Below, in pieces: positions 1-64,000 of a DNA stretch of 64,000 bases (position 1 is its first letter; each line of letters opens with the position of its first letter). Source of the stretch: Marinobacter sp. BGYM27 (GTDB lineage Bacteria; Pseudomonadota; Gammaproteobacteria; Pseudomonadales; Oleiphilaceae); the NCBI GenBank assembly GCA_025153445.1, contig JANZNS010000003.1, positions 248,001 through 312,000 on the forward strand, written 5' to 3'. The position numbers were made by a program, and so were the translations under genes. The notes below the pieces were generated by a model. It did no database searches and had not been told where the DNA came from. It saw only the letters and a program-made list of their open reading frames with translations.

Positions 1-811
1 CACCAAAGCTCAGTGCGGTTGAGGTGGTGCCGCGATAACCCAGCTTGTGGATCAGGCCCGCCAGCGCGACGCCGTTGCGTCCGAGCACGTTGCCCTCGTC
101 GTCGGTAAGAAACTTCGGCACGATAAACAGCGAAATACCTTTCACACCTGGAGGTGCCCCCTTGATCTTGGCCAGCACCAGATGAACGATATTGTCTGTT
201 ATGGACTGCTCACCACCGGAGATATAGATCTTGGCGCCCTTGATCAGATAGTGGCCTTCATCCGTGGGCGTCGCAGAGGTGCGAATATCACTCAGGGAAG
301 AGCCTGCGTGAGGTTCAGTCAACGCCATGGTGCCGCTATAACGGCCATCCAGCATGGGCGGTAGATACTTCAGGCGCTGGGATTCGGAACCAAAGATACG
401 AATCAGGTTCGCCGCAGCCGTGGTCAGAAAAGCATAGCCCGCGGTGCCTGGATTGGCAGCCGTAAAAAAGCCGTTGCAAGCTGCCATAACCGTTTCAGGC
501 AACTGCATGCCACCCAGATCATAGTCATACCGGCCCGTCAGAAAACCCGCCTCGGCATAGGCATCAAAGGCCTCTTTCACCTGGGGAATCATTTCGACCT
601 GACCGTTCACAAACTGGGGTTCGTTCTTGTCCGCTTCACTGTTATGGGGCGCAAACTTGTCCCGTGCGATCTTGTCTGCTGTCTCGATCACGGCATCAAA
701 GGTTTCACGGCTGTGCTCGTTATAGCGCTCGCGGTCGCATAGCGAGCCAGTATCCAGCACGTCGTAAAGCAGAAATTCGAGGTCGCGGCGATCAATCAGG
801 GTATCGGTCAT
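1..811 (-). CDS. Acyl-CoA dehydrogenase, N-terminal 270 residues (truncated by window edge)
   Basis: Flavin-dependent acyl-CoA dehydrogenase that introduces a trans-2 double bond into acyl-CoA in the cytoplasm. The gene runs off the left edge, so only 270 residues are visible. The FAD-contact motif MALTEPHAGSSLSDI lies at about residues 162-176, preceded by the helical N-terminal domain and followed by the start of the beta domain; the visible part ends at GTTSTALSFG. The long N-terminal domain and the extended TDEGHYLIKGAKIYISGGEQ region resemble the large (about 590-600 aa) subfamily that includes DmdC-like 3-methylmercaptopropionyl-CoA dehydrogenases; the exact substrate cannot be told. 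The ATG at 811 has only a weak upstream AAGG. The gap to the divergent GlxA-type regulator is about 235 bp. Two other beta-oxidation genes lie within 7 kb but are not in an operon with it. Confidence 0.9.
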   Translation of the reverse strand, partial: MTDTLIDRRDLEFLLYDVLDTGSLCDRERYNEHSRETFDAVIETADKIARDKFAPHNSEADKNEPQFVNGQVEMIPQVKEAFDAYAEAGFLTGRYDYDLGGMQLPETVMAACNGFFTAANPGTAGYAFLTTAAANLIRIFGSESQRLKYLPPMLDGRYSGTMALTEPHAGSSLSDIRTSATPTDEGHYLIKGAKIYISGGEQSITDNIVHLVLAKIKGAPPGVKGISLFIVPKFLTDDEGNVLGRNGVALAGLIHKLGYRGTTSTALSFG

Positions 812-1046
812 CGGGAGTTGGCCTTATACGGAATCTTGAGAGTAATGTGGTCGTCACTTGAGCGTAATACGCCATCGGTCTGGCACTCGGACAGACACAG
901 CATCGGCGCTGGCGTTGCAATTGGGGCAGTTTCGCTTCACCAGGAAGCCGTTTATCTCCCAAGAATCGCACAACAGGGGTTTGGTGAAAACCGTCACATC
1001 TGACACAATATTGGTTAAATTCGCCAATCTGCCCGATATCGATGCC

Positions 1047-2021
1047 ATGCAACGCGTCACCATTGTAGGTTTTCCCGGCGCGCTTGCCAGCACCATTACC
1101 GGCATGATGGATCTTTTCCAGTTGGCCGGTGTGACCTGGGCGCGGATTCAGGGCTCCGAACCCCACCAACGTTTCAGTGTGGAGCTGCTAACACTGGACG
1201 GTGCGCCCTGCCGCTGCCTGAACGGTATATCGCTGATTGCCCACGGCAGCCTTGCGGACCATCCGCCGGGCGACCTTGTGCTCGTCCCAACCATTGGCGG
1301 CCCGATAGAGAAAACCCTGGCCGAGGCCGGCCCGATTCTCGGCTGGCTGAATCAGCAAGCCATCGCCGGCTCGACAATCGCCAGCAACTGCACCGGTGCC
1401 TTTCTGCTAGGCGAAGCCGGGCTGCTCGACGGTAAAAAGGCAACCACCCACTGGGGTTTCAGTGACCTGTTCCGACAACGTTTTCCGGCTGTTGACTGCC
1501 ACCCCGAGCAACTGGTCACCGTAGACGGCTCAATTGCATGCGCCGGAGGCGGCACCGCCTGGTGGGATCTGGGGATTTTGTTGATCGAACGATTCGCAGG
1601 CGCTCAGGTCGCAAGAGAACTGGCCAAAGCGTTTGTCGTCGATGCCGGTCGTCGTAGCCAGGCCCCCTACTCCGCCATGCAGACCAAACGCTATCATCAG
1701 GATGATACGATCCTGGCACTGCAGGACTGGCTGGATACCCACTACGCCTATCCTGTGACGACGGATGATCTGGTGCAGCAAAGCGGCCTCAGTAGCCGGT
1801 CTCTCCTAAGGCGATTCAAAGCCGCCACCGGCGATACTCCGCACCGCTATCTGCAACTACTGCGCATAGAGGCTGCGCGTCACTTGTTGGAGACCACGCC
1901 CTGCCCGGTCGAGCAGGTCACCCATAAGGTGGGTTATGACGATGTCAGCTCGTTTACCCGTCTGTTCAAACGCGTCACCGGACTGCCACCCAACGTCTAC
2001 CGCTCACGCTTTGGTCGCTGA
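1047..2021 (+). CDS. GlxA-type transcriptional regulator (DJ-1/PfpI domain plus AraC HTH)
   Basis: Cytoplasmic transcription regulator of 324 aa. The N-terminal DJ-1/PfpI-like amidotransferase fold spans about residues 3-190, with SNCTGAFLLGEAGLLDG carrying the nucleophile-position Cys115. The C-terminal AraC/XylS helix-turn-helix pair spans about 220-320 (DDLVQQSGLSSRSLLRRFK, then GYDDVSSFTRLFKRVTG). ATG 1047 is chosen because family proteins begin just before a strand like RVTIVGFPG; the frame stays open upstream to 858 but that part has no family resemblance, and no strong ribosome site marks either start. Members control diverse catabolic genes such as those for carnitine, arginine or glycine betaine; the target here is unknown. 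The 3' end overlaps the convergent LysR gene by 18 bp. Confidence 0.88.
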   Translation: MQRVTIVGFPGALASTITGMMDLFQLAGVTWARIQGSEPHQRFSVELLTLDGAPCRCLNGISLIAHGSLADHPPGDLVLVPTIGGPIEKTLAEAGPILGWLNQQAIAGSTIASNCTGAFLLGEAGLLDGKKATTHWGFSDLFRQRFPAVDCHPEQLVTVDGSIACAGGGTAWWDLGILLIERFAGAQVARELAKAFVVDAGRRSQAPYSAMQTKRYHQDDTILALQDWLDTHYAYPVTTDDLVQQSGLSSRSLLRRFKAATGDTPHRYLQLLRIEAARHLLETTPCPVEQVTHKVGYDDVSSFTRLFKRVTGLPPNVYRSRFGR

Positions 2022-2906
2022 TTCCCTGAGCAGTGAAGTGAACGCCTGAGCCGCAGGCGACAAGGGTCGGCTGGTGTATTCCAGCTCATACAGCGGCCGG
2101 CTGATCTTCGACGTCCCTGGCAGACGCACTTCAACGACCCGTTCCAGCGTAATCAGATCACTCACAACCGCGCGGGGGAGCATCGCGAGTCCCAAGCCAC
2201 TGGCCACTGCCCGGGCGATCGCTTCGTTGCTACCGATCTCGATTCGGCGATCCGGCACCACACCGCAATCGCTCAGCAAACCCCGCACAACGTCCCGGGT
2301 GCCTGAACCCGGTTCCCGCTCTATCCAGCACTGACTTGTCAGCGTTTCGATACTGATATCTTCGAGCCCCAAAGACGGGGGCGCTATTACAGTCAGGGGA
2401 TCATCAAGCCAGGGCCGACAGCGCATGCGTGAATCACTCACTTCCCCTTCGACCAGTGCCACATCAACCTGACAGTCAATCAGCGCCTGGCGAACGGATT
2501 CGGTATTGCCCACTTTCACCTGCAAATCGATATCGGGATTTGATTCAGCGAAGCGGCCCAGCACCGGCGCCAGCCAGTAGCCGGCAATCGTACTGCTTGC
2601 TCCCACGACCAACGCGCCACGCTTGAGCCCCAGCCGCGCATGGAGATCATCAACAGCGGCCTTTTCCAGCGCAAACAGCCCTCTGGCGTGTTCAAAAAGA
2701 ACCGCACCATTGGTGGTCAACTGCACCCCCTGTTGACGTCGACCGGCTCCCTGGGCCCGTTCTATGAGGCCGATGTCCAACTGATGTTCGAGCTCCCGCA
2801 CCCCTTTTGACACAGCAGGCTGGCTGATACACAGCACGTCAGCCGCCCGCGAAAAACTCCGTTCCACCGCGACCGTGTAGAAAATCCTGAGCAGGTGCAG
2901 GTTCAT
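2004..2906 (-). CDS. yeiE: LysR-family regulator, YeiE-like
   Basis: LysR-type regulator of 300 aa, normal family length. Winged HTH at residues 1-63 (MNLHLLRIFYTVAVERSFSR, then ISQPAVSKGVRELEHQL), linker helix, then a type 2 periplasmic-binding-like effector domain at about 90-295. It is divergent from a YeiH/UPF0324 permease, the same arrangement as yeiE-yeiH in enterobacteria and the main reason for the symbol. CysB-type relatives respond to sulfur metabolites, so a sulfite or sulfur link is plausible but inferred. Its stop lies inside the end of the convergent GlxA-type gene. The 130-bp gap to yeiH contains a T-N11-A dyad listed separately. Confidence 0.85.
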   Translation of the reverse strand: MNLHLLRIFYTVAVERSFSRAADVLCISQPAVSKGVRELEHQLDIGLIERAQGAGRRQQGVQLTTNGAVLFEHARGLFALEKAAVDDLHARLGLKRGALVVGASSTIAGYWLAPVLGRFAESNPDIDLQVKVGNTESVRQALIDCQVDVALVEGEVSDSRMRCRPWLDDPLTVIAPPSLGLEDISIETLTSQCWIEREPGSGTRDVVRGLLSDCGVVPDRRIEIGSNEAIARAVASGLGLAMLPRAVVSDLITLERVVEVRLPGTSKISRPLYELEYTSRPLSPAAQAFTSLLRESATKA

Positions 2907-2943
2907 AGCTATAACCCTGAGTTATTCCAAAATGATAAAAGGA

Positions 2944-2960
2944 TATTCGATTAGCGAATA
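2944..2960. promoter_or_regulatory. LysR-type operator candidate between yeiE and yeiH
   Basis: The sequence TATTCGATTAGCGAATA is a perfect 6-5-6 inverted repeat containing the T-N11-A core typical of LysR boxes. It lies 37 bp from the yeiE start and 76 bp from the yeiH start, where an autoregulating LysR protein normally binds. Assignment to YeiE rests on position only. Confidence 0.5.
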
Positions 2961-3036
2961 ACAGAATCTTAAAATGATGACTCAACGCTGATCAACCCGA
3001 TCCTGGCTTTACAGCGTGTATAAGAGGACTTCTATC

Positions 3037-4107
3037 ATGTTTGCGAAAATTGCAGCCTCAGCCCACAACCCTGTTCCGCTGCTACGACACGCCGATTACT
3101 GGGGCGGCATTGGCCTGGTGACGGTCATCGCCCTTTGCAGCCTGGCATTCGCAGACTCACACTGGGCGTCACAGCTTGGCCTGAGCGCACTGACGATCGC
3201 GGTTGTGATTGGCATGATTGCCGGCAATACCTTTTTCCCCAGAATAGCGGACAAGGCGGCAGCCGGCGTCGATTTTTCCAAAAACAGCCTGCTTCGCCTC
3301 GGCGTGGTGCTTTACGGCTTTCGCATCACCTTCCAGCAAATCGCCGGCGTCGGCATGACCGGCTTTATAACTGACATGGCCACACTGAGCCTTACCTTTG
3401 GTCTGGCTCTGCTTGTCGGCCTGAAGCTTCTGAAGATGGACCGTGAAACTGCGCTGCTGATCGGCACCGGCAGCTCAATCTGCGGCGCCGCCGCTATCAT
3501 GGCGGCCGAACCGGTGGTCCGGGCACAGGCTCATAAAGTCTCTGTTGCGGTCGCAACTGTCGTTGTATTTGGCACGCTGAGCATGTTTCTTTACCCGCTG
3601 CTCTATCCCCTGCTGGGCCTGTCTGATCACGCCTACGGCATTTTTGTCGGCTCAACGGTGCACGAAGTGGCACAGGTGGTGGCAGCAGGCAGCGCGGTGA
3701 GCGATACCGCAGCCAATACTGCCATTATCGAGAAGATGCTGAGAGTCATGATGCTCGCTCCCTTCCTGGTCGGCCTCAGCCTGTTCCTTGCAAAAGGCAA
3801 GAAAACCGATGGAAACGGCAGAAAAACCAATACCGCAGCGCGAATCACAATCCCCTGGTTTGCTGTTCTGTTTGTGGTCGCCAGCGGCATTCATTCTCTC
3901 AACATTGTGCCCGAGGCGACCGTGGCCATGCTGAACACCTTCGACACTCTGCTGTTGACCATGGCAATGGCGGCACTGGGACTGAGAACTCACATCGGGG
4001 CGATCAGACAGGCGGGTATCCGCCCGCTACTACTCGGCGCGATCCTGTTTGTTTTTCTGGTGGTGGGCGGTTATGGCATCAACCTCGCCGTGGCGGCTAT
4101 AGGCTGA
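3037..4107 (+). CDS. yeiH: YeiH/UPF0324 family inner-membrane permease
   Basis: Integral membrane protein of 356 aa with about ten hydrophobic helices, the usual UPF0324/PSE (putative sulfate exporter) length. Recognisable family segments are LGVVLYGFRITFQQIAGVG, GTGSSICGAAAIMAAEPVV and GIFVGSTVHEVAQVVAAG. ATG 3037 is preceded by AAGAGGA 8 nt upstream; an in-frame GTG at 3016 lies before that site and is not used. The divergent LysR gene probably regulates it. Substrate is unproven: family naming suggests a sulfur anion. Transcription is followed by a perfect palindrome. Confidence 0.88.
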   Translation: MFAKIAASAHNPVPLLRHADYWGGIGLVTVIALCSLAFADSHWASQLGLSALTIAVVIGMIAGNTFFPRIADKAAAGVDFSKNSLLRLGVVLYGFRITFQQIAGVGMTGFITDMATLSLTFGLALLVGLKLLKMDRETALLIGTGSSICGAAAIMAAEPVVRAQAHKVSVAVATVVVFGTLSMFLYPLLYPLLGLSDHAYGIFVGSTVHEVAQVVAAGSAVSDTAANTAIIEKMLRVMMLAPFLVGLSLFLAKGKKTDGNGRKTNTAARITIPWFAVLFVVASGIHSLNIVPEATVAMLNTFDTLLLTMAMAALGLRTHIGAIRQAGIRPLLLGAILFVFLVVGGYGINLAVAAIG

Positions 4108-4127
4108 ACAACACCGTTAACGGAGGG

Positions 4128-4161
4128 GCTGGCGTGCATCTGAATTCAGATGCACGCCAGC
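4128..4161. terminator. Perfect 34-bp palindrome between convergent yeiH and fadH
   Basis: Every base pairs symmetrically from G4128 to C4161, with GAATTC at the centre and outer arms GCTGGCGTGCATCTGAA and its complement. As RNA it would make a 15-16 bp stem with essentially no free loop. It sits 20 bp after yeiH and 19 bp after fadH. There is no T tract, so a transcription barrier, an mRNA 3' end protector or a protein site are all possible. Confidence 0.55.
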
Positions 4162-4180
4162 ATGGTATTGAAAGCGGCGA

Positions 4181-6340
<2,160 letters not shown>

Positions 6341-6346
6341 TTAGCA

Positions 6347-6370
6347 TAGCCAACCTACGACTATTGGCTA
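6347..6370. promoter_or_regulatory. Perfect 7-10-7 inverted repeat abutting the ribosome site of the enoyl-CoA hydratase
   Basis: TAGCCAA and TTGGCTA flank 10 bases, and the right arm touches the AAGGATCAGG ribosome-binding region of the gene starting at 6382. It could be an operator or a 5' UTR hairpin affecting translation. Confidence 0.4.
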
Positions 6371-6381
6371 AGGATCAGGAC

Positions 6382-7194
6382 ATGAGCAAGCAAGATTCAG
6401 ATCGGGTAATACTGGATATCGACAACGGCATTGCAACGGTCACCCTGAACCGCCCCGACAAGTACAACGGGCTGGATATGCCCATGTTCGAAGCCATTAC
6501 CGCAACCGCTCGTAAACTGAAGAAGGAGCGCCAGGTAAGAGCGATCGTACTGAAAGGCAACGGCGATGCATTCTGCTCAGGCCTGGATGTTAAAACCGTC
6601 AGCAAGAACCCGTTGAACTTTCTCAAACTACTGGCCAAGCCTGGCCGCCGGATCAGCAACCTGGCTCAGGACGTTGGCTATCTGTGGCGCGACGTGCCGG
6701 CGCCGGTGATTGTCGCCACCCACGGCTATTGCTTTGGTGGTGGTTTCCAGATTGCACTGGGCGCAGATTTCCGGTTCACCACGGCGAATTGTGAGTTTTC
6801 GATCATGGAGGCCAAGTGGGGACTTATTCCGGATATGAGCCTGACGGTGACATTGCCTGAGCTGATCAGTATTGATCTGGCAAAAGAGCTGACCATGACA
6901 GCTCGCCGGTTTACAGGCACCGAAGCAAAAGAGATGGGGCTGGTAAGCCGGGTCTGTGATGATCCTGTTGCCGAAGCTTACGCATTTGCAGAGACGCTGG
7001 CTCAGCAATCGCCGGACGCTGTAGCCGCCGCCAAATTGCTGTTTAACCGTGCCTGGACTGCTGATGACAAAACCGCGCTGAACTGGGAAACACGCCTGCA
7101 GAAAAAGATCATCGCCCGCACAAACCAGCGTACGGCTATTGCCCGAAATTCCGGTCAGCCGGAAAAGGCCTATGATGACAGACGATCATTCTGA
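6382..7194 (+). CDS. Enoyl-CoA hydratase/isomerase family protein (crotonase)
   Basis: Crotonase-fold protein of 270 aa, typical length, probably hydrating or isomerising enoyl-CoA in the cytoplasm. Seen in the sequence: IATVTLNRPDKYNGLDMPM near the N-terminus, the oxyanion-hole strands FCSGLDVKTV (about residue 65) and HGYCFGGGFQIALGADFRF (about residue 120), and the EAKWGLIPDMS segment where a catalytic acid sits in the family. ATG 6382 (MSKQDSDRV) follows AAGGATCAGGAC; the TTG at 6364 lies ahead of that site and is rejected. Divergent from fadH, which suggests shared control with unsaturated fatty-acid oxidation. The C-terminal basic tail lacks a dehydrogenase fusion. Confidence 0.88.
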   Translation: MSKQDSDRVILDIDNGIATVTLNRPDKYNGLDMPMFEAITATARKLKKERQVRAIVLKGNGDAFCSGLDVKTVSKNPLNFLKLLAKPGRRISNLAQDVGYLWRDVPAPVIVATHGYCFGGGFQIALGADFRFTTANCEFSIMEAKWGLIPDMSLTVTLPELISIDLAKELTMTARRFTGTEAKEMGLVSRVCDDPVAEAYAFAETLAQQSPDAVAAAKLLFNRAWTADDKTALNWETRLQKKIIARTNQRTAIARNSGQPEKAYDDRRSF

Positions 7195-7258
7195 TGTGCC
7201 TTGTTTCAAGCACCGAAAAATAAACTCGACAGGCTAGATAGAGGGTTTCCGGAAGGAA

Positions 7259-7313
7259 CTACGCCCTCGGCAAGATGCCGAAGGCGTAGGTATTGTCGGC
7301 ATTAAAATGCCGA
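7259..7313. terminator. Tandem hairpins between convergent genes
   Basis: Hairpin one (7259-7289) pairs CTACGCC with GGCGTAG and TCGGC with GCCGA around an AAGAT loop, with one opposed C/A mismatch. Hairpin two (7296-7313) pairs TCGGCATT with AATGCCGA. Both carry the same CGGCA...TGCCGA core. They lie between the ends of the enoyl-CoA hydratase and EF-hand genes, consistent with two-way termination, though no long T run follows. Confidence 0.5.
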
Positions 7314-7330
7314 ACGTCTCGAATGCAAGA

Positions 7331-7681
7331 CTACTGCATTTTGCCTTTTTCAAACTCTTCCCGGCTGATGGCGCCGTCACCGTCAGTATCTCTGTCCATC
7401 ATCATCCGGTTCCGCTCAGCTTCGGATTCAGCATTGCCTGCAGCGGTGTCACCGTAGATACCAAGCTCGTCTTCGCTGATCTGCCCGTCTTTGTTGGTGT
7501 CGAGCTTCTCGAACGTCACGCCATGCATGTTTTTGTGCTCTGTACCCATCGCAGATTCCTTGGGCGTAGCACGATCTGCTTTACTTTCACCACTTGCACT
7601 CATGTTGTCAGCTGCAAATGCTGCAGGTGCCAAAAGAGTTGCTGAAAGAATTGATGTCAGGGCCATGTTTCTGATCTTCAT
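7331..7681 (-). CDS. Secreted EF-hand calcium-binding protein
   Basis: Small exported protein of 116 aa. Residues 1-23 form a Sec signal peptide ending AAFAA before DNMSAS. Two EF-hand loops follow: DTNKDGQISEDEL (about residues 61-73) and DTDGDGAISREEF (about 98-110), each with the acidic ligands at positions 1, 3, 5 and 12. A methionine- and charge-rich linker joins them. ATG 7681 has a strong AAAGGAG 7 nt upstream. No neighbour indicates a partner; a role in periplasmic calcium buffering or sensing is inferred from the motif alone. Confidence 0.85.
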   Translation of the reverse strand: MKIRNMALTSILSATLLAPAAFAADNMSASGESKADRATPKESAMGTEHKNMHGVTFEKLDTNKDGQISEDELGIYGDTAAGNAESEAERNRMMMDRDTDGDGAISREEFEKGKMQ

Positions 7682-7961
7682 AAGGTATCTCCTTTAAGCC
7701 TTTTTTCGATCCGATATTGACCAATGCGGCGCCGTAAGTGTTTAACTGGTCGCCGGTCGGTGACAGCGCGAAAAATGCCAGACTCGCAAAATGCAGTGCG
7801 AAGCCTGAAATGCTTTTCGCGCCTTCCCGGATGCCACGAGAGTCTACGATCCTTTTTCCCTGGTGGATCTTTCGCGGCCTCCGATAACTTTCATTTAAGG
7901 CGCTACAGCCGGATTTGGCTAGTGAAACTTGCTTAACACGGTATTAATAAACTCTCGAAGC

Positions 7962-8240
7962 TCAATTGGACACACCAGCTCGAACCGCCGCTTTGTGAGT
8001 TGAATCGCTTGACCTGAGTAGTCCGCCAAGTATCATCTTCTTTTCTTTCCATTTAACGGAGCAATCATGATCGCCAGGCCCTGTGCTTTTGCCAGCCCCG
8101 ATCGCGATCCCGGTGCCTTTTTTCCAGTGCAACCGGGCCGTCTTCCCTACTTTCAGGATCCTCCCGGAATCCGTTGATTCTGATGCTGTGCCAAACCTGT
8201 GCACGGTCGACGCCTGGAAGCTAAACTCAGGCTGCCCCAT
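7962..8240 (-). CDS. Possible small basic protein, unrecognised
   Basis: Open frame of 92 aa reading MGQPEFSFQASTVHRFG and ending AAVRAGVSN. It is basic, has one internal Cys (DHDCSVKWKEKK) and no signal peptide or membrane helix. Arguments for: it fills an otherwise long gap and has believable composition. Arguments against: no Shine-Dalgarno sequence before ATG 8240, several rare AGG and GGG codons, and an overlapping 64-aa frame on the plus strand (8083-8277). No family recognised; divergent from mnhA. Confidence 0.25.
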   Translation of the reverse strand: MGQPEFSFQASTVHRFGTASESTDSGRILKVGKTARLHWKKGTGIAIGAGKSTGPGDHDCSVKWKEKKMILGGLLRSSDSTHKAAVRAGVSN

Positions 8241-8241
8241 T

Positions 8242-8259
8242 GTGTTCAATGCTGAACAC
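8242..8259. promoter_or_regulatory. Inverted repeat upstream of the mnh operon
   Basis: GTGTTCA-ATGC-TGAACAC is a perfect 7-4-7 dyad lying 28 bp before the mnhA start and 19 bp before its CGAGG ribosome site. It could be an operator or a short 5' UTR hairpin in front of the antiporter genes. Confidence 0.35.
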
Positions 8260-8287
8260 CCGAAAAATCTAAAATAACGAGGTTGAA

Positions 8288-11083
8288 ATGACCCTTGCGC
8301 TGGTCGTTCTATTGCCTTTTTTAGGCGCAATTGTAGCTCCGTTGTTTGCCCAGGCGGGCAGGACAGCAATCGCGATAGCATCGTCGCTTCCGCCAATCGT
8401 GGCACTTGCCGCGCTCTATCCTCACTGGTCGACGCTTGCTGCGGGCGGCGTACTGGTCCAGACACATGAGTGGCTGCCAGCAATCGGGTTATCGCTGAGC
8501 TTCCGCCTGGACGGCCTGTCGCTGCTGTTCGCGTTGTTGATCCTGGTTATTGGCGTGCTGATAATCCTCTACGCCCGCTACTACCTGAAAAAACACGAAA
8601 ATGTCGGCAAGTTTTACTCCCTGCTGCTGCTCTTTATGGGATCCATGCTGGGGATTGTGCTATCAAGCAACCTGTTGCTGATGCTGATTTTCTGGGAGCT
8701 GACCAGCGTGGTGTCATTCCTGCTGATCAGCTTCTGGAACTACAAACAGGATGCCCGTCGCGGTGCCCGTATGGCGCTCGCCGTGACCGGTGGCGGGGGA
8801 CTCGCGCTGCTGGCCGGTGTATTGCTGCTGGGTCAGATCGTGGGCAGCTACGAGCTGGATGATGTGCTGGCAGCAGCCGATACCATCAAGGCCAGCTCGC
8901 TCTACCCCGTGGCCCTGACGCTGGTGTTGCTGGGGGCCTTCACAAAATCTGCCCAGTTCCCGTTCCATTTCTGGCTACCTCACGCCATGCAGGCACCAAC
9001 GCCGGTTTCCGCCTATCTACATTCGGCAACCATGGTAAAGGCCGGCATCTTCCTGATGGCGCGGCTCTACCCGGCTTTGGCGGGCACGGAACTGTGGTTC
9101 TACATGGTCAGCTTTACCGGCATGGCAACGCTGCTGATCGGCGCATACACCGCCCTTTTCAAGCACGACCTCAAGGGGTTGCTGGCCCATTCGACGGTCA
9201 GTCATCTGGGCCTGATCACCTTGCTGTTCGGTATGGGCACCAAACTGGCAGCCATTGCAGCGGTTTTCCATGTTATTAACCACGCCACCTTCAAGGCGTC
9301 ATTGTTCATGGCCGCAGGGATCATCGATCATGAAACCGGCACCCGTGATATGCGGCGGATTAATGGCCTCTGGCAGTTCATGCCCCATACCGCAACGCTG
9401 GCCATGGTGGCCGCAGCCTCAATGGCCGGCGTGCCCTTGCTGAACGGGTTCCTGAGCAAGGAAATGTTTTTTGCCGAATCGCTGAATCTCAACCTGCCGG
9501 GCATATGGGCCTATCTGCCACCGGTCGTTGCAACACTCGCCGGGGTCTTCGCGGTCGCGTATTCCGCGCGCTTTATTCACGACGTCTTTTTCAATGGCAA
9601 ACCGGTAGATCTGCCGATTTACCCCCCCCATGAACCACCCCGTTACATGAAAATTCCGGTCGAGATACTGGTATTTGCCTGCGTAATGGTGGGGGTTTTC
9701 CCAACCTTTGCGATTGGTCCACTGCTCTATGCTGCGGCGGAGGCAACTCTGGCGGGTCCGGTACCCGAGTACCATCTGACAATCGTGCACGGCTTTAACC
9801 TGCCGCTGCTCATGAGTTTTCTTGCGTTCTTCCTTGGCTTGCTGATGTACACCCAGCGCCAGCGGTTCTTCGACTTCCACGCCCGCTTCCGCGAAATCGA
9901 CGAGAAAGCAGTGTTCGAGGCGGCAGTGTCACGGGTGGTTGAGTGGGCCCGCCGGTTTATCGAAGTGCTCGAGAATGGCTCATTGCAGCGCTACGTATTG
10001 TTGCTGTTGCTGGCCACGCTTGCTGTGACGATCGTTCCCATCACGTCGCTGGGGTTCAATGTTGGCAGTTTGGGCATCAGCCCGATTGACCTGCCCACAA
10101 CTGTCGGCTCACTGATCCTGATCGGCTGTGCACTCGGCGCTGCAGCCATGCACCGGGAACGTTTGTACGCGCTGATTCTGCTCAGTGTTGTGGGGCTGAT
10201 GGTGGCACTGACCTTCGCCCGTTTCTCTGCACCGGATCTGGCGATGACGCAACTGTCCGTTGAAGTCGTGACCATCGTGCTGTTGATGCTGGCGTTGTAT
10301 TACCTGCCATCCTGGACACCGCGCGAGGCAAGCCTGTTCCGCCGCTGGCGCGATGCCATTATTGCGCTGGTTGCCGGCAGCGGCATGTTCCTGATCACGT
10401 TGGCGATGCTCACCCGACCATTGGATTCCATCTCACGGTACTTCCTCGAGAACAGTGTTGAAGGCGGCGGTGGCAGCAATGTCGTGAACGTGATTCTGGT
10501 GGACTTCCGGGGCTTCGATACCCTGGGTGAAATTACGGTGCTGGCCATTGCGGCACTCGGCATCTACGCGATGCTGCGGGAAACCAAACTCACTGCACCA
10601 CCGACAGATGGTCAGGGACATCCCTGGTCGACGGATGCCCACCCGACCATATTGAAGCAGATTTCACGCCCGCTATTACCGCTGGCGCTGATGGTCTCAG
10701 CCTTTATATTCCTGCGCGGTCACAATATGCCGGGCGGTGGTTTTATAGCCGGACTGATCACAGCGGTTGCCATCATTCTCCAGTACATTGCCAGCGGCAT
10801 GACCTGGAGCCATCAGCGGATGCCGTTCAATCTACAGACGCCGGTGGCGCTTGGCCTGTTTATCGCTACGGCAACTGGCCTGGCGAGCTTCGCTTTCGGC
10901 TATCCATTCCTGACATCAACCTTCAGTCACATCCACTGGCCGGTGGTGGGCGATTTTGAGCTGGCCTCCGCCATGGCGTTTGATATCGGGGTTTATCTCA
11001 CCGTCGTCGGCGCCACTTTGATGATTCTGGCCAGCCTTGGCCGACTGACCAATCAGTCCGAAGTCAAACCGGGAGCCTATTGA
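8288..11083 (+). CDS. phaAB: Cation/proton antiporter subunit A fused to subunit B (PhaAB/MrpAB type)
   Basis: Core membrane subunit of the Mrp/Mnh/Pha multisubunit Na+(K+)/H+ antiporter in the inner membrane, 931 aa. The first about 500 residues are the complex-I NuoL-like antiporter module, with [39 protein letters not shown] and [17 protein letters not shown] carrying the conserved Glu and Lys residues. The MrpA-specific tail follows. Residues about 790-925 are an MnhB-like domain ([31 protein letters not shown]). The A-B fusion explains why no separate mnhB gene exists. ATG 8288 follows CGAGG. First gene of a six-gene operon; the downstream gene starts 1 nt after its stop. Confidence 0.95.
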
Positions 11084-11084
11084 T

Positions 11085-11453
11085 ATGGAGATTCTTTTCG
11101 CCCTGATCATCGGCTCGCTCACGGCCTCCGGTGTCTTTCTCGTCCTGCGGGCACGTACCTTTCCGGTCGTCGTTGGACTCACTTTGCTGTCATACGGGGT
11201 CAACCTGTTCCTGTTTGCCTCCGGGCGTCTGGCAACAGGCGCCCAACCCATTATTGGCAGCACTGAAACCTACACCGATCCGCTGCCACAGGCGCTGGTA
11301 CTGACCGCCATCGTGATCGGCTTCGCCATGACGGCCTTTGTCGTGGTGCTGGCACTTCGTAGTCAAGCCGACACGGAGGATGACCACGTCAACGGCAAGA
11401 TCGAAGCGACGCCGCCGGTGGATACTGAAGAACACGCGGAGGATGCCCGATGA
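11085..11453 (+). CDS. phaC: Cation/proton antiporter subunit C
   Basis: Membrane subunit C of the Mrp antiporter, 122 aa, related to NuoK of complex I. Three predicted helices occupy residues 1-95 (FALIIGSLTASGVFLVLRA, VGLTLLSYGVNLFLFASGRL, ALVLTAIVIGFAMTAFVVV). The acidic hydrophilic tail ends ATPPVDTEEHAEDAR. The start is 1 nt after the phaAB stop, with GGAG in the end of that gene, and its stop overlaps the next start as ATGA. Function is known from the family and the operon, not from anything unique here. Confidence 0.93.
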   Translation: MEILFALIIGSLTASGVFLVLRARTFPVVVGLTLLSYGVNLFLFASGRLATGAQPIIGSTETYTDPLPQALVLTAIVIGFAMTAFVVVLALRSQADTEDDHVNGKIEATPPVDTEEHAEDAR

Positions 11454-12973
11454 ATCACTGGTTGACCGCACCCATTGTTCTACCGCTGTTGGGTGGCCTT
11501 CTCCAGATCTTTATGGGCTACGCACCTCTGGGCTTGCGCCGCACGCTTGGCCTGGCAACAACCACCCTGTTGCTCGTGGTTTCGGTCGCTTTGCTCATGC
11601 TGGCAGACGATGGCGCTTACCGTGCATACGCTTTCGGCAACTGGGCGCCCCCTTTTGGCATTGTGCTGGTGCTTGACCGACTTGCGGCGCTGATGCTGGT
11701 TGTGACCTCGGTGCTGGCACTGTTCTGCCACATCTACTCCACTCGTGGGACAGATGCAGTGGGGCGCCATTTCCACGCCCTTTTCCTGTTCCAGCTGATG
11801 GGTCTGAACATTGCCTTCCTGACCGGTGACCTGTTCAATCTGTTTGTCGCCTTTGAAGTGCTGCTGATCGCCTCATACGGCCTGTTGATGCATGGTGGTG
11901 GCACTATTCGCACCATACCGGGCCTGCACTATGTCGTGCTCAACCTGATCGGTTCGTCACTGTTCCTGATCAGCGCGGGCATGCTCTACAGCGTGCTGGG
12001 CACCCTCAATCTGGCGGACCTGGCGGTCAAGGTGCCACAGGTCAGTGGTTCCGATCAGGTCGTGGTTCAGGCCGCGGGAATGCTGCTGTTGATTGTGTTC
12101 GCGCTTAAAGCCGCCGTTCTCCCGCTTTGCTTCTGGCTGCCACAAGCCTATTCCACGGCAACTGCACCAGTCGCAGCACTGTTTTCGGTAATGACCAAAG
12201 TGGGCATCTACGCCATTCTCAGGGTATACAGCCTGGTATTCGGCGATGATGCCGGGGCGCTTGCACACCTGGGAATGGACTGGCTGTTCCCCCTGTCACT
12301 GCTAACCCTGGCGGTTGGTGTAATCGGTGCGCTCAGCGCCCAAAGCCTTCGCCGCCTGACCGCCTGGCAAGTCATTATTTCGGTCGGCACGCTGTTGGCA
12401 GCGCTCAGTCTGACATCTGTTGCCGGCACCTCGGCGGCACTGTTTTATCTGATTAACACCACCTGGGTGGTCGGCGGCATGTTCCTGGTCGCAGATCTGG
12501 TGGCACGCCAGCGCGGTTCTGTGGAGGACCGAATTGTCACCGCGCCCCGCATGCGTAGCCGAACCCTGCTGAGTGTGTTCTTTCTGTTCGGTGCTATCGC
12601 TTGCGCCGGGCTGCCGCCGCTAAGCGGTTTCTTTGCCAAGGTACTGATCCTGCAGGCGGTCACACCCGGCTGGACCATGGCATGGTTGTGGGGCGTCATT
12701 ATGGTAGGCAGCTTCCTGACGCTGATCGCCTACAGCCGTGCGGGGAGTATTGTTTTCTGGCGCAATGTCGAAGGTCACGTCAAGGATCCGGGCAGACTGA
12801 CATTGCCCGTGACGGTATCCGCTGGTGCCTTGATCGCCACCAGTATTGTGATTGTCGCCATGGCTGGCCCCATCAGCCGCTATACGGATGCGACAGCACA
12901 ACAGCTGCACACACCTTCAGCGTATATTGAAATTCTGGATACGCCGCAGGTCAATGGGGGGAGCGAGCAATGA
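11450..12973 (+). CDS. phaD: Cation/proton antiporter subunit D
   Basis: Subunit D of the Mrp antiporter, 507 aa, a 14-helix NuoM/N-like proton-translocating protein in the inner membrane. Conserved elements include FNLFVAFEVLLIASYGLLMH with the intramembrane Glu (about residue 137), KAAVLPLCFWLPQAYSTATA with the Lys (about 220), and SLRRLTAWQVIISVGTLLAA. It overlaps phaC by 4 nt (ATGA) and phaE by 4 nt, so translation is probably coupled through the operon. Confidence 0.94.
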   Translation: MNHWLTAPIVLPLLGGLLQIFMGYAPLGLRRTLGLATTTLLLVVSVALLMLADDGAYRAYAFGNWAPPFGIVLVLDRLAALMLVVTSVLALFCHIYSTRGTDAVGRHFHALFLFQLMGLNIAFLTGDLFNLFVAFEVLLIASYGLLMHGGGTIRTIPGLHYVVLNLIGSSLFLISAGMLYSVLGTLNLADLAVKVPQVSGSDQVVVQAAGMLLLIVFALKAAVLPLCFWLPQAYSTATAPVAALFSVMTKVGIYAILRVYSLVFGDDAGALAHLGMDWLFPLSLLTLAVGVIGALSAQSLRRLTAWQVIISVGTLLAALSLTSVAGTSAALFYLINTTWVVGGMFLVADLVARQRGSVEDRIVTAPRMRSRTLLSVFFLFGAIACAGLPPLSGFFAKVLILQAVTPGWTMAWLWGVIMVGSFLTLIAYSRAGSIVFWRNVEGHVKDPGRLTLPVTVSAGALIATSIVIVAMAGPISRYTDATAQQLHTPSAYIEILDTPQVNGGSEQ

Positions 12974-13464
12974 TAAAAGGACGCTTCGGTTTGCCGATGC
13001 CCATTCTGAGCCTGGCACTTTTTCTGGTCTGGCAGGCACTGAATGACGGCGTAACGGGTGGCAGCGTGGTGATGGGGTTATTGCTGGCCTGGCTGCTGCC
13101 GCTCGCCACACGTAATTTCTGGCCAGACCGGCCAGGCATCAAACATCCCTTGCGCTTCAGTTTTTATGTGGTGCGGGTGGTGTTCGACATTATTGTTGCC
13201 AGCGCTGAAGTGGCGCTGATCGTCATGATTCCCGGCCGCCAGCCCAAAACGGCGTTCGTCTCGTTCCCGCTGGAGCTTGAGCATCCGTTGGCGATCTCCA
13301 CCCTGGCGAGCACGATTTCACTGACGCCGGGCACCGTCAGCGCGGACATCAGTGACGACAACACCCTGCTGCTGATTCATGTGCTGGATCTGGACGACGA
13401 AGCCAAGCTGATTGAAACCATCAAACGCCGGTACGAACGGCCACTGAGGGAGATTTTCTCATGA
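12970..13464 (+). CDS. phaE: Cation/proton antiporter subunit E
   Basis: Subunit E of the Mrp antiporter, 164 aa. Hydrophobic N-terminal third with two helices, the RFSFYVVRVVFDIIVASAEV segment, then a cytoplasmic part containing HPLAISTLASTISLTPGTVS, the family signature, and DDNTLLLIHVLDLDDEAKLI. Overlaps the genes before and after by 4 nt each. No unusual residues seen. Confidence 0.93.
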   Translation: MIKGRFGLPMPILSLALFLVWQALNDGVTGGSVVMGLLLAWLLPLATRNFWPDRPGIKHPLRFSFYVVRVVFDIIVASAEVALIVMIPGRQPKTAFVSFPLELEHPLAISTLASTISLTPGTVSADISDDNTLLLIHVLDLDDEAKLIETIKRRYERPLREIFS

Positions 13465-13730
13465 TCGCCATAGCCCTGAAGATCACAATTGTCATGGTGT
13501 CGCTGGCCGTGGCCCTGAATGTCTACCGGCTGGTCAAGGGGCCGGATGCGCCGGATAGAATCCTGGCACTGGACAGTCTGTCTATCAACGCCATCGCCCT
13601 CATTCTGTTGCTGGGGATATCCATCAATTCGCGGCTGTATATCGAATCAGCACTGTTGATCGCCGTCATGGGATTTATTGGCACCGTGGCGCTGGCGAAA
13701 TACCTCAAGCGCGGCAGTGTTATTGAATAG
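13461..13730 (+). CDS. phaF: Cation/proton antiporter subunit F
   Basis: Subunit F of the Mrp antiporter, 89 aa, three membrane helices. The cytoplasmic loop VKGPDAPDRILALDSLSINA (about residues 26-45) is the MnhF family signature. It overlaps phaE by 4 nt. A gap of 35 nt with GGAG separates it from phaG, the only real gap inside the operon. Confidence 0.92.
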   Translation: MIAIALKITIVMVSLAVALNVYRLVKGPDAPDRILALDSLSINAIALILLLGISINSRLYIESALLIAVMGFIGTVALAKYLKRGSVIE

Positions 13731-13765
13731 CCCGGCCACACCGGAACTCAAATGGAGAACAGCAA

Positions 13766-14098
13766 ATGAATCCAATACTGGAAGCCGTAATTGCGGTATT
13801 GATGGTATCCGGCGGCGCGTTTACACTCGCCGGCGCTATCGGGCTGGCGCGACTGCAGGACTTTTACTCCCGGCTGCACGCACCAACCAAAGCCACCACG
13901 GTGGGGGTAGGCAGCATCACCCTGAGTTCCATGATCTACTTCATGGCAACAACAGGCGCGCTGGCTCTCAATGAAGGGCTGATCATGGTGTTCCTGTTCC
14001 TGACAGCGCCGATCAGTGCCAACATGCTCGCCAAGGCCGCCATGCATCTGCGGGTGCAACAGGCCGAGAACACCAAAGGGCAAGCCTGGGATCAGTAG
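13766..14098 (+). CDS. phaG: Cation/proton antiporter subunit G
   Basis: Subunit G of the Mrp antiporter, 110 aa, three membrane helices. Family segments are GGAFTLAGAIGLARLQDFYSR, the short loop HAPTKATTVGVGSITLSSMI, and FLTAPISANMLAKAAMH. ATG 13766 follows GGAGAACAGCAA. Last gene of the operon; its stop is 1 nt from the stop of a convergent DUF4112 gene, so transcripts must end inside or beyond that gene. Confidence 0.92.
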   Translation: MNPILEAVIAVLMVSGGAFTLAGAIGLARLQDFYSRLHAPTKATTVGVGSITLSSMIYFMATTGALALNEGLIMVFLFLTAPISANMLAKAAMHLRVQQAENTKGQAWDQ

Positions 14099-14099
14099 C

Positions 14100-14597
14100 T
14101 CAAACGGCTGAGCCACTGAAAAAAAGCGCCCGCCAGATCATGACGAGCAATGTCAGCAAAAGCGCACCGAACACCCCGATCAGCGAATAGAGTAACCAGG
14201 GGCGACGCTGTTTCTGCGGGTTCAGCTTTCTCTCGATGTGCTCATGCAACATCGCAGCGTTGCGGTTGTTCGCTTTCCACATTACGTCGAAAGCGTCGCC
14301 CACCAGCGGAATCAGTCCCACTACAAATTCAATCAGCACATTGCCAGCCATTCGTATGACCTGGCGTGGCCCGGCACCCACTTTTACAGCTTCAACCATC
14401 AGGTAAAGCGACAACAACAAGCCTGCCGCATCGCCAATACCCGGCAGCAGGCCGATCAGTGGATCAATGCCAAAGCGAATCTTGGTAAAGGGTATCCGGA
14501 ACTGGCTATCCAGCAATCGGGCAGTGCCGTCGATTCGGGCCAGTGCCCTTTCATAACGCGCTTTATCAGCAGGATCGGGGGTGCTGTTTACAGGCAT
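14100..14597 (-). CDS. DUF4112 family membrane protein
   Basis: Protein of 165 aa with the DUF4112 core at about residues 25-130: FRIPFTKIRFGIDPLIGLLP, GIGDAAGLLLSLYLM and VGLIPLVGDAFDVMWKANNR. There is a hydrophobic stretch in the core and one clear C-terminal helix (WLLYSLIGVFGALLLTLLVM). The function of the family is unknown. ATG 14597 is preferred because GGAT lies 8 nt upstream; an alternative ATG at 14606 adds three residues. Divergent from ppnP with only 65 bp between them. Confidence 0.82.
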   Translation of the reverse strand: MPVNSTPDPADKARYERALARIDGTARLLDSQFRIPFTKIRFGIDPLIGLLPGIGDAAGLLLSLYLMVEAVKVGAGPRQVIRMAGNVLIEFVVGLIPLVGDAFDVMWKANNRNAAMLHEHIERKLNPQKQRRPWLLYSLIGVFGALLLTLLVMIWRALFFSGSAV

Positions 14598-14662
14598 AAA
14601 TTTCATCCGGATTTGATCATTTTCACGTATAGTAGGCCATCCAAAATTCAGGAGACATGACT

Positions 14663-14944
14663 ATGTTGAAAGTAAACGAGTATTTCGAAGGTAATGCCAA
14701 GTCCATCTCCTTCCAGACAGCGACTCTGCCGGCCACCGTTGGCGTCATCAGCCCGGGCGAATACGAGTTCGGCACTACCAAGAAAGAAACAATGACCGTC
14801 GTCAGTGGCGCATTGACTGTACTGCTTCCGGGCATGGACACCTGGATGACTTACGCTGCAGGTGAGAGCTTTGAGATCGCCGGTCAGGCCAGTTTCAAGG
14901 CGAAGTCTGATATCGACACCGCATACCTGTGCACCTACGAATAA
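14663..14944 (+). CDS. ppnP: Pyrimidine/purine nucleoside phosphorylase
   Basis: Small cupin-fold enzyme of 93 aa in the YaiE/PpnP (DUF1255) family; the E. coli protein phosphorolyses several nucleosides. Family-specific segments are MLKVNEYFEGNAKSISF, GVISPGEYEFGTTKKETMTV and SGALTVLLPGMDTWMTYAAG, ending AYLCTYE. AGGAG lies 8 nt before ATG 14663, which matches the family start; ATG 14657 is too close to it. Single-gene unit, role in nucleoside salvage inferred. Confidence 0.92.
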   Translation: MLKVNEYFEGNAKSISFQTATLPATVGVISPGEYEFGTTKKETMTVVSGALTVLLPGMDTWMTYAAGESFEIAGQASFKAKSDIDTAYLCTYE

Positions 14945-14978
14945 CCTGATTGCGACAACGTTAAAACATAACGACTTT

Positions 14979-15006
14979 CGCCGTGCGCCCTCCCCGGGGC
15001 ACGGCG
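14979..15006 (+). terminator. Hairpin downstream of ppnP
   Basis: CGCCGTGC (14979-14986) pairs perfectly with GCACGGCG (14999-15006) across a 12-nt loop, 35 nt after the ppnP stop. Only ACTTT follows, so termination would be weak. The rest of the 270-bp gap up to the ligase gene shows no other feature. Confidence 0.45.
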
Positions 15007-15214
15007 ACTTTGCTAAACCGATCACCTGCAGAACACCCTCTGCACCTTACCCCCGCCAAAACACTCCGCCCTCTGCCTTTCTGCCGCAAACCGAGACGCT
15101 CCGCATTGAATTTCAATGCAAAATACACCCTTTGCCTTTTCAGAAAACTGTGTCAGATTACGCATTCAAGCCAAAATAAAACTCACGTTCGCAATAACAG
15201 AGGGTTGTTTCAAA

Positions 15215-16858
15215 ATGGCCAATACAAAAATAATTCCACCGGCGAAAGGGGCTTACAATTACCCTCTTCTGATCAAGCAGATCCTGCTTTCCGGTCCACG
15301 TTACGCGCCCAATGAAAAAATCGTCTATGCCGATCGCAGCGAGTACAGCTACAGCGATCTGGTTGACCGCATTCACCGCCTGGCCAACGTCCTGACCGAC
15401 GCCGGTGTAAAGCCGGGTGACACAGTCGCGGTACTGGATTGGGATACGCCACGCTATCTTGAATGCTTTTTCGCGATTCCGATGATCGGTGCTGTGCTGC
15501 ACACGGTGAACGTGCGCCTGTCGCCTGAGCAGGTGGTTTACACCATGAACCACGCCGAGGACGACCTGGTGCTGGTGCATGATGACTTCGTACCGCTGCT
15601 TGAGCAGGTCAGCAACGACCTGCAAACCGTCAAAGGGTATATACAGCTCACCGACAACGACAAGGCGGCCGACACCAGCCTGAAGTCCAAAGGCGAATAT
15701 GAAGCACTGATCAGCAAGGCCGGCGATCACTTCGACTTTCCGGACTTTGACGAGAACAGCATCGCCACAACCTTCTACACCACCGGCACCACCGGCAACC
15801 CGAAAGGGGTTTTCTTCAGCCACCGGCAGTTGGTGCTCCATACGATGGCACAAGCAGGCACGCTCGGATTCAGCGACCAGATGCCAATGCTGCGTTCATC
15901 CAGCGTTTATATGCCGATCACGCCGATGTTCCACGTGCATGCCTGGGGTGTGCCATACGCCGCCACCATGCTGGGCATCAAGCAGATCTACCCGGGCCGT
16001 TACGAGCCTGAGCTGCTGGTCAAGTTGCTGAAGGAGCACAACGTCACCTTCTCGCACTGTGTCCCCACCATCATGCAGATGATGCTTGCCACAGATGCAA
16101 TCAAGACTGCGGATCTCAGCAACTGGCATGTGCTCATCGGTGGCAGCGCGCTCACCGAAGGTCTGTGCCGCGCCGGCGCGAAGCTGGGCATTCGCATGTA
16201 TACCGGTTATGGCATGTCCGAAACAGCGCCACTGCTGTGTTCAACTTTCCTCACCGAAGAAGACGGCAAGCTGCCTCTGGAAGACCAGATCAGCAAACGC
16301 ATCAAAACCGGTATCGCCGGTCCAATGGTGGAGTTGCAGATTATCGATCCTGAGGGCAAGCCCCTTCCCCATGATGGAGAAACAAAGGGTGAAGTGGTTA
16401 CCCGGGCTCCCTGGCTGACCCAGGGCTACCTCAAAGAGCCGGAAAAAGGTGAAGAACTCTGGAAAGGCGGTTGGTTGCATACCGGCGACGTGGCCACCAT
16501 TGATCCTGATGGCACGCTGATTATTCGCGATCGCATAAAAGACGTGATCAAGACCGGTGGCGAGTGGCTATCGTCTCTCGATCTCGAGAACCTGATCAGC
16601 CAGCACCCGTCAGTCGCCGGTACGGCCGTGGTCGGCGTCCCCGATGAAAAGTGGGGTGAACGCCCACACGCATTGGTGATGCTGAATCAGGGTGAAACCG
16701 CGACTGTTGAGGATATCCAGGCGCACTTGCAACAGTTTGTCGATAGCGGTGACATTAACAAATGGGCCATTCCGCAGCAGATCGACTTTGTTGATGACAT
16801 TCCCAAAACCAGTGTGGGCAAGATCAACAAGAAACTGATCCGCGATCAACTCCACTGA
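15215..16858 (+). CDS. Acyl-CoA ligase (AMP-forming), medium/long-chain or DmdB-like
   Basis: Adenylate-forming CoA ligase of 547 aa. The ATP P-loop is TTGTTGNPKGV (about residues 190-200), followed by the YTGYGMSETAPLL adenine-binding motif, the WLHTGDVATIDPDGTLIIRD hinge region and the C-terminal GKINKKLI catalytic lysine. ATG 15215 (MANTKII) follows AGAGGG; the frame is open further upstream to 15116 but lacks family similarity. Start and length resemble AlkK-type fatty acid ligases and DmdB methylmercaptopropionate ligases; motifs cannot separate these. Monocistronic, with a hairpin after the stop. Confidence 0.88.
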   Translation: MANTKIIPPAKGAYNYPLLIKQILLSGPRYAPNEKIVYADRSEYSYSDLVDRIHRLANVLTDAGVKPGDTVAVLDWDTPRYLECFFAIPMIGAVLHTVNVRLSPEQVVYTMNHAEDDLVLVHDDFVPLLEQVSNDLQTVKGYIQLTDNDKAADTSLKSKGEYEALISKAGDHFDFPDFDENSIATTFYTTGTTGNPKGVFFSHRQLVLHTMAQAGTLGFSDQMPMLRSSSVYMPITPMFHVHAWGVPYAATMLGIKQIYPGRYEPELLVKLLKEHNVTFSHCVPTIMQMMLATDAIKTADLSNWHVLIGGSALTEGLCRAGAKLGIRMYTGYGMSETAPLLCSTFLTEEDGKLPLEDQISKRIKTGIAGPMVELQIIDPEGKPLPHDGETKGEVVTRAPWLTQGYLKEPEKGEELWKGGWLHTGDVATIDPDGTLIIRDRIKDVIKTGGEWLSSLDLENLISQHPSVAGTAVVGVPDEKWGERPHALVMLNQGETATVEDIQAHLQQFVDSGDINKWAIPQQIDFVDDIPKTSVGKINKKLIRDQLH

Positions 16859-16865
16859 CCGTCAT

Positions 16866-16888
16866 GCCCCGGCCAATCTGGCCGGGGC
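16866..16888 (+). terminator. GC-rich hairpin after the acyl-CoA ligase
   Basis: GCCCCGGCCA and TGGCCGGGGC form a perfect 10-bp stem around ATC, 7 nt after the stop codon. There is no T tract, so it may protect the mRNA end or act with other factors. Confidence 0.55.
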
Positions 16889-17021
16889 TCACGCCCCTCA
16901 CTGATCCCTTTCAAAACTTTAACCGCACAAGTACTTTAAATTTGCTCTCCTTAACCGCATATTGAGTATATAAATTTATCAAGACGTACCCGCCCATCTC
17001 AGATCAAACGTCGGAGTTTTC

Positions 17022-17534
17022 ATGAGTACCATCCTCAAACGTTTTCTTATCGTCTCCAGCCTTTACCTGCTCGCACCGACAGCCAACGCTCTGGATCTAG
17101 GCACCAAACTAAACACAGGTGCACTGGACCTGCCGCAACAGTCTGTCAAAGTCTCTGGCGAGGCCCAGCAATTGGTCGGCACGCTGCAGGAACAGCTGGG
17201 CGTCACTAAAACCCAGGCTGCAGGCGGCACTGGAGCCCTGTTGCAACTTGCACAAAACCAGCTCGACGGGAACTCGTTCAGCCAGGTGACTGACAGCGTT
17301 TCCGGACTGAGCGGTCTTCTCGGCGGAGGATCCGGAGGCAGCGGCAGCCTGCTGAGTTCAGCGCTGTCCAATATTTCATCAATGGATGGAGTAGAAAAGG
17401 CTTTCAGCGCCCTGGGTCTGCAAAGCGGCGCCATTGAGCAGTTTGCCCCGATTGTACTCGGCTTCCTGAAAGAACAGGGGCTGGGAGCCGACATCATTGG
17501 CAACCTGTCATCGCTGTGGGGCGTAGGCAGCTAA
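17022..17534 (+). CDS. DUF2780 (VcgC/VcgE family) exported protein
   Basis: Secreted protein of 170 aa. The Sec signal peptide spans residues 1-23 (LIVSSLYLLAPTANA). The rest is alanine-, glycine- and serine-rich with VSGEAQQLVGTLQEQLGVTK, the Gly-rich linker LLGGGSGGSGSLL, and a C-terminal MDGVEKAFSALGLQSGAIEQ region typical of DUF2780. The function is unknown in the family. GGAG precedes ATG 17022. Monocistronic, ending at a strong two-way terminator shared with the next gene. Confidence 0.8.
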   Translation: MSTILKRFLIVSSLYLLAPTANALDLGTKLNTGALDLPQQSVKVSGEAQQLVGTLQEQLGVTKTQAAGGTGALLQLAQNQLDGNSFSQVTDSVSGLSGLLGGGSGGSGSLLSSALSNISSMDGVEKAFSALGLQSGAIEQFAPIVLGFLKEQGLGADIIGNLSSLWGVGS

Positions 17535-17540
17535 CATTGT

Positions 17541-17577
17541 AAATAAGAAGGGGCGACATAGTCGCCCCTTCTTATTT
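17541..17577. terminator. Bidirectional rho-independent terminator
   Basis: A perfect 17-bp stem (AAATAAGAAGGGGCGAC and its complement) around ATA. The A-rich outer left arm and T-rich right arm give a U tract in both directions. It lies 6 bp after the DUF2780 stop and 2 bp after the stop of the convergent lipoprotein gene. Confidence 0.9.
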
Positions 17578-17579
17578 GA

Positions 17580-18011
17580 TCAACTGCGCTGATCCAAAAC
17601 CCGTCTTATGATCTGTCGCCGTGTTTGCTGGCCCGCATCCTCAGCGTGCTGCATGCCACGACTTCGAGCTTCGTCGCGGGCAGACCCCGACACCACACCC
17701 GTAAAGTAATCAACCACTGCCCCCTGATACGCCTTGAATGGACCGTCACAGCTTGCCTGTGCGGCTTCGGCTATATCTGATGGCGGCGCAGACTCGATAT
17801 GAACATAGGGATCTGCTGCTGCAACCATACAATTCTGGTAGGTACCAAACCGCCCCTGCAGTTCATTCTTCAGTGCCTGCTTTTGCTCATCATTGACGCT
17901 GGAAGACAAAGCGGCACAAGCACCCAACATGGCAGCCATCGCGGTAATACCAGCACCACGGGCGCACCGTTTTGGCCACCGACCAGGGGTTCGAGTCTCA
18001 GGCGAATGCAT
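17580..18011 (-). CDS. Putative lipoprotein, unrecognised
   Basis: Protein of 143 aa. The N-terminus is basic, followed by the hydrophobic GAGITAMAAMLGACAALSSS, where LGAC is a lipobox with Cys at about residue 31. The mature part has a conserved-looking core (GRFGTYQNCMVAAADPYVHI, then AAQASCDGPFKAYQGAVVDY) with two cysteines that may form a disulfide, and an Arg-rich helical end. I do not recognise the family. ATG 18011 has AAGGAGGGG upstream. It overlaps the end of the upstream GST gene by 14 nt, so the two are co-transcribed. Confidence 0.72.
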   Translation of the reverse strand: MHSPETRTPGRWPKRCARGAGITAMAAMLGACAALSSSVNDEQKQALKNELQGRFGTYQNCMVAAADPYVHIESAPPSDIAEAAQASCDGPFKAYQGAVVDYFTGVVSGSARDEARSRGMQHAEDAGQQTRRQIIRRVLDQRS

Positions 18012-18666
18012 ATTCCCCTCCTTTTTCCAGCCCGCGCTGGTAAGCCGGCAGCGCCTGGAAACGTTTAACATAGTTGCGGATCGCCGGCCGGTTGCGACCT
18101 ACAATGCCACGGGCCAGTGATGCCTCCAGCGGAAAACTCATCTGAATATCCGCCGCGCTCATTTTATCGCCCAGAAACCACTCGTTTTTGGCAAGGTGGG
18201 CTTCAACGAAATCCATGTGGGTCTTGATTCGGGGACTGATAAACGAGCTCATCGTTTTGTCTGCAATACCCTTGGCGACGGGTTTAATAAGAAACGGCAT
18301 CGGATTCGTTTTGATTTTCTCGAACACCAACTTCAGCAACAGCGGCGGCATCAGCGATCCTTCAGCGTAATGCAGCCAGTACGCATGATCGATCCACTGT
18401 TGAGTACCGGGAGCCGGCAACCACTCGCCTTTGCCATAAGTATGGGCCAGGTAATCCACAATTGCTCCGGACTCCGCAATCGTCAGGTCGCCATCGGTAA
18501 TAACCGGAGATTTACCCAATGGATGGACCTCCCGAAGGCTGTCCGGCGCCTGCATCGTCTTGGGATCACGCTCATAACGTTTAATCTCATAGGGCACTTC
18601 GAGCTCCTCCAGCATCCACAAAATCCGTTGTGAGCGGGAGTTATTCAGGTGATGAACCGTGATCAT
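17998..18666 (-). CDS. Glutathione S-transferase family protein
   Basis: Cytosolic GST of 222 aa. The N-terminal thioredoxin-like domain (residues 1-80) starts MITVHHLNNSRSQRILWMLE, where Ser10 or Ser12 is the likely catalytic residue, and contains GKSPVITDGDLTIAESGAIV, the conserved cis-Pro and glutathione-contact Glu-Ser pair. The helical domain at about 90-215 includes WFLGDKMSAADIQMSFPLEA. ATG 18666 follows GGAGACAATC. Close to GstB-like proteins; substrate unknown. Co-directional and overlapping with the lipoprotein gene. Confidence 0.9.
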   Translation of the reverse strand: MITVHHLNNSRSQRILWMLEELEVPYEIKRYERDPKTMQAPDSLREVHPLGKSPVITDGDLTIAESGAIVDYLAHTYGKGEWLPAPGTQQWIDHAYWLHYAEGSLMPPLLLKLVFEKIKTNPMPFLIKPVAKGIADKTMSSFISPRIKTHMDFVEAHLAKNEWFLGDKMSAADIQMSFPLEASLARGIVGRNRPAIRNYVKRFQALPAYQRGLEKGGEYAFA

Positions 18667-18785
18667 GATTGTCTCCATTTGAATTTCAATACGAATTCGG
18701 CTGGTGGGTTCTTTCGAACCGCGACCGCTTTCAGATCACCGCATCCAGAAAATAGTCCCCTTACCCGCGACCCGATGCCACCTGC

Positions 18786-19652
18786 TCACGCGCCACGCCG
18801 GGCAGCAATCACCAGGCCAATGCCACCCAGAATCGTGAAAGACGACACGACCAGCCGCATTGTCACTGGCTCTGATACCAGCAACACACCGAGCACCGAA
18901 GCAATAACCGGCACTGACAACTGGACGGTCGCGGCGGTCGTGGCAGTGATAGCGGGCAGAATACGGTACCAAAGCACATAGCCCAACCCCGAAGCCAGCG
19001 CGCCTGACCCCACCGCAAGCAAAACACCGTTCAAACTGGCGTGCCAACCGGACATCGTAAGCAACCAGACCAGTACAGCAAGAGGCAATGCCCAAAGGAA
19101 GTTTTCGGCGGACGCCTGTATCGGGCTGGAAACACCTTTGCCCCGAAGCGAATAAACACCCCAGGCGACCCCTGACAGGGCCATCAGCACCGCGCCCTTT
19201 AGTGGTGGCGCCGTTACTCCGGGGGAAACCAGATAACACAGCCCGGCGATTGCCAGCGCTGACCCGACCCACTGTACCGGAGAAGGCCGTTCACCTTTAG
19301 CGACGCCCCACCCCACCATCGTCAACTGCACCATGCCAAACAGGATCAAGGCCCCGGTTCCGGTATGCAACGACACATAAGCAAAGGAGAAACACAGTGC
19401 ATACACCACCAGCATGACACCGGACAACCACTGTCGCGGGCGAGACTCAGCAGCACCTGATGAAGAGCGGCGATTAAACCGGACAATCATCCAGAGCATA
19501 AGCGCCCCGGATGCCAGCCGGATCAGTGTATAGCTTCCCGGATCAATTGCCTCCGAGCCCAGTGCTAGTCGGCCCAGCACTGAGTTGGAGGCGAACGCCA
19601 GCATTGCCAGGGTGATCAATAGCAACAGGCGGGCATCAAACCTTTCCGTCAC
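18786..19652 (-). CDS. EamA/DMT family transporter
   Basis: Ten-helix inner-membrane permease of 288 aa with two EamA repeats. The first begins LLLLITLAMLAFASNSVLGR; the second contains GAVLMALSGVAWGVYSLRGK and ends LGGIGLVIAARRGA. GTG 19652 is chosen because AAGGAGATCAA lies directly upstream; the frame extends to 19712 without a ribosome site. Members export amino acids or other metabolites; nothing fixes the substrate. It follows dadA by 92 bp on the same strand. Confidence 0.85.
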   Translation of the reverse strand: MTERFDARLLLLITLAMLAFASNSVLGRLALGSEAIDPGSYTLIRLASGALMLWMIVRFNRRSSSGAAESRPRQWLSGVMLVVYALCFSFAYVSLHTGTGALILFGMVQLTMVGWGVAKGERPSPVQWVGSALAIAGLCYLVSPGVTAPPLKGAVLMALSGVAWGVYSLRGKGVSSPIQASAENFLWALPLAVLVWLLTMSGWHASLNGVLLAVGSGALASGLGYVLWYRILPAITATTAATVQLSVPVIASVLGVLLVSEPVTMRLVVSSFTILGGIGLVIAARRGA

Positions 19653-19744
19653 TTGATCTCCTTGGAACGTCCGAAAAAGCGGATGAACAATGGGAAGGCA
19701 GACCGCCGACAATACAACGGATTCGCCGAAGGTTTGCTCATTGA

Positions 19745-20998
19745 TTAAAGTCCGGTGAAAGCAAAATCAACTTCCGGCTTGCGCCCGGAAATGATATCGG
19801 TGAGGCCGGCAGCCGAGCCACAGGAGTGCGTCCAGCCCAAGGTACCGTGACCGGTATTGAGGAAGAGATTGCGATAGCGGGTCCGCCCCACGTAGGGCAC
19901 GTTGGAAGGCGTTGTCGGTCGCAACCCCGTCCAGAATGATGCCTGATCCCAGTGGCCACCTTCCGGCATCAGCTCGGCGCTGCGACGCACAATCGCCTGA
20001 CAACGCTTGATGTTCAGGTCACGACTGTACCCCGTCAGCTCCGCGGTGCCCGCAACCCGCAAGCGGTCTCCCAGACGCGAATACACCAGCTTGTACTGGT
20101 CATCAGTAAGACTGACTTTGAATGCGGCCGCCTCATCTTTAACGGGCACCGTAATGGAATACCCTTTGGCCGGGTAAATGCGCAAGCCAATGCCCAACGG
20201 CTTTGCCACGATCGGGCTATAGCTTCCCAGGCTGAGCACATAGCTATCAGCTCTCAACGTGGTATGGGCACCGTTATTGACAGTATGCACGCCGGTAATT
20301 TCACTGGCATTCCTCTCAATGCCGACCACCTCGGTGTTATAGAGGAAAGTGACACCTGCCGCTTCCGCTTTGGCAGCGAGTTCCTGGGTGAACTTGCAGG
20401 CGTCGCCAGATTCGTCTTCAGCGGTATAGGTCGCTCCGACAATACGGTGTCGGGCGGGAGCCAGAGCAGGCTCAAGTTCGATTGCCTTCTCAGTGCTGAT
20501 AACTTCCCGCTGGCATCCCAGCTCACACATGATACGAGTGGGTTCAAGCGCGCCGTCAAACTCTTTTTGATCGGTATAGAAGTGCAGGATGCCCTTCTCA
20601 AGCTGGTCATAGTGCAGGCCGGTTTCCTTTCGCAGCGCCTGCAGTTTTGCCCGACTGTAAGTGCCAATATTCACCATCTGGCGAATGTTGTAGCGGGTAC
20701 GCTCAGGCGTACACTCACGCAGGAAACTCAGGCCCCAGAGCCATTGCGCCGGATCCATACGCAAGTGAAACAGAAGCGGCGCTTCTGGCTGGTTCAGCCA
20801 TTTCAAAACTTTCAGCGGAGCGGACGGATTGGCCCAGGGTTCCGCGTGGGATACCGAAACCTGCCCACCGTTGGCATAACTGGTTTCCAGTGCCGCACGG
20901 GACTGCCGCTCTATGACCGTCACGTCATGCCCGGCCTGCTTCAGGAACCATGCGGTTGTTGTGCCCACAACACCGGCCCCCAGAACCAGAATATGCAT
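19745..20998 (-). CDS. dadA: D-amino acid dehydrogenase
   Basis: FAD-dependent D-amino acid dehydrogenase (small subunit type), 417 aa, the standard DadA length. It deaminates D-amino acids to keto acids and feeds electrons to the respiratory chain at the inner membrane. The Rossmann FAD motif GAGVVGTTTAWFLKQAGHDV lies at residues 7-26. Other DadA blocks are YANGGQVSVSHAEPWANP, LRIYPAKGYSITVPV, GLRPTTPSNVPYVG and the C-terminal NTGHGTLGWTHSCGSAAGL. ATG 20998 follows AAAGGAG. The usual partner racemase dadX is not adjacent. Confidence 0.95.
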   Translation of the reverse strand: MHILVLGAGVVGTTTAWFLKQAGHDVTVIERQSRAALETSYANGGQVSVSHAEPWANPSAPLKVLKWLNQPEAPLLFHLRMDPAQWLWGLSFLRECTPERTRYNIRQMVNIGTYSRAKLQALRKETGLHYDQLEKGILHFYTDQKEFDGALEPTRIMCELGCQREVISTEKAIELEPALAPARHRIVGATYTAEDESGDACKFTQELAAKAEAAGVTFLYNTEVVGIERNASEITGVHTVNNGAHTTLRADSYVLSLGSYSPIVAKPLGIGLRIYPAKGYSITVPVKDEAAAFKVSLTDDQYKLVYSRLGDRLRVAGTAELTGYSRDLNIKRCQAIVRRSAELMPEGGHWDQASFWTGLRPTTPSNVPYVGRTRYRNLFLNTGHGTLGWTHSCGSAAGLTDIISGRKPEVDFAFTGL

Positions 20999-21090
20999 CA
21001 GACCACTCCTTTAACGAAAAGATTGTTTGATTCGCCGGCTAATCCTAACGGCTAACCCGCATCAGCACTCAACTCCGAGCTCAGCAAAAA

Positions 21091-21858
21091 CTATTCCACT
21101 GATTTTTGCTGTGCCGGCTTGCGATGCTTCCGGTAGATTGTCCGAACCCAATCCATGACAGGGCGATCTTCAAAAGCGGCACAAAATTCAGTGAATGCTT
21201 CAGGCATTTCAACGGGGGGTTGAAACGGCGCTTCCGGCGGCTGTGCCAGCGGCGCCAAAAGTGCAGCAGCCGTCAGATCCGCAACCGTGAACCGGTCACC
21301 CACCAGATACGCGGCGTCTTTGAGCCTGGCATCGAGCCGATCCAGAGCCTCGTTCAAACGCACCAGGCTGCTGTCGTAGCCCCGCTGGTTGATCCTCATG
21401 CCTTCCTTCATCGCCCGAATAACCATGGGCTGACTGGTGCGGAATGCCATTCGGCCGACGGCCCCCTGACCTCGTGTCAGTATTTCAAACATCAGCCGGG
21501 TGTTGTCAATCAGATGAAAGTAGGCTGTGCGCCTCAGGTGCGGGCCAATCTCCCGATCAGCAAACGCGGCCCATTCCAGTGCATCTTCAAATTCGCTGTC
21601 GTCCACCGGATACAAAGCGGGCGCTGACGGCAGTCGTTCTTCCAGCGTTTGAATAATGACATCTGATCCCGCGATATACCGATTGTCCATTTTCAGAACC
21701 GGCACCTTGTTCTGGCGGGTACGGCGAAAGATGACGGGCAAATGAAAGAGCGGAAGCAGATCGCGCGTCGTGTAATCAATGTGTTTGAAATCGAGCGCCC
21801 AGCGCACTTTTTCACAGTAAGGTGAAACGGGAAACTGATAGAGCGTGGGGTGCGGCAT
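21091..21858 (-). CDS. Glutathione S-transferase-like protein
   Basis: GST-like protein of 255 aa, longer than the usual about 220. The thioredoxin-like domain at residues 1-78 carries SPYCEKVRWALDFK, with Cys15 in the position of a redox GST cysteine, and NKVPVLKMDNRYIAGSDVII. The helical domain is extended and contains LKDAAYLVGDRFTVADLTAA. ATG 21858 (MPHPTLYQF) follows AGGA with 9-nt spacing; the TTG three codons upstream is rejected. Substrate unknown; about 90 bp downstream of it lies dadA on the same strand. Confidence 0.84.
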   Translation of the reverse strand: MPHPTLYQFPVSPYCEKVRWALDFKHIDYTTRDLLPLFHLPVIFRRTRQNKVPVLKMDNRYIAGSDVIIQTLEERLPSAPALYPVDDSEFEDALEWAAFADREIGPHLRRTAYFHLIDNTRLMFEILTRGQGAVGRMAFRTSQPMVIRAMKEGMRINQRGYDSSLVRLNEALDRLDARLKDAAYLVGDRFTVADLTAAALLAPLAQPPEAPFQPPVEMPEAFTEFCAAFEDRPVMDWVRTIYRKHRKPAQQKSVE

Positions 21859-21921
21859 AAATGGCAATCCTGTTGATGTTCTCTTTACGGCGCACGCGTC
21901 TGCTGCGTTATGAGGCGAGCG

Positions 21922-22284
21922 TCAGCCTCCTGCCTTTTTTACAGTCCAGCCTTTCTGTTGAAGCAAGGGGAGCAGGAGGTCCCGGTGATCGCCCTGAATC
22001 TCCACCACACCGTCCTTGACGGTACCGCCAGTGCCGCATTTTGCCTTCAGGGTTTTAGCGTATGCCTTGAGTTCTTTCTCGGCTAACGGAATTCCGGTTA
22101 TCAGGGTTACGCCCTTGCCTTTTCGGCCCTTGGTTTCCCTGCTGAGCCGCACTACACCGTCACCCGTTGCAGGCGCACTGTTTTTGCATTCACATGCGGT
22201 GACAGGCTGACGACAGCCCGGGCACATTCGCCCTTGCTCGGTCGAAAATACCAGCCCGCCTTCGTGTTTGTTCTTCACTGCCAA
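21922..22284 (-). CDS. yciH: YciH/SUI1-family translation factor
   Basis: eIF1/SUI1-fold protein of 120 aa; E. coli YciH influences initiation fidelity at the ribosome. The SUI1 domain at about residues 43-118 contains VRLSRETKGRKGKGVTLITG, CGTGGTVKDGVVEIQGDHRD and the terminal WTVKKAGG. An N-terminal CPGCRQPVTACEC knuckle could bind a metal; such a segment is absent from the E. coli protein as I recall it. The neighbours downstream are unrelated. Confidence 0.92.
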   Translation of the reverse strand: MAVKNKHEGGLVFSTEQGRMCPGCRQPVTACECKNSAPATGDGVVRLSRETKGRKGKGVTLITGIPLAEKELKAYAKTLKAKCGTGGTVKDGVVEIQGDHRDLLLPLLQQKGWTVKKAGG

Positions 22285-22317
22285 ACTCCCGATATGTCAG
22301 TCATTTCCAGGCTGATG

Positions 22318-22668
22318 TCAGGATCCGATAAACCAGAACAGGAACGCCATGAAAAATCCGCGGCGATAACGTTGATCCGCAAGCTCTGTCAGGTGCGCCG
22401 GACCGCTGGTATCGCGGGATGCCAGTCCCGGCGCGATGGAGTCATCCACCAGGTCAGAACGGTCTTCATTCAGAATCGATTCTGCCCGCTGACAGTAGGC
22501 TTCGTCGACCTGAAGGCGAACCCCGCCCATGGCATCGCTGTACAGCCATTGCATATTGATAGTGTGCTCATCCATGACAAGGGCATCAATACCTTCGGAT
22601 TCCAGCCGTGCCCGAGCCACATGAGCTTCGAAAGGTAAGCTATAGCGTGCGATTGTCACCCAACTCAT
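22318..22668 (-). CDS. DUF2007 family protein
   Basis: Protein of 116 aa. The N-terminal DUF2007 (putative signal-transducing protein) domain spans about residues 1-68: MSWVTIARYSLPFEAHVARA, LESEGIDALVMDEHTINMQ and MGGVRLQVDEAYCQRAESIL. A variable linker leads to a hydrophobic C-terminus (FFMAFLFWFIGS). Function unknown. AGGTGGCGAT precedes ATG 22668; the frame continues upstream to 22791 but that part overlaps the next gene and has no ribosome site. Confidence 0.78.
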   Translation of the reverse strand: MSWVTIARYSLPFEAHVARARLESEGIDALVMDEHTINMQWLYSDAMGGVRLQVDEAYCQRAESILNEDRSDLVDDSIAPGLASRDTSGPAHLTELADQRYRRGFFMAFLFWFIGS

Positions 22669-22744
22669 ATCGCCACCTGCCTGTCCGTTGTGAGAAAGAC
22701 TCCCAAGGCTTGCAGAACCGCCAACCAACTTATTGAGCGCCGCT

Positions 22745-23299
22745 TTACAACGGCGGGTACTTCTCAAACATAGCCGCAACGACTTCATCAATTAATTCGC
22801 TACGCGCTTCCGGAGACTGTCTCTCGTTGAGGTAACGGCGACTGATACCACTCCAGATCACGCGTTCAGTCTGGCGATCGACAAGATCAACGACCAGCTT
22901 GCCTTCCTTGACCTGCCGAACTTCAGGCGCGGTGGATACACCAAAGCCAAAGTTCCCCCGGCCCAGGCCTAGCCCGTAGGTGAAACCGCTGGATTCCAGT
23001 TTTTCGGCATCTTCAACCCGGTAACTCACCAGCAGGTCCGCACTGTCTTGCGGTGCTTCCTGCATCGATTCCTGCTCCAGTTCGCGCTTGACAGCCGCCT
23101 CTACCCGGCCGCTATCAAGACTCATAAAATCGTTGCTGGCATCCTTCTCGGCGAAGGCCCAGGTCTTGTAACTGGCGAACGACGCAGATGAATCGTAATC
23201 GGTTGTCACTGAGCTGGCGCAACCTGTGAGCGCAACCACTCCCAGCAAAACAATCAACTGAAATGCGTGCTTTTGATACGCCATTGCTGCCCGAAACAT
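22745..23299 (-). CDS. DUF4136 lipoprotein
   Basis: Outer- or inner-membrane lipoprotein of 184 aa. Signal peptide LIVLLGVVALTGC gives a lipobox LTGC with the modified Cys at about residue 26. The DUF4136 region follows: TTDYDSSASFASYKTWAFAE, SADLLVSYRVEDAEKL, GKLVVDLVDRQTERVIWSGI and a closing ELIDEVVAAMFEKYPP. Function unknown across the family. GGGGAGAG precedes ATG 23299. Confidence 0.85.
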   Translation of the reverse strand: MFRAAMAYQKHAFQLIVLLGVVALTGCASSVTTDYDSSASFASYKTWAFAEKDASNDFMSLDSGRVEAAVKRELEQESMQEAPQDSADLLVSYRVEDAEKLESSGFTYGLGLGRGNFGFGVSTAPEVRQVKEGKLVVDLVDRQTERVIWSGISRRYLNERQSPEARSELIDEVVAAMFEKYPPL

Positions 23300-23412
23300 A
23301 AACTCTCCCCGAAAACTGAATTGGATCTCTTTAATCTTACACCAGAGCTGCGCTTTCCGACTGCTTACAAACCTGAAATACACGCCCGCTGGTCTAATGA
23401 CAGATACGAACG

Positions 23413-24018
23413 CTAGTGGGTTTCGGAGGCATCAATACCTTCAGCGTTACAGAATTCAAAGAAAGTGCCATGAACTTCTTCCGGTATCGCGACCGCCATC
23501 GTGACCTCTTCACCATAGTTCACGGTGACAACCTCCGCCTCATGCACTGAGCACCAGTGGCGCACCGGCTGTTCGCTGGCAAAGCCAAGGCGAAGCCGAA
23601 CGCTGCGGGTCTGTCGAAAGGTCTGACGGGGCACCTCTGACAAGACCGCCTCGGTAGCACCGGCGTAGGCACGAACCAGGCCACCGGCACCCAGTTTCAC
23701 TCCGCCAAAGTAGCGAATAACCACCACCATGACGTCCCCCATGTCCTTGTGTTGAATGACATTCAGAATGGGCTTTCCGGCGGTACCTGACGGCTCACCG
23801 TCATCATTCATCGCGGCTTGGGTAGCTGCCCCCGGACGACCAATCTGATAGGCCCAGCAATGGTGTCTTGCGTCTGGATAATCCAGCCTGGCCTGCGCCA
23901 GAAATGCCATCGCGTCCTCGCGACTGGAAACGGCCGTGACACGGGCAATGAAGCGACTCTTCTTGATTTCGATTTCGCGCTCAAGCGATGATGCGGGAAT
24001 GGGATAGTCTTTCTGCAT
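23413..24018 (-). CDS. yigZ: YigZ/IMPACT family protein
   Basis: Protein of 201 aa with the UPF0029 N-terminal domain at about residues 15-125: KKSRFIARVTAVSSREDAMA, ARHHCWAYQIG, NDDGEPSGTAGKPIL and VIRYFGGVKLGAGGLVRAYA. A ferredoxin-like C-terminal domain follows. The eukaryotic relative IMPACT inhibits GCN2; the bacterial role is unsettled. Start ATG 24018. Single gene, 28 bp after it reads toward the DUF4136 gene. Confidence 0.92.
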   Translation of the reverse strand: MQKDYPIPASSLEREIEIKKSRFIARVTAVSSREDAMAFLAQARLDYPDARHHCWAYQIGRPGAATQAAMNDDGEPSGTAGKPILNVIQHKDMGDVMVVVIRYFGGVKLGAGGLVRAYAGATEAVLSEVPRQTFRQTRSVRLRLGFASEQPVRHWCSVHEAEVVTVNYGEEVTMAVAIPEEVHGTFFEFCNAEGIDASETH

Positions 24019-24091
24019 AGCATCCTTGAAGTGATGGCTGCCAGTACGGCAATGACAGATTTCAGCTTAACAGCCCGAAGGAAAAACTGAC

Positions 24092-24292
24092 ATGCGCGGC
24101 ACCGATGACAACAACGATTCCGAAACTGAATACGACGAGGATTCAGGCCCTCAAGCCCCCGGTACCGCAGGTGAGGCTCGAATCGTCAAAGCCGGCTGCG
24201 GTATCCGGTTTGAAGAAGATCAGCTCAGTGACGGTATTGCTTTCGACGGTGTTAAAGCGCTCAAGCCGACTGTTCCCGAAGACGACGCCTAG
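24092..24292 (+). CDS. Small acidic protein, unrecognised
   Basis: Open frame of 66 aa, strongly acidic at both ends (DDNNDSETEYDEDSG, then PTVPEDDA), with one Cys (KAGCGIRFEEDQ). No signal or membrane segment. AAGGA stands 9 nt before ATG 24092, which supports translation. Its last codons overlap the end of the convergent sensor-kinase gene by 4 bp. No family recognised; divergent from yigZ with about 70 bp between. Confidence 0.45.
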   Translation: MRGTDDNNDSETEYDEDSGPQAPGTAGEARIVKAGCGIRFEEDQLSDGIAFDGVKALKPTVPEDDA

Positions 24293-25602
24293 ACAAACAG
24301 AGGCCAGGACAAGCGTACTTCCAATCCGCCCATGTCGCTGTTAACCGCATCAATCTGGCCATCGTGGGCCTGCATCATATCGCGGGAAATCGCCAGCCCC
24401 AGCCCCCAGCCCTGTCCGCCACGCGCCTGATCGGAACGGAAGAACGGCTCAAACAGGTTAACCAGATCCTCACTGGCCACTCCCGGCCCTTCATCCCGAA
24501 TGGTGCAGACCAGCGAGTGTGCTTCAACCGTCAGGTTCAGGTGGACCTTGTGCTCGGGTAGCGTGTGGTCCAGCGCGTTCTGCAGGACATTGTCCAGGGC
24601 CCGATAAATCAACCCGCTATCCCCCAGAACGGTTGCCTTGCGCGCGTCTTCATCCATCGTCAGCTGACAATCCACGCTGCGCTGCTCGGCGTAGTCAGCC
24701 GCGCCCTGCAGCACATCATTCAACACGCGGACAAAGCGCACCGGCTCGCGGGCAATTGCCTGGCCTTTTTCGCTCAGCCGATAAAGCGTCAGAATTTGCG
24801 ACGTCATGGCTTCAATGCGTTCATTTTGGCGCAGGATAGTGGCCATCAAATCGGCATCATGCCCGGCATCGCCCGCCAGTTCTATTGCCACCCGCTGGCG
24901 TGCCAGGGGCGTTCGAAGATCATGGGAAATGTCCCGCAGTAATTGCTGTTGCCGGGAAAGCAACGTGCAAAGCCGGTCTGTCATGGCATTGAACGCGCTG
25001 GCCAATGCTCCGATCTCATCACGGCGATTGGCCACAGCATCATCTACCCGCAACGACATGTCACCCACTGCTATAGCCTGAGCCGTCGCCTCGACTTTAC
25101 GCAGCGGCCGGCTGATGTGGCGCGCGATCCACCAGCACGCCAATGTAATCATCAGGAAGGTCATCGCCATCTCAAACGACCGAAGCATACGCGGGCCCAG
25201 CCATCCGCTGCTGTCTCCACGCTGCCAGATCATCATTCGATAGCCTGCCGGGGCATCAATTACTGCCGGACGCTGCGGCGGAAAACCATGACGCAGATGC
25301 TTGCCGAATCGTCCGGGTTTGGTGTTCTCCTGTTCATCGCTATCGACCAGTATCAGGTAAAGCGATTCACGCTCTCCGATCCGGTGCAGTATGTCGCGGG
25401 CACCGCGCCTGTCGCCAGATGCTTTCAGCTCAGCCGCCTGCCGGGCAACCTGTGCCAGATCGTCCCGCTGTTCAAGCTGGACCCGTTCCCGGCGTGACAG
25501 CTCATGAAGCGCCATGTTGCTGGCCACTACAGCAACCGCCATGGCAATCCATATAAGCAAAAAAATGCGCCAGAACAACGGCAATGTCAGCCTACGCTTC
25601 AT
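24289..25602 (-). CDS. cpxA: CpxA-like envelope-stress sensor histidine kinase
   Basis: Inner-membrane sensor kinase of 437 aa. Helix 1 spans residues 10-31 (WRIFLLIWIAMAVAVVASNM); a periplasmic sensor of about 110 residues follows; helix 2 lies near 145-165. HAMP begins at ARHISRPLRKVEATAQAIAV. The phosphoacceptor box is LLRDISHDLRTPLAR (His near residue 225). ATPase boxes are LDNVLQNALDH (N), IRDEGPGV (G1) and GQGWGLGLAI (G2). It is coupled to the response regulator by an ATGA overlap. The symbol rests on overall similarity plus the CpxP-like neighbour; another OmpR-type sensor cannot be excluded. Confidence 0.85.
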   Translation of the reverse strand: MKRRLTLPLFWRIFLLIWIAMAVAVVASNMALHELSRRERVQLEQRDDLAQVARQAAELKASGDRRGARDILHRIGERESLYLILVDSDEQENTKPGRFGKHLRHGFPPQRPAVIDAPAGYRMMIWQRGDSSGWLGPRMLRSFEMAMTFLMITLACWWIARHISRPLRKVEATAQAIAVGDMSLRVDDAVANRRDEIGALASAFNAMTDRLCTLLSRQQQLLRDISHDLRTPLARQRVAIELAGDAGHDADLMATILRQNERIEAMTSQILTLYRLSEKGQAIAREPVRFVRVLNDVLQGAADYAEQRSVDCQLTMDEDARKATVLGDSGLIYRALDNVLQNALDHTLPEHKVHLNLTVEAHSLVCTIRDEGPGVASEDLVNLFEPFFRSDQARGGQGWGLGLAISRDMMQAHDGQIDAVNSDMGGLEVRLSWPLFV

Positions 25603-26285
25603 ACCGGGCTCCGGTAGCTGTAACCGAGCCCGCGAACGGTCTCGATACGTGAGTTATCGCCAGCATCCAGCTTACGTCGCAAATTACTGACGTGCATATC
25701 CAGCGTTCGGTCATGGGGGGTCAGCCGCCGGCCGAGCGCCCACTGCATCAAATCCGTTTTGCGTACAACGGTGCCGGCACGACTGAGCAGCACCTGAAGA
25801 ATCTCGTATTCGGTTGCCGTCAGCTCAACAGGCTGGTCATTCTGAAACACCCGGCGCTGCTCTGCCTCAATACGCAAATCACCCACGATCTGGGATTTCT
25901 CGATGTCCGACTCCTGATCCCAGGCCACCCGGCGCAATGTCGCCTGAATCCTTGCCACCAGCTCCCGCGGATTGCAGGGCTTGGGAATATAGTCATCGGC
26001 CCCGACTTCAAAGCCGACAATGCGATCAGTTTCCTCGCCCCTCGCTGTCAACAGGATGACCGGCAGACGGGTTTTGGCCCGCAGCCGGCGCAGCACATCA
26101 AGGCCGTTGATATCCGGCAACATGATATCCAGCACGACCATATCGACCAGCTCGTCCTGGGCCAACGCGAGGCCATCTTCACCGTTGGCCGCTTCGCGCA
26201 CCACAAACCCCTGACTGACCAGGTAACGGGTCAGCAGGCTGCGTAATTCGTCATCATCTTCCACCAGCAGAATACGATCCTGCAT
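25599..26285 (-). CDS. cpxR: CpxR-like OmpR-family response regulator
   Basis: Transcription factor of 228 aa. Receiver domain at residues 1-118 with ILLVEDDDE, phosphorylatable Asp52 (VVLDIMLPDINGLD), ILLTARG and YIPKPCN. Winged-helix DNA-binding domain at about 130-226 (VELTATEYEILQVLLSRAGT, MHVSNLRRKLDA, TVRGLGYSY). ATG 26285 (MQDRIL) follows GGGAG; the longer frame to 26348 is rejected. First gene of a two-gene operon and divergent from a CpxP/Spy-like gene, as in the E. coli cpx locus. Confidence 0.87.
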   Translation of the reverse strand: MQDRILLVEDDDELRSLLTRYLVSQGFVVREAANGEDGLALAQDELVDMVVLDIMLPDINGLDVLRRLRAKTRLPVILLTARGEETDRIVGFEVGADDYIPKPCNPRELVARIQATLRRVAWDQESDIEKSQIVGDLRIEAEQRRVFQNDQPVELTATEYEILQVLLSRAGTVVRKTDLMQWALGRRLTPHDRTLDMHVSNLRRKLDAGDNSRIETVRGLGYSYRSPV

Positions 26286-26356
26286 GCAGGTACTCCCACG
26301 GCAATTCGTTAAATCGGAGTCAAGTTTATCACGCCCGATTTCAGGCACTTCCAGCC

Positions 26357-26372
26357 TTTACCTAACCTTTAC
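26357..26372. promoter_or_regulatory. CpxR-box-like direct repeat
   Basis: TTTAC-CTAACC-TTTAC on the plus strand reads GTAAA-N6-GTAAA on the minus strand. The known CpxR site is a tandem GTAAA pair with about five bases between, one helical turn apart. It lies in the divergent gap, 72 bp from cpxR and 102 bp from the cpxP-like gene. Confidence 0.6.
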
Positions 26373-26473
26373 ACAGCGCTGACAGAACCTGACACAACAC
26401 AGCGTAGTCTGAATCTCGAAGCAAGACAGTCCGAACATCATCGGCTGCATCCTGATAAACAACGGAGATCATT

Positions 26474-26983
26474 ATGAAAGCAATTTCTCGCCATAAACTG
26501 ATTCTGCCAATGGCCCTCGCAGCCTCCCTTCTGGCCAGCCCGCTGGCATGGTCAGGAGATCACGAAAACTGCGACAAGGAGCCTCGCCATGGCAAGCACG
26601 ATCAGCGCGATCGTAAAGAAATGATGGAGCATCGCTTTGATCATATGGCCGAGCGCCTGAACCTGACTGAAAAACAGCGTGATGAGATGCGTGCGATCTT
26701 CAAGAAAGGCCATGAGGAGCGCAAAGCACAATTCGAGAAGCGGCGAGAAGACCGACCTGAAATGCTCAGTGGTGATCCGGCCAGCAGTGATTTCAAATCT
26801 CAGGTCGCGGCTGCAGCAGACAAGGCAGCTGAATCAGCTCGCGATCGTGTTCAGGCGAAAGCTGACGCCTATGCTGCGATTTACGAGGTTCTGAACGCCG
26901 AGCAGCGCGAAACCTGGGCCAAAATGCAGGCCGAACGCAAGGAAAGAAAAGGTGACCGTGACCATGGCCCACGCCACGATTAA
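26474..26983 (+). CDS. CpxP/Spy-like periplasmic protein
   Basis: Periplasmic protein of 169 aa. Signal peptide at residues 1-27 (LILPMALAASLLASPLAWS). The mature protein is highly charged and helical, with a His/Asp/Lys-rich N-terminal stretch that might bind metal. It has two LTxxQ-type motifs, LNLTEKQRDEM (about residue 62) and LNAEQRETW (about 140). In E. coli CpxP inhibits CpxA and Spy is a chaperone. Divergence from cpxRA fits feedback control. GGAG precedes ATG 26474. Confidence 0.82.
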   Translation: MKAISRHKLILPMALAASLLASPLAWSGDHENCDKEPRHGKHDQRDRKEMMEHRFDHMAERLNLTEKQRDEMRAIFKKGHEERKAQFEKRREDRPEMLSGDPASSDFKSQVAAAADKAAESARDRVQAKADAYAAIYEVLNAEQRETWAKMQAERKERKGDRDHGPRHD

Positions 26984-27076
26984 TGGTGTGCTTTCATTTC
27001 CGGGCGTGAACGATATCGGCTGAATAGCGTATGGTTATACCTCCTGCTCATTCAAGAAGGCTGCGTATAACCTGCC

Positions 27077-28273
27077 ATGACAGACGTATTCGAAAGCAAC
27101 ACCGGACAACCGGTGTTGCACCTTCGCTCGCTGGCGTCCATTGACGCCATCAGCGAAGCCGAATGGGACCATTTCAGTGGCACCCGCTCACCTTTCCTCA
27201 GACACCGTTTCCTGTCAGCACTGGAGCACAGCCAATGCACCAGCGCGAAATCCGGCTGGACACCCGCTCACCTTGAGGTACTGCTGGACGGCGACCGTGT
27301 AGGCGTCATTCCCGCCTATCTCAAATCCCACTCAATGGGCGAGTATGTTTTTGACTGGGCCTGGGCCGACGCCTACGAGCGTTACGGTATAGCCTATTAT
27401 CCCAAGCTGCTCATGGCCGTTCCGTTCACCCCCTCCCAGGGGCCGCGCTTGCTGATCAATCCCGATGCCCGTGAGCGGATTACGCCAACCCAATTGCATC
27501 AGGCGCTGGAGAATGTCGCCGCCGCATTAGGCTGTCATTCCTGGCATCTGCTTTTTCCGAACGCGCATGATCAGGCACTGCTGCAAGCCCCGGGCAAGCT
27601 TCACCGGCTCGGCTGCCAGTTCCATTGGTTTAACCGGGATTACGCCTGCTTTGAAGATTTTCTCGCTACGCTGACATCCCGCAAAAGGAAATCCATTCGC
27701 AAGGAGCGCCGCCAGATTGAGGATCAGGGCATTCAGTTCGCCCACTTTCCTGGCGAATATCTCACCGACACGGTGCTGGATGCGTTCTATGTGTTTTATC
27801 AGGCTACCTATCTCAAACGTGGCCAACGTCCGTACCTGAACCGTGAGTTTTTTGCGCTGCTCAGAGAAAACCAACCAGAGCAACTGCACGTTATCATGGC
27901 GATTCAGGGTGACCGCATGATCGCCGGCGCCCTGTTTCTGATGGGCGACGACACCCTTTACGGTCGCTACTGGGGATGCCTTGAGGAATACCAGCACCTG
28001 CATTTCGAAACCTGTTATTACCAGGGTATCGAGCTGGCGATAAAGAAAGGTTTCCGCTGCTTTGACGCCGGCGCGCAAGGCGAACACAAACTGGTGAGAG
28101 GTTTCGAACCCCAACTGACGCACTCCTGGCACTGGGTTGAACACCCCGGGTTTCAGGAAGCGATAGAACGCTTTGTGGAGGAAGAAGCCGAAGGCATTAT
28201 CGGCTATAAAAACGCGGCACTTGAGGCGCTCCCCTACAGAAAAACTGACGGTGATGTAAAAACGCCTGAGTAA
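27077..28273 (+). CDS. FemAB-like GNAT-fold acyltransferase (DUF482 / PF04339 type)
   Basis: Protein of 398 aa, family length. Key blocks: SEAEWDHFSGTRSPFLRHRF (residues 26-45), GVIPAYLKSHSMGEYVFDWA, PSQGPRLLINPDARERI, LTSRKRKSIRKERRQI (about 200), MIAGALFLMGDDTLYGRYWG and FDAGAQGEHKLVRGFEP near 335. These are typical of the peptidoglycan-biosynthesis/recognition family, a double GNAT fold; the substrate is not established. The ribosome site of ATG 27077 is weak. No operon partner; it lies between cpxP and the ilv leader. Confidence 0.85.
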   Translation: MTDVFESNTGQPVLHLRSLASIDAISEAEWDHFSGTRSPFLRHRFLSALEHSQCTSAKSGWTPAHLEVLLDGDRVGVIPAYLKSHSMGEYVFDWAWADAYERYGIAYYPKLLMAVPFTPSQGPRLLINPDARERITPTQLHQALENVAAALGCHSWHLLFPNAHDQALLQAPGKLHRLGCQFHWFNRDYACFEDFLATLTSRKRKSIRKERRQIEDQGIQFAHFPGEYLTDTVLDAFYVFYQATYLKRGQRPYLNREFFALLRENQPEQLHVIMAIQGDRMIAGALFLMGDDTLYGRYWGCLEEYQHLHFETCYYQGIELAIKKGFRCFDAGAQGEHKLVRGFEPQLTHSWHWVEHPGFQEAIERFVEEEAEGIIGYKNAALEALPYRKTDGDVKTPE

Positions 28274-28360
28274 ATTAATTGCAGAAAAAGGTTGCCTGCC
28301 TCTTTCGGCTCAGGTTACATTTCGATCATCTGTTAACGTTTGTGGTCTAAAGATCCGTTT

Positions 28361-28453
28361 ATGACATTCCAATCTTTCGTCGTGATTATGAAGCTAGTCC
28401 TGGTGGTCGTCGTGCCAACCGGGGGCTTCTGCGTGAACGAGAGGATGAACTAG
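28361..28453 (+). CDS. ilv operon leader peptide
   Basis: Thirty-residue frame ending at TAG 28451-28453. Residues 7-18 read VVIMKLVLVVVV, ten of twelve being Val, Leu or Ile, then PTGGF. Such runs are the control codons of branched-chain amino acid attenuators. It lies 112 bp before ilvG and immediately before a rho-independent terminator. No strong ribosome site is visible, which is common in leader peptides. It differs in sequence from the E. coli IlvL and IvbL peptides as I recall them. Confidence 0.85.
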   Translation: MTFQSFVVIMKLVLVVVVPTGGFCVNERMN

Positions 28454-28517
28454 ACACCACATCCAGACTGAACACTCAAAAGCCCCCGGCACCGCAAGGT
28501 CCCGGGGGCTTTTTTTT
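28419..28517 (+). promoter_or_regulatory. Transcription attenuator of ilvGM
   Basis: Terminator: AAGCCCCCGG (28480-28489) pairs with CCGGGGGCTT (28502-28511) over a 12-nt loop, followed by a run of T to 28517. The same CCGGGGGCTT occurs at 28419-28428, just after the control codons, and could pair instead with 28480-28489 to form an antiterminator. Attenuation in response to charged Val/Leu/Ile tRNA is inferred from the family of such leaders. Confidence 0.85.
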
Positions 28518-28564
28518 GCACTGAAATCTGAACACACCGCACACGACAACAAAAGGGAACCATC

Positions 28565-30313
28565 GTGAACGCTGCACAGCACATACTGAAAACACTGAAA
28601 CGCCATCACATCGATACCGTTTTTGGCTATCCCGGCGGCTGCATTATGCCGCTGTACGATGCCCTGGTGTCAGATGAGGTCATGGGTGACGTGGACGGTA
28701 TCCAGCATGTGCTCTGTCGACACGAACAGGGTTGCGCACTGGCCGCAGACGGTTATGCCCGGGCAAGCGGGAAAGTCGGCGTCTGCATTGCTACGTCCGG
28801 CCCGGGAGCAACCAACCTGATCACCGGCGTGGCGAACGCCCACCGGGATTCGATCCCGATGCTGGTAATCACCGGTCAGGTACCCCGCAGCCTGATCGGC
28901 ACAGATGCGTTCCAGGAAACAGACGTTCTTGGCATGACGCTGGGCATCGTAAAGCACAGCTACCTTGTGACCTCGGCAGACGACGTGCCGCATGTTATGG
29001 AACAGGCACTGGCACTTGCGACCTCTGGAAGACCGGGACCGGTCTGGGTTGATATCCCCAAAGACATCTTGCTGGCAGACACCAGCGAACAGGCCCATAC
29101 CTGCAAGCAGCCGACTGCAGCAGAAACGCTCGACACCGACGCAATCGCACAAGCTATCGATCTGCTCAGCAACGCAAAACGGCCGCTGATCTACAGCGGC
29201 GGCGGCGTGAGTCTGGCTCAGGCAGAGGCGGCCTTCAGACAATTTGCGAGTAAAACAGCCATACCCAACGTGGTAACGCTGAAGGGAATCGGAAATCCCG
29301 GCAATGCCAACCCGGATCAGCTCGGCATGCTCGGTATGCACGGCTCCCGCGCAGCGAATCTGGCCGTTGATGCCTGCGATCTGTTGCTGGTCATCGGCGC
29401 ACGACTGGACGATCGGGCCACCGGCAAGCTCAGCGGGTTTGCGCCAAACGCACGGATGATCCATATCGATGCTGACCCTGCCGAATTGGGCAAGCTGCGT
29501 CAGGCTGACGTCACGCTTCGCGGCGACCTTGGCAGGATTCTCGATACGCTGACGGCATCGCTCACGCCCTGCGCTGTCGAGCTCACCGATTGGCGGCAGC
29601 AATGCCGTACCTGGAGGACAACCTACGGCTTCAAAGCGGCCAGCAACGACGAGCCGTATGCGCCGATCTCCGGGCCGGCGTTTATTCGTCAACTATCCGA
29701 GATTACGCCTGATGACACCACGATCGCCTGCGACGTCGGGCAGCATCAGATGTGGGTGGCCCAATATTTCGACTTTAACCACCCCCGCAATCACCTGACC
29801 AGTGGCGGCCTGGGCACCATGGGGTACGGTCTGCCAGCTGCTATTGGCGCTCAGTTCGCCCGCCCCGGCCGTCCGGTTATCAATGTCAGCGGTGATGGCT
29901 CATTCATGATGAATGCCCAGGAACTGGCCACCATCAGACGTCACCGGTTACCGGTGAAAATCATCATCATGGACAACCAATGCCTGGGCATGGTGCGCCA
30001 GCAGCAAGAGCTGTTCTACGACAACAGGGAAAGCCAGATCAATCTGGACGACAACCCCGATTTTGTCGCCCTGGCCCGGGCCTTTGACATACCCGCGCTG
30101 CATGTCGACCGCTCAGAACAAGTGCGTCGGGGCATTGAAACCATTCTGGCCTACGACGGCCCGATGCTGCTTCACGTAGCCATCGCCAGGGAAGATAACG
30201 TCTGGCCGATCGTAAAGCCGGGTGAATCAAACCGGGAAATGCTGGATGCATCCACTATTCAACGCCAAACCAACATGACTGAAAAAATGCCATTGAGAGG
30301 GACCATCGCATGA
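28565..30313 (+). CDS. ilvG: Acetolactate synthase II large (catalytic) subunit
   Basis: Thiamine-diphosphate enzyme of 582 aa that condenses pyruvate with pyruvate or 2-ketobutyrate, the first common step of valine, leucine and isoleucine synthesis. N-terminal ThDP domain: FGYPGGCIMPLYDAL and the catalytic Glu in RHEQGCALAADGYAR (about residue 52). Central FAD-type domain contains VIGARLDDRATGKLSGF. The C-terminal ThDP site has GDGSFMMNAQELATIRRHRL with the metal Asp and MDNQCLGMVRQQQ. GTG 28565 follows AAAGGGAACC. Controlled by the attenuator just upstream; overlaps ilvM by 4 nt. Confidence 0.96.
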   Translation: MNAAQHILKTLKRHHIDTVFGYPGGCIMPLYDALVSDEVMGDVDGIQHVLCRHEQGCALAADGYARASGKVGVCIATSGPGATNLITGVANAHRDSIPMLVITGQVPRSLIGTDAFQETDVLGMTLGIVKHSYLVTSADDVPHVMEQALALATSGRPGPVWVDIPKDILLADTSEQAHTCKQPTAAETLDTDAIAQAIDLLSNAKRPLIYSGGGVSLAQAEAAFRQFASKTAIPNVVTLKGIGNPGNANPDQLGMLGMHGSRAANLAVDACDLLLVIGARLDDRATGKLSGFAPNARMIHIDADPAELGKLRQADVTLRGDLGRILDTLTASLTPCAVELTDWRQQCRTWRTTYGFKAASNDEPYAPISGPAFIRQLSEITPDDTTIACDVGQHQMWVAQYFDFNHPRNHLTSGGLGTMGYGLPAAIGAQFARPGRPVINVSGDGSFMMNAQELATIRRHRLPVKIIIMDNQCLGMVRQQQELFYDNRESQINLDDNPDFVALARAFDIPALHVDRSEQVRRGIETILAYDGPMLLHVAIAREDNVWPIVKPGESNREMLDASTIQRQTNMTEKMPLRGTIA

Positions 30314-30588
30314 ACGCTTCAGACCCTATTATCAGCCATCGAATGCAATGTCGTATGGATGCCGAACCGGCGGCACTGGAGCGGCTGTGTCAGGTGGTGC
30401 GGATCCGCGGCTTCACGATTGAGAAGATGCAGGTGCAGATGGGGCGGGGAGTTCTGGATATCGAGCTGACGGTCAAAGGTGAGCGCGCCGTCCAGATGCT
30501 GGCCAGTCAGTTGGAAAAACTACAGACGGTCACAGGGCTCACGCTGGGCGAAGAACGGTCGACCGGTCAGTTACAGCACAGCGCCTGA
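30310..30588 (+). CDS. ilvM: Acetolactate synthase II small (regulatory) subunit
   Basis: ACT-domain protein of 92 aa, IlvM length. Core segments are MDAEPAALERLCQVVRIRGF and DIELTVKGERAVQMLASQLE. It binds and activates the IlvG subunit; AHAS II enzymes are comparatively insensitive to valine in E. coli. ATGA overlap with ilvG gives coupled, near-equal translation. The remaining ilv genes (ilvE, ilvD, ilvA) do not follow; a terminator closes the operon. Confidence 0.92.
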   Translation: MNASDPIISHRMQCRMDAEPAALERLCQVVRIRGFTIEKMQVQMGRGVLDIELTVKGERAVQMLASQLEKLQTVTGLTLGEERSTGQLQHSA

Positions 30589-30592
30589 TCCG

Positions 30593-30629
30593 CAAACAGC
30601 GGGATCCCGTAGGTTGATCCCGCTGTTTG
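30593..30629. terminator. Hairpin closing ilvGM
   Basis: CAAACAGCGGGATC pairs perfectly with GATCCCGCTGTTTG, a 14-bp stem with a 9-nt loop. It sits 4 bp after ilvM and 5 bp before the stop of the convergent gene, so it can serve both. No long T run. Confidence 0.75.
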
Positions 30630-30634
30630 TCAGG

Positions 30635-31930
30635 CTATTCCCCTGCAACCGAACGGTAACCGGAAGCTGCCTGCTTGTGTTCGCGCGAGCGTTCCAGCAG
30701 CTCACGCTGGAGTTCTTTCAGCTTCTCGAAGTAATCCAGAAGTGGCGATTCGGAGATATCCAGTGATCGACGGTTTTCAACAAAGGCTTTCTGCTGCTCG
30801 CGGATTTCGTTGAGCTTCTCCAGCGCCGCACGGATCGTTTCAGCCCGGGCCGCTTCCAAAGCAGACGGCTGCGCCTCCTGAGCGTCTGGCATTGCCGGTG
30901 TCGCGGCATTGCCTGCATCGCTTTGGTTCACCAGATCAATCTCTTCCAACGTGCGCACATCGCCATCGGTGGTGAGATAAATGCCGGTTCCCTTGATCTG
31001 TCCCAGTGGCACGCCCTGGCTGCTGGTGAGCGTGTATTGGTCTTCGGCGTTATCGACATAAAGCGCTTTCACGCCCACTTCTTCAAGTGACCTGAGCTCT
31101 TCGTTACCGTCTGCGGTCTGCACCCAGACTTTGAGCTGGCTGAAGATGGCGTCGTTCTCGTCAATCCAGCGATTGCCGTCATCATCGTACTGCGCCAGGT
31201 CACCAAAACCGGAGCCGCTTTGTGGGCCGAACAGTTCACTGCCGTCATCCACCGTGCCGTTTTCATTGCGATCAAATACCAGATACCCGCTTCCGCTGCC
31301 GAGCTGAGCCAGCGACTCGTTGTCGCCATCGCCGTCCAGATCAAAGTCAAACAGGGTATCCGCCAGATGTGCCGTGTCAGCACCAAAGTTGATCACTAAC
31401 GGATCAGTCGCCGGGCGCTCTTCGATTCGCAGTGATTCGCTGTACTCATACTGACGGCTTTGGGACTGCCGCAAGGACAAGCTGAATTCAATGCTCTCGC
31501 CGTCGCTGGTCTGGATGGAACCGGTGGCCGTCACCATTCGGGACTGAGACTGCGACACAAAGGTATATTGCCCGGCCGAAACCGAGAGGCTGCCGCCCGC
31601 AGTGCTAGCCGCGGGGGCCCCCAGTGCGGCGCGACTGATCGAGATCGCTTGCTGACCGCTTACCAGAAATGACGTGGCTTGCTGAGCAAAGGCCTCCGAC
31701 ACAAAGTTCCGTGACCCGCCCGAGCCTGTTGATACTGAGGAAGAACTGCTGAAGGCGTTGGTATCGCGGGAAGAATAGCGATACGTCGCCTCACGGCTGA
31801 TGTCGATAGCCTGCCCGTTCCGGGGCGACACTCCACCTGACTCTTGATTGATACGAAGCTGGCTCTGATCAATAAAAGACGACTGCCGGCTGTTTTGAGA
31901 AAGAAAATTAATCTGGCTGTTAGTGATCAT
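30635..31930 (-). CDS. Large hypothetical protein with acidic calcium-binding-like repeats
   Basis: Protein of 431 aa without an obvious signal peptide. The N-terminal 130 residues are Ser/Gln-rich. Residues about 195-275 hold Asp-rich loops resembling dockerin/VCBS calcium sites: DFDLDGDGDNE, FDRNENGTVDDGSELFGPQ and YDDDGNRWIDENDAIF. A beta region follows (VQTADGNEELRSLEEVGVKA) and the last 80 residues form a charged coiled coil (LEKLNEIREQQKAFVENRRS). Pseudomonads and relatives have proteins with the same middle block; their function is not known to me. ATG 31930 is preferred over the frame start at 31984. Confidence 0.75.
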   Translation of the reverse strand: MITNSQINFLSQNSRQSSFIDQSQLRINQESGGVSPRNGQAIDISREATYRYSSRDTNAFSSSSSVSTGSGGSRNFVSEAFAQQATSFLVSGQQAISISRAALGAPAASTAGGSLSVSAGQYTFVSQSQSRMVTATGSIQTSDGESIEFSLSLRQSQSRQYEYSESLRIEERPATDPLVINFGADTAHLADTLFDFDLDGDGDNESLAQLGSGSGYLVFDRNENGTVDDGSELFGPQSGSGFGDLAQYDDDGNRWIDENDAIFSQLKVWVQTADGNEELRSLEEVGVKALYVDNAEDQYTLTSSQGVPLGQIKGTGIYLTTDGDVRTLEEIDLVNQSDAGNAATPAMPDAQEAQPSALEAARAETIRAALEKLNEIREQQKAFVENRRSLDISESPLLDYFEKLKELQRELLERSREHKQAASGYRSVAGE

Positions 31931-32051
31931 GAGCCGGACCCCGATAATAGTTAGGATACTTCTATTATCGGCAGGATCGGGCAAATCTTGAGTTTTTTAC
32001 GCTCAATAAACACCAGTGGGGTTAGTGAGGTAGCGTCTGGATGCGAATACT

Positions 32052-32081
32052 CCAGGCAAGGACGGCCAGTTACTTGCCTGG
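32052..32081 (-). terminator. Hairpin downstream of the PEP-CTERM protein gene
   Basis: CCAGGCAAG and CTTGCCTGG form a perfect 9-bp stem with a 12-nt loop, 16 bp past the stop of the minus-strand gene. There is no T tract on either side. Confidence 0.45.
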
Positions 32082-32097
32082 ATCAGGTCAGAGGCGT

Positions 32098-32931
32098 TCA
32101 GGCCATAAAGCGACGGCGTAATCCAAGCCCGATTAGGCCCAGCCCCAACAATGCCAGAGGTGCAGGCTCCGGTACTTCGTTAGGATTATCGGGGTCACCC
32201 GCACCCTGACAGCCGGGCGCGGTGGGGTTGGCATCACAGAAGTCGATTGTTTCCTGAAGCTTGGCTGTCGCAAACATGTCCACAAAGTCGCTAACAACCT
32301 GCGAATCAGTGGTGTTCAGCCCATTGAGATCAAACACCTGACCACCATGATTGGTCGCCAGATCACCAATTGAGGTAACAGTGCTACTTCCGCTCAGTAC
32401 AGCATTATAAAGCGCGTTGCTATCTGTCAGCAGTTGGTCAATTGATGCAAAGGTTACAGCATTTCCGCCGATTGTACCGGCAAATGTGCTGTCTCCATTT
32501 GATGGCTCATCAGTAAATATTATGAAATTTTTCAACGCATTAGATCGGAAGCTAAACAGATCACTCTGACCGTCCAGCGCATTGAGAGCGTAGGCTGAAG
32601 CCGTGTATGCCGGCTCAGTACCGCCACTTGTAAGCAGCCCTTGAGCCGCCGTAGCAAATGACGCAGGATCAGTAAGATCCGTCAGCGTTCTGGGCTTTAC
32701 TTGGGAATTGCCGTAGCCAACAAGACCGTATTGAGCATCAACGCCTCCGGCAGACAGAATGGACGCAAACTGCCCGATATTCGTCCTGAGGTTTGCTTGC
32801 ACATTACCCATTGACCCCGATTCATCAACAATCATGACGATATCGGTAAGAATAATGGAATGCGCCGCCGGCGCTGAGATCGAAAGTGCGGCTCCCGAAA
32901 GCGCTGCACCAAACCAGGTATGAATTTTCAT
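32098..32931 (-). CDS. von Willebrand factor A protein with PEP-CTERM sorting signal
   Basis: Exported protein of 277 aa. Signal peptide at residues 1-25 (WFGAALSGAALSISAPAAHS). The VWA domain opens with IVMIVDESGSMGNVQANLRT, a full DxSxS metal-ion site, and continues through about residue 215 (FIIFTDEPSNGD, TNHGGQVFDLNGL). A short Cys-containing linker (DFCDANPTAPGCQG) leads to VPEPAPLALLGLGLIGLGLR and a basic end RRRFMA, the PEP-CTERM tripartite signal that exosortase/EpsH recognises. ATG 32931 follows GGAGAG. No exosortase gene is in this window. Confidence 0.9.
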   Translation of the reverse strand: MKIHTWFGAALSGAALSISAPAAHSIILTDIVMIVDESGSMGNVQANLRTNIGQFASILSAGGVDAQYGLVGYGNSQVKPRTLTDLTDPASFATAAQGLLTSGGTEPAYTASAYALNALDGQSDLFSFRSNALKNFIIFTDEPSNGDSTFAGTIGGNAVTFASIDQLLTDSNALYNAVLSGSSTVTSIGDLATNHGGQVFDLNGLNTTDSQVVSDFVDMFATAKLQETIDFCDANPTAPGCQGAGDPDNPNEVPEPAPLALLGLGLIGLGLRRRFMA

Positions 32932-33125
32932 GTCACTCTCCATCGTTTTATGAAAATACCCCGATATACAGCCTTTCAGGATAACTACGTCGCTTTTTGA
33001 CAGGAGCATAATCCTGACCATCGATTTAAAACGCGACCTAAAACAGGGAGATAAAAAATGAACACCGTGCCACATCCAACAGCACCGTTAACTATTTCGA
33101 CAGGCACCGGCACCCCGAAATCAAA

Positions 33126-33154
33126 ATGCCGCCGAAGCTAAGCCTCGGCGGCAT
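33126..33154 (-). terminator. Rho-independent terminator of the TonB receptor gene
   Basis: ATGCCGCCGA and TCGGCGGCAT form a 10-bp stem with a 9-nt loop 26 bp past the stop. On the minus strand it is followed by TTTTGATTT, a U-rich run. Confidence 0.8.
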
Positions 33155-33180
33155 CTGGCAATGCTCGAAAACGGATGTGG

Positions 33181-35346
33181 TCAGAAGCTATAGCCAACCT
33201 TTGCTTCAACTGAGCGCTCTGCACCAAACCAACAGTTCAGCCCGTCAAAGCAGGAGTAATAGCGCTCATCCAACAGGTTGTTGACCGACAGCCCCACGGT
33301 GGCGCCACGCAAGGCTGTGCTGGCGTATCCCAGATCATAGCCCAATGCGATGTCCAACAATGTGGCATCGGGTACTTTGTCGGTATTGAGCGCATCCAGC
33401 TCAGCTTCACCGATGTAGCGCACCCCCATCCCTGCCCGGGTACCGGCCAGCACGCCATCAAAGAAGGTATAGTCGGCCCAGGCGGAGATAAGCTGTTCCG
33501 GCACCCAGACAGGGGTTTTGCCCTCAAGGCCACTGTTGTCCTCGGTCACTTCCACATCCTGGTAGGTGTAGTTGAATGACAACATCAGGCTATCAATCGG
33601 TCGGGTGCTGGCTTCAAGCTCAACGCCCTGAGAGCGCACTTCACCGGTCTGGATTTTGTCATAGGCTGTACCGCTCGGGTCCCGGGTCGGCACTTTCTGT
33701 TTGTCGATCCGATAGACGGCAGCCGACAGGGAGGTCTTGTCATCTGGCGTGTGATACTTCACACCTGTTTCCCACTGCTGTGCGGTCGAGGGCTCAAACC
33801 GATCGCCCGAGCTGTCAACGCCGGTCAGTGGCTCAAAGCTCTCTGCATAGCTCAGGAAAGGCGAGATGCCGTTATTGAATTCATACAGCGCACCCGCGCG
33901 GAACGAGACGTTTTCTTCTGAATCTTTCACATCAATCGGCGCGCTGTATTGGCGACCCTGTTCTTTACCCTCATACCGGTCATAACGAGCACCGGCAATC
34001 AGGACCAGTTGATCGATCCGAACCTGATCCTGCAGATAAAAGCCCAGCTGTTCCTTCGACAGGTCAAAGTCACTCGAGTAGCCAGACGCCGCGAAGTCCA
34101 GCGAGTCCGGATCAATCTGGTAATAATCCGGCGCGAACAGATCAATCGAAGGGGCCGCTGCATCTTCGTATTTGATGTTGGAATCGAGGTACAGGTAATC
34201 AATGCCGACCAGCAGGTTATGCTCCAGCGCACCGGTATCAAACAGACCGGACAACTGGTTATCCACCGTAACGCCACGAGTTGCTTCATCGGTCAGATAA
34301 GCGCGGCGCGCCAGCGTACGTTTGTCAGCCGCCAAGCCGGTGCGTTCGCCATTCACCAGATAGGCAGTGGCGTCGGTGTAGGTATTCTCCTGATAGGCCG
34401 TCGCATCTGTGTAGCGGAAATTGTGGAGGAAGGTCCAGTTGTCATTAAAGCGATGGTTGATCTTGTAACCGACCATCGCGACTTCCCGCTCGTACAGATC
34501 CCAGTTGGCGTCACCGGAAAAACTGTCAACCGGCAGCTCGCCATTGGGGTTGTCCTGAAACAGCCCTTCCGCCGGCAGCGTGCTGTACACCCCCATCTCC
34601 GGGTCTTTCTGGTAATAGACGTTAAAATTGATCAGCGTGTCGTCACTGAGCTGCCAGTCAACAGACGGTGCGATCATCACGCGCTCTTCTTCAGAGGTTT
34701 TCGCTTGTCCGTCTTTCTGGCGGGCAAGCCCGACCACGCTGTATGACAGATCAGAATCCCCCAGCTGCCCCGCACTTTCGAAGCTGCCTTCCAGCAAGTT
34801 ATTGGTGCCGGTCGCCATTTCAACATGGTTATAACGCTCTGTGCTGGGCGACTTGCCAATCAGATTCACCATCCCTCCGGGGGGCATTGAGCCGTAGAGT
34901 GATGAGGTCGGCCCTTTGAACACCTCGATTTGCTCAACCGCCATCAGGTCGATCTGGGGCTGCAGGTTCCAGTCGTTATACAGCAGCTGCAGGCCGTCAT
35001 AATAATTCTGGTAATTGATGAAACCGCGGATATTGAACAGATCTGAACGGGTAACCGCCCCGCCCCGAAGCTCGGTGTTCACGCCGGGGGAATAGCGCAG
35101 CGCACTGGCAACCGAAGTGGCGTCCCGCATTTCGAGCCCCTCACGATCCAGCACAGTGATGCTCTGGGGTGTTTCTTCCGGGGTCAGCGCTGTTTTGGTT
35201 GCGGTGTTGCGGTAGGTATCGCCATAAACAGTCAATGTCTCCAGCGAAACGGATTCATCGCCTTCAGCTGCATGGGCTGCTGTCGATATGACGGCCAGCA
35301 CTGCCACAGACAACACAGAACGCTGGAAAAGGGGTCGGGTAATCAT
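33181..35346 (-). CDS. TonB-dependent siderophore receptor
   Basis: Outer-membrane receptor of 721 aa. Signal peptide at residues 1-26 (SVLSVAVLAVISTAAHA). A TonB-box-like ETLTVYGD lies at about 35. The plug domain at about 50-160 has EETPQSITVLDREGLEMRDA, YSPGVNTELRGG and QIEVFKGPTSSLYGSMPPGG. The 22-strand barrel ends with VEAKVGYSF and the terminal Phe. The plug pattern matches the hydroxamate/FhuA-type siderophore receptor family; the ligand is unknown. ATG 35346 follows AGGAG. A Fur box lies in its promoter, so iron repression is expected; an AraC regulator lies directly upstream. Confidence 0.93.
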   Translation of the reverse strand: MITRPLFQRSVLSVAVLAVISTAAHAAEGDESVSLETLTVYGDTYRNTATKTALTPEETPQSITVLDREGLEMRDATSVASALRYSPGVNTELRGGAVTRSDLFNIRGFINYQNYYDGLQLLYNDWNLQPQIDLMAVEQIEVFKGPTSSLYGSMPPGGMVNLIGKSPSTERYNHVEMATGTNNLLEGSFESAGQLGDSDLSYSVVGLARQKDGQAKTSEEERVMIAPSVDWQLSDDTLINFNVYYQKDPEMGVYSTLPAEGLFQDNPNGELPVDSFSGDANWDLYEREVAMVGYKINHRFNDNWTFLHNFRYTDATAYQENTYTDATAYLVNGERTGLAADKRTLARRAYLTDEATRGVTVDNQLSGLFDTGALEHNLLVGIDYLYLDSNIKYEDAAAPSIDLFAPDYYQIDPDSLDFAASGYSSDFDLSKEQLGFYLQDQVRIDQLVLIAGARYDRYEGKEQGRQYSAPIDVKDSEENVSFRAGALYEFNNGISPFLSYAESFEPLTGVDSSGDRFEPSTAQQWETGVKYHTPDDKTSLSAAVYRIDKQKVPTRDPSGTAYDKIQTGEVRSQGVELEASTRPIDSLMLSFNYTYQDVEVTEDNSGLEGKTPVWVPEQLISAWADYTFFDGVLAGTRAGMGVRYIGEAELDALNTDKVPDATLLDIALGYDLGYASTALRGATVGLSVNNLLDERYYSCFDGLNCWFGAERSVEAKVGYSF

Positions 35347-35389
35347 GGAATCTACTGCTCCTGAATGAACGCACAACGTCTTTTTAAAT

Positions 35390-35408
35390 AATAATGATTC
35401 CCATTATA
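35390..35408. promoter_or_regulatory. Fur box upstream of the siderophore receptor
   Basis: Read on the minus strand, TATAATGGGAATCATTATT agrees at 15 of 19 positions with the Fur consensus GATAATGATAATCATTATC. It lies 44 bp before the receptor start, overlapping the expected core promoter. Confidence 0.8.
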
Positions 35409-35478
35409 GTTTTTAGAGCCCAGCCACACTTAACCAAATGGTGCATGAAGCAGGCACCAAGCCAGGGCTAAAAAAGCA

Positions 35479-36417
35479 CTAGACAGACAGGTTTAACCAA
35501 GCGGACTGACAGGGAGAGGGCTCAACAGGCACCCAGTACTCCATACGAGTAGGGGCCCCCTGCAAACGGGAGGCGCCCGTAGAAGGCGGGTAGATTTCCA
35601 GGTCAAAACCATAGCGACCCCGGTATCCGGAGGCTGGCAACCAGTGATGGATAAACCACTCCAGGGTTTTCTCAAGCGCTGCAAGCGGCCCTTGAAACGG
35701 GATCACCGCATATTGCTGGGCCGGCACGGTGAGGCTTCGCAAACCGACGCGCTCCGCAGACGTTAGCTGATCAGATTCCAGCGCTGCCCAATACGGAAAG
35801 CTCGCGCCGCTATCCATTGCCTGACTCACATCGAGCACACCAATTAACGGCGACGCCGAAGGCTGAATGCCTTTAGCCAATAACTGCTGCCACAAAGCGG
35901 GCACCTTGGTAGAGAAATCCGGTGCCGACGAGAAGAGTCCGTTCACCTGATCACACAAGCCGACAACCTCGAAGGCCGGGCGGGACTCCAGCCGGATCTG
36001 CAACATACGAGGAGTCAATTCCGCCGGTGGCAGTGGCAACTCATCGAAGGTAATCGGCATGCGCATGCTCACCCACTGCCCCCGTCGCCGATAGAACCCG
36101 GGCGTGCAGCCGAACATCTGGCGAAAACTGCGGCTGAAGCTGATTTCCGAATCAAACCCGCATGTCAACGCAATATCCAGTTGCCGTTGATCACTTGCCA
36201 GTAATAGCTCGGCTGCCCGGCTGAGTCGCAGCTCCCGCACGTATTGCGCAACCGACAAACCGGTGTGCGCCGCAAAGACACGTTGAAACTGCCAGCGAGA
36301 CCAGCCTGCGCGGGCCGCCAGCGCAACCACCGATAGGGACTCATCCAGATGCCCGTGAATGAAACACAAGGCGTCTTCGATACGATTCAGTGACGTTTCG
36401 GTGGCAGGTGATGGCAT
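35479..36417 (-). CDS. AraC-family regulator with GyrI-like effector domain
   Basis: Regulator of about 312 aa of the Rob/SoxS-fusion type. The N-terminal AraC HTH pair spans residues 8-110 (LSVVALAARAGWSRWQFQRV, then ALTCGFDSEISFSRSFRQMF). The C-terminal GyrI-like effector-binding domain spans about 130-312 (RPAFEVVGLCDQVNG, GIQPSASPLIGVLDVSQAMD, LEWFIHHWLPASGY). Start ATG 36417 is tentative: neither it nor the TTG at 36429 has a clear ribosome site. It lies upstream of and co-directional with the siderophore receptor, so it may respond to a siderophore or iron state; this is inferred. Confidence 0.82.
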   Translation of the reverse strand: MPSPATETSLNRIEDALCFIHGHLDESLSVVALAARAGWSRWQFQRVFAAHTGLSVAQYVRELRLSRAAELLLASDQRQLDIALTCGFDSEISFSRSFRQMFGCTPGFYRRRGQWVSMRMPITFDELPLPPAELTPRMLQIRLESRPAFEVVGLCDQVNGLFSSAPDFSTKVPALWQQLLAKGIQPSASPLIGVLDVSQAMDSGASFPYWAALESDQLTSAERVGLRSLTVPAQQYAVIPFQGPLAALEKTLEWFIHHWLPASGYRGRYGFDLEIYPPSTGASRLQGAPTRMEYWVPVEPSPCQSAWLNLSV

Positions 36418-36462
36418 CGTGAGGTGCAACTAACCGCAGAATTAGGAGTAGGCTCACTCTAC

Positions 36463-36481
36463 CGTAATCGGAATCATTTGC
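36463..36481. promoter_or_regulatory. Weak Fur-like site before the AraC gene
   Basis: On the minus strand GCAAATGATTCCGATTACG keeps AAATGAT and ATTA of the Fur consensus (11 of 19 positions). Placement before an iron-linked regulator makes it plausible but it is far from consensus. Confidence 0.3.
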
Positions 36482-36621
36482 AACTCGCTCTCATCGGTCC
36501 GGATAGTTGCGCACAGCCATTCAAGGCACAGCATTTGCGTGAAGACTTCAGGTACCCGATCCGATGCCAGTAATCGCATCCAGTTGGAGCAACACGGGGC
36601 AACGCACCGCGCAGAGGCACC

Positions 36622-36720
36622 ATGAACGAGCGTTCACAATGTCAGCCAGGCATTCTGCTATCGTTACTCCATATGTTGTCAGACGACATGTCCAGGGAGT
36701 GGATTGACGATGTACGGTAA
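36622..36720 (+). CDS. Possible 32-aa upstream peptide overlapping the acyltransferase start
   Basis: Frame MNERSQCQPGILLSLLHMLS to a TAA at 36718-36720. AGAGG stands 4-5 nt before its ATG. It ends 11 nt inside the next gene in another frame, a geometry used for translational coupling. No similarity recognised. It spans a dyad at 36673-36689. Confidence 0.35.
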   Translation: MNERSQCQPGILLSLLHMLSDDMSREWIDDVR

Positions 36721-37828
36721 ACTTGAATCTTTGCGCGGGGTAGCCGCACTGCTGGTGGTGCTTTACCACTCCAGCTTCAGTTTCGGCGACCGCTCTGTTG
36801 CTTTTGTTGGCAATAGCTACCTGTTTGTCGACTTCTTTTTCATCCTTTCGGGCTTTGTGATGGCTCTTGCCTACGGCGATCGCGTTGGCCGCGATATGCC
36901 GTTCTGGCGTTACATCGCCCTGCGACTCGGCCGTATCTATCCGCTTCACCTGTTCATGCTGTTGGCATGGGTGCCCTATATCCTGGTCAAACAGTACCTG
37001 TACAACGCCGGTTTCGGCGGCAGCGACCCTTCAGAGAAGGCCAACCTGGCGTCCTTTGTATCCAACCTTCTCCTGATTCACGGAATGGGGCTGCACGATT
37101 ATGTCAGTTGGAACTTCCCGAGCTGGAGCATCAGCGTCGAGCTTTTTGCCTATGTGGCGTTTTACGCGATTACGGTGACATTCGATCGCTCCCGGAATCT
37201 CTATATCCCCGCCATCATATCCCTCACCTGCTATGCCTTTATCTTCAGTTTTGACCGGCCCGACATCGATTACAGCTACGACTATGGTTTCTTTCGCTGT
37301 CTGGGCTCGTTCTATCTGGGGGTATTTCTGTTCAGGCTGGGGCTCGACCGGCGACCTTTTGAGTCAGCTGCGGCAATGAGTGTATTGGAAGTGGTCTCAG
37401 TGGCTTTCCTGATCACAGCCGTTAGTCTGGTCAAAGTCGACGAGTTTTTCTCCGCCCTGTCGCTGATGAGTTTTGCGGGTGTGTTGGTGGTATTTTCGTT
37501 CTCTACCAGCGGCATTCTCGGGCGCCTGCTTGAAACATCAGCCTTGCGAAACCTGGGAATCTGGTCCTACTCGGTCTATCTGGTACACGGGTTGGTGTTG
37601 GCGGGCTTTCACAACGTGTTCGAGTATGTTCTGAAGGTGGATATCGATGCCGCGATGGGCGTTAAATCCCTGTTTATCAATGCGCTGGCACTGGCGATCA
37701 CTATCGCAGTATCCCGCTACACCTATATCCACATCGAGAAGCGCTTCCGCGATCAGGTGAAGGCCTGGATCAACAACAAGACTCCGACAGCCTCAGGTCC
37801 AAAAGCGCCCGGAGTCGTTGCCGGCTGA
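36710..37828 (+). CDS. Acyltransferase family 3 (OafA/NodX-like) membrane protein
   Basis: Inner-membrane O-acyltransferase of 372 aa with about ten helices. It starts with the family motif KLESLRGVAALLVVLYHSSF, where the catalytic-type His lies in LYHSSF, followed by FVDFFFILSGFVMALAYGDR and the RLGRIYPLHLFML motif. WSISVELFAYVAFYA and YSVYLVHGLVLA are the later conserved loops. Members acetylate cell-surface glycans such as O-antigen. No glycan genes are adjacent, so the acceptor is unknown. ATG 36710 is chosen over TTG 36704; GGGAG lies just upstream. Confidence 0.88.
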   Translation: MYGKLESLRGVAALLVVLYHSSFSFGDRSVAFVGNSYLFVDFFFILSGFVMALAYGDRVGRDMPFWRYIALRLGRIYPLHLFMLLAWVPYILVKQYLYNAGFGGSDPSEKANLASFVSNLLLIHGMGLHDYVSWNFPSWSISVELFAYVAFYAITVTFDRSRNLYIPAIISLTCYAFIFSFDRPDIDYSYDYGFFRCLGSFYLGVFLFRLGLDRRPFESAAAMSVLEVVSVAFLITAVSLVKVDEFFSALSLMSFAGVLVVFSFSTSGILGRLLETSALRNLGIWSYSVYLVHGLVLAGFHNVFEYVLKVDIDAAMGVKSLFINALALAITIAVSRYTYIHIEKRFRDQVKAWINNKTPTASGPKAPGVVAG

Positions 37829-37844
37829 AAGCCACGGGAAAGCG

Positions 37845-38909
37845 TCAATCGGACTGGGTGTTTTCTTTACCTTCACGAATGGTCTCAGTGGCATCGGCCC
37901 ATTCCTCGGCATCAGCTTGAGGATTCTCGTGTTCTTCAGATCGAGACGGCCTGAAACACAGCGTGGCCAGAATCGGAAAATGATCTGATCCTACATCGGC
38001 CAGACGCTCCATATGACTCAGCGTGAAGTGTTCGCTGACAAAAATGTGATCAAGCGGCCAGCGCATAAACCAGTGGTGAGCATGGAAAGTACTGAACATT
38101 CCGCGCCCCCGGCGAGGGTCCAGCATGCCACTGACTCGGCAGAACTGGCGGGTCGTACGTGACCAGGCCACATCGTTGAGGTCGCCCGCAACCATAGTGG
38201 GTTCGCCGTCTTTATGGATTTCCTTCCCGACCAGCAACAGCTCAGCATCCCGCCAGAGGGACTCCTCGCTTTCACTCGGCGCAGGGGGCCTGGGATGCAG
38301 GGCGTGAAACTTTACCCGCTCGCCGTTTTTCAGTCTGAGCCAGGTATGGATTGAGGGAATATCATCCTGAATCAGCCAGCTGACTTCCGTTTCTTCGAGC
38401 TCAAGCCGCGAATAGAGGTGCATGCCGTAAAGGTTATCGAGCGGAATGCGCACGGCATGAGGCCAGTCTTCCGCCAGCGCTTCGTCCAACTGCTGCTGCC
38501 ACCAGTCATCACTTTCCAGTGTCAGCACGACGTCCGGCTGATGCTGTTTGATATGCGCGATCAACGCGGGTGCGTCGCGATTGGGGGTTAACACATTGGA
38601 AATCAGCAATGTGATACAGCGTTCTTCCTGCCCCGGTTCCGACGCCTGAACCTGAAGGGGCCACAAACGCGTATAAGGCGCTATGCGCCAGCATTGCCAG
38701 AGCAGCACACCCAGCCCGATCAGCGCGGAGGGTATTTGCCAGGGCGCCTCACTCCAAACCGAGCAGACCAGCACCAGCAGGGCCAGCGCCGCAATCTGCA
38801 CACGAGGAAATTCACAGGCACGGACCCACCAGTCATGCACGGGTACCCGTGCCAAAACGGTGACGGCCAACACCACAATAGCGACACCGAAAACGATCAG
38901 ACTGAACAA
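37845..38909 (-). CDS. Membrane-anchored endonuclease/exonuclease/phosphatase family protein
   Basis: Protein of 354 aa. Three N-terminal helices occupy residues 1-75. The EEP fold follows at about 98-325 with its motifs intact: LLISNVLTPN (Asn), VLTLESDDWWQ (catalytic Glu), HALHPRPPAPS, VAGDLNDVAWS (Asp-Asn), WPLDHIFVSEHF and VGSDHFPILATL (Asp-His). The active site would face the periplasm or cytoplasm depending on topology. An acidic tail ends it. Substrate could be nucleic acid, inositol phosphate or lipid. It begins 12 bp after the SDR gene and is probably co-transcribed. Confidence 0.88.
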   Translation of the reverse strand: MFSLIVFGVAIVVLAVTVLARVPVHDWWVRACEFPRVQIAALALLVLVCSVWSEAPWQIPSALIGLGVLLWQCWRIAPYTRLWPLQVQASEPGQEERCITLLISNVLTPNRDAPALIAHIKQHQPDVVLTLESDDWWQQQLDEALAEDWPHAVRIPLDNLYGMHLYSRLELEETEVSWLIQDDIPSIHTWLRLKNGERVKFHALHPRPPAPSESEESLWRDAELLLVGKEIHKDGEPTMVAGDLNDVAWSRTTRQFCRVSGMLDPRRGRGMFSTFHAHHWFMRWPLDHIFVSEHFTLSHMERLADVGSDHFPILATLCFRPSRSEEHENPQADAEEWADATETIREGKENTQSD

Positions 38910-38921
38910 GTGATTCTCCGA

Positions 38922-39716
38922 TTATGCAATCGAGTCAACGACACCACCATCGACCCTCAAGGCTGCGCCAGTGGTAGCCGACGACTGTTTGGAGCAGGCG
39001 TACACAATCATGTTGGCGACCTCCTCTACTGTGGCCGCACGCTGAATTATAGATGAGGGCCGCTGCGCCATCACAAAGTCTTTGCCTGCCTGTTCGATCG
39101 AAACGCCGCGTTTGTCGGCATCGTCTTTCAGCATGCCTTCGACTCCCTCGCTTAACGTCGGCCCTGGCAACACGGCGTTGACGGTCACGCCGGTACCGGC
39201 CATGCGCTTGGCCAGTCCGCGGGAAATCCCGAGCACAGCCGTTTTGGTAAACCCGTAATGGATCATGTCAGCAGGAATGTTGAGACCGGATTCGGAAGAC
39301 AGAAAAATCACCCGGCCCCAGCCGGCCTTTTCCATATCGGGCAGATAGGCACGGGAAAGACGAACCCCCGACATCACATTAATATCGAAGAACCGCTGCC
39401 ATTCGTCGTCGGGAATATCAAAAAAGTCCTGCGGGCCGAAAATGCCCACATTATTGACCAGAATTTCGCATCTCGGCTCTGCCTTAAGCAGCGCTTCGCA
39501 GCCCGATGAAGCGCCGAGATCTGCCGCCACACCCCGAACCTCGGCATCAGGCGCACTGGCCTTTACCTCGGCGACAGCAGCATCAACGTCGGCCTGTTTC
39601 CGACCATTGACGATCACGGTGGCCCCGGCAGAGGCCAGTCCCTGCGCGGTCGCAAGCCCGATACCCTTGGTTGAACCTGTCACAATTGCGGTTTTTCCGT
39701 TCAGATCAATCTGCAT
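38922..39716 (-). CDS. Short-chain dehydrogenase/reductase
   Basis: NAD(P)-dependent oxidoreductase of 264 aa. Rossmann motif TGSTKGIG at residues 14-21, NNVG near 88, catalytic Ser in LSSESGLNIP, YxxxK in HYGFTK near 159, and PGPTLSEGVEGML after strand 6. The end ATTGAALRVDGGVVDSIA is standard. AAGGAG precedes ATG 39716. Specific substrate unknown. Operon with the EEP-family gene. Confidence 0.92.
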   Translation of the reverse strand: MQIDLNGKTAIVTGSTKGIGLATAQGLASAGATVIVNGRKQADVDAAVAEVKASAPDAEVRGVAADLGASSGCEALLKAEPRCEILVNNVGIFGPQDFFDIPDDEWQRFFDINVMSGVRLSRAYLPDMEKAGWGRVIFLSSESGLNIPADMIHYGFTKTAVLGISRGLAKRMAGTGVTVNAVLPGPTLSEGVEGMLKDDADKRGVSIEQAGKDFVMAQRPSSIIQRAATVEEVANMIVYACSKQSSATTGAALRVDGGVVDSIA

Positions 39717-39847
39717 GGGAACTCCTTAATGTGAAGGGGGATATGTAAAAACGCTATCAATCACAATCGGGTCCGGGTTGCGCAGATTCAACCGGAGATA
39801 TCTGGCCTTAGACTAAAGTATGCCGATTCCAGGTGGCGGCCGAAAAC

Positions 39848-40621
39848 TCAGGCCAGCCCCTTCCAGAGCCCGACACAACTGATCAGCAAGAGCACACAAC
39901 CCAGTAACCGGAAGAACACCGGCGTTTCTGCTGTCAACATTTTCTCGTGGAACCGCAAGCCAATGATGTGTCCGATCGCTGCACAGGGCAGCAGCCACAG
40001 GTGGTGGATCAACTGCAGATCCACATCGGCATAGATAAACGCCGCCATCTTGATTGTGACCAGAATGAACCAGAGCGCAAACAGCGTGTCCCTCAGTTTT
40101 TCTTTCGGCAGATGCTGGGCCACAACGGCAATGATCAGCGGCGCGCCAATAAGGGAGGTGCCGCTGATGTACCCGCCCAGCATCAGGAAGATCGTATCCA
40201 CCACTTTGCTGTTACTGCGAAAGGGCCGATTCAGAATATAGGACACCGCATAGAGCGACACGATGCCGAAGATGATCGCGCTCATGATATTGGCGGGCAG
40301 CGTCAGCAGGCCGAAAACGCCAATCAGCTTGGGCACAATCATGATACCCAGAATGCGCCACAGGTAAGGCCAGTCGACGGTGCCCCCCTCCGGTCGGCTG
40401 GCCGCTTTCGGTCCCCGGTTATTCACCACAATCGTCAGTGACGAGAACACCAGCAGATGCACCGCGATCAGCGGCAGGAATATCAGCGGGTCATTGACCA
40501 CCAGCAACAGAAACGGCAAAGACAACACCGCGCCGCCAAACCCCAGCCCTGAGCGGACAAAGCCGCTCCAGACAAAAATGAGCCCAATTAACACATACTG
40601 AAAAAGTGACAGATCTGCCAT
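39848..40621 (-). CDS. TauE/SafE family permease
   Basis: Inner-membrane protein of 257 aa with about eight helices. The family N-terminus YVLIGLIFVWSGFVRSGLGF and GGAVLSLPFLLLVVNDPLI is clear, and the second repeat has LMLGGYISGTSLIGAPLIIA. Members move sulfite, sulfonates or other organic anions. It is 131 bp upstream of the SDR gene on the same strand; the 170-bp gap on its other side is shared with the divergent amidohydrolase operon. Confidence 0.88.
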   Translation of the reverse strand: MADLSLFQYVLIGLIFVWSGFVRSGLGFGGAVLSLPFLLLVVNDPLIFLPLIAVHLLVFSSLTIVVNNRGPKAASRPEGGTVDWPYLWRILGIMIVPKLIGVFGLLTLPANIMSAIIFGIVSLYAVSYILNRPFRSNSKVVDTIFLMLGGYISGTSLIGAPLIIAVVAQHLPKEKLRDTLFALWFILVTIKMAAFIYADVDLQLIHHLWLLPCAAIGHIIGLRFHEKMLTAETPVFFRLLGCVLLLISCVGLWKGLA

Positions 40622-40791
40622 GGTGTCCTAGCTTGGAAAAGTGCGATCAAAAAACGACCGAGTTTAATCATCCACACAATGGATTGATACCCACTGATTG
40701 AGGTGCGTCATGACAGGCACCGGGAACTTAGCTTGATCCCGAACACTGTCGAGGCACCCTTGTAAGCAGTCGCCAGGAAGGACAGGCTCGA

Positions 40792-41583
40792 GTGAGTGTT
40801 CAGAGTAGTGGTACCGATCCGGTTACCCTGACCGAACCAGACATCCAGCATGCGGACAGTGAGGTTACCTGCCTGCAAGGCCACACTGTGGTTCTGGTTT
40901 GCGAGCATGCGTCAAATCACATTCCGGACGAATTTCATTCGCTCGGTCTCAGTCACGAGCAACAACTCAGCCATATCGCCTGGGATCCGGGTGCCTTGGG
41001 CGTCGCGCGGCATCTTGCTGACATGGCAGGCGCGACACTGGTCGACTGTGAAACCTCCCGCCTGGTTTATGACTGCAACCGCCCACCGGATGCGCCGGAT
41101 GCCATGCCGCAGCAGAGCGAAATCCACCGCATCCCCGGTAACCAGAATCTGAAAGATCGCGATCGTCAATACCGCATTGATCACTACTACAGGCCGTTTG
41201 AACAGCGTGTGGTGACGGCATTATCCCAGGCAGCCGCTACCGGATTGCCCGTGGTGATTGTCACCATCCATAGCTTTACCCCGGTCTACCGCGGCCATGA
41301 GCGCAGCACCCAAATTGGCATTTTGCACGACAGTGACACCCGGCTGGCTGACTCATTATTGCGCACGGCAGACCGCCACACCCCTTTATTGGTTCACCGT
41401 AATCAACCCTATAGCCCAACTGATGGCGTCACCCATACCCTGCTGCGCCATGGCATAGAAAATGCCTTTATGAATGTGATGATCGAGATCCGCAATGATT
41501 TGATCACTTCGGAACACCAACAGCAGGCTATGGCTGTGATGTTATCGGGTTGGCTCACTCACGCATTGAACGAGGTCGGATGA
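40792..41583 (+). CDS. N-formylglutamate amidohydrolase family enzyme
   Basis: Zinc-dependent amidohydrolase of 263 aa. Metal and substrate motifs are VLVCEHASNHIPDEF (about residues 34-48), the ETSRLVYDCNRPPDAPDAMP arginine loop, TIHSFTPVYRG (His near 160) and NVMIEIRNDLI (Glu near 230). Classical members split N-formylglutamate in histidine breakdown, but no hut genes are near; here it heads a TRAP and gamma-glutamylation cluster, suggesting it hydrolyses a glutamyl- or acyl-amide. GTG 40792 follows AGGAAGGACAGG. Its stop overlaps the next start. Confidence 0.86.
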   Translation: MSVQSSGTDPVTLTEPDIQHADSEVTCLQGHTVVLVCEHASNHIPDEFHSLGLSHEQQLSHIAWDPGALGVARHLADMAGATLVDCETSRLVYDCNRPPDAPDAMPQQSEIHRIPGNQNLKDRDRQYRIDHYYRPFEQRVVTALSQAAATGLPVVIVTIHSFTPVYRGHERSTQIGILHDSDTRLADSLLRTADRHTPLLVHRNQPYSPTDGVTHTLLRHGIENAFMNVMIEIRNDLITSEHQQQAMAVMLSGWLTHALNEVG

Positions 41584-42089
41584 TGTCGCCTTTCGTCAGC
41601 GGGTATATCCGCTTTGTGGACGCAGTGAACTACCGCATCGGCCGGTTTGTGATGTACGGCATATTCATCATGGTCGGCATCCTGCTGTGGTCATCCATCT
41701 CAAAAACGTTCTTTTTGCCATCGCTATGGACCCTGGAAGCCGCCCAGTTTGCCATGGTGGCCTATTACATCCTGGGGGGGCCCTACTCTATTCAACTCGG
41801 CTCCAACGTGCGGATGGACCTGTTTTATGGCGACTGGTCCGTTCGCAAAAAAGCCTGGTTTGATGTGTTTACCGTGCTGGTGCTGATTTTCTATCTCGGC
41901 GTGCTGCTCTATGGCGCCTGGGACAGCACAAGTTATTCACTTCAGTATGGCGAGCGCAGCCCGTCTGCGTGGCGCCCGTATATGTGGCCGATCAAGATGG
42001 TGATGTGCGTCGGCTTCGCGCTCATGTTGTTGCAGGCGGTGTCTGAACTGTTCAAGGACATTGCACGCATTCGGGGAGAAGACGTCTGA
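41583..42089 (+). CDS. TRAP transporter small permease (DctQ)
   Basis: Four-helix small membrane subunit of a TRAP transporter, 168 aa. Typical features are RFVMYGIFIMVGILLWSSIS, LEAAQFAMVAYYILGGPYSI, SNVRMDLFYGDWSVRKKAWF and SAWRPYMWPIKMVMCVGFAL. ATG 41583 keeps 7 nt to the GAGG site; ATG 41580, overlapping the previous stop, is an alternative. Overlaps dctM by 1 nt. Works with DctM and a periplasmic binding protein to import an anionic solute with sodium. Confidence 0.9.
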   Translation: MSPFVSGYIRFVDAVNYRIGRFVMYGIFIMVGILLWSSISKTFFLPSLWTLEAAQFAMVAYYILGGPYSIQLGSNVRMDLFYGDWSVRKKAWFDVFTVLVLIFYLGVLLYGAWDSTSYSLQYGERSPSAWRPYMWPIKMVMCVGFALMLLQAVSELFKDIARIRGEDV

Positions 42090-43411
42090 TGTCTTACGAT
42101 CTCATCGCCATTTTCATGTTTGCCTCCATGATGCTGATGCTGATGACCGGCCAGCGCGTCTTCGGCGCGATCGGCGCTGTGGCCGCCGCTGCGGCATTGG
42201 CTCTGTGGGGCACGGGGGGCTCCGACATCCCCTTCTCGTCTGCGATGAAACTGATGAACTGGTATCCGCTACTGACCCTGCCGATGTTCATCTTCATGGG
42301 GTATGTGCTGTCGGAATCCAAGATCGCCGATGATCTGTACAAGATGTTCCATGTATGGATGGGGCCGGTACACGGAGGGCTCGCCATTGGCACCATCGGT
42401 TTGATGGTGCTGGTGTCGGCGATGAACGGATTGTCCGTCGCCGGCATGGCGATTGGCGCAACCATCGCCCTGCCCGAGCTCCTGCGGCGGGGCTACGACA
42501 AGCGCATGGTGACCGGCGTCATACAGGCCGGCTCGTCACTGGGCATACTGGTGCCACCGTCAGTGGTGCTGGTGCTTTACGCCATGATCGCACGGCAACC
42601 GGTCGGCCAGCTCTGGCTTGCAGGCGTTGTGCCGGGGCTGATTATGGCGGCTATGTTCATTATCTATATCGCAGTGCGCTGTCGCATGCAGCCAGAGCTG
42701 GGGCCGGTGTTACCAGAAGAAGAGCGTCAGGTGAGCCTCGGCGAAAAACTGCGCCTGCTGCGGGCCGGTATTCTGCCGATCGTGATATTTGCCACCATGA
42801 TGGTGCCCTTCGTCAAAGGCTGGACCAGCCTGGTGGAGAGTTCGGCGATTGGCGCCATGGCAGCCTTCGTGGCGGCGATCATCAAGCGCCGGATGAATCG
42901 CAAAGTGTTTGAAGTTTCGGTACGCCAGACCCTGGCGATTTCCTGCATGTTCATGTGGATCATTCTCGCTGCCCTGGGCTTTGGCGCAGTGTTTGATGGA
43001 TTGGGTGCGGTCAAGGCAATCGAAACCCTGTTTACCGAACAGCTCGGCCTCAACCCCTGGATGATACTGATCCTGATGCAGCTTTCATTTCTGCTGATGG
43101 GCACGTTTCTGGACGACACCGCCATGCTGGTGATCGTCGCACCACTCTATGTGCCGCTGGTCGGCGCACTGGGGTTCGATCTGGTCTGGTACGGCATTCT
43201 GTACACCATCACCACGCAGATCGCCTATATGACCCCGCCATTTGGCTACAACCTGTTTCTGATGCGCGCCATGGCACCACCCGAGATCAGCCTGCGCGAC
43301 ATCTATGGCTCTATCTTTCCGTTTGTCTGCGTCATGTTGGTCGCACTGGCACTGATCATGGCGTTTCCGCAGATCGCACTCTGGTTACCGGAAACCGTCT
43401 ATAACAAGTAA
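42089..43411 (+). CDS. TRAP transporter large permease (DctM)
   Basis: Transport subunit of 440 aa with about twelve helices. Family blocks include MTGQRVFGAIGAVAAAAALA, LPMFIFMGYVLSESKIADD, AGSSLGILVPPSVVLVLYAM, MGTFLDDTAMLVIVAPLYVP and QIAYMTPPFGYNLFLMRAMA. Start overlaps the DctQ stop by 1 nt. A 133-bp gap with three small hairpins separates it from the binding-protein gene. Confidence 0.94.
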   Translation: MSYDLIAIFMFASMMLMLMTGQRVFGAIGAVAAAAALALWGTGGSDIPFSSAMKLMNWYPLLTLPMFIFMGYVLSESKIADDLYKMFHVWMGPVHGGLAIGTIGLMVLVSAMNGLSVAGMAIGATIALPELLRRGYDKRMVTGVIQAGSSLGILVPPSVVLVLYAMIARQPVGQLWLAGVVPGLIMAAMFIIYIAVRCRMQPELGPVLPEEERQVSLGEKLRLLRAGILPIVIFATMMVPFVKGWTSLVESSAIGAMAAFVAAIIKRRMNRKVFEVSVRQTLAISCMFMWIILAALGFGAVFDGLGAVKAIETLFTEQLGLNPWMILILMQLSFLLMGTFLDDTAMLVIVAPLYVPLVGALGFDLVWYGILYTITTQIAYMTPPFGYNLFLMRAMAPPEISLRDIYGSIFPFVCVMLVALALIMAFPQIALWLPETVYNK

Positions 43412-43453
43412 AACGGCAGATTGATTTGAGTCAGCGTCATAACACGAGTGAGT

Positions 43454-43516
43454 GGGCGAGCGCCCTTTCGGTCGAGAACGAGTGTTGAGTAACACCCCGG
43501 AAGCAACCCCGCTTCC
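43454..43516 (+). repeat. Cluster of three small hairpins between dctM and dctP
   Basis: GGGCGAGCGCCC (43454-43465), GTGTT-GAGT-AACAC (43482-43495) and GGAAGC-AACCCC-GCTTCC (43499-43516) each self-pair. The first is followed by TTT. They may be an RNA processing or 5'-protecting element upstream of the binding-protein gene. Confidence 0.45.
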
Positions 43517-43544
43517 ATAACAAGCGTCAGTCAAGGAGAGCACC

Positions 43545-44585
43545 ATGACCACAAGACGTAAGTTCCTCGCATCCGCAGCCGCTATGGCGGGCGCAGCCGC
43601 GCTTACTCCCCCCAAGCTCTATGCCCAGCAGCCCAAAATACGATGGCGATTGCAAACCTACGCCGGGCCGGCGCTCGCCGAGCATGTCATCAAACCTGCG
43701 ATCGACAGCTTCAACCGCATCGCCGGAAACGAGATGCAGATCGAGCTCTATTTTGCCGATCAACTCGTCCCCACCGGCGAACTCTTCCGGGCGATGCAGA
43801 AAGGCACCATCGATGCGGTGCAGTCTGATGATGACTCCATGGCATCCCCCACCGAAGTAACGGTTTTCGGTGGCTACTTCCCCTTTGCCAGCCGCTACTC
43901 ACTGGATGTGCCAGTGCTGTTCAACCAGTACGGGCTCAACGAAATCTGGGACCAGGAGTATTCCAAAGTCGGCGTAAAACACCTGTCTGCCGGTGCCTGG
44001 GACCCCTGCCATTTTGCCACCAAGGAACCGATCAACAGCCTGGCGGATCTCAAGGGCAAGCGCGTGTTCACCTTCCCCACGGCGGGCCGGTTCATGAGCC
44101 AGTTCGGCGTGGTGCCGGTGCAGCTGCCCTGGGAAGACATTGAAGTCGCAGTTCAGACCGGTGAGCTCGACGGCATCGCCTGGTCCGGCATTACCGAGGA
44201 CTACACGGTTGGCTGGGCGGATGTCACAAACTACTTCCTCACCAACAACATTTCCGGCGCCTGGGCAGGCTCGTTCTTCGCCAACATGGACCGTTACAAC
44301 GAGCTGCCCGATCACCTGAAAGAACTGCTCAAGCTGACAATGGACAGTTCACACTACTACCGGCAGTGGTGGTACTGGGGTGGCGAGGCCAAGCTGCGTA
44401 CTGACGGCAGCAAGATGAAGCTGACCACCATCCCCGATGCTGAGTGGGCGGAAGTCGAGAAGGCGGCCCACACCTTCTGGGATGAAATCGCAAAGGAGTC
44501 GGAAACCAAGGCGAAGGTGGTGAAAATCCTCAAAGAGTACAACGCAAAAATGGAGAAGGCGGGGAGGCCTTATCGTTACACCTGA
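43545..44585 (+). CDS. TRAP transporter substrate-binding protein (DctP), Tat-type signal
   Basis: Periplasmic solute receptor of 346 aa. The N-terminus MTTRRKFLASAAAMAGAAAL has a twin-arginine motif, so it is probably exported folded; mature part begins after YAQQ. DctP-fold blocks are IRWRLQTYAGPALAEHVIKP, FADQLVPTGELFRAMQKGTI, LADLKGKRVFTFPTAGRFMS (the Arg that usually binds a carboxylate) and TGELDGIAWSGITEDYTVGW. Aromatic-rich HYYRQWWYWGGEAKL may shape the ligand pocket. CAAGGAGAG precedes ATG 43545. The ligand is not predictable from the motif. Confidence 0.92.
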   Translation: MTTRRKFLASAAAMAGAAALTPPKLYAQQPKIRWRLQTYAGPALAEHVIKPAIDSFNRIAGNEMQIELYFADQLVPTGELFRAMQKGTIDAVQSDDDSMASPTEVTVFGGYFPFASRYSLDVPVLFNQYGLNEIWDQEYSKVGVKHLSAGAWDPCHFATKEPINSLADLKGKRVFTFPTAGRFMSQFGVVPVQLPWEDIEVAVQTGELDGIAWSGITEDYTVGWADVTNYFLTNNISGAWAGSFFANMDRYNELPDHLKELLKLTMDSSHYYRQWWYWGGEAKLRTDGSKMKLTTIPDAEWAEVEKAAHTFWDEIAKESETKAKVVKILKEYNAKMEKAGRPYRYT

Positions 44586-44604
44586 TTTGCTGTGCAAACC
44601 TGTC

Positions 44605-44648
44605 GCGTTCAGGGGCGATGGCCATGGGTCTGATACGCCCCTGAACGC
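44605..44648 (+). terminator. Long intercistronic hairpin after dctP
   Basis: GCGTTCAGGGGCG pairs perfectly with CGCCCCTGAACGC, a 13-bp stem around an 18-nt loop, 20 nt past the dctP stop and 46 nt before the ligase gene. No T tract follows, suggesting mRNA stabilisation or partial termination rather than a full stop. Confidence 0.65.
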
Positions 44649-44693
44649 CCTGAATCTGTACTTCCAGAACAACAGACTTTCCGGAGCCGTGAG

Positions 44694-46061
44694 ATGGCAG
44701 CTCAACTGTCCTTTAGAGAACTGAAGAAGTGCGTCGAAGACGGCACGATTGATACGGTCGTCGGCGCGATCCCGGATATGCAGGGGCGCCTCATGGGCAA
44801 GCGTTTCCAGGCGCAGTATTTTATCGACACCGCATGGGAAGAATCCCACTGCTGCAAATACCTGGTGGCGACCGACCTCGAAATGACCACCGTTGAAGAC
44901 TACGCGTCCACCAGCTGGTCTGCAGGCTACGGCGACTATGTGATGAAGCCGGATCTAACCACCCTGCGTAAGCTGCCCTGGCTGGAAGGCACGGCATTTG
45001 TACTGTGCGACCTGATCGATCACGTGACCCACGAGCCCGTGCCTCACTCGCCCCGCGCCGTCCTGAAAAAACAGCTTGAACGTCTATCAGCCATGGGCCT
45101 GCAGATGACCACGGCTACCGAACTGGAGTTTTTCATCTTCCGCGAAACCTTCGAAGATATGCAGAAGCGCCAGTATCACCAGATGACGCCCGTCAGTCCG
45201 TACAACGAGGATTACCACATTTTCCAGACCACCCGGGAGGAAGATGTCATGCGGCCAATCCGCAACGGGCTCTTCGACGCGGGGATAGACGTCGAAAGCA
45301 GCAAGGGCGAAGCGGATGCCGGCCAGGCCGAACTGAACATCCACTACTCCGATCCGCTGAACATGGCCGACACCCACGTGCTGGTCAAAAACTCGGTTAA
45401 GGAAATCGCCTGGCAACACGGCCGCAGCGTCACGTTTATGGCCAAGTGGAGCCACAATGCCGCCGGCTCTTCCAGCCATATCCACCAGTCCCTGTCAGAC
45501 AAAGACGGCAAATCGGTGTTCTACGATCCAAACGGCACCCACGGCATGTCCGAAACGATGGAGCATGCGCTAGCCGGGCTGCTGAAGCACGCCAACGAGA
45601 CCACGCTCTTTCTTGCGCCCTATATCAATTCCTACAAACGTTTTGCAGCGGGTACCTTTGCCCCCACCAGCACCGTCTGGTCGGTGGACAACCGCACGGC
45701 GGGCTACCGGGTTGTCGCACCGGACTCCGAAGCTGTAAGAGTCGAGTGCCGCATTGGCGGCTCAGATCTCAACCCGTATCTGGCGCTGGCCTCACAGATT
45801 GCAGCGACCATCGCGGGTATTGAAGGCAAGTTGAAACTCGAACCCGAATTCTCCGGCAATGCTTATGGTGCTGAATCAGAACGCAGCATTCCTGCCACGC
45901 TGCGCGCCGCAACCGAAGCGCTGCGTCACTCCACCATGCTGCGCGAAGCCATGGGGGATGATGTCATTGATCACTACGTCCGCGCAGCCGAGTGGGAACA
46001 GGAAGATTTCGACCGAGTAGTCACCGATTACGAAGTCAAACGGGGATTTGAACAAGCCTGA
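44694..46061 (+). CDS. Glutamine synthetase family ligase (gamma-glutamylamide synthetase-like)
   Basis: ATP-dependent amide ligase of 455 aa. GS-type motifs are present: TATELEFFIFRETFE (metal Glu), KGEADAGQAELNIHYSDP, AKWSHNAAGSSSHIHQSLSD (metal His), LAPYINSYKRFAAGTFAPTS and RVECRIGGSDLNPYLALASQ. The sequence is closer to PuuA/GlnA4-like enzymes that glutamylate polyamines, ethanolamine or amino alcohols than to GlnA; there is no adenylylation-type Tyr near the end. The neighbours (TRAP import, aldehyde and alcohol dehydrogenases, amidohydrolase) support a catabolic role. The acceptor amine is unknown. Confidence 0.88.
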   Translation: MAAQLSFRELKKCVEDGTIDTVVGAIPDMQGRLMGKRFQAQYFIDTAWEESHCCKYLVATDLEMTTVEDYASTSWSAGYGDYVMKPDLTTLRKLPWLEGTAFVLCDLIDHVTHEPVPHSPRAVLKKQLERLSAMGLQMTTATELEFFIFRETFEDMQKRQYHQMTPVSPYNEDYHIFQTTREEDVMRPIRNGLFDAGIDVESSKGEADAGQAELNIHYSDPLNMADTHVLVKNSVKEIAWQHGRSVTFMAKWSHNAAGSSSHIHQSLSDKDGKSVFYDPNGTHGMSETMEHALAGLLKHANETTLFLAPYINSYKRFAAGTFAPTSTVWSVDNRTAGYRVVAPDSEAVRVECRIGGSDLNPYLALASQIAATIAGIEGKLKLEPEFSGNAYGAESERSIPATLRAATEALRHSTMLREAMGDDVIDHYVRAAEWEQEDFDRVVTDYEVKRGFEQA

Positions 46062-46107
46062 GGATACGCCGGCGCGGACACCCTACCAAAAGGAGCAGGA
46101 CAGCTTT

Positions 46108-47487
46108 ATGAGTGCAACGATTCAATGCCTATCGCCCATCGACGGCTCGGTTTATGTCGAGCGCCCCACCCTGTCTCTTGAGACCGCAACCGTTGCGGTT
46201 TCTGCCGCTAAAGCGGCACAACCGGCCTGGGCGGCCCTGCCACTGAAAGAACGGATTGCACGGGTGCGCGACGGTATCGCCCGCCTCGGCGAGATGAATG
46301 CCGACATCGTTGAAAAGCTGGCCTGGCAAATGGGGAGACCGGTGCGCTATGGCGGCGAATTTGGCGGTGTGAACGAACGCGCCAGCATGATGGCTGATCT
46401 TGCAGAAGAAGGACTGGCGCCCATCGAAATCGAAAATAACGAGGCGTTTCGCCGCTACATCAAGCGGGAACCTCACGGCGTAGTCCTGGTTGTCGCGCCC
46501 TGGAACTACCCGTACATGACGGCGATCAACACCGTGGTACCGGCACTCATCGCCGGCAACGCCGTGTTCCTCAAGCACGCATCGCAAACACCGCTGGTAG
46601 GGGAACATATTGCCAGTGCATTTCATGCGGCCGGAGTGCCGGAGGCGATATTCCAGAATGTGTTCCTGTCCCACGACACTACCTCTGCCCTGATCGCCGA
46701 CAAGGCCTTTGGCTTCGTCAACTTCACCGGTTCAGTGGGTGGTGGCCAGGCAATGGAGGTGGCCGCTGCGGGCACCTTCACCGGTCTCGGACTGGAGCTT
46801 GGCGGCAAAGACCCCGGCTATGTCATGGAGGATGCCGATCTGGATGCGGCGGTGGATACGTTGATCGACGGCGCCATGTTCAACTCCGGCCAATGCTGCT
46901 GCGGTATTGAGCGCATCTATGTCGCCGAAAGCCTGTTTGATGCCTTTGTCGAAAAAGCCGTTGCGATTGTCAGTGCCTACAAGCTGGGCAATCCGCTGGA
47001 TGAACAGACCACGCTCGGACCGATGGCCCACACCCGGTTTGCGGATCTGGTTCGCGAACAGACCGCAGAGGCAGTGGCGGCTGGCGCGAAGGCCCTGATC
47101 GACCCATCGCTCTTTCCCGATCAGGGCGGCGCCTACCTGATGCCCCAGATTCTTGTGGATGTCGATCACTCCATGCGCGTGATGCGGGAAGAATCCTTCG
47201 GGCCAGTAGTGGGCATCATGAAAGTCAAAAATGACGACGAAGCCATTGCCCTGATGAACGACAGCGAATTTGGCCTGACCGCATCGCTGTGGACACAGGA
47301 CATCGACCGCGCCGAGCGTATTGCCAACCAGATTGAAACCGGCACGGTATTTATGAACCGCTGCGACTATCTGGACCCCGCACTGTGCTGGACCGGTTGT
47401 AAAAATACCGGCCGCGGTGGCGGGCTGTCAGTGATTGGCTACCACAACCTGACCCGACCCAAATCCTTCTATCTCAAAAGGGGCTGA
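46108..47487 (+). CDS. NAD(P)-dependent aldehyde dehydrogenase
   Basis: Aldehyde dehydrogenase of 459 aa. Motifs: VVAPWNYPYMTAINTVVPAL, FTGSVGGGQAMEVAAAG (cofactor), LELGGKDPGYVMEDADLDAA with the general-base Glu, and NSGQCCCGIERIYV where the catalytic Cys lies within an unusual run of three. MREESFGPVVGIMKV and NTGRGGGLSVIGYHNLTRPK close the fold. ATG 46108 follows AGGAGCAGGACAGC; the frame reads back to 46048 inside the ligase gene. In the cluster it would oxidise the aldehyde made by the next gene. Confidence 0.92.
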   Translation: MSATIQCLSPIDGSVYVERPTLSLETATVAVSAAKAAQPAWAALPLKERIARVRDGIARLGEMNADIVEKLAWQMGRPVRYGGEFGGVNERASMMADLAEEGLAPIEIENNEAFRRYIKREPHGVVLVVAPWNYPYMTAINTVVPALIAGNAVFLKHASQTPLVGEHIASAFHAAGVPEAIFQNVFLSHDTTSALIADKAFGFVNFTGSVGGGQAMEVAAAGTFTGLGLELGGKDPGYVMEDADLDAAVDTLIDGAMFNSGQCCCGIERIYVAESLFDAFVEKAVAIVSAYKLGNPLDEQTTLGPMAHTRFADLVREQTAEAVAAGAKALIDPSLFPDQGGAYLMPQILVDVDHSMRVMREESFGPVVGIMKVKNDDEAIALMNDSEFGLTASLWTQDIDRAERIANQIETGTVFMNRCDYLDPALCWTGCKNTGRGGGLSVIGYHNLTRPKSFYLKRG

Positions 47488-47489
47488 TA

Positions 47490-48635
47490 ATGACTGTCTC
47501 CGCAAACTGGTCTTACCCCACCGCCATTCGTTTCGGCGCGGGTCGGATCGCTGAAATTGGTGAATGCTGCGCAGCAGCTGGTATTAAAAAGCCCTTGTTG
47601 GTGACGGATAGCGGGCTTGCAAGTCTGCCGATCACCCAGAGAACGCTTGATCTGATGGAACGCGCCGGACTGGGCCGCGCCATGTTTTCGGAGGTCGACC
47701 CCAACCCCACTGAAATCAATATGGAAGCCGGCCTGAAAGTCTATCGCGACGGCGGCCACGACGGAGTGATCGCCTTCGGCGGCGGTTCCGGGCTCGACCT
47801 TGGCAAACTACTGGCATTTATGGCAGGTCAAACCCGGCCAGTGTGGGACTTCGAGGATATCGGTGACTGGTGGACCCGGGCCAATGCCGATGCTATCGCG
47901 CCCATCATCGCTGTGCCGACAACGGCCGGAACCGGCTCAGAGGTTGGGCGGGCCAGCGTGATAGTGAACAGCCAGACCCATGTGAAGAAGATTATTTTTC
48001 ATCCCAAAATTCTCCCGACGATCGTCATTTCAGATCCAGAGCTCACTGTCGGCATGCCGCCGTTCATCACCGCTGGCACGGGAATGGATGCGTTTATTCA
48101 TTGCTTCGAGGCCTTCTGCTCACCTCACTTCCACCCCATGAGTCAGGGCATTGCGCTGGAGGGCATGCGCCTGGTGAAGGAGAACCTGCCCCGTGTCTAC
48201 GAGGATGCCGGTGATATTGAAGCCAGGGGCAACATGCTGGTCGCCGCCGCTATGGGAGCCGTCGCCTTCCAGAAGGGGTTGGGGGCTACCCATGCGGTCT
48301 CCCATTCGGTCGGCGCGATTTACAACACCCATCACGGCATGACCAACGCAGTCGTTCTGCCCTCTGTCATCAAGATGAACCACCCCGCCATCGAAAACCG
48401 GGTGATCGACATTACCCATTACCTCGGCATTGCCGGCGGGTTCGACGGCTTTACCCGTTTCATCATGACATTGCGGGAAACGCTCAAAGTACCCGAGCGG
48501 CTTCGGGATATGGGCGTGGGAACAGACCGGATTGACGAGATGACCAAAATGGCACTGGAAGATCCAAGCGCAGGCGGCAACCCGATCAAGATGACCACAG
48601 AAAATACCCGCGCTTTGTTTGAAGTCTGTATCTGA
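47490..48635 (+). CDS. Iron-containing alcohol dehydrogenase
   Basis: Group III metal-dependent alcohol dehydrogenase of 381 aa. NAD site IAFGGGSGLDLGKLLAFMAG near residue 92; metal ligands are Asp and His in GTGMDAFIHCFEAFC, His in THAVSHSVGA and His in THHGMTNAVVLPSVIKMN, so all four are present. It starts 2 bp after the aldehyde dehydrogenase stop and is last in the cluster. Together with that gene it gives an alcohol-to-acid oxidation step. Substrate unknown. Confidence 0.92.
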   Translation: MTVSANWSYPTAIRFGAGRIAEIGECCAAAGIKKPLLVTDSGLASLPITQRTLDLMERAGLGRAMFSEVDPNPTEINMEAGLKVYRDGGHDGVIAFGGGSGLDLGKLLAFMAGQTRPVWDFEDIGDWWTRANADAIAPIIAVPTTAGTGSEVGRASVIVNSQTHVKKIIFHPKILPTIVISDPELTVGMPPFITAGTGMDAFIHCFEAFCSPHFHPMSQGIALEGMRLVKENLPRVYEDAGDIEARGNMLVAAAMGAVAFQKGLGATHAVSHSVGAIYNTHHGMTNAVVLPSVIKMNHPAIENRVIDITHYLGIAGGFDGFTRFIMTLRETLKVPERLRDMGVGTDRIDEMTKMALEDPSAGGNPIKMTTENTRALFEVCI

Positions 48636-48659
48636 TAGCGAAAGGTCAGTGGCTGCGCT

Positions 48660-49433
48660 CTAAGGCGTGTACCAGTCACCGGAAGCCACGAAGTGGGGGT
48701 TCAGCACATCCTGCTTGCCGTAGAGTAGTGGGCTGCCATCAAGCTGGCACACCTTGCCACCGGCTGCCGCCAGCACCGCCTGAGCGGCACCGGTGTCCCA
48801 TTCGCTGGTTGGTCCCAGCCGCGGGTAGATATCCGCTGCGCCTTCAGCAATACGACAGAACTTCAGTGAACTGCCCGCCTGCATTAGCCGGTGACTCCCC
48901 AGCGCATCGATAAACTTGCGGGTATCCTCATTAAGATGACTCTTACTTGCCATCACCCTTTTCTGATCCGGCGGCACAGCCACCTGGATAGGCCGGGTCT
49001 GACCCCGGCTATCACGCTTCCAGGCGCCCTTACCCAGCACGCCCCAGAATGCTTCACCCAATGCAGGCGCTGTGACCACGCCCAGTATCGGCACCCCGTT
49101 TTCGATCAGTGCGATATTAACCGTAAACTCACCCGTGCGACTGACAAAATCCTTGGTGCCATCAATCGGATCGACCAGCCAGAACCGGTGCCAGCCTTTA
49201 CGCTCGTCCCAGGGCGCATTGGCGGATTCTTCCGACAACACCGGAATATCACCTGCCAGTTCAGCCAGTCCGTTTACGATAATATGGTGAGACGCCAGAT
49301 CAGCCGAAGTCACAGGCGACTCATCGGCCTTGTGATCAACCTCGAAATCCGTCTGGTAAATGGCCATGACTTTCTGGCTGGCAAGATCGGCGAGTTTCAG
49401 GAGTGCAGGAAAGTAGGAGGAAACCGGCGTCAT
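48660..49433 (-). CDS. cysQ: 3'(2'),5'-bisphosphate nucleotidase
   Basis: Inositol-monophosphatase superfamily enzyme of 257 aa that dephosphorylates PAP, keeping sulfate assimilation running. Metal motifs are SEESANAPW, WLVDPIDGTKDFVSRTGEFT and the C-terminal PTSEWDTGAAQAVLAAAGG. The KADESPVTSADLASHHII segment is CysQ-like. ATG 49433 is chosen by family start; the frame extends to 49520 without support. Convergent to the dehydrogenase gene with 24 bp between. Confidence 0.9.
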   Translation of the reverse strand: MTPVSSYFPALLKLADLASQKVMAIYQTDFEVDHKADESPVTSADLASHHIIVNGLAELAGDIPVLSEESANAPWDERKGWHRFWLVDPIDGTKDFVSRTGEFTVNIALIENGVPILGVVTAPALGEAFWGVLGKGAWKRDSRGQTRPIQVAVPPDQKRVMASKSHLNEDTRKFIDALGSHRLMQAGSSLKFCRIAEGAADIYPRLGPTSEWDTGAAQAVLAAAGGKVCQLDGSPLLYGKQDVLNPHFVASGDWYTP

Positions 49434-49548
49434 TAGAGCCCCATTGGCAGATTGGCTGAATCCGTTCAGTCTAACGAAAGTCAGCCAGTGCTGCGATTGC
49501 CGGTTACGGTTGTCGGCCAAGATTGTCGACTACCATGGGGTAGGGAAA

Positions 49549-50286
49549 TCAGATACGGCCATTGTCCTCGATGTCAGCATGGTCTGCACCGGCCATCTGC
49601 GCCCGGCCACAATGCAACATGTCAGACGACTGCAACCACTTCTGGTCAGGGTAATAGGTAAAAACAAACTGACCGCCTTTGAGGTTATCCACGACTCTGC
49701 GGATGATTTTCTGGCTTACTGCCGGGCACCCCAGGCTGCGACCGATACGGCCATAGTTTGCGATCCAGGACGGATCAACATAATCGGCACCATGAATCAC
49801 AATGGCACGCTGACGGGCGAGATCATTAACGCCGGACTCCAGACCATCCAGCCGCAACGAATAGCCGTGCTTGCCGCGATAGGTTTCACTGGCCTGAAAT
49901 AGCCCGATGCTCGACTGGTGACTGCCCTCTACATTGGAGAACGCAGTCGCCATGTTGTCACCGGAATTCCTGCCATGAGCCACCAGATCACGCAGCACCA
50001 GCGCCCCGGATTTCAGATCAAAAATCCAGAGTCGACGCTCGGTCGACGGCAGCGAAAAATCGATTACGGCCAAGCGCTGAGGCTGTTCGAGGCCGCTGCT
50101 GATAGCGCACTGAGATGCCTGCAGCGCATTTTTCAGTACGCCCTTGTTCAGGTTGGGCGCCGACTTGCTCAGATTGGCCAACAGGGCATCATTGAAAACG
50201 CCGGCTTGAGCCGACGCAGAAAACTGGAATGCAAACAGAACGCTCATGGCGATTGCCAACAGACTGCAGGGGCGTTTGTTCGTCAT
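49549..50286 (-). CDS. Murein L,D-transpeptidase catalytic-domain family protein
   Basis: Exported protein of 245 aa. Signal peptide at residues 1-28 (LLAIAMSVLFAFQFSASAQA). The catalytic-domain region at about 68-220 has VIDFSLPSTERRLWIFDLKS, GNAAT-like NVEGSHQSSIGLFQASETYR, IVIHGADYVDPSWI and GRIGRSLGCPAVS, with the His and the Cys of the YkuD-like SxGCPAV site. Periplasmic peptidoglycan cross-link or lipoprotein attachment is the family role. AAAGG precedes ATG 50286. Divergent from a second L,D-transpeptidase. Confidence 0.88.
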   Translation of the reverse strand: MTNKRPCSLLAIAMSVLFAFQFSASAQAGVFNDALLANLSKSAPNLNKGVLKNALQASQCAISSGLEQPQRLAVIDFSLPSTERRLWIFDLKSGALVLRDLVAHGRNSGDNMATAFSNVEGSHQSSIGLFQASETYRGKHGYSLRLDGLESGVNDLARQRAIVIHGADYVDPSWIANYGRIGRSLGCPAVSQKIIRRVVDNLKGGQFVFTYYPDQKWLQSSDMLHCGRAQMAGADHADIEDNGRI

Positions 50287-50308
50287 TGCTTTACCTTTCA
50301 GACATTAA

Positions 50309-50336
50309 AGTGATCAGACTGGGCGATCAGATCACT
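50309..50336. promoter_or_regulatory. Inverted repeat in the promoter of the transpeptidase-family gene
   Basis: AGTGATC and GATCACT flank 14 bases, 23 bp before the minus-strand start. It may be an operator or a 5' UTR structure. The rest of the 266-bp divergent gap shows nothing else clear. Confidence 0.3.
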
Positions 50337-50552
50337 GAACGCGCAGGGCTATTGAATTCTTAAATCTCGCCGAGGTAGTCTGGATTTCTGAACCAACGTA
50401 CTAGACTAGACAAACAGGCTGATTATTTTTTAAGCAACTCGGTTTCTATAGTTTTCGGTGCAATTTGGCCACGATCGGAACTAAGAGAAGCTGGCGATCG
50501 ATCGCACGAGATTGCAGGCCAAGGATGGCGCATTCTAACAAGGATTTGCGTG

Positions 50553-52220
50553 ATGCCAATTCAATTGTACAAATTTCATACAAAACAGAGCGTTTGGCAA
50601 CGCTTTCTGAGATGCGCACTGATATTGCCGTTGTCTCTCGCATGGACGCCGACTGCTCTTGCCCTGCATCGAATCGATCCCGATGTCTGCGAAACCCTGC
50701 CGACTATCTCCGAGTTTCATCAGCAAGCATTGACCCAATTCGAAATGCAGACTCAGGGGTTGGCGCTTTGGCGTGATCCCGCGCAGCTGGATGCTTTGTT
50801 AAGCCAATTGATTGCAGTTGCTGACGACGGCCTTGATCCGCTCGATTACCACTTTGAAGAGCTGGCCCATGCCCGTTCCCACCTGGCCACATGGGGGCAG
50901 TTAGGGCGTTGCGATATCAAGCTTGCGACCGATGCTTACCTGCTGGCGCTTTCAGACCTGCATTACGGCAGAGCCCGCATGCAGGGCACTGACGCCGTCT
51001 GGCAGGCGCCGCAGTTCACCCGTCCGCCGCAGCCAGCTCAACTTGTGACCATTGCACTTCAAGGGCTGTCGGATTTGCCGCTTGCCTTTAACGAAGCGCG
51101 TCCGCAGCTACCCCGCTATCTGAACCTGCGCACTGCCTATCGCATAGCGCGCGATAATCTGCCGTCGCAGTGGCCGGAAGTGCCTCCCGGGCCAACACTT
51201 GAAGAAAGTGATCTGTCAGATCGCGTCATGGCACTGCGGGCACGCCTGGAGGCCGAACGCTATATCGCGATGCCCGTCACCGCCTCACCCGCCCAGGCCA
51301 CCGACGCCGCTTCACCTTCAGTCGCGTCTGTAGCCGCAGCTCAACGATTTGATCCACAGCTGACCGCTGCTGTGGAAGCGTTTCAGCAACGGCATGGCCT
51401 TGAGGTTGACGGCAAGGTGGGCAAAGGTACGCTGGCGGCCCTCAATGTCACGCCGGCCGAGCGTCTGGAGCAGATCAAGGCCAATCTGGAACGCCTGCGC
51501 TGGCTGGCACAGGACATGGGGCGGGATGCGAATCGCAACCTGTTGCTGGTGGATATTGCCGGTGCTCGTCTGGAGCTCTACGAAAAGGGACAGCTGAGCT
51601 GGACCGGCCGGGCTCAGGTCGGAAGGCCCACGCGGGAAACACCCGAACTTAAATCCATGATTACGCACGTCACGGTCAACCCTACCTGGAATATTCCACG
51701 TAGCATTTTCCTGAAAGACGCCCTGCCGTCGATCATGCGTGACCCTCTTTACCTGAGCAAACGCAATATCCGGGTCTACAACTCGACCGGCGACGAACTG
51801 GATCCGCTCGTTGTCGACTGGCAAAACCCTAAGAACCTGTCACTGAAGCAGGACCCCGGCCCCGGCAACGCACTGGGTGAGGTGGTAATCCGGTTTTCCA
51901 ATCCATTCGCTGTATACCTGCACGACACGCCGTCCTCCGGCCTGTTCAATACATCGCAGCGGTTTTACAGTTCCGGTTGCGTGCGGGTAGAGGGTGCAAT
52001 GGAGCTTACCCGCAAGCTGTTCGCCAGCGGGTCGGCTGAACAGATGGCACAATTTGAAGCGGCCAAGGCATCCGGCTTATCCCGCAATGTGCACCTGCCC
52101 AAAGGCGTTTATGTTGTTTTGGCGTACTGGACCGCAGAAGCCAATCAGGCAGGGGAAATCTCGTTCAGACCCGATGTCTATCACAGCGATGGCTCGCTGC
52201 TGGCGATGCTGGACAACTGA
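50553..52220 (+). CDS. ldtD: L,D-transpeptidase of the YcbB/LdtD family
   Basis: Periplasmic enzyme of 555 aa forming 3-3 cross-links in peptidoglycan. A Sec signal or anchor spans residues 12-40 (LRCALILPLSLAWTPTALA). The scaffold domain follows. The peptidoglycan-binding domain contains LTAAVEAFQQRHGLEVDGKV near 270. The YkuD catalytic domain at about 325-520 has TWNIPRSIFLKDALPSIMRD and the active site VYLHDTPSSGLFNTSQRF with SSGCVRVEGAMEL, keeping His, Ser and Cys. AAGGA gives 8-nt spacing to ATG 50553. Confidence 0.92.
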   Translation: MPIQLYKFHTKQSVWQRFLRCALILPLSLAWTPTALALHRIDPDVCETLPTISEFHQQALTQFEMQTQGLALWRDPAQLDALLSQLIAVADDGLDPLDYHFEELAHARSHLATWGQLGRCDIKLATDAYLLALSDLHYGRARMQGTDAVWQAPQFTRPPQPAQLVTIALQGLSDLPLAFNEARPQLPRYLNLRTAYRIARDNLPSQWPEVPPGPTLEESDLSDRVMALRARLEAERYIAMPVTASPAQATDAASPSVASVAAAQRFDPQLTAAVEAFQQRHGLEVDGKVGKGTLAALNVTPAERLEQIKANLERLRWLAQDMGRDANRNLLLVDIAGARLELYEKGQLSWTGRAQVGRPTRETPELKSMITHVTVNPTWNIPRSIFLKDALPSIMRDPLYLSKRNIRVYNSTGDELDPLVVDWQNPKNLSLKQDPGPGNALGEVVIRFSNPFAVYLHDTPSSGLFNTSQRFYSSGCVRVEGAMELTRKLFASGSAEQMAQFEAAKASGLSRNVHLPKGVYVVLAYWTAEANQAGEISFRPDVYHSDGSLLAMLDN

Positions 52221-52284
52221 CTCCCGACTCCCAAAAAACCGGCCACCGCCAGCCACTCAAGCAAGTGTATGATTATTAATGGGT

Positions 52285-52290
52285 TATAAT
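52285..52290 (+). promoter_or_regulatory. Consensus -10 hexamer in the gap before the VanZ-domain gene
   Basis: TATAAT lies in an AT-rich stretch 172 bp before GTG 52462. No good -35 box stands 16-18 bp upstream, so this is a weak promoter call. The 241-bp gap shows nothing else. Confidence 0.3.
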
Positions 52291-52461
52291 TTTAACTCAG
52301 GGTATAGTGACGACAGACATCAATCCGTGGTGTGATAGTGGCCGGATTCCAAACGGCTGACATAAGGCATTTGGAAGGCCCAAACAAGAAACCTGGCCCG
52401 AACCCTGTTCACAGATTCCTGACGGAACTCAGAGCGCCAGCGGCTTTTATACAAATTCAGT

Positions 52462-53460
52462 GTGGTGACCCAATTGGCATTTCTCAGTGGCAGACTGAGC
52501 CAGCGCCTGGCGCTGTGCGCAGTAGCAGTGCTACTTCCCTTCTTCTTCGTGGGTGGCCCCGACTGGGCCTCTGACCCCCTGTACAAGTCGGCGTGGAATC
52601 TCGGTCACATTCTGTTCTTTGGAACACTGACGCTCGCCATTCGCCCCCACCAGTGGCTGGATGGATGGCGCCTGTGGCTGGCCAGCACTACAGCGGCATT
52701 GATTGCGGGCTGTATCATTGAGCTGCTTCAGGGCGACCTGGGTCGCCAGAGTGATATTCAGGATGTGTTCCGCAACCTGATTGGCATGTGGTTGGTGATG
52801 TCATGGGTGAGTCCGCTCTCGTTCAACAACGCCCCCACACCAATCAACCTCGCCATCAAATGGCTGATGCGGGCCGGCGCGATCCTGCTGCTGGCATTTC
52901 AGCTTCAAGCGGTATTCGATGTCGCTCGCCAGCAATACCGGATTGCCCACCAATTGCCCCTGGTTTACGACTTCAACACCACCGGTGCCTGGCGTTACTG
53001 GAGCGGGGATGTGTGGCTGGCCGAGCAACATACAGAAAATGCCCGCTACAGCCTCAGGCTGAAATTGAGCACGGACCACTACTCAGGCACCACGTTGCAT
53101 AACCTGCCGGCAAACTGGACAGATTATGATCGCCTGTACATTGCAATGTACAACCCTGCCTCAACGCCAATAACGCTCAGCTTGCGCATCAACGATTTGG
53201 CACACGATCGGGGCGATAACGCCTTCGAAGATCGCTATAACACCAAACTGACTCTCAAGCCCGGCGTCAATCATTTCCACATTCGCCTGGACGCGGTTAA
53301 AACTGCGCCCACAACCCGCGAAATGGATATGGACGATATTCGCAGGTTGGTTATATTCACCACGCAACTGGATAAACCCAGAACGGTGTTTGTGACCGGC
53401 CTGAAGCTGGAAAAGACTGAAAAGCATGACCATGAACAGATCAAACAGGAAACGGACTGA
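52462..53460 (+). CDS. VanZ-domain membrane protein with C-terminal carbohydrate-binding-like domain
   Basis: Protein of 332 aa. The first about 140 residues are a four-helix VanZ domain: FFVGGPDWASDPLYKSAWNL, LGHILFFGTLTLAIRPH, CIIELLQGDLGRQSDIQDVF (the family's acidic core) and VFRNLIGMWLVMSWV. The remaining 185 residues are probably periplasmic and beta-rich: LVYDFNTTGAWRYWSGDVWL, NARYSLRLKLSTDHYSGTTL and RLVIFTTQLDKPRTVFVTGL, resembling galactose-binding-like or CBM sandwiches. Function unknown. GTG 52462 start. Confidence 0.8.
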   Translation: MVTQLAFLSGRLSQRLALCAVAVLLPFFFVGGPDWASDPLYKSAWNLGHILFFGTLTLAIRPHQWLDGWRLWLASTTAALIAGCIIELLQGDLGRQSDIQDVFRNLIGMWLVMSWVSPLSFNNAPTPINLAIKWLMRAGAILLLAFQLQAVFDVARQQYRIAHQLPLVYDFNTTGAWRYWSGDVWLAEQHTENARYSLRLKLSTDHYSGTTLHNLPANWTDYDRLYIAMYNPASTPITLSLRINDLAHDRGDNAFEDRYNTKLTLKPGVNHFHIRLDAVKTAPTTREMDMDDIRRLVIFTTQLDKPRTVFVTGLKLEKTEKHDHEQIKQETD

Positions 53461-53503
53461 ACGGCACTGTTAACGTGCCCATCCAAATACCCGCCAGCCG
53501 CGC

Positions 53504-54412
53504 CTAGAGTGAATTGGCGGTGAAGGTATCGCAGACGTTGACATCACCGGACTCGAATCCTTTCCTGAACCAGCGCACGCGCTGTTCCGAACTGCCATGG
53601 GTAAAACTGTCCGGCACGACTTGCCCGCCCCCCTGTTTCTGCAAACGGTCGTCCCCAATGGAGGATGCAGCGGTCAGCGCTTCCTCCAGATCCCCTTCTT
53701 CCAGCCACTGGCGTTCGGTCCTGGCATGATGCCCCCAGACACCGGCGAAACAGTCGGCTTGTAACTCCTGGCGCACAGACAGTGCATTGACCTCAGCTTC
53801 GCTTCTGCCCTGCCCGGCTTGCTGCACTTTTTCGCTGATACCCAGCAAGGTTTGTACGTGGTGTCCCACTTCGTGGGCGATCACATAGGCCTGGGCGAAA
53901 TCGCCCGGCGCCCCGTAACGGCTGCTCAGATCCTGAAAAAAGGAAAGATCCAGATAAACCTGTTTGTCTCCGGGACAGTAAAACGGCCCGACAGCCGAAC
54001 TGGCTGTGCCACAAGCCGAGTTCACCCGACCTGAAAACAGCACAAGCGTCGGTTCCTGGTAATGTCCGCCAAGCTGGTTAAAAACGGTTTGCCAGGTATC
54101 CTCGGTATCGGCCAGCACCACTGAAACAAACTGCGTCATCTCCTGTTCCTGAGGGGTCAGCTCGCGCGAAGACTGTTCGGTGTTGGTACCGCCACCGCCA
54201 AACAACATCGGTAGCAGATCAATGCCCAGAAACCGGCTGCCGACAATCACGACAACGGCCACCACCAGCACAATGCGCCCGACTTTACTTTTCAGCATCA
54301 TCGGCAAGAAACGCAGCAACACCATGGCGCCGGCGCCCGAAGATGCGTAACCCGGAGACTCTCCCCGCCGGTCCTGAACGTTTGAACTTTGTCGCCTGCC
54401 TCGCCAACGCAT
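53504..54412 (-). CDS. ypfJ: YpfJ family putative metalloprotease
   Basis: Membrane-anchored protein of 302 aa, the usual YpfJ/KPN_02809 length. RWRGRRQSSNVQDRRG near the start is the family opening, a single helix lies at about 42-62 (RIVLVVAVVVIVGSRFLGI), and the periplasmic domain bears the zinc motif IAHEVGHHVQTLL with SVRQELQADCFAGVWGHHAR supplying the third ligand. FYCPGDKQVYLDLSFFQDL precedes it. GGAGACAGTGAC precedes ATG 54412. Confidence 0.92.
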   Translation of the reverse strand: MRWRGRRQSSNVQDRRGESPGYASSGAGAMVLLRFLPMMLKSKVGRIVLVVAVVVIVGSRFLGIDLLPMLFGGGGTNTEQSSRELTPQEQEMTQFVSVVLADTEDTWQTVFNQLGGHYQEPTLVLFSGRVNSACGTASSAVGPFYCPGDKQVYLDLSFFQDLSSRYGAPGDFAQAYVIAHEVGHHVQTLLGISEKVQQAGQGRSEAEVNALSVRQELQADCFAGVWGHHARTERQWLEEGDLEEALTAASSIGDDRLQKQGGGQVVPDSFTHGSSEQRVRWFRKGFESGDVNVCDTFTANSL

Positions 54413-54541
54413 GTCACTGTCTCCTTCAATCACAGCATCAGGGCCCGACGACAACTGCGCGGGCTGCTTGTTTACTATAGGCCAGTTCAACGAAAGCAGA
54501 CGCAGGAGCGCAGGAATTCAAGACTGATATAACCGGTTTGC

Positions 54542-55429
54542 TCAGCCCGCCGTTAACGCAGCCAGCGTTTCGCCAATACGGGCATTCAGTTTGAGATCGA
54601 CGATGCTGTCAGCGCGGGTGCGTCCCATGTTCAGGGTTGCGATAGGCTTGTGCCAGTCCCGGGCATAGCGGCAGAAACGAAAACCCGAATACACCATCAA
54701 TGATGATCCGATAACCAGCAGGCCATCGCTGGACTTGAGCACATCCAGAGAAGCGGTTACCCGGTGTTTGGGAACATAATCACCAAAGAACACCACATCC
54801 GGTTTGAGGATTCCGCCGCAGGCGGGGCAATTCGCAACTCTGAAGCTTTCAAAATCCACCTCCAGATCCGCATCGCCGTCCGGTGCGGCTTCCGCTGTAT
54901 AGGCGCCGAACGCAGGATTAAGGTCAGCGCATCGCGCATGCACCTCATCCCGGTCGCAGCGATAACCGCAGTCCATGCAGACCACCTGATCCGCCCGGCC
55001 GTGAAGATCCGTGACCCGATCACTGCCGGCCCGCTGATGCAGCCGATCAACATTCTGGGTTACCACCAGACTGCAGTGCGCTCGGCGTTCAAGTTCAGCC
55101 ACGTGAAAATGGGCCGGATTGGGTTTGGCATTCCGGATCATCGGCCAGCCGATAAGGCTACGCCCCCAGTAGCGCTGGCGCACATCTGAACGGTTCATGA
55201 ATTCCTGATGCTGAACCGGCTGCCGACGCTTCCAGGCGCCGTCTCCGTCACGGTAATCGGGGATGCCGGAATCGGTGCTGACACCAGCACCGGTCAGAAC
55301 AAGGAGATTGGGGTAACGCCGGATGAACTCAGCCAGCCGAGAGGCCGCCATTTCAGGGGCCTGGAGTTCAGGCGCAGGCCCATCCAGAGGCATTCTGATG
55401 GCGTGAGCAGGGTGCTTTTTGGCAGACAT
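54542..55429 (-). CDS. NAD-dependent sirtuin deacylase
   Basis: SIR2-family protein of 295 aa. NAD-binding LLVLTGAGVSTDSGIPDYRD at about residues 42-61, VVTQNVDRLHQRAGSDRVTD with the catalytic His in DLHGRADQVVC, four zinc cysteines (VCMDCGYRC; ANCPACGGILKP), and VFFGDYVP. GGAG precedes ATG 55429. The class II-like short loop and extended N-terminus resemble bacterial lineages other than CobB. Its start overlaps nothing; upstream lies the terminator of the codBA operon. Confidence 0.92.
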   Translation of the reverse strand: MSAKKHPAHAIRMPLDGPAPELQAPEMAASRLAEFIRRYPNLLVLTGAGVSTDSGIPDYRDGDGAWKRRQPVQHQEFMNRSDVRQRYWGRSLIGWPMIRNAKPNPAHFHVAELERRAHCSLVVTQNVDRLHQRAGSDRVTDLHGRADQVVCMDCGYRCDRDEVHARCADLNPAFGAYTAEAAPDGDADLEVDFESFRVANCPACGGILKPDVVFFGDYVPKHRVTASLDVLKSSDGLLVIGSSLMVYSGFRFCRYARDWHKPIATLNMGRTRADSIVDLKLNARIGETLAALTAG

Positions 55430-55497
55430 ACAGCAAGCTCCGGTTAAATCAGAGTCGTCGCTTACTCTAGTGCCACTGCCGCCGAAACCGCAATGAC

Positions 55498-55526
55498 AAA
55501 AAGCGCCGCAGGCGATCAGCCTGCGG
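55498..55526 (-). terminator. Rho-independent terminator of the codB-pucR-codA operon
   Basis: CCGCAGGC and GCCTGCGG form an 8-bp stem around GATCA, 8 bp past the codA stop; on the minus strand CGCTTTTT follows. Confidence 0.85.
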
Positions 55527-55533
55527 ATACCCA

Positions 55534-56802
55534 TCATTGAACAGGTGAGTGCTCCCAGCCCTCAACGGTCATCACCGCGGGCTCCCGGGAGACCAGTACT
55601 CTGCCGTCACGAACCGACGCCATCACAGGTGACTGGTTCAGCAACACGTCATAGGGCGTGGTTCCGTGGAGTACAACACAACGGGCAGGCAAACCTTTTT
55701 CGATGCCATACTGGTCCAGATTAAGAACAGCAGCGCCGTTGTGAGTGATGATCTCCAGCGATGTTTCAATCCGATCCGTACCGAGCATATGACAGGCGTG
55801 CAGCCCAACGTCCAGCGTACGCAGCAGGTTGCCATTGCCCATCGGATACCAGGGGTCTCGTATCGAATCCTGCCCCATCGCAACTTTAAGGCCCGCATCC
55901 AGCAATTCTGGCACCCGCGTGACGCCACGGCGTTTGGGGTAGCCGTCAAAGCGGCCCTGCAGGTGAAGGTTTTCGGTCGGCAAGGCAACAAAGCGCAGAT
56001 TGGATTTCTGTAACAAGCGGAACAACCGGCTGCAGTACGCCTCATTATAGGAATGCATCGCACAGGTATGGCTGGCGGTCACGCGCTCACCGTATCCACG
56101 CTTCAGTGCTTCTGCAGCCAATACCTCCAGAAATCGCGAATTGGGGTCATCAATTTCATCACAATGCACATCCACAAGGCTGTCGGTTGCTTCCGCCAGA
56201 GCCATCAGCTTCTGTACCGACTCGACACCGTAGTCACGGGTAAACTCGAAATGTGGTATCCCGCCTACAACGTCAGCACCCAACGCCACGGCCCGCTTCA
56301 TCAGTTCGATACCGTTGGGAAATGACAGAATACCTTCCTGAGGAAACGCTACGATTTGCAGGTCGATGAAATTCCGAACCCGTTTGCGCACCTCCAGCAT
56401 GCCTTTCAGTGCGGTCAGTGTCGGGTCGGTCACATCCACATGGGTCCGGACATACTGAATACCGTGAGCCGCAAACAGTTTGAGGGTCTGCTCCGCCCGG
56501 TTGATGACATCGTCGTGTGTGAGCATTAGTTTGCGCTCAGACCAGCATTCGATACCTTCAAACAGGGTGCCGCTGCGATTCCAGCGGGGTTCCCCCGCAG
56601 TCAGTGCGGCATCAAGGTGAATATGAGGCTCTACGAACGGCGGGCAAACCAGGTTGCCGCCGGCATCCAGTTCGTTGTCTTCCACGGGGGCCCGTTCACC
56701 CAGCGGTTGAATATCCGCAAAACGACCCTCCTGGATCCGTATCCTGTGCAGGCCGTCAAGGCCACTCAGACGAGCGTTGGTAATGGCATTGGGTTGGAAC
56801 AT
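55534..56802 (-). CDS. codA: Cytosine deaminase
   Basis: Amidohydrolase-superfamily enzyme of 422 aa converting cytosine to uracil and ammonia. Metal ligands are seen at PPFVEPHIHLDAALTAGEPR (His-x-His, near residue 60), DVHCDEIDDPN, TASHTCAMHSY and AMGQDSIRDPWYPMGNG (Asp near 315); VEPHIHLD and the QDSIRDPWYP loop match E. coli CodA. Third gene of the operon, overlapping pucR by 1 bp. Related deaminases (isoguanine, creatinine) cannot be fully ruled out, but the adjacent CodB-type permease favours cytosine. Confidence 0.92.
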   Translation of the reverse strand: MFQPNAITNARLSGLDGLHRIRIQEGRFADIQPLGERAPVEDNELDAGGNLVCPPFVEPHIHLDAALTAGEPRWNRSGTLFEGIECWSERKLMLTHDDVINRAEQTLKLFAAHGIQYVRTHVDVTDPTLTALKGMLEVRKRVRNFIDLQIVAFPQEGILSFPNGIELMKRAVALGADVVGGIPHFEFTRDYGVESVQKLMALAEATDSLVDVHCDEIDDPNSRFLEVLAAEALKRGYGERVTASHTCAMHSYNEAYCSRLFRLLQKSNLRFVALPTENLHLQGRFDGYPKRRGVTRVPELLDAGLKVAMGQDSIRDPWYPMGNGNLLRTLDVGLHACHMLGTDRIETSLEIITHNGAAVLNLDQYGIEKGLPARCVVLHGTTPYDVLLNQSPVMASVRDGRVLVSREPAVMTVEGWEHSPVQ

Positions 56803-57542
56803 TACGGGGCATCTCCGATGTCTGTTGTGTCGCTGTGCGCGCGCAATAGCGCCCGCGCTAAAATCAGCGTTTCCATGTCTGACACACTTGACGGACTGAG
56901 GCCCGTCAAACGAAAGAGTTTATTGAGGCGGTATCTGACCGAGTTGCGGTGGCTGCCGAGTGCCGCGGCCGTCGCTGTCAGGTTGCCACCGTTAACAAGC
57001 CAGGCATCAAGCATCGGGGACAACTGCTCAAGCAGATCAAGCTGTTGACCAACGCAAGGTGCAATCAACTGGCGCAAAGCTTCCGGATTACCGAGCCGAG
57101 CCTGCAACCGGACACTCAACGCTGCCGGTTCCGGAACGGCTGTGCGTTGCTCGGCGGCGATAATCTCGCGACTGATAACCTCGGTCACGGTGACCATCGG
57201 CAACGAGTAAGGTTGCTCCAACAGCGGAAGCTCCAGATCATCCGCAAGCCTCATCAGGGTCGACGGTAGCTGACCGATATAAGCGTCGCCGGTTAAAATC
57301 ACCAGTCCCGCAATGCCTGCGTCAATTCCCTCATAAAGCAATTCCGAGAGATTATCAGGGCTCCGGTGGCGGCCAATTCCGGTGACGAAAACCAACTCAC
57401 CACCTTTAACCCAGGGTTTGAAGGAGCGATTCTCCGCCACGTAGGGCCAGCGGATCCGTCGTTGCCGACCGCAGGCGCCTGCCCTCAGCCTGATCGCATC
57501 CAGGCCCGGGAGATGCGGTATCTGGTCACAGGTTAACGCCAT
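56802..57542 (-). CDS. Short PucR-family transcriptional regulator
   Basis: Regulator of 246 aa. The N-terminal PucR domain spans about residues 5-125 (KPWVKGGELVFVTGIG, DAGIAGLVILTGDAYIGQLP, DDLELPLLEQPYSLPMVTVT). The C-terminal helix-turn-helix at about 180-240 has GGNLTATAAALGSHRNSVRY and RLNKLFRLTGLSPSS. It lacks the long middle region of typical 400-550 aa PucR proteins. It lies between codB and codA, 3 bp from codB, so it is probably an operon-internal autoregulator responding to pyrimidine or purine bases. Confidence 0.87.
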   Translation of the reverse strand: MALTCDQIPHLPGLDAIRLRAGACGRQRRIRWPYVAENRSFKPWVKGGELVFVTGIGRHRSPDNLSELLYEGIDAGIAGLVILTGDAYIGQLPSTLMRLADDLELPLLEQPYSLPMVTVTEVISREIIAAEQRTAVPEPAALSVRLQARLGNPEALRQLIAPCVGQQLDLLEQLSPMLDAWLVNGGNLTATAAALGSHRNSVRYRLNKLFRLTGLSPSSVSDMETLILARALLRAHSDTTDIGDAP

Positions 57543-57545
57543 AAT

Positions 57546-58829
57546 CTACGTCGCATTCACCTGGGACTCACGGCGCGCCTTAACGCCGTCACAGGCAATG
57601 AAAAAGAGCGTATAGGCCATCCCCGCTACAATCACGCCCACCACCGGTGCAACCCAGGGCGACGTATAAGCCGCAAATGATCCCACTCCGTAGGCTGCCA
57701 GCCCGATATAATTGAACGCAGGCAGCGGCGCCTGTGCAATATCCGGATACCGGCCCCGGTAAGCGACAACAAAGTTAGCCATGATCACGCCACCAATGGG
57801 GGGAATAAAGGTCCCCAGCAGAATCAGGAAGGGAATCAGCCACTCGTACATACCGAGCACAGCCAGCAGGGTGCCAATACCAGCACCTACCAGGGTAACC
57901 ATCTTGCGCCGGCGTGTTCGCAGCAGGTTACAGCCAGCCACCGCAAAGTTATAAACCGTGTTGTCCTGAGTCGTCCAGAGGTTGAGAAACAGCATCAGGA
58001 TACCCAGCGTGGCCAACCCTTGGGCTACCATGATGTCGACGATATCCGCCTGCTGATAGACCAGAGCGCCAAAGGCCCCGACCAGTGTCATCAAGCCATT
58101 ACCCACGAAAAACGCAGCCAGCGTTGCCCAGACTGCCGACTTCCCGGAACGGGCAAACCGCGTCCAGTTAGTGGCCTGGGTGCCACCACTCACAAAGGTA
58201 CCGAAAACCAGTGTGATCGCCGCAGCGATACTGAGATCACTGGTGGGGGCTATCGCAGTCAGTCCCGCCAGCCCTCCGGCGTCCGATGTCGCAATCGTCA
58301 TGCTGACAGCGATCAGGATAATCATCGCCGGCACCGCAAACCGGGACAGCATCTCCAATCCCTTGTAGCCGATAAAGGCACTGATACAGAAGCCGAAGCC
58401 AAACACCACCATCAATGGCAGCGTCCAGGATTCGGACAGGCCTGTCATTTTCACCAGCAACATGGCCATGGTGGCCGTTCCCCAGGCATACCAGCCGATC
58501 TGGGTAAACCCGAGGATAATGTCAGACAGCTTGCTGCCGATCTGACCAAAAGCAAACCGGCTCATCAACGCGGTGTTAAGACCGGATTTTGCTGCGATAT
58601 AGCCCAACCCTGCGGCGTAAAGTCCCAACAACAGATTGCCGATGGCAAGCACCCAGAGCATCGATGAAAAGTCGAACGCTGTGCCGACTGTCCCACCGGC
58701 CCACATCGTCGCTGTAAAGAAAGTAAATCCCAGCAGGACCAGCCCCATGGACCAGAGGCTTTTCCTCGCTGAAAGAGGCACTGCAGATAGCGGATAATCC
58801 TGCTCTTCGGGTGTCGGTGAATGGTTCAT
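57546..58829 (-). CDS. codB: Cytosine permease (NCS1 family)
   Basis: Twelve-helix nucleobase:cation symporter of 427 aa. CodB-like blocks: YPLSAVPLSARKSLWSMGLV, WAGGTVGTAFDFSSMLWVLA, RFAFGQIGSKLSDIILGFTQ, GGTQATNWTRFARSGKSAVW and GVIMANFVVAYRGRYPDIAQ. First gene of the operon with pucR and codA. Upstream lies an inverted-repeat-rich region that may bind the PucR regulator. Confidence 0.93.
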   Translation of the reverse strand: MNHSPTPEEQDYPLSAVPLSARKSLWSMGLVLLGFTFFTATMWAGGTVGTAFDFSSMLWVLAIGNLLLGLYAAGLGYIAAKSGLNTALMSRFAFGQIGSKLSDIILGFTQIGWYAWGTATMAMLLVKMTGLSESWTLPLMVVFGFGFCISAFIGYKGLEMLSRFAVPAMIILIAVSMTIATSDAGGLAGLTAIAPTSDLSIAAAITLVFGTFVSGGTQATNWTRFARSGKSAVWATLAAFFVGNGLMTLVGAFGALVYQQADIVDIMVAQGLATLGILMLFLNLWTTQDNTVYNFAVAGCNLLRTRRRKMVTLVGAGIGTLLAVLGMYEWLIPFLILLGTFIPPIGGVIMANFVVAYRGRYPDIAQAPLPAFNYIGLAAYGVGSFAAYTSPWVAPVVGVIVAGMAYTLFFIACDGVKARRESQVNAT

Positions 58830-58933
58830 CAGTGTTTTCTCCAGTGGCGTTTTCAGTATCTGTTATCCACATTGGCAATGCCTGTGCCAGAAGCCACTGT
58901 TGCCTTCATTTCATCCCGTCACACGCCTTGAAT

Positions 58934-59009
58934 TTGTGCGCATTGCACAACTGCACATTCAATCAACGCTATCGTCGTGCAACTGCGCACCTTATCAATG
59001 CAAATTTGC
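58934..59009. promoter_or_regulatory. Three inverted repeats upstream of codB
   Basis: TTGTGC-N5-GCACAA (58934-58950), GTGC-N6-GCAC (58977-58990) and GCAAATTTGC (59000-59009) have centres 41.5 and 21 bp apart, near whole turns of the helix. They occupy the 356-bp gap between codB and the divergent small gene. A role as operators for the PucR protein is inferred from position. Confidence 0.5.
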
Positions 59010-59185
59010 GCCACCTGCATCAACCCGGTGCAACATCCAAAATGCGCTCAGGTTGTTGCTGCAAATGGATAAATCAACAAGACGCTTTGTAAGTGTATTC
59101 CCGGTATTCAGCCGCCCTTTTTTGTGCCTATACTGAGTTATAGCAATTGGAACGCTTTGAGTTAAAGGAGCGAAAAGCAGGTTTC

Positions 59186-59497
59186 ATGATGACGAGCGCA
59201 CTGACGTATCGCGCTACTTTACTGGCGACGATAATCACACTGCTGTTTTTGGGCATGACGCTATCAAAGTCCGTCAGCCTTCCGGGCGCGCCTATGGCGG
59301 TCGGTTACAGTGTCGATATATCCGGCGACGATCCGTCATCCGCTCCGCTGGATGCAGCACCACCTACCCCCGATACATTCTCCGTACTGGCCGTTTCCGC
59401 AAGCGAGCCCCTATCGGATTATGCTGACGACCCTGACATTCGCCCACGGATCCTGAGTTATCCGGTATTACCGCAAGGCCCTCCTCACACAGCCTGA
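59186..59497 (+). CDS. Small exported or membrane-anchored protein, unrecognised
   Basis: Protein of 103 aa. One hydrophobic segment spans residues 9-27 (LLATIITLLFLGMTLS), a signal peptide or anchor. The remainder is Pro- and Asp-rich and likely disordered (DISGDDPSSAPLDAAPPTPD, then SEPLSDYADDPDIRPRI). ATG 59186 has AGG upstream; a possible -10 TATACT lies at 59129-59134. Divergent from codB. No family recognised. Confidence 0.5.
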   Translation: MMTSALTYRATLLATIITLLFLGMTLSKSVSLPGAPMAVGYSVDISGDDPSSAPLDAAPPTPDTFSVLAVSASEPLSDYADDPDIRPRILSYPVLPQGPPHTA

Positions 59498-59620
59498 TAT
59501 TGCGCACTACCCGCTGACCGGTTGGTACCGACTATGGCTCACAGCCTATGTTGAGCCGTCAACACCTTGTACCGACCTGACAGATCAGCTTTCTGCAAAC
59601 CAGGATTTGTGAGGAATACC

Positions 59621-60235
59621 ATGAACGCAGCACTCAACACGCCGTACCGCAACATCCCTACCGAAGAACTGCTGGGCAGCCCTCGAATCGCCTACCCTGA
59701 CACCCAGGCATCACTGACACTGGACGACCCGGCAACTGAAGTAATGGTCGATTTCAGAGCCTCCCGTCCATCTGTCATCAGTGGCGATCTCCCCCTTCAC
59801 GACGCCCGCGCGTTGATGAGGACCACAGAGGAATCGATAAAGCTGGTGGTCAATCGTGCCGGCGAATTCGTCGGGATCATCACGCTCAAGGATTTTCTGG
59901 GTAAAAAGGCGCTGGCCAAGGCACACGCCATGTCGGTAAGGCTTGATGCAGTTCAGGTCAAAGACATTATGCAGCGCACCAGCCAGTTGCCCAGTATCCA
60001 TACCCGGCACCTGCGTAACGTGAAGGTGGGCGATATAGTCGAAACCTTCAATCAGGCTCAGTCGGAGCACTTCCTGATTTTCGAGAATGATAGTGAACAC
60101 CCCGACAGAAGCTGTCTGCGCGGCTTGATTTCAGCCAGTGATGTGGCATTGCGGCTGAATATCTCGCTGGAGAGCATGGCCCGTGCAAAATCCTTTTCGG
60201 ACATTGTGCATGCAGTAAACGGCACCTTCGACTGA
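59621..60235 (+). CDS. CBS-domain pair protein
   Basis: Cytoplasmic protein of 204 aa with two CBS repeats. CBS1 spans about residues 40-105 (VMVDFRASRPSVISGDLPLH, then EFVGIITLKDFLGKKALAKA). CBS2 spans about 112-190 (VKDIMQRTSQLPSI, GDIVETFNQAQSEHFLIFEN, LRGLISASDVALRLNIS). Such stand-alone pairs bind adenine nucleotides and signal energy state. GAGGAATACC precedes ATG 59621. The flanking genes are unknown small proteins, so the target is unclear. Confidence 0.85.
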   Translation: MNAALNTPYRNIPTEELLGSPRIAYPDTQASLTLDDPATEVMVDFRASRPSVISGDLPLHDARALMRTTEESIKLVVNRAGEFVGIITLKDFLGKKALAKAHAMSVRLDAVQVKDIMQRTSQLPSIHTRHLRNVKVGDIVETFNQAQSEHFLIFENDSEHPDRSCLRGLISASDVALRLNISLESMARAKSFSDIVHAVNGTFD

Positions 60236-60481
60236 GTCAGGACAGCTCACAACAAGCTGGCCCCCTGTGGGCCAGCGGCCTCTCATGGAGAGGAATCCGT
60301 CTCGCCACACCGAATGCAGTTTCACGACACTGTCCAGAAACTGACGCCCCAAGCCACCGACCAGACCTGTGGTTCCGGTTCGCGGGTAGATCCCCACTTG
60401 TTTTGCGGCGCATCCAGACCTAATCTCACAGGGGGTATTCAGGATTTGCCCTTGTCCATCCACGGAAAAGGAGATTGCATC

Positions 60482-60907
60482 ATGCCCGCAGACGGAGTGA
60501 CATCCATCCTTCTTGTTGTATCAACCGCGACAGTCAAAGATGCTGGCTCTGACATGTTTTTTGAGCTCATCATCCCCGAACTGGCGTCTACCGAATCACC
60601 GGCCCCCACTGCTCCTGGCGACACCGGCATATACACACTCCAGGCAAACGGCTCAAAAACCATTGACCAGATCTCGCCGACGGACATCACCATCAGCGCG
60701 GATATGCCCAATGGCGACAATGCCTGGTTACCCGCATCCCTGTATCTGCTCGCCAAAACAGATACATCGGACTATCAGCTGGTGTGCGGTATTCCACAAT
60801 GGCCGAGCCAGATCTGGATCAGCGAGGACCAAAGTGCCCACACATTACCACCGGCCTTTCCGGCCATTTCACTGCAGAATGTACTGGACGCCCGCAACCC
60901 GTTCTGA
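60482..60907 (+). CDS. Hypothetical 141-aa protein, unrecognised
   Basis: Protein of 141 aa, acidic, mostly beta-strand-like, no signal peptide: GVTSILLVVSTATVKDAGSD, YTLQANGSKTIDQISPTDIT, LYLLAKTDTSDYQLVCGIPQ, ending LQNVLDARNPF. AAGGAG precedes ATG 60482; the frame is open upstream to 60314 but without a ribosome site. No family recognised. It is co-directional with the CBS gene, 246 bp away; that gap shows no clear feature. Confidence 0.6.
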   Translation: MPADGVTSILLVVSTATVKDAGSDMFFELIIPELASTESPAPTAPGDTGIYTLQANGSKTIDQISPTDITISADMPNGDNAWLPASLYLLAKTDTSDYQLVCGIPQWPSQIWISEDQSAHTLPPAFPAISLQNVLDARNPF

Positions 60908-60949
60908 GGCCAAAACAACGGGGCATGCCCACTTTTTCCAAACCGGCCT

Positions 60950-61216
60950 TTAGCGTAACTGACTATCTTTGCTCCCACGGCGGTTATAACCACTAACCGC
61001 CGTCTGTTCTTTGTCATGCTGACTCTGACACGCCACGCACAACCGAACCCCCGGAAGCGCTTCACGCCGCGCCTGGGGGATTTCCGCATCGCACTCCTCG
61101 CAGTGGGTCAGACTTTCACCTGCCGGAAGCTGGCTGCGGGCTCGCTCGAGCCCATCTTTTACGGTGCTATCAATCTGATCCTGAACCGCGCCGTCTTTTG
61201 ACCATCCGCCTGCCAT
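60950..61216 (-). CDS. TraR/DksA-type zinc finger protein
   Basis: Protein of 88 aa of the small DksA/TraR (YbiI-like) group. The C4 zinc finger is HCEECDAEIPQARREALPGV followed by RLCVACQSQHDKE; Cys residues at about 39, 42, 60 and 63. The N-terminus lacks the long coiled coil of full DksA, so the protein may act on RNA polymerase only weakly or differently. AAGGAGGGCGTT precedes ATG 61216. Confidence 0.88.
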   Translation of the reverse strand: MAGGWSKDGAVQDQIDSTVKDGLERARSQLPAGESLTHCEECDAEIPQARREALPGVRLCVACQSQHDKEQTAVSGYNRRGSKDSQLR

Positions 61217-61443
61217 AACGCCCTCCTTCGAAGATCAGCTGAGATGAAGGTAAAAACATGCCAACGACGAGTCAGCATAGAGTGCTCTAAAGCATGATGA
61301 CAGCCCTGTGGAAATTTGTAAGCGAGCCCGCAAAAAAAGCAATTTGGTACTAAGGTTCATTAGTAACCGAACGTTTTCCCAGTGGTGTGAAACAAACGAC
61401 TCGACACATCGTAGAAATACCAATGACAACAAAAGAAAGCACA

Positions 61444-63858
61444 ATGAAACCCCACCGGCGGTTAAAAATTGCGGGCCTGACCGCAGGATTGGTCATTCTG
61501 GTGCTGCTCGCCGTATTGTGCACGGTCGCCGTCGTCCAGATTCAAGCCGGCATTACCGCCTACGTCAGCGGCCAGAGCATCTGGTCAAGAGCCCAGGTAC
61601 ACACTGCAGTGCACTTTGAGCAATACGCCCAGACTGGTAACACCGAGCAGCTACGGATTGCACAGCGAGCGCTCGGAATTCTGTTGGCCGACAGGGATGC
61701 CAGAATCGCGGCTCTGGCATCGACGCTGGACCTTGATGCCGCGAGACAATATTTTCTGGATGGTCAGAACCATCCCGATAACGTCGATCGTATGATCTGG
61801 CTATTCCGTTACTTCTCCGATTTCGGAGCATTCAAAGAGGCCGCAAAAGTCTGGCGAGATTCTGACCCCTACCTGGATCGACTTAATCAAATCGGCGAAG
61901 CACTTCAGCAGGAATGGGAAGCCGCCGACACTGATCCGGCACGCATCAAAGCCCTGGAATCCCAACTGGCCGATATCAGCCTGCAGCTTCAGAATTTCAC
62001 GTTGAAGTTCAGGCTTGCAATGGGTGAAGCCGCGCGCTGGTCAGCTTCCTTTCTTTCTATTGCCAGTACCGTTTATCTTGCATTGTTGGCATCGCTGGCA
62101 TGGCTGCTGGCATGGCGACTTATGCGAGAGTTGCGAAGAACCGAGCAGAAGTTCAGCGCCATCTTCGCTCAGACCGCCGTAGGTATTACCCAGTTAGATC
62201 TCGCCGGGCGCATCGTCGATATCAACCCGGCAACCTGCACTATTCTCGAGCGCTCTTTTGACAGCGTGATGAGTGCCTCCTACAAGTCTCTGGTTCACCC
62301 TGACGACTGGGAACTCGGCCAACAGCAATACCATCAGGTACTGGAAGGAACACGTAATAGCTACACCGTTGAGCAGCGCATGCTGAAAGGAAGTGGCGAT
62401 CATCTCTGGGCCCGGCTGACCGTTTCGATGGTGAGAAACACCGTTCATGCCGAAACCTACCTCATTGTCATGCTCGAAGATATTTCAGAATCGCGGCGAC
62501 TGGCCAGCGAGCTCAGTTTCCAGGCAACCCACGATTCTCTTACCGGCCTGCTGAATCGCAGGGCTTTCGAATACCGCCTTGTCAGAACACTCAACCGTGC
62601 CCGGGCAGATAATAGTTATCATGCGCTGCTCTTTATCGATCTTGATCAATTCAAAGTGGTTAACGACACCTCAGGACATAGCGCCGGTGATCAGTTGCTT
62701 CGTCAGGTCGCCGAAGTGTCCCGTGAAGCGCTGCGCGAAGGCGATATTCTGGCTCGGCTGGGCGGAGATGAGTTTGGCGTTATTCTGGAAAATTGCAGCC
62801 TGGAGATTGCAGCAACGGTTGCAGAAAAACTACGCAGCACTCTGGAGAAAACAGCATTCAGATGGGAAAAAGAACACCATGCCATTGGCTGTAGCATTGG
62901 CGTTATTCCCATCACCGAAGAGACTGCCGACATTAACAGCTTGATGCGAGCCGTCGATATCGCGTGCTACATGGCAAAGGATGAAGGCCGCAACCGTGTC
63001 TACGTTTCGACAGCGGACGACCAGCAACTAGTCGCCCAGCGGGGACAAATGGAATGGCTCAACCGCATCCAGAGCGCACTAAAAGAGCACCATTTTTTCC
63101 TGGACGCACAGATTATTTCTCCTGCCACTTCAAACGGGGGATCACACGGGCTTCGATATGAGGTCCTGATCAGGCTAACGAATGAAGCCGGCGATGTTGT
63201 GCCTCCCTCTGCTTTTCTTCCCGCGGCCGAAAAATTTGGTGTAATCAGCAAGATTGATCGATGGGTAATTGCTGAAGCCATTCGCAAACTGTCAGAAACA
63301 CCGGATCATCTCCAGGTTCTGGAGGCCTGCCACATTAATCTTTCAGGGCGTTCATTCGATCAGGCAGACTTCGCTGACTACGTTGTAGATCAGATACAGC
63401 GTTATAAAGTGCCAGCAAACAAATTGTGCTTCGAAATCACTGAAACCGCTGCTGTCCATAGCCTTGTGGATGTAGAGCGATTTATGGCCCGGCTTTCAAA
63501 ACTCGGTTGCACCTTCGCTTTGGATGACTTTGGTACCGGTCTGTCTTCGTTCAGCTATCTTCGGCGTTTGCCTGTCGATTGCCTCAAAATTGATGGTGCT
63601 TTTGTGCGGGACATCGCCACAGATGATACTGATCTGGCTATGGTCAGGGCGATTAACGATATCGGTCACACGTTGGACAAAATCACCATCGCAGAATTTG
63701 TTGAAAACGACGAAACGGCGACACTACTTGGCGAGATGGGGGTTGATTACCTGCAAGGATTCGGCTTGCATCGTCCCTGTCGCTTTGACGAGCTGCTGGC
63801 AGAACGCCCAGAAATCGGGCGTACAGCTCAACCCCAGAGTCGTCAGAGCCTGCGCTGA
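61444..63858 (+). CDS. Membrane PAS-GGDEF-EAL cyclic-di-GMP protein
   Basis: Protein of about 804 aa. Helix 1 at residues 10-32, a periplasmic helical sensor of about 165 residues, helix 2 near 205-225, a PAS domain at about 235-350 (FAQTAVGITQLDLAGRIVDI), GGDEF at about 360-520 (RLGGDEFGVIL, active-site sequence intact) and EAL at about 540-800. The EAL motif reads YEVLIRL rather than EAL; the other phosphodiesterase residues are present: NLSGRSF, FEITETAA, ALDDFGTGLSSFSYLRRL, LKIDGAF and EFVEN. Both activities are possible. Start could be ATG 61444, ATG 61423 or GTG 61387; none has a strong ribosome site. Confidence 0.9.
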   Translation: MKPHRRLKIAGLTAGLVILVLLAVLCTVAVVQIQAGITAYVSGQSIWSRAQVHTAVHFEQYAQTGNTEQLRIAQRALGILLADRDARIAALASTLDLDAARQYFLDGQNHPDNVDRMIWLFRYFSDFGAFKEAAKVWRDSDPYLDRLNQIGEALQQEWEAADTDPARIKALESQLADISLQLQNFTLKFRLAMGEAARWSASFLSIASTVYLALLASLAWLLAWRLMRELRRTEQKFSAIFAQTAVGITQLDLAGRIVDINPATCTILERSFDSVMSASYKSLVHPDDWELGQQQYHQVLEGTRNSYTVEQRMLKGSGDHLWARLTVSMVRNTVHAETYLIVMLEDISESRRLASELSFQATHDSLTGLLNRRAFEYRLVRTLNRARADNSYHALLFIDLDQFKVVNDTSGHSAGDQLLRQVAEVSREALREGDILARLGGDEFGVILENCSLEIAATVAEKLRSTLEKTAFRWEKEHHAIGCSIGVIPITEETADINSLMRAVDIACYMAKDEGRNRVYVSTADDQQLVAQRGQMEWLNRIQSALKEHHFFLDAQIISPATSNGGSHGLRYEVLIRLTNEAGDVVPPSAFLPAAEKFGVISKIDRWVIAEAIRKLSETPDHLQVLEACHINLSGRSFDQADFADYVVDQIQRYKVPANKLCFEITETAAVHSLVDVERFMARLSKLGCTFALDDFGTGLSSFSYLRRLPVDCLKIDGAFVRDIATDDTDLAMVRAINDIGHTLDKITIAEFVENDETATLLGEMGVDYLQGFGLHRPCRFDELLAERPEIGRTAQPQSRQSLR

Positions 63859-63883
63859 AAAGGAGCTGCAAGCTAAAACCAGA

Positions 63884-64000
63884 TCAGTTTCTTCCGTAAA
63901 GCCTCGGCCGTTCGTATCGGAAAAAACCGCTCTCTTCTTCTTTGCGGATGGTTTCAGCCTCTGCTTCGAAGTATTCCTGACGGAGATCTTCAACAGCCTT
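63884..64000 (-). CDS. 3' end of an unidentified gene (cut by window edge)
   Basis: Last 38 codons of a minus-strand gene entering from the right edge, ending in TGA at 63884-63886. It reads KAVEDLRQEYFEAEAETIRK, then EEESGFFRYERPRLYGRN. Charged helix followed by a basic tail. Codon use is coding-like and the region after the GGDEF-EAL stop is otherwise empty. No family recognised from this fragment. Confidence 0.6.
   Translation of the reverse strand, partial: KAVEDLRQEYFEAEAETIRKEEESGFFRYERPRLYGRN

Follow-up and report, generated by a model that had tools for sequence, protein, structure and literature searches.

The window, a stretch of 64 kb of DNA from Marinobacter sp. BGYM27, contains at positions 40792–48635 seven intact open reading frames (ORFs), all on the + strand and with seven Pfam family matches. 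The first encodes an FGase-family amidohydrolase, assigned as a gamma-glutamylglycine amidohydrolase (GGAH; 40792–41583; PF05013, E-value 1.5e-42), and is followed by genes for a TRAP transporter, namely the small permease DctQ (EtoV; 41580–42089; PF04290, 1.8e-21), the large permease DctM (EtoW; 42089–43411; PF06808, 2.1e-65) and the solute-binding protein DctP (EtoX; 43545–44585), which is predicted by homology to bind ethanolamine. Further downstream are genes for a GS-like ligase (Gln-synt_C; 44694–46061; PF00120, 4.5e-99), the putative ethanolamine gamma-glutamylase; an aldehyde dehydrogenase (ALDH; 46108–47487; PF00171, Aldedh, 7.5e-117), the putative gamma-glutamylacetaldehydeamide dehydrogenase; and an iron-containing alcohol dehydrogenase (Fe-ADH; 47490–48635; PF00465, 4.8e-47, and PF25137, 2.6e-42), the putative gamma-glutamylethanolamide dehydrogenase. 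The DctQ ORF as listed opens at TTG 41550, with an ATG in frame at 41580; for the ALDH gene, TTG 46048 is a possible start and ATG 46108 a more likely one. The amidohydrolase and DctQ genes overlap in an ATGA at about 41580, base 42089 is common to DctQ and DctM, and two bases separate ALDH from Fe-ADH. The earlier note had described intact, tightly packed genes on one strand, which holds for strand, intactness and overlaps, but its "tiny gaps" do not describe the 133 bases between DctM and DctP or the 108 bases between DctP and the ligase. The operon is bordered by genes on the opposite strand (TauE/SafE and SDR upstream, CysQ downstream). No promoter-like site was found on the + strand in 40400–48800, and the sigma-54 pattern matched 48 times in the window, against 47.3 matches expected.

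The gene set and its order (GGAH, EtoVWX, GS-like ligase, ALDH and Fe-ADH) are those that define an Eto operon. The ethanolamine operon of Phaeobacter sp. MED193 (MED193_10021–10056) comprises, in order of locus tag, RpiR, GGAH, EtoV, EtoW, EtoX, ethanolamine gamma-glutamylase, GAADDH and GETADH; five of its proteins are reported to be raised on phosphorylethanolamine, and the Kd of its EtoX for ethanolamine is given as 7.9 uM (PMC10132767). Judged by these locus tags, the order from GGAH to Fe-ADH is the same in the window, whereas the RpiR gene that adjoins GGAH in MED193 has no counterpart nearby. The figure of the MED193 pathway is titled "Predicted," and the genes are described as close kin of those shown to work in Chromohalobacter salexigens and A. 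tumefaciens C58, for which Vetting et al. (2015) is the source (PMC10132767). The C. salexigens pathway was itself predicted in silico according to PMC6529630; its listed families, PF00120, PF00465, PF00171 and PF05013 (PMC9397018), are also those of the window. Both papers give the same four chemical steps, with an FGase-family protein acting last (PMC6529630; PMC9397018). Compared by description, GlnA4 (SCO1613) of Streptomyces coelicolor shares with the window the gamma-glutamylethanolamide route and a predicted FGase-family end, SCO1615, but the description of GlnA4 names no TRAP transporter, which the window has (PMC6529630).

Positions 40792–48635 are therefore very probably a gamma-glutamyl ethanolamine utilisation operon, since the MED193 operon has the same order, an EtoX that binds ethanolamine and proteins raised on phosphorylethanolamine. 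In the proposed pathway, DctP (EtoX) would bind ethanolamine in the periplasm and DctQM would carry it inward; the GS-like ligase would join it to the gamma-carboxyl of glutamate, using ATP; the capped alcohol would be converted to gamma-glutamylglycine by Fe-ADH first and ALDH second; and the FGase-family enzyme would split gamma-glutamylglycine into glutamate and glycine. What is directly established is which genes are present, their order, how far they are conserved and their homology to proteins with roles reported by others; we infer every reaction in Marinobacter sp. BGYM27. The earlier note had proposed that an imported amine, amino alcohol or related acid is capped with glutamate, oxidised twice and hydrolysed to glutamate and an amino acid, with ethanolamine to glycine as one fit; the cited accounts assign this route to the operon type, with ethanolamine as the substrate and glycine as the product, so that its reading was essentially right but describes a pathway already published. 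The action of the amidohydrolase on a pathway substrate, which it had considered new, had likewise appeared in print: a gamma-glutamylglycine amidohydrolase is named there, its activity being a prediction in the accounts cited here. The operon extends to another bacterium the published marine route by which phospholipid head-group nitrogen is recycled.

Conservation of the gene neighbourhood was surveyed at 80 loci, the best of at least 589 relatives, a set that is, judged by record titles, mostly from Alphaproteobacteria and biased to close relatives of the ligase; counts were made on the 64 loci whose flanks reached at least 5.2 kb on the upstream side of the ligase and 4.2 kb on the downstream side, and 16 with short flanks were left out. 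Near the ligase, these 64 loci carry an amidohydrolase in 61 cases, Fe-ADH in 61, ALDH in 59, RpiR in 57 and TRAP DctP in 31. The amidohydrolase is missing at L011, L049 and L064. Three of the 16 excluded loci had 5.2 kb upstream (L067 with the amidohydrolase, L003 and L007 without), giving a linkage of 62/67 by upstream flank alone. The 10 genomes checked contain just 0 to 3 FGase genes each, and the linkage of amidohydrolase and ligase in 61/64 loci exceeds chance. Conserved linkage, on which the earlier note had staked its reading, is thus kept in this broad set, but the amidohydrolase is absent from two of the five TRAP-linked operons sampled in the window's own family. The lack of a nearby ALDH in 5/64 loci and of a nearby Fe-ADH in 3/64 counts against the ethanolamine operon.

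Transport genes vary among the 61 amidohydrolase-linked loci: 31 have TRAP genes, 27 have a single long ORF between amidohydrolase and ligase, and in three (L032, L047 and L062) nothing lies between these two genes. For each permease type, a single representative was compared with family libraries (L026 and L019), and the rest were assigned by identity (88.9–90.1% and 49–77%, respectively); L039, which belongs to the 16 short-flank loci, was also examined for permease type. A TIGR00908-like permease occurs in three of the 27 loci (L010, L026 and L052), and the other 24 have the second type. The L026 permease scores 363.8 bits, below the TIGR00908 ethanolamine-permease cut-off of 381.75, and the L019 permease is a generic PF13520 amino acid permease, so that the 24 permeases of the second type give no pointer to ethanolamine. 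Replacement of TRAP by a permease in 27/64 loci that retain amidohydrolase and ligase, in three of them by one like that of L026 (89–90% identical), argues for the ethanolamine operon; the sub-cut-off score and the 24 permeases of the second type count against it. The import step is modular (TRAP or single permeases) and the chemistry conserved.

A search of solved structures with the window DctP (phmmer) retrieved 4uab and 4xf5, both of Csal_0678, at an E-value of 4.5e-181, and the next structure at 3e-15; identity to this C. salexigens protein, through which, with the family list, the two organisms were compared, is 80% (Foldseek). The predicted fold reached a pLDDT of 34.7 from the single sequence and 82.5 with a 34-row alignment. 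At the column where all eight other DctPs of the genome have Arg, the window protein has Phe175, and it falls into the EtoX type, that is, the Csal_0678 group in which the carboxylate Arg is missing. The identity to Csal_0678 and the replacement of Arg by Phe175 both support the ethanolamine operon. The same chemistry could serve another small amino alcohol as natural substrate (2-amino-1-propanol), with a product other than glycine: closely similar amino alcohols cannot be told apart by homology, and there are two entries for Csal_0678, of which 4xf5 reportedly holds another amino alcohol. Against this reading, which is improbable, ethanolamine is the ligand reported for two homologues, MED193 EtoX and Csal_0678, the latter described as having no equivalent of the conserved Arg-147 (PMC4646407), and three loci have an ethanolamine-permease-like transporter instead of TRAP. 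We infer that ethanolamine, not a close amino alcohol, is the natural substrate.

The nearest solved relatives of the ligase are 5dm3 (E-value 1e-190), which we take to be the C. salexigens neighbour Csal_0679, and 11zs. In an alignment with GlnA of the same genome, the ligase has TFAP opposite YEAP of GlnA, with a Phe that at least 76 of the 80 loci share. This Phe stands in place of the Glu of YEAP, the ammonium-site residue of GS, and the loss of Glu fits an amine other than ammonia; TFAP with its conserved Phe is a further argument for the ethanolamine operon. GlnA and the window ligase are the two GS-family genes found in the whole genome; there is therefore no separate PuuA, in agreement with the earlier observation, made on the window, that puu genes are absent. 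Gamma-glutamylation of a polyamine or other amine, in the manner of Puu, Pau or IpuC, is highly unlikely: a GS-like ligase and an ALDH are common to puu, and the ligase does match the PuuA model NF045547, but at 193.2 bits against a cut-off of 650; moreover, the presence of Fe-ADH implies an alcohol as substrate, and DctP is of the Csal_0678 type.

The amidohydrolase is the sole FGase gene found in its genome, and the single solved relative found for it is 2odf (Atu2144; E-value 3.1e-72). The name of family PF05013 would suggest the N-formylglutamate deformylase that serves in histidine degradation (HutG), linked here by accident, but this reading was rejected as barely credible, given a score of 23.6 bits against the TIGR02017 cut-off of 278.75 (three FGases elsewhere in genomes with related loci pass at 349–361 bits), the absence of a urocanase match in the whole genome and the linkage in 61/64 loci. 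The canonical Eut pathway was also discarded: the EutB ammonia-lyase has no match in the genome (G000), the E. coli control being positive, and its absence argues for the ethanolamine operon. With one marker each, urocanase and EutB, the absence of hut and eut genes noted earlier extends to the whole genome. The window amidohydrolase is just 56–58% identical to its counterparts in L124 and L125, loci of two genomes of the family, against 79–91% for the other six operon genes, so that this gene evolves faster or has another history than the other six. It carries the conserved residue at each of the 33 alignment columns with at least 95% conservation among 69 rows; this set includes doubtful and truncated rows and, as L089, the window's own gene, and is therefore a weak comparison. 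A tree of FGase proteins was abandoned on account of doubtful strand (L083, L092), truncated ORFs (L089, L090) and HutG-type rows that formed no clade.

Among 121 sampled genomes of the window's family, the ligase occurs in 6 and a window-like amidohydrolase in 4, of which 3 also carry the ligase, the fourth amidohydrolase being just 32% identical. The ligase is absent from all five other genomes of the genus examined, and the operon is therefore sporadic in the genus. Five of the six ligase-bearing genomes have the TRAP-linked operon; in the sixth (G036, 85% complete), only ligase, ALDH and Fe-ADH were found in 14 kb, with no amidohydrolase match. Two genomes with the TRAP-linked operon and a ligase 91–92% identical to that of the window, G061 (by contig number and coordinates the genome of L003, Marinobacter algicola) and G085, contain no PF05013 gene; their other six operon genes are 77–94% identical to the window's, 77% being an Fe-ADH cut by the contig end (L003). 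Among the 10 genomes searched for FGase genes, those of L003 and L049 (Rhodothermales) had none, and those of L007 and L013 had one high-scoring FGase each, that of L013 being HutG by TIGR02017. The absence of an FGase gene from the two genomes with closely similar ligases and from that of L049 counts against the ethanolamine operon, although such absences carry little weight where the genomes are metagenome assemblies (L007, L013 and L049). All five family genomes with the TRAP-linked operon also encode a gamma-glutamyltranspeptidase, a possible substitute for the amidohydrolase. Tentatively, part of the family may have lost, or never had, the amidohydrolase in this operon, with gamma-glutamylglycine split by an unlinked enzyme (e.g., gamma-glutamyltranspeptidase) or kept or exported as the dipeptide, and the window may represent a member with the enzyme and without the usual regulator. 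The variable amidohydrolase raises the question of which enzyme ends the pathway where it is missing.

That regulator, a divergent RpiR gene beside GGAH, is usual but not essential: there is none at the window locus, and GGAH occurs without RpiR also at L004, L032, L047 and L062. The sole RpiR match of the genome adjoins a zwf-like gene, a name that we take from the translated sequence. Among the surveyed loci, L024 and L029 of Kiloniella have amidohydrolase, TRAP and ligase genes with no match to either type of dehydrogenase in the 9 kb downstream. Fe-ADH directly follows the ligase in L042 (10343–11545) and L013 (from 6540), with no ALDH match in the locus, and L007 resembles both in having Fe-ADH after the ligase, the contig ending soon afterward. 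An AraC-family protein was dropped as a candidate operon regulator because the protein most like it in the window genome, at 75% identity, is encoded on a different contig and so shows no link to the operon; in L003 (4647–5804) and L123 (3714–4820, reverse strand), an AraC-family gene lies directly upstream of dctQ, in the place that the amidohydrolase occupies in the window.
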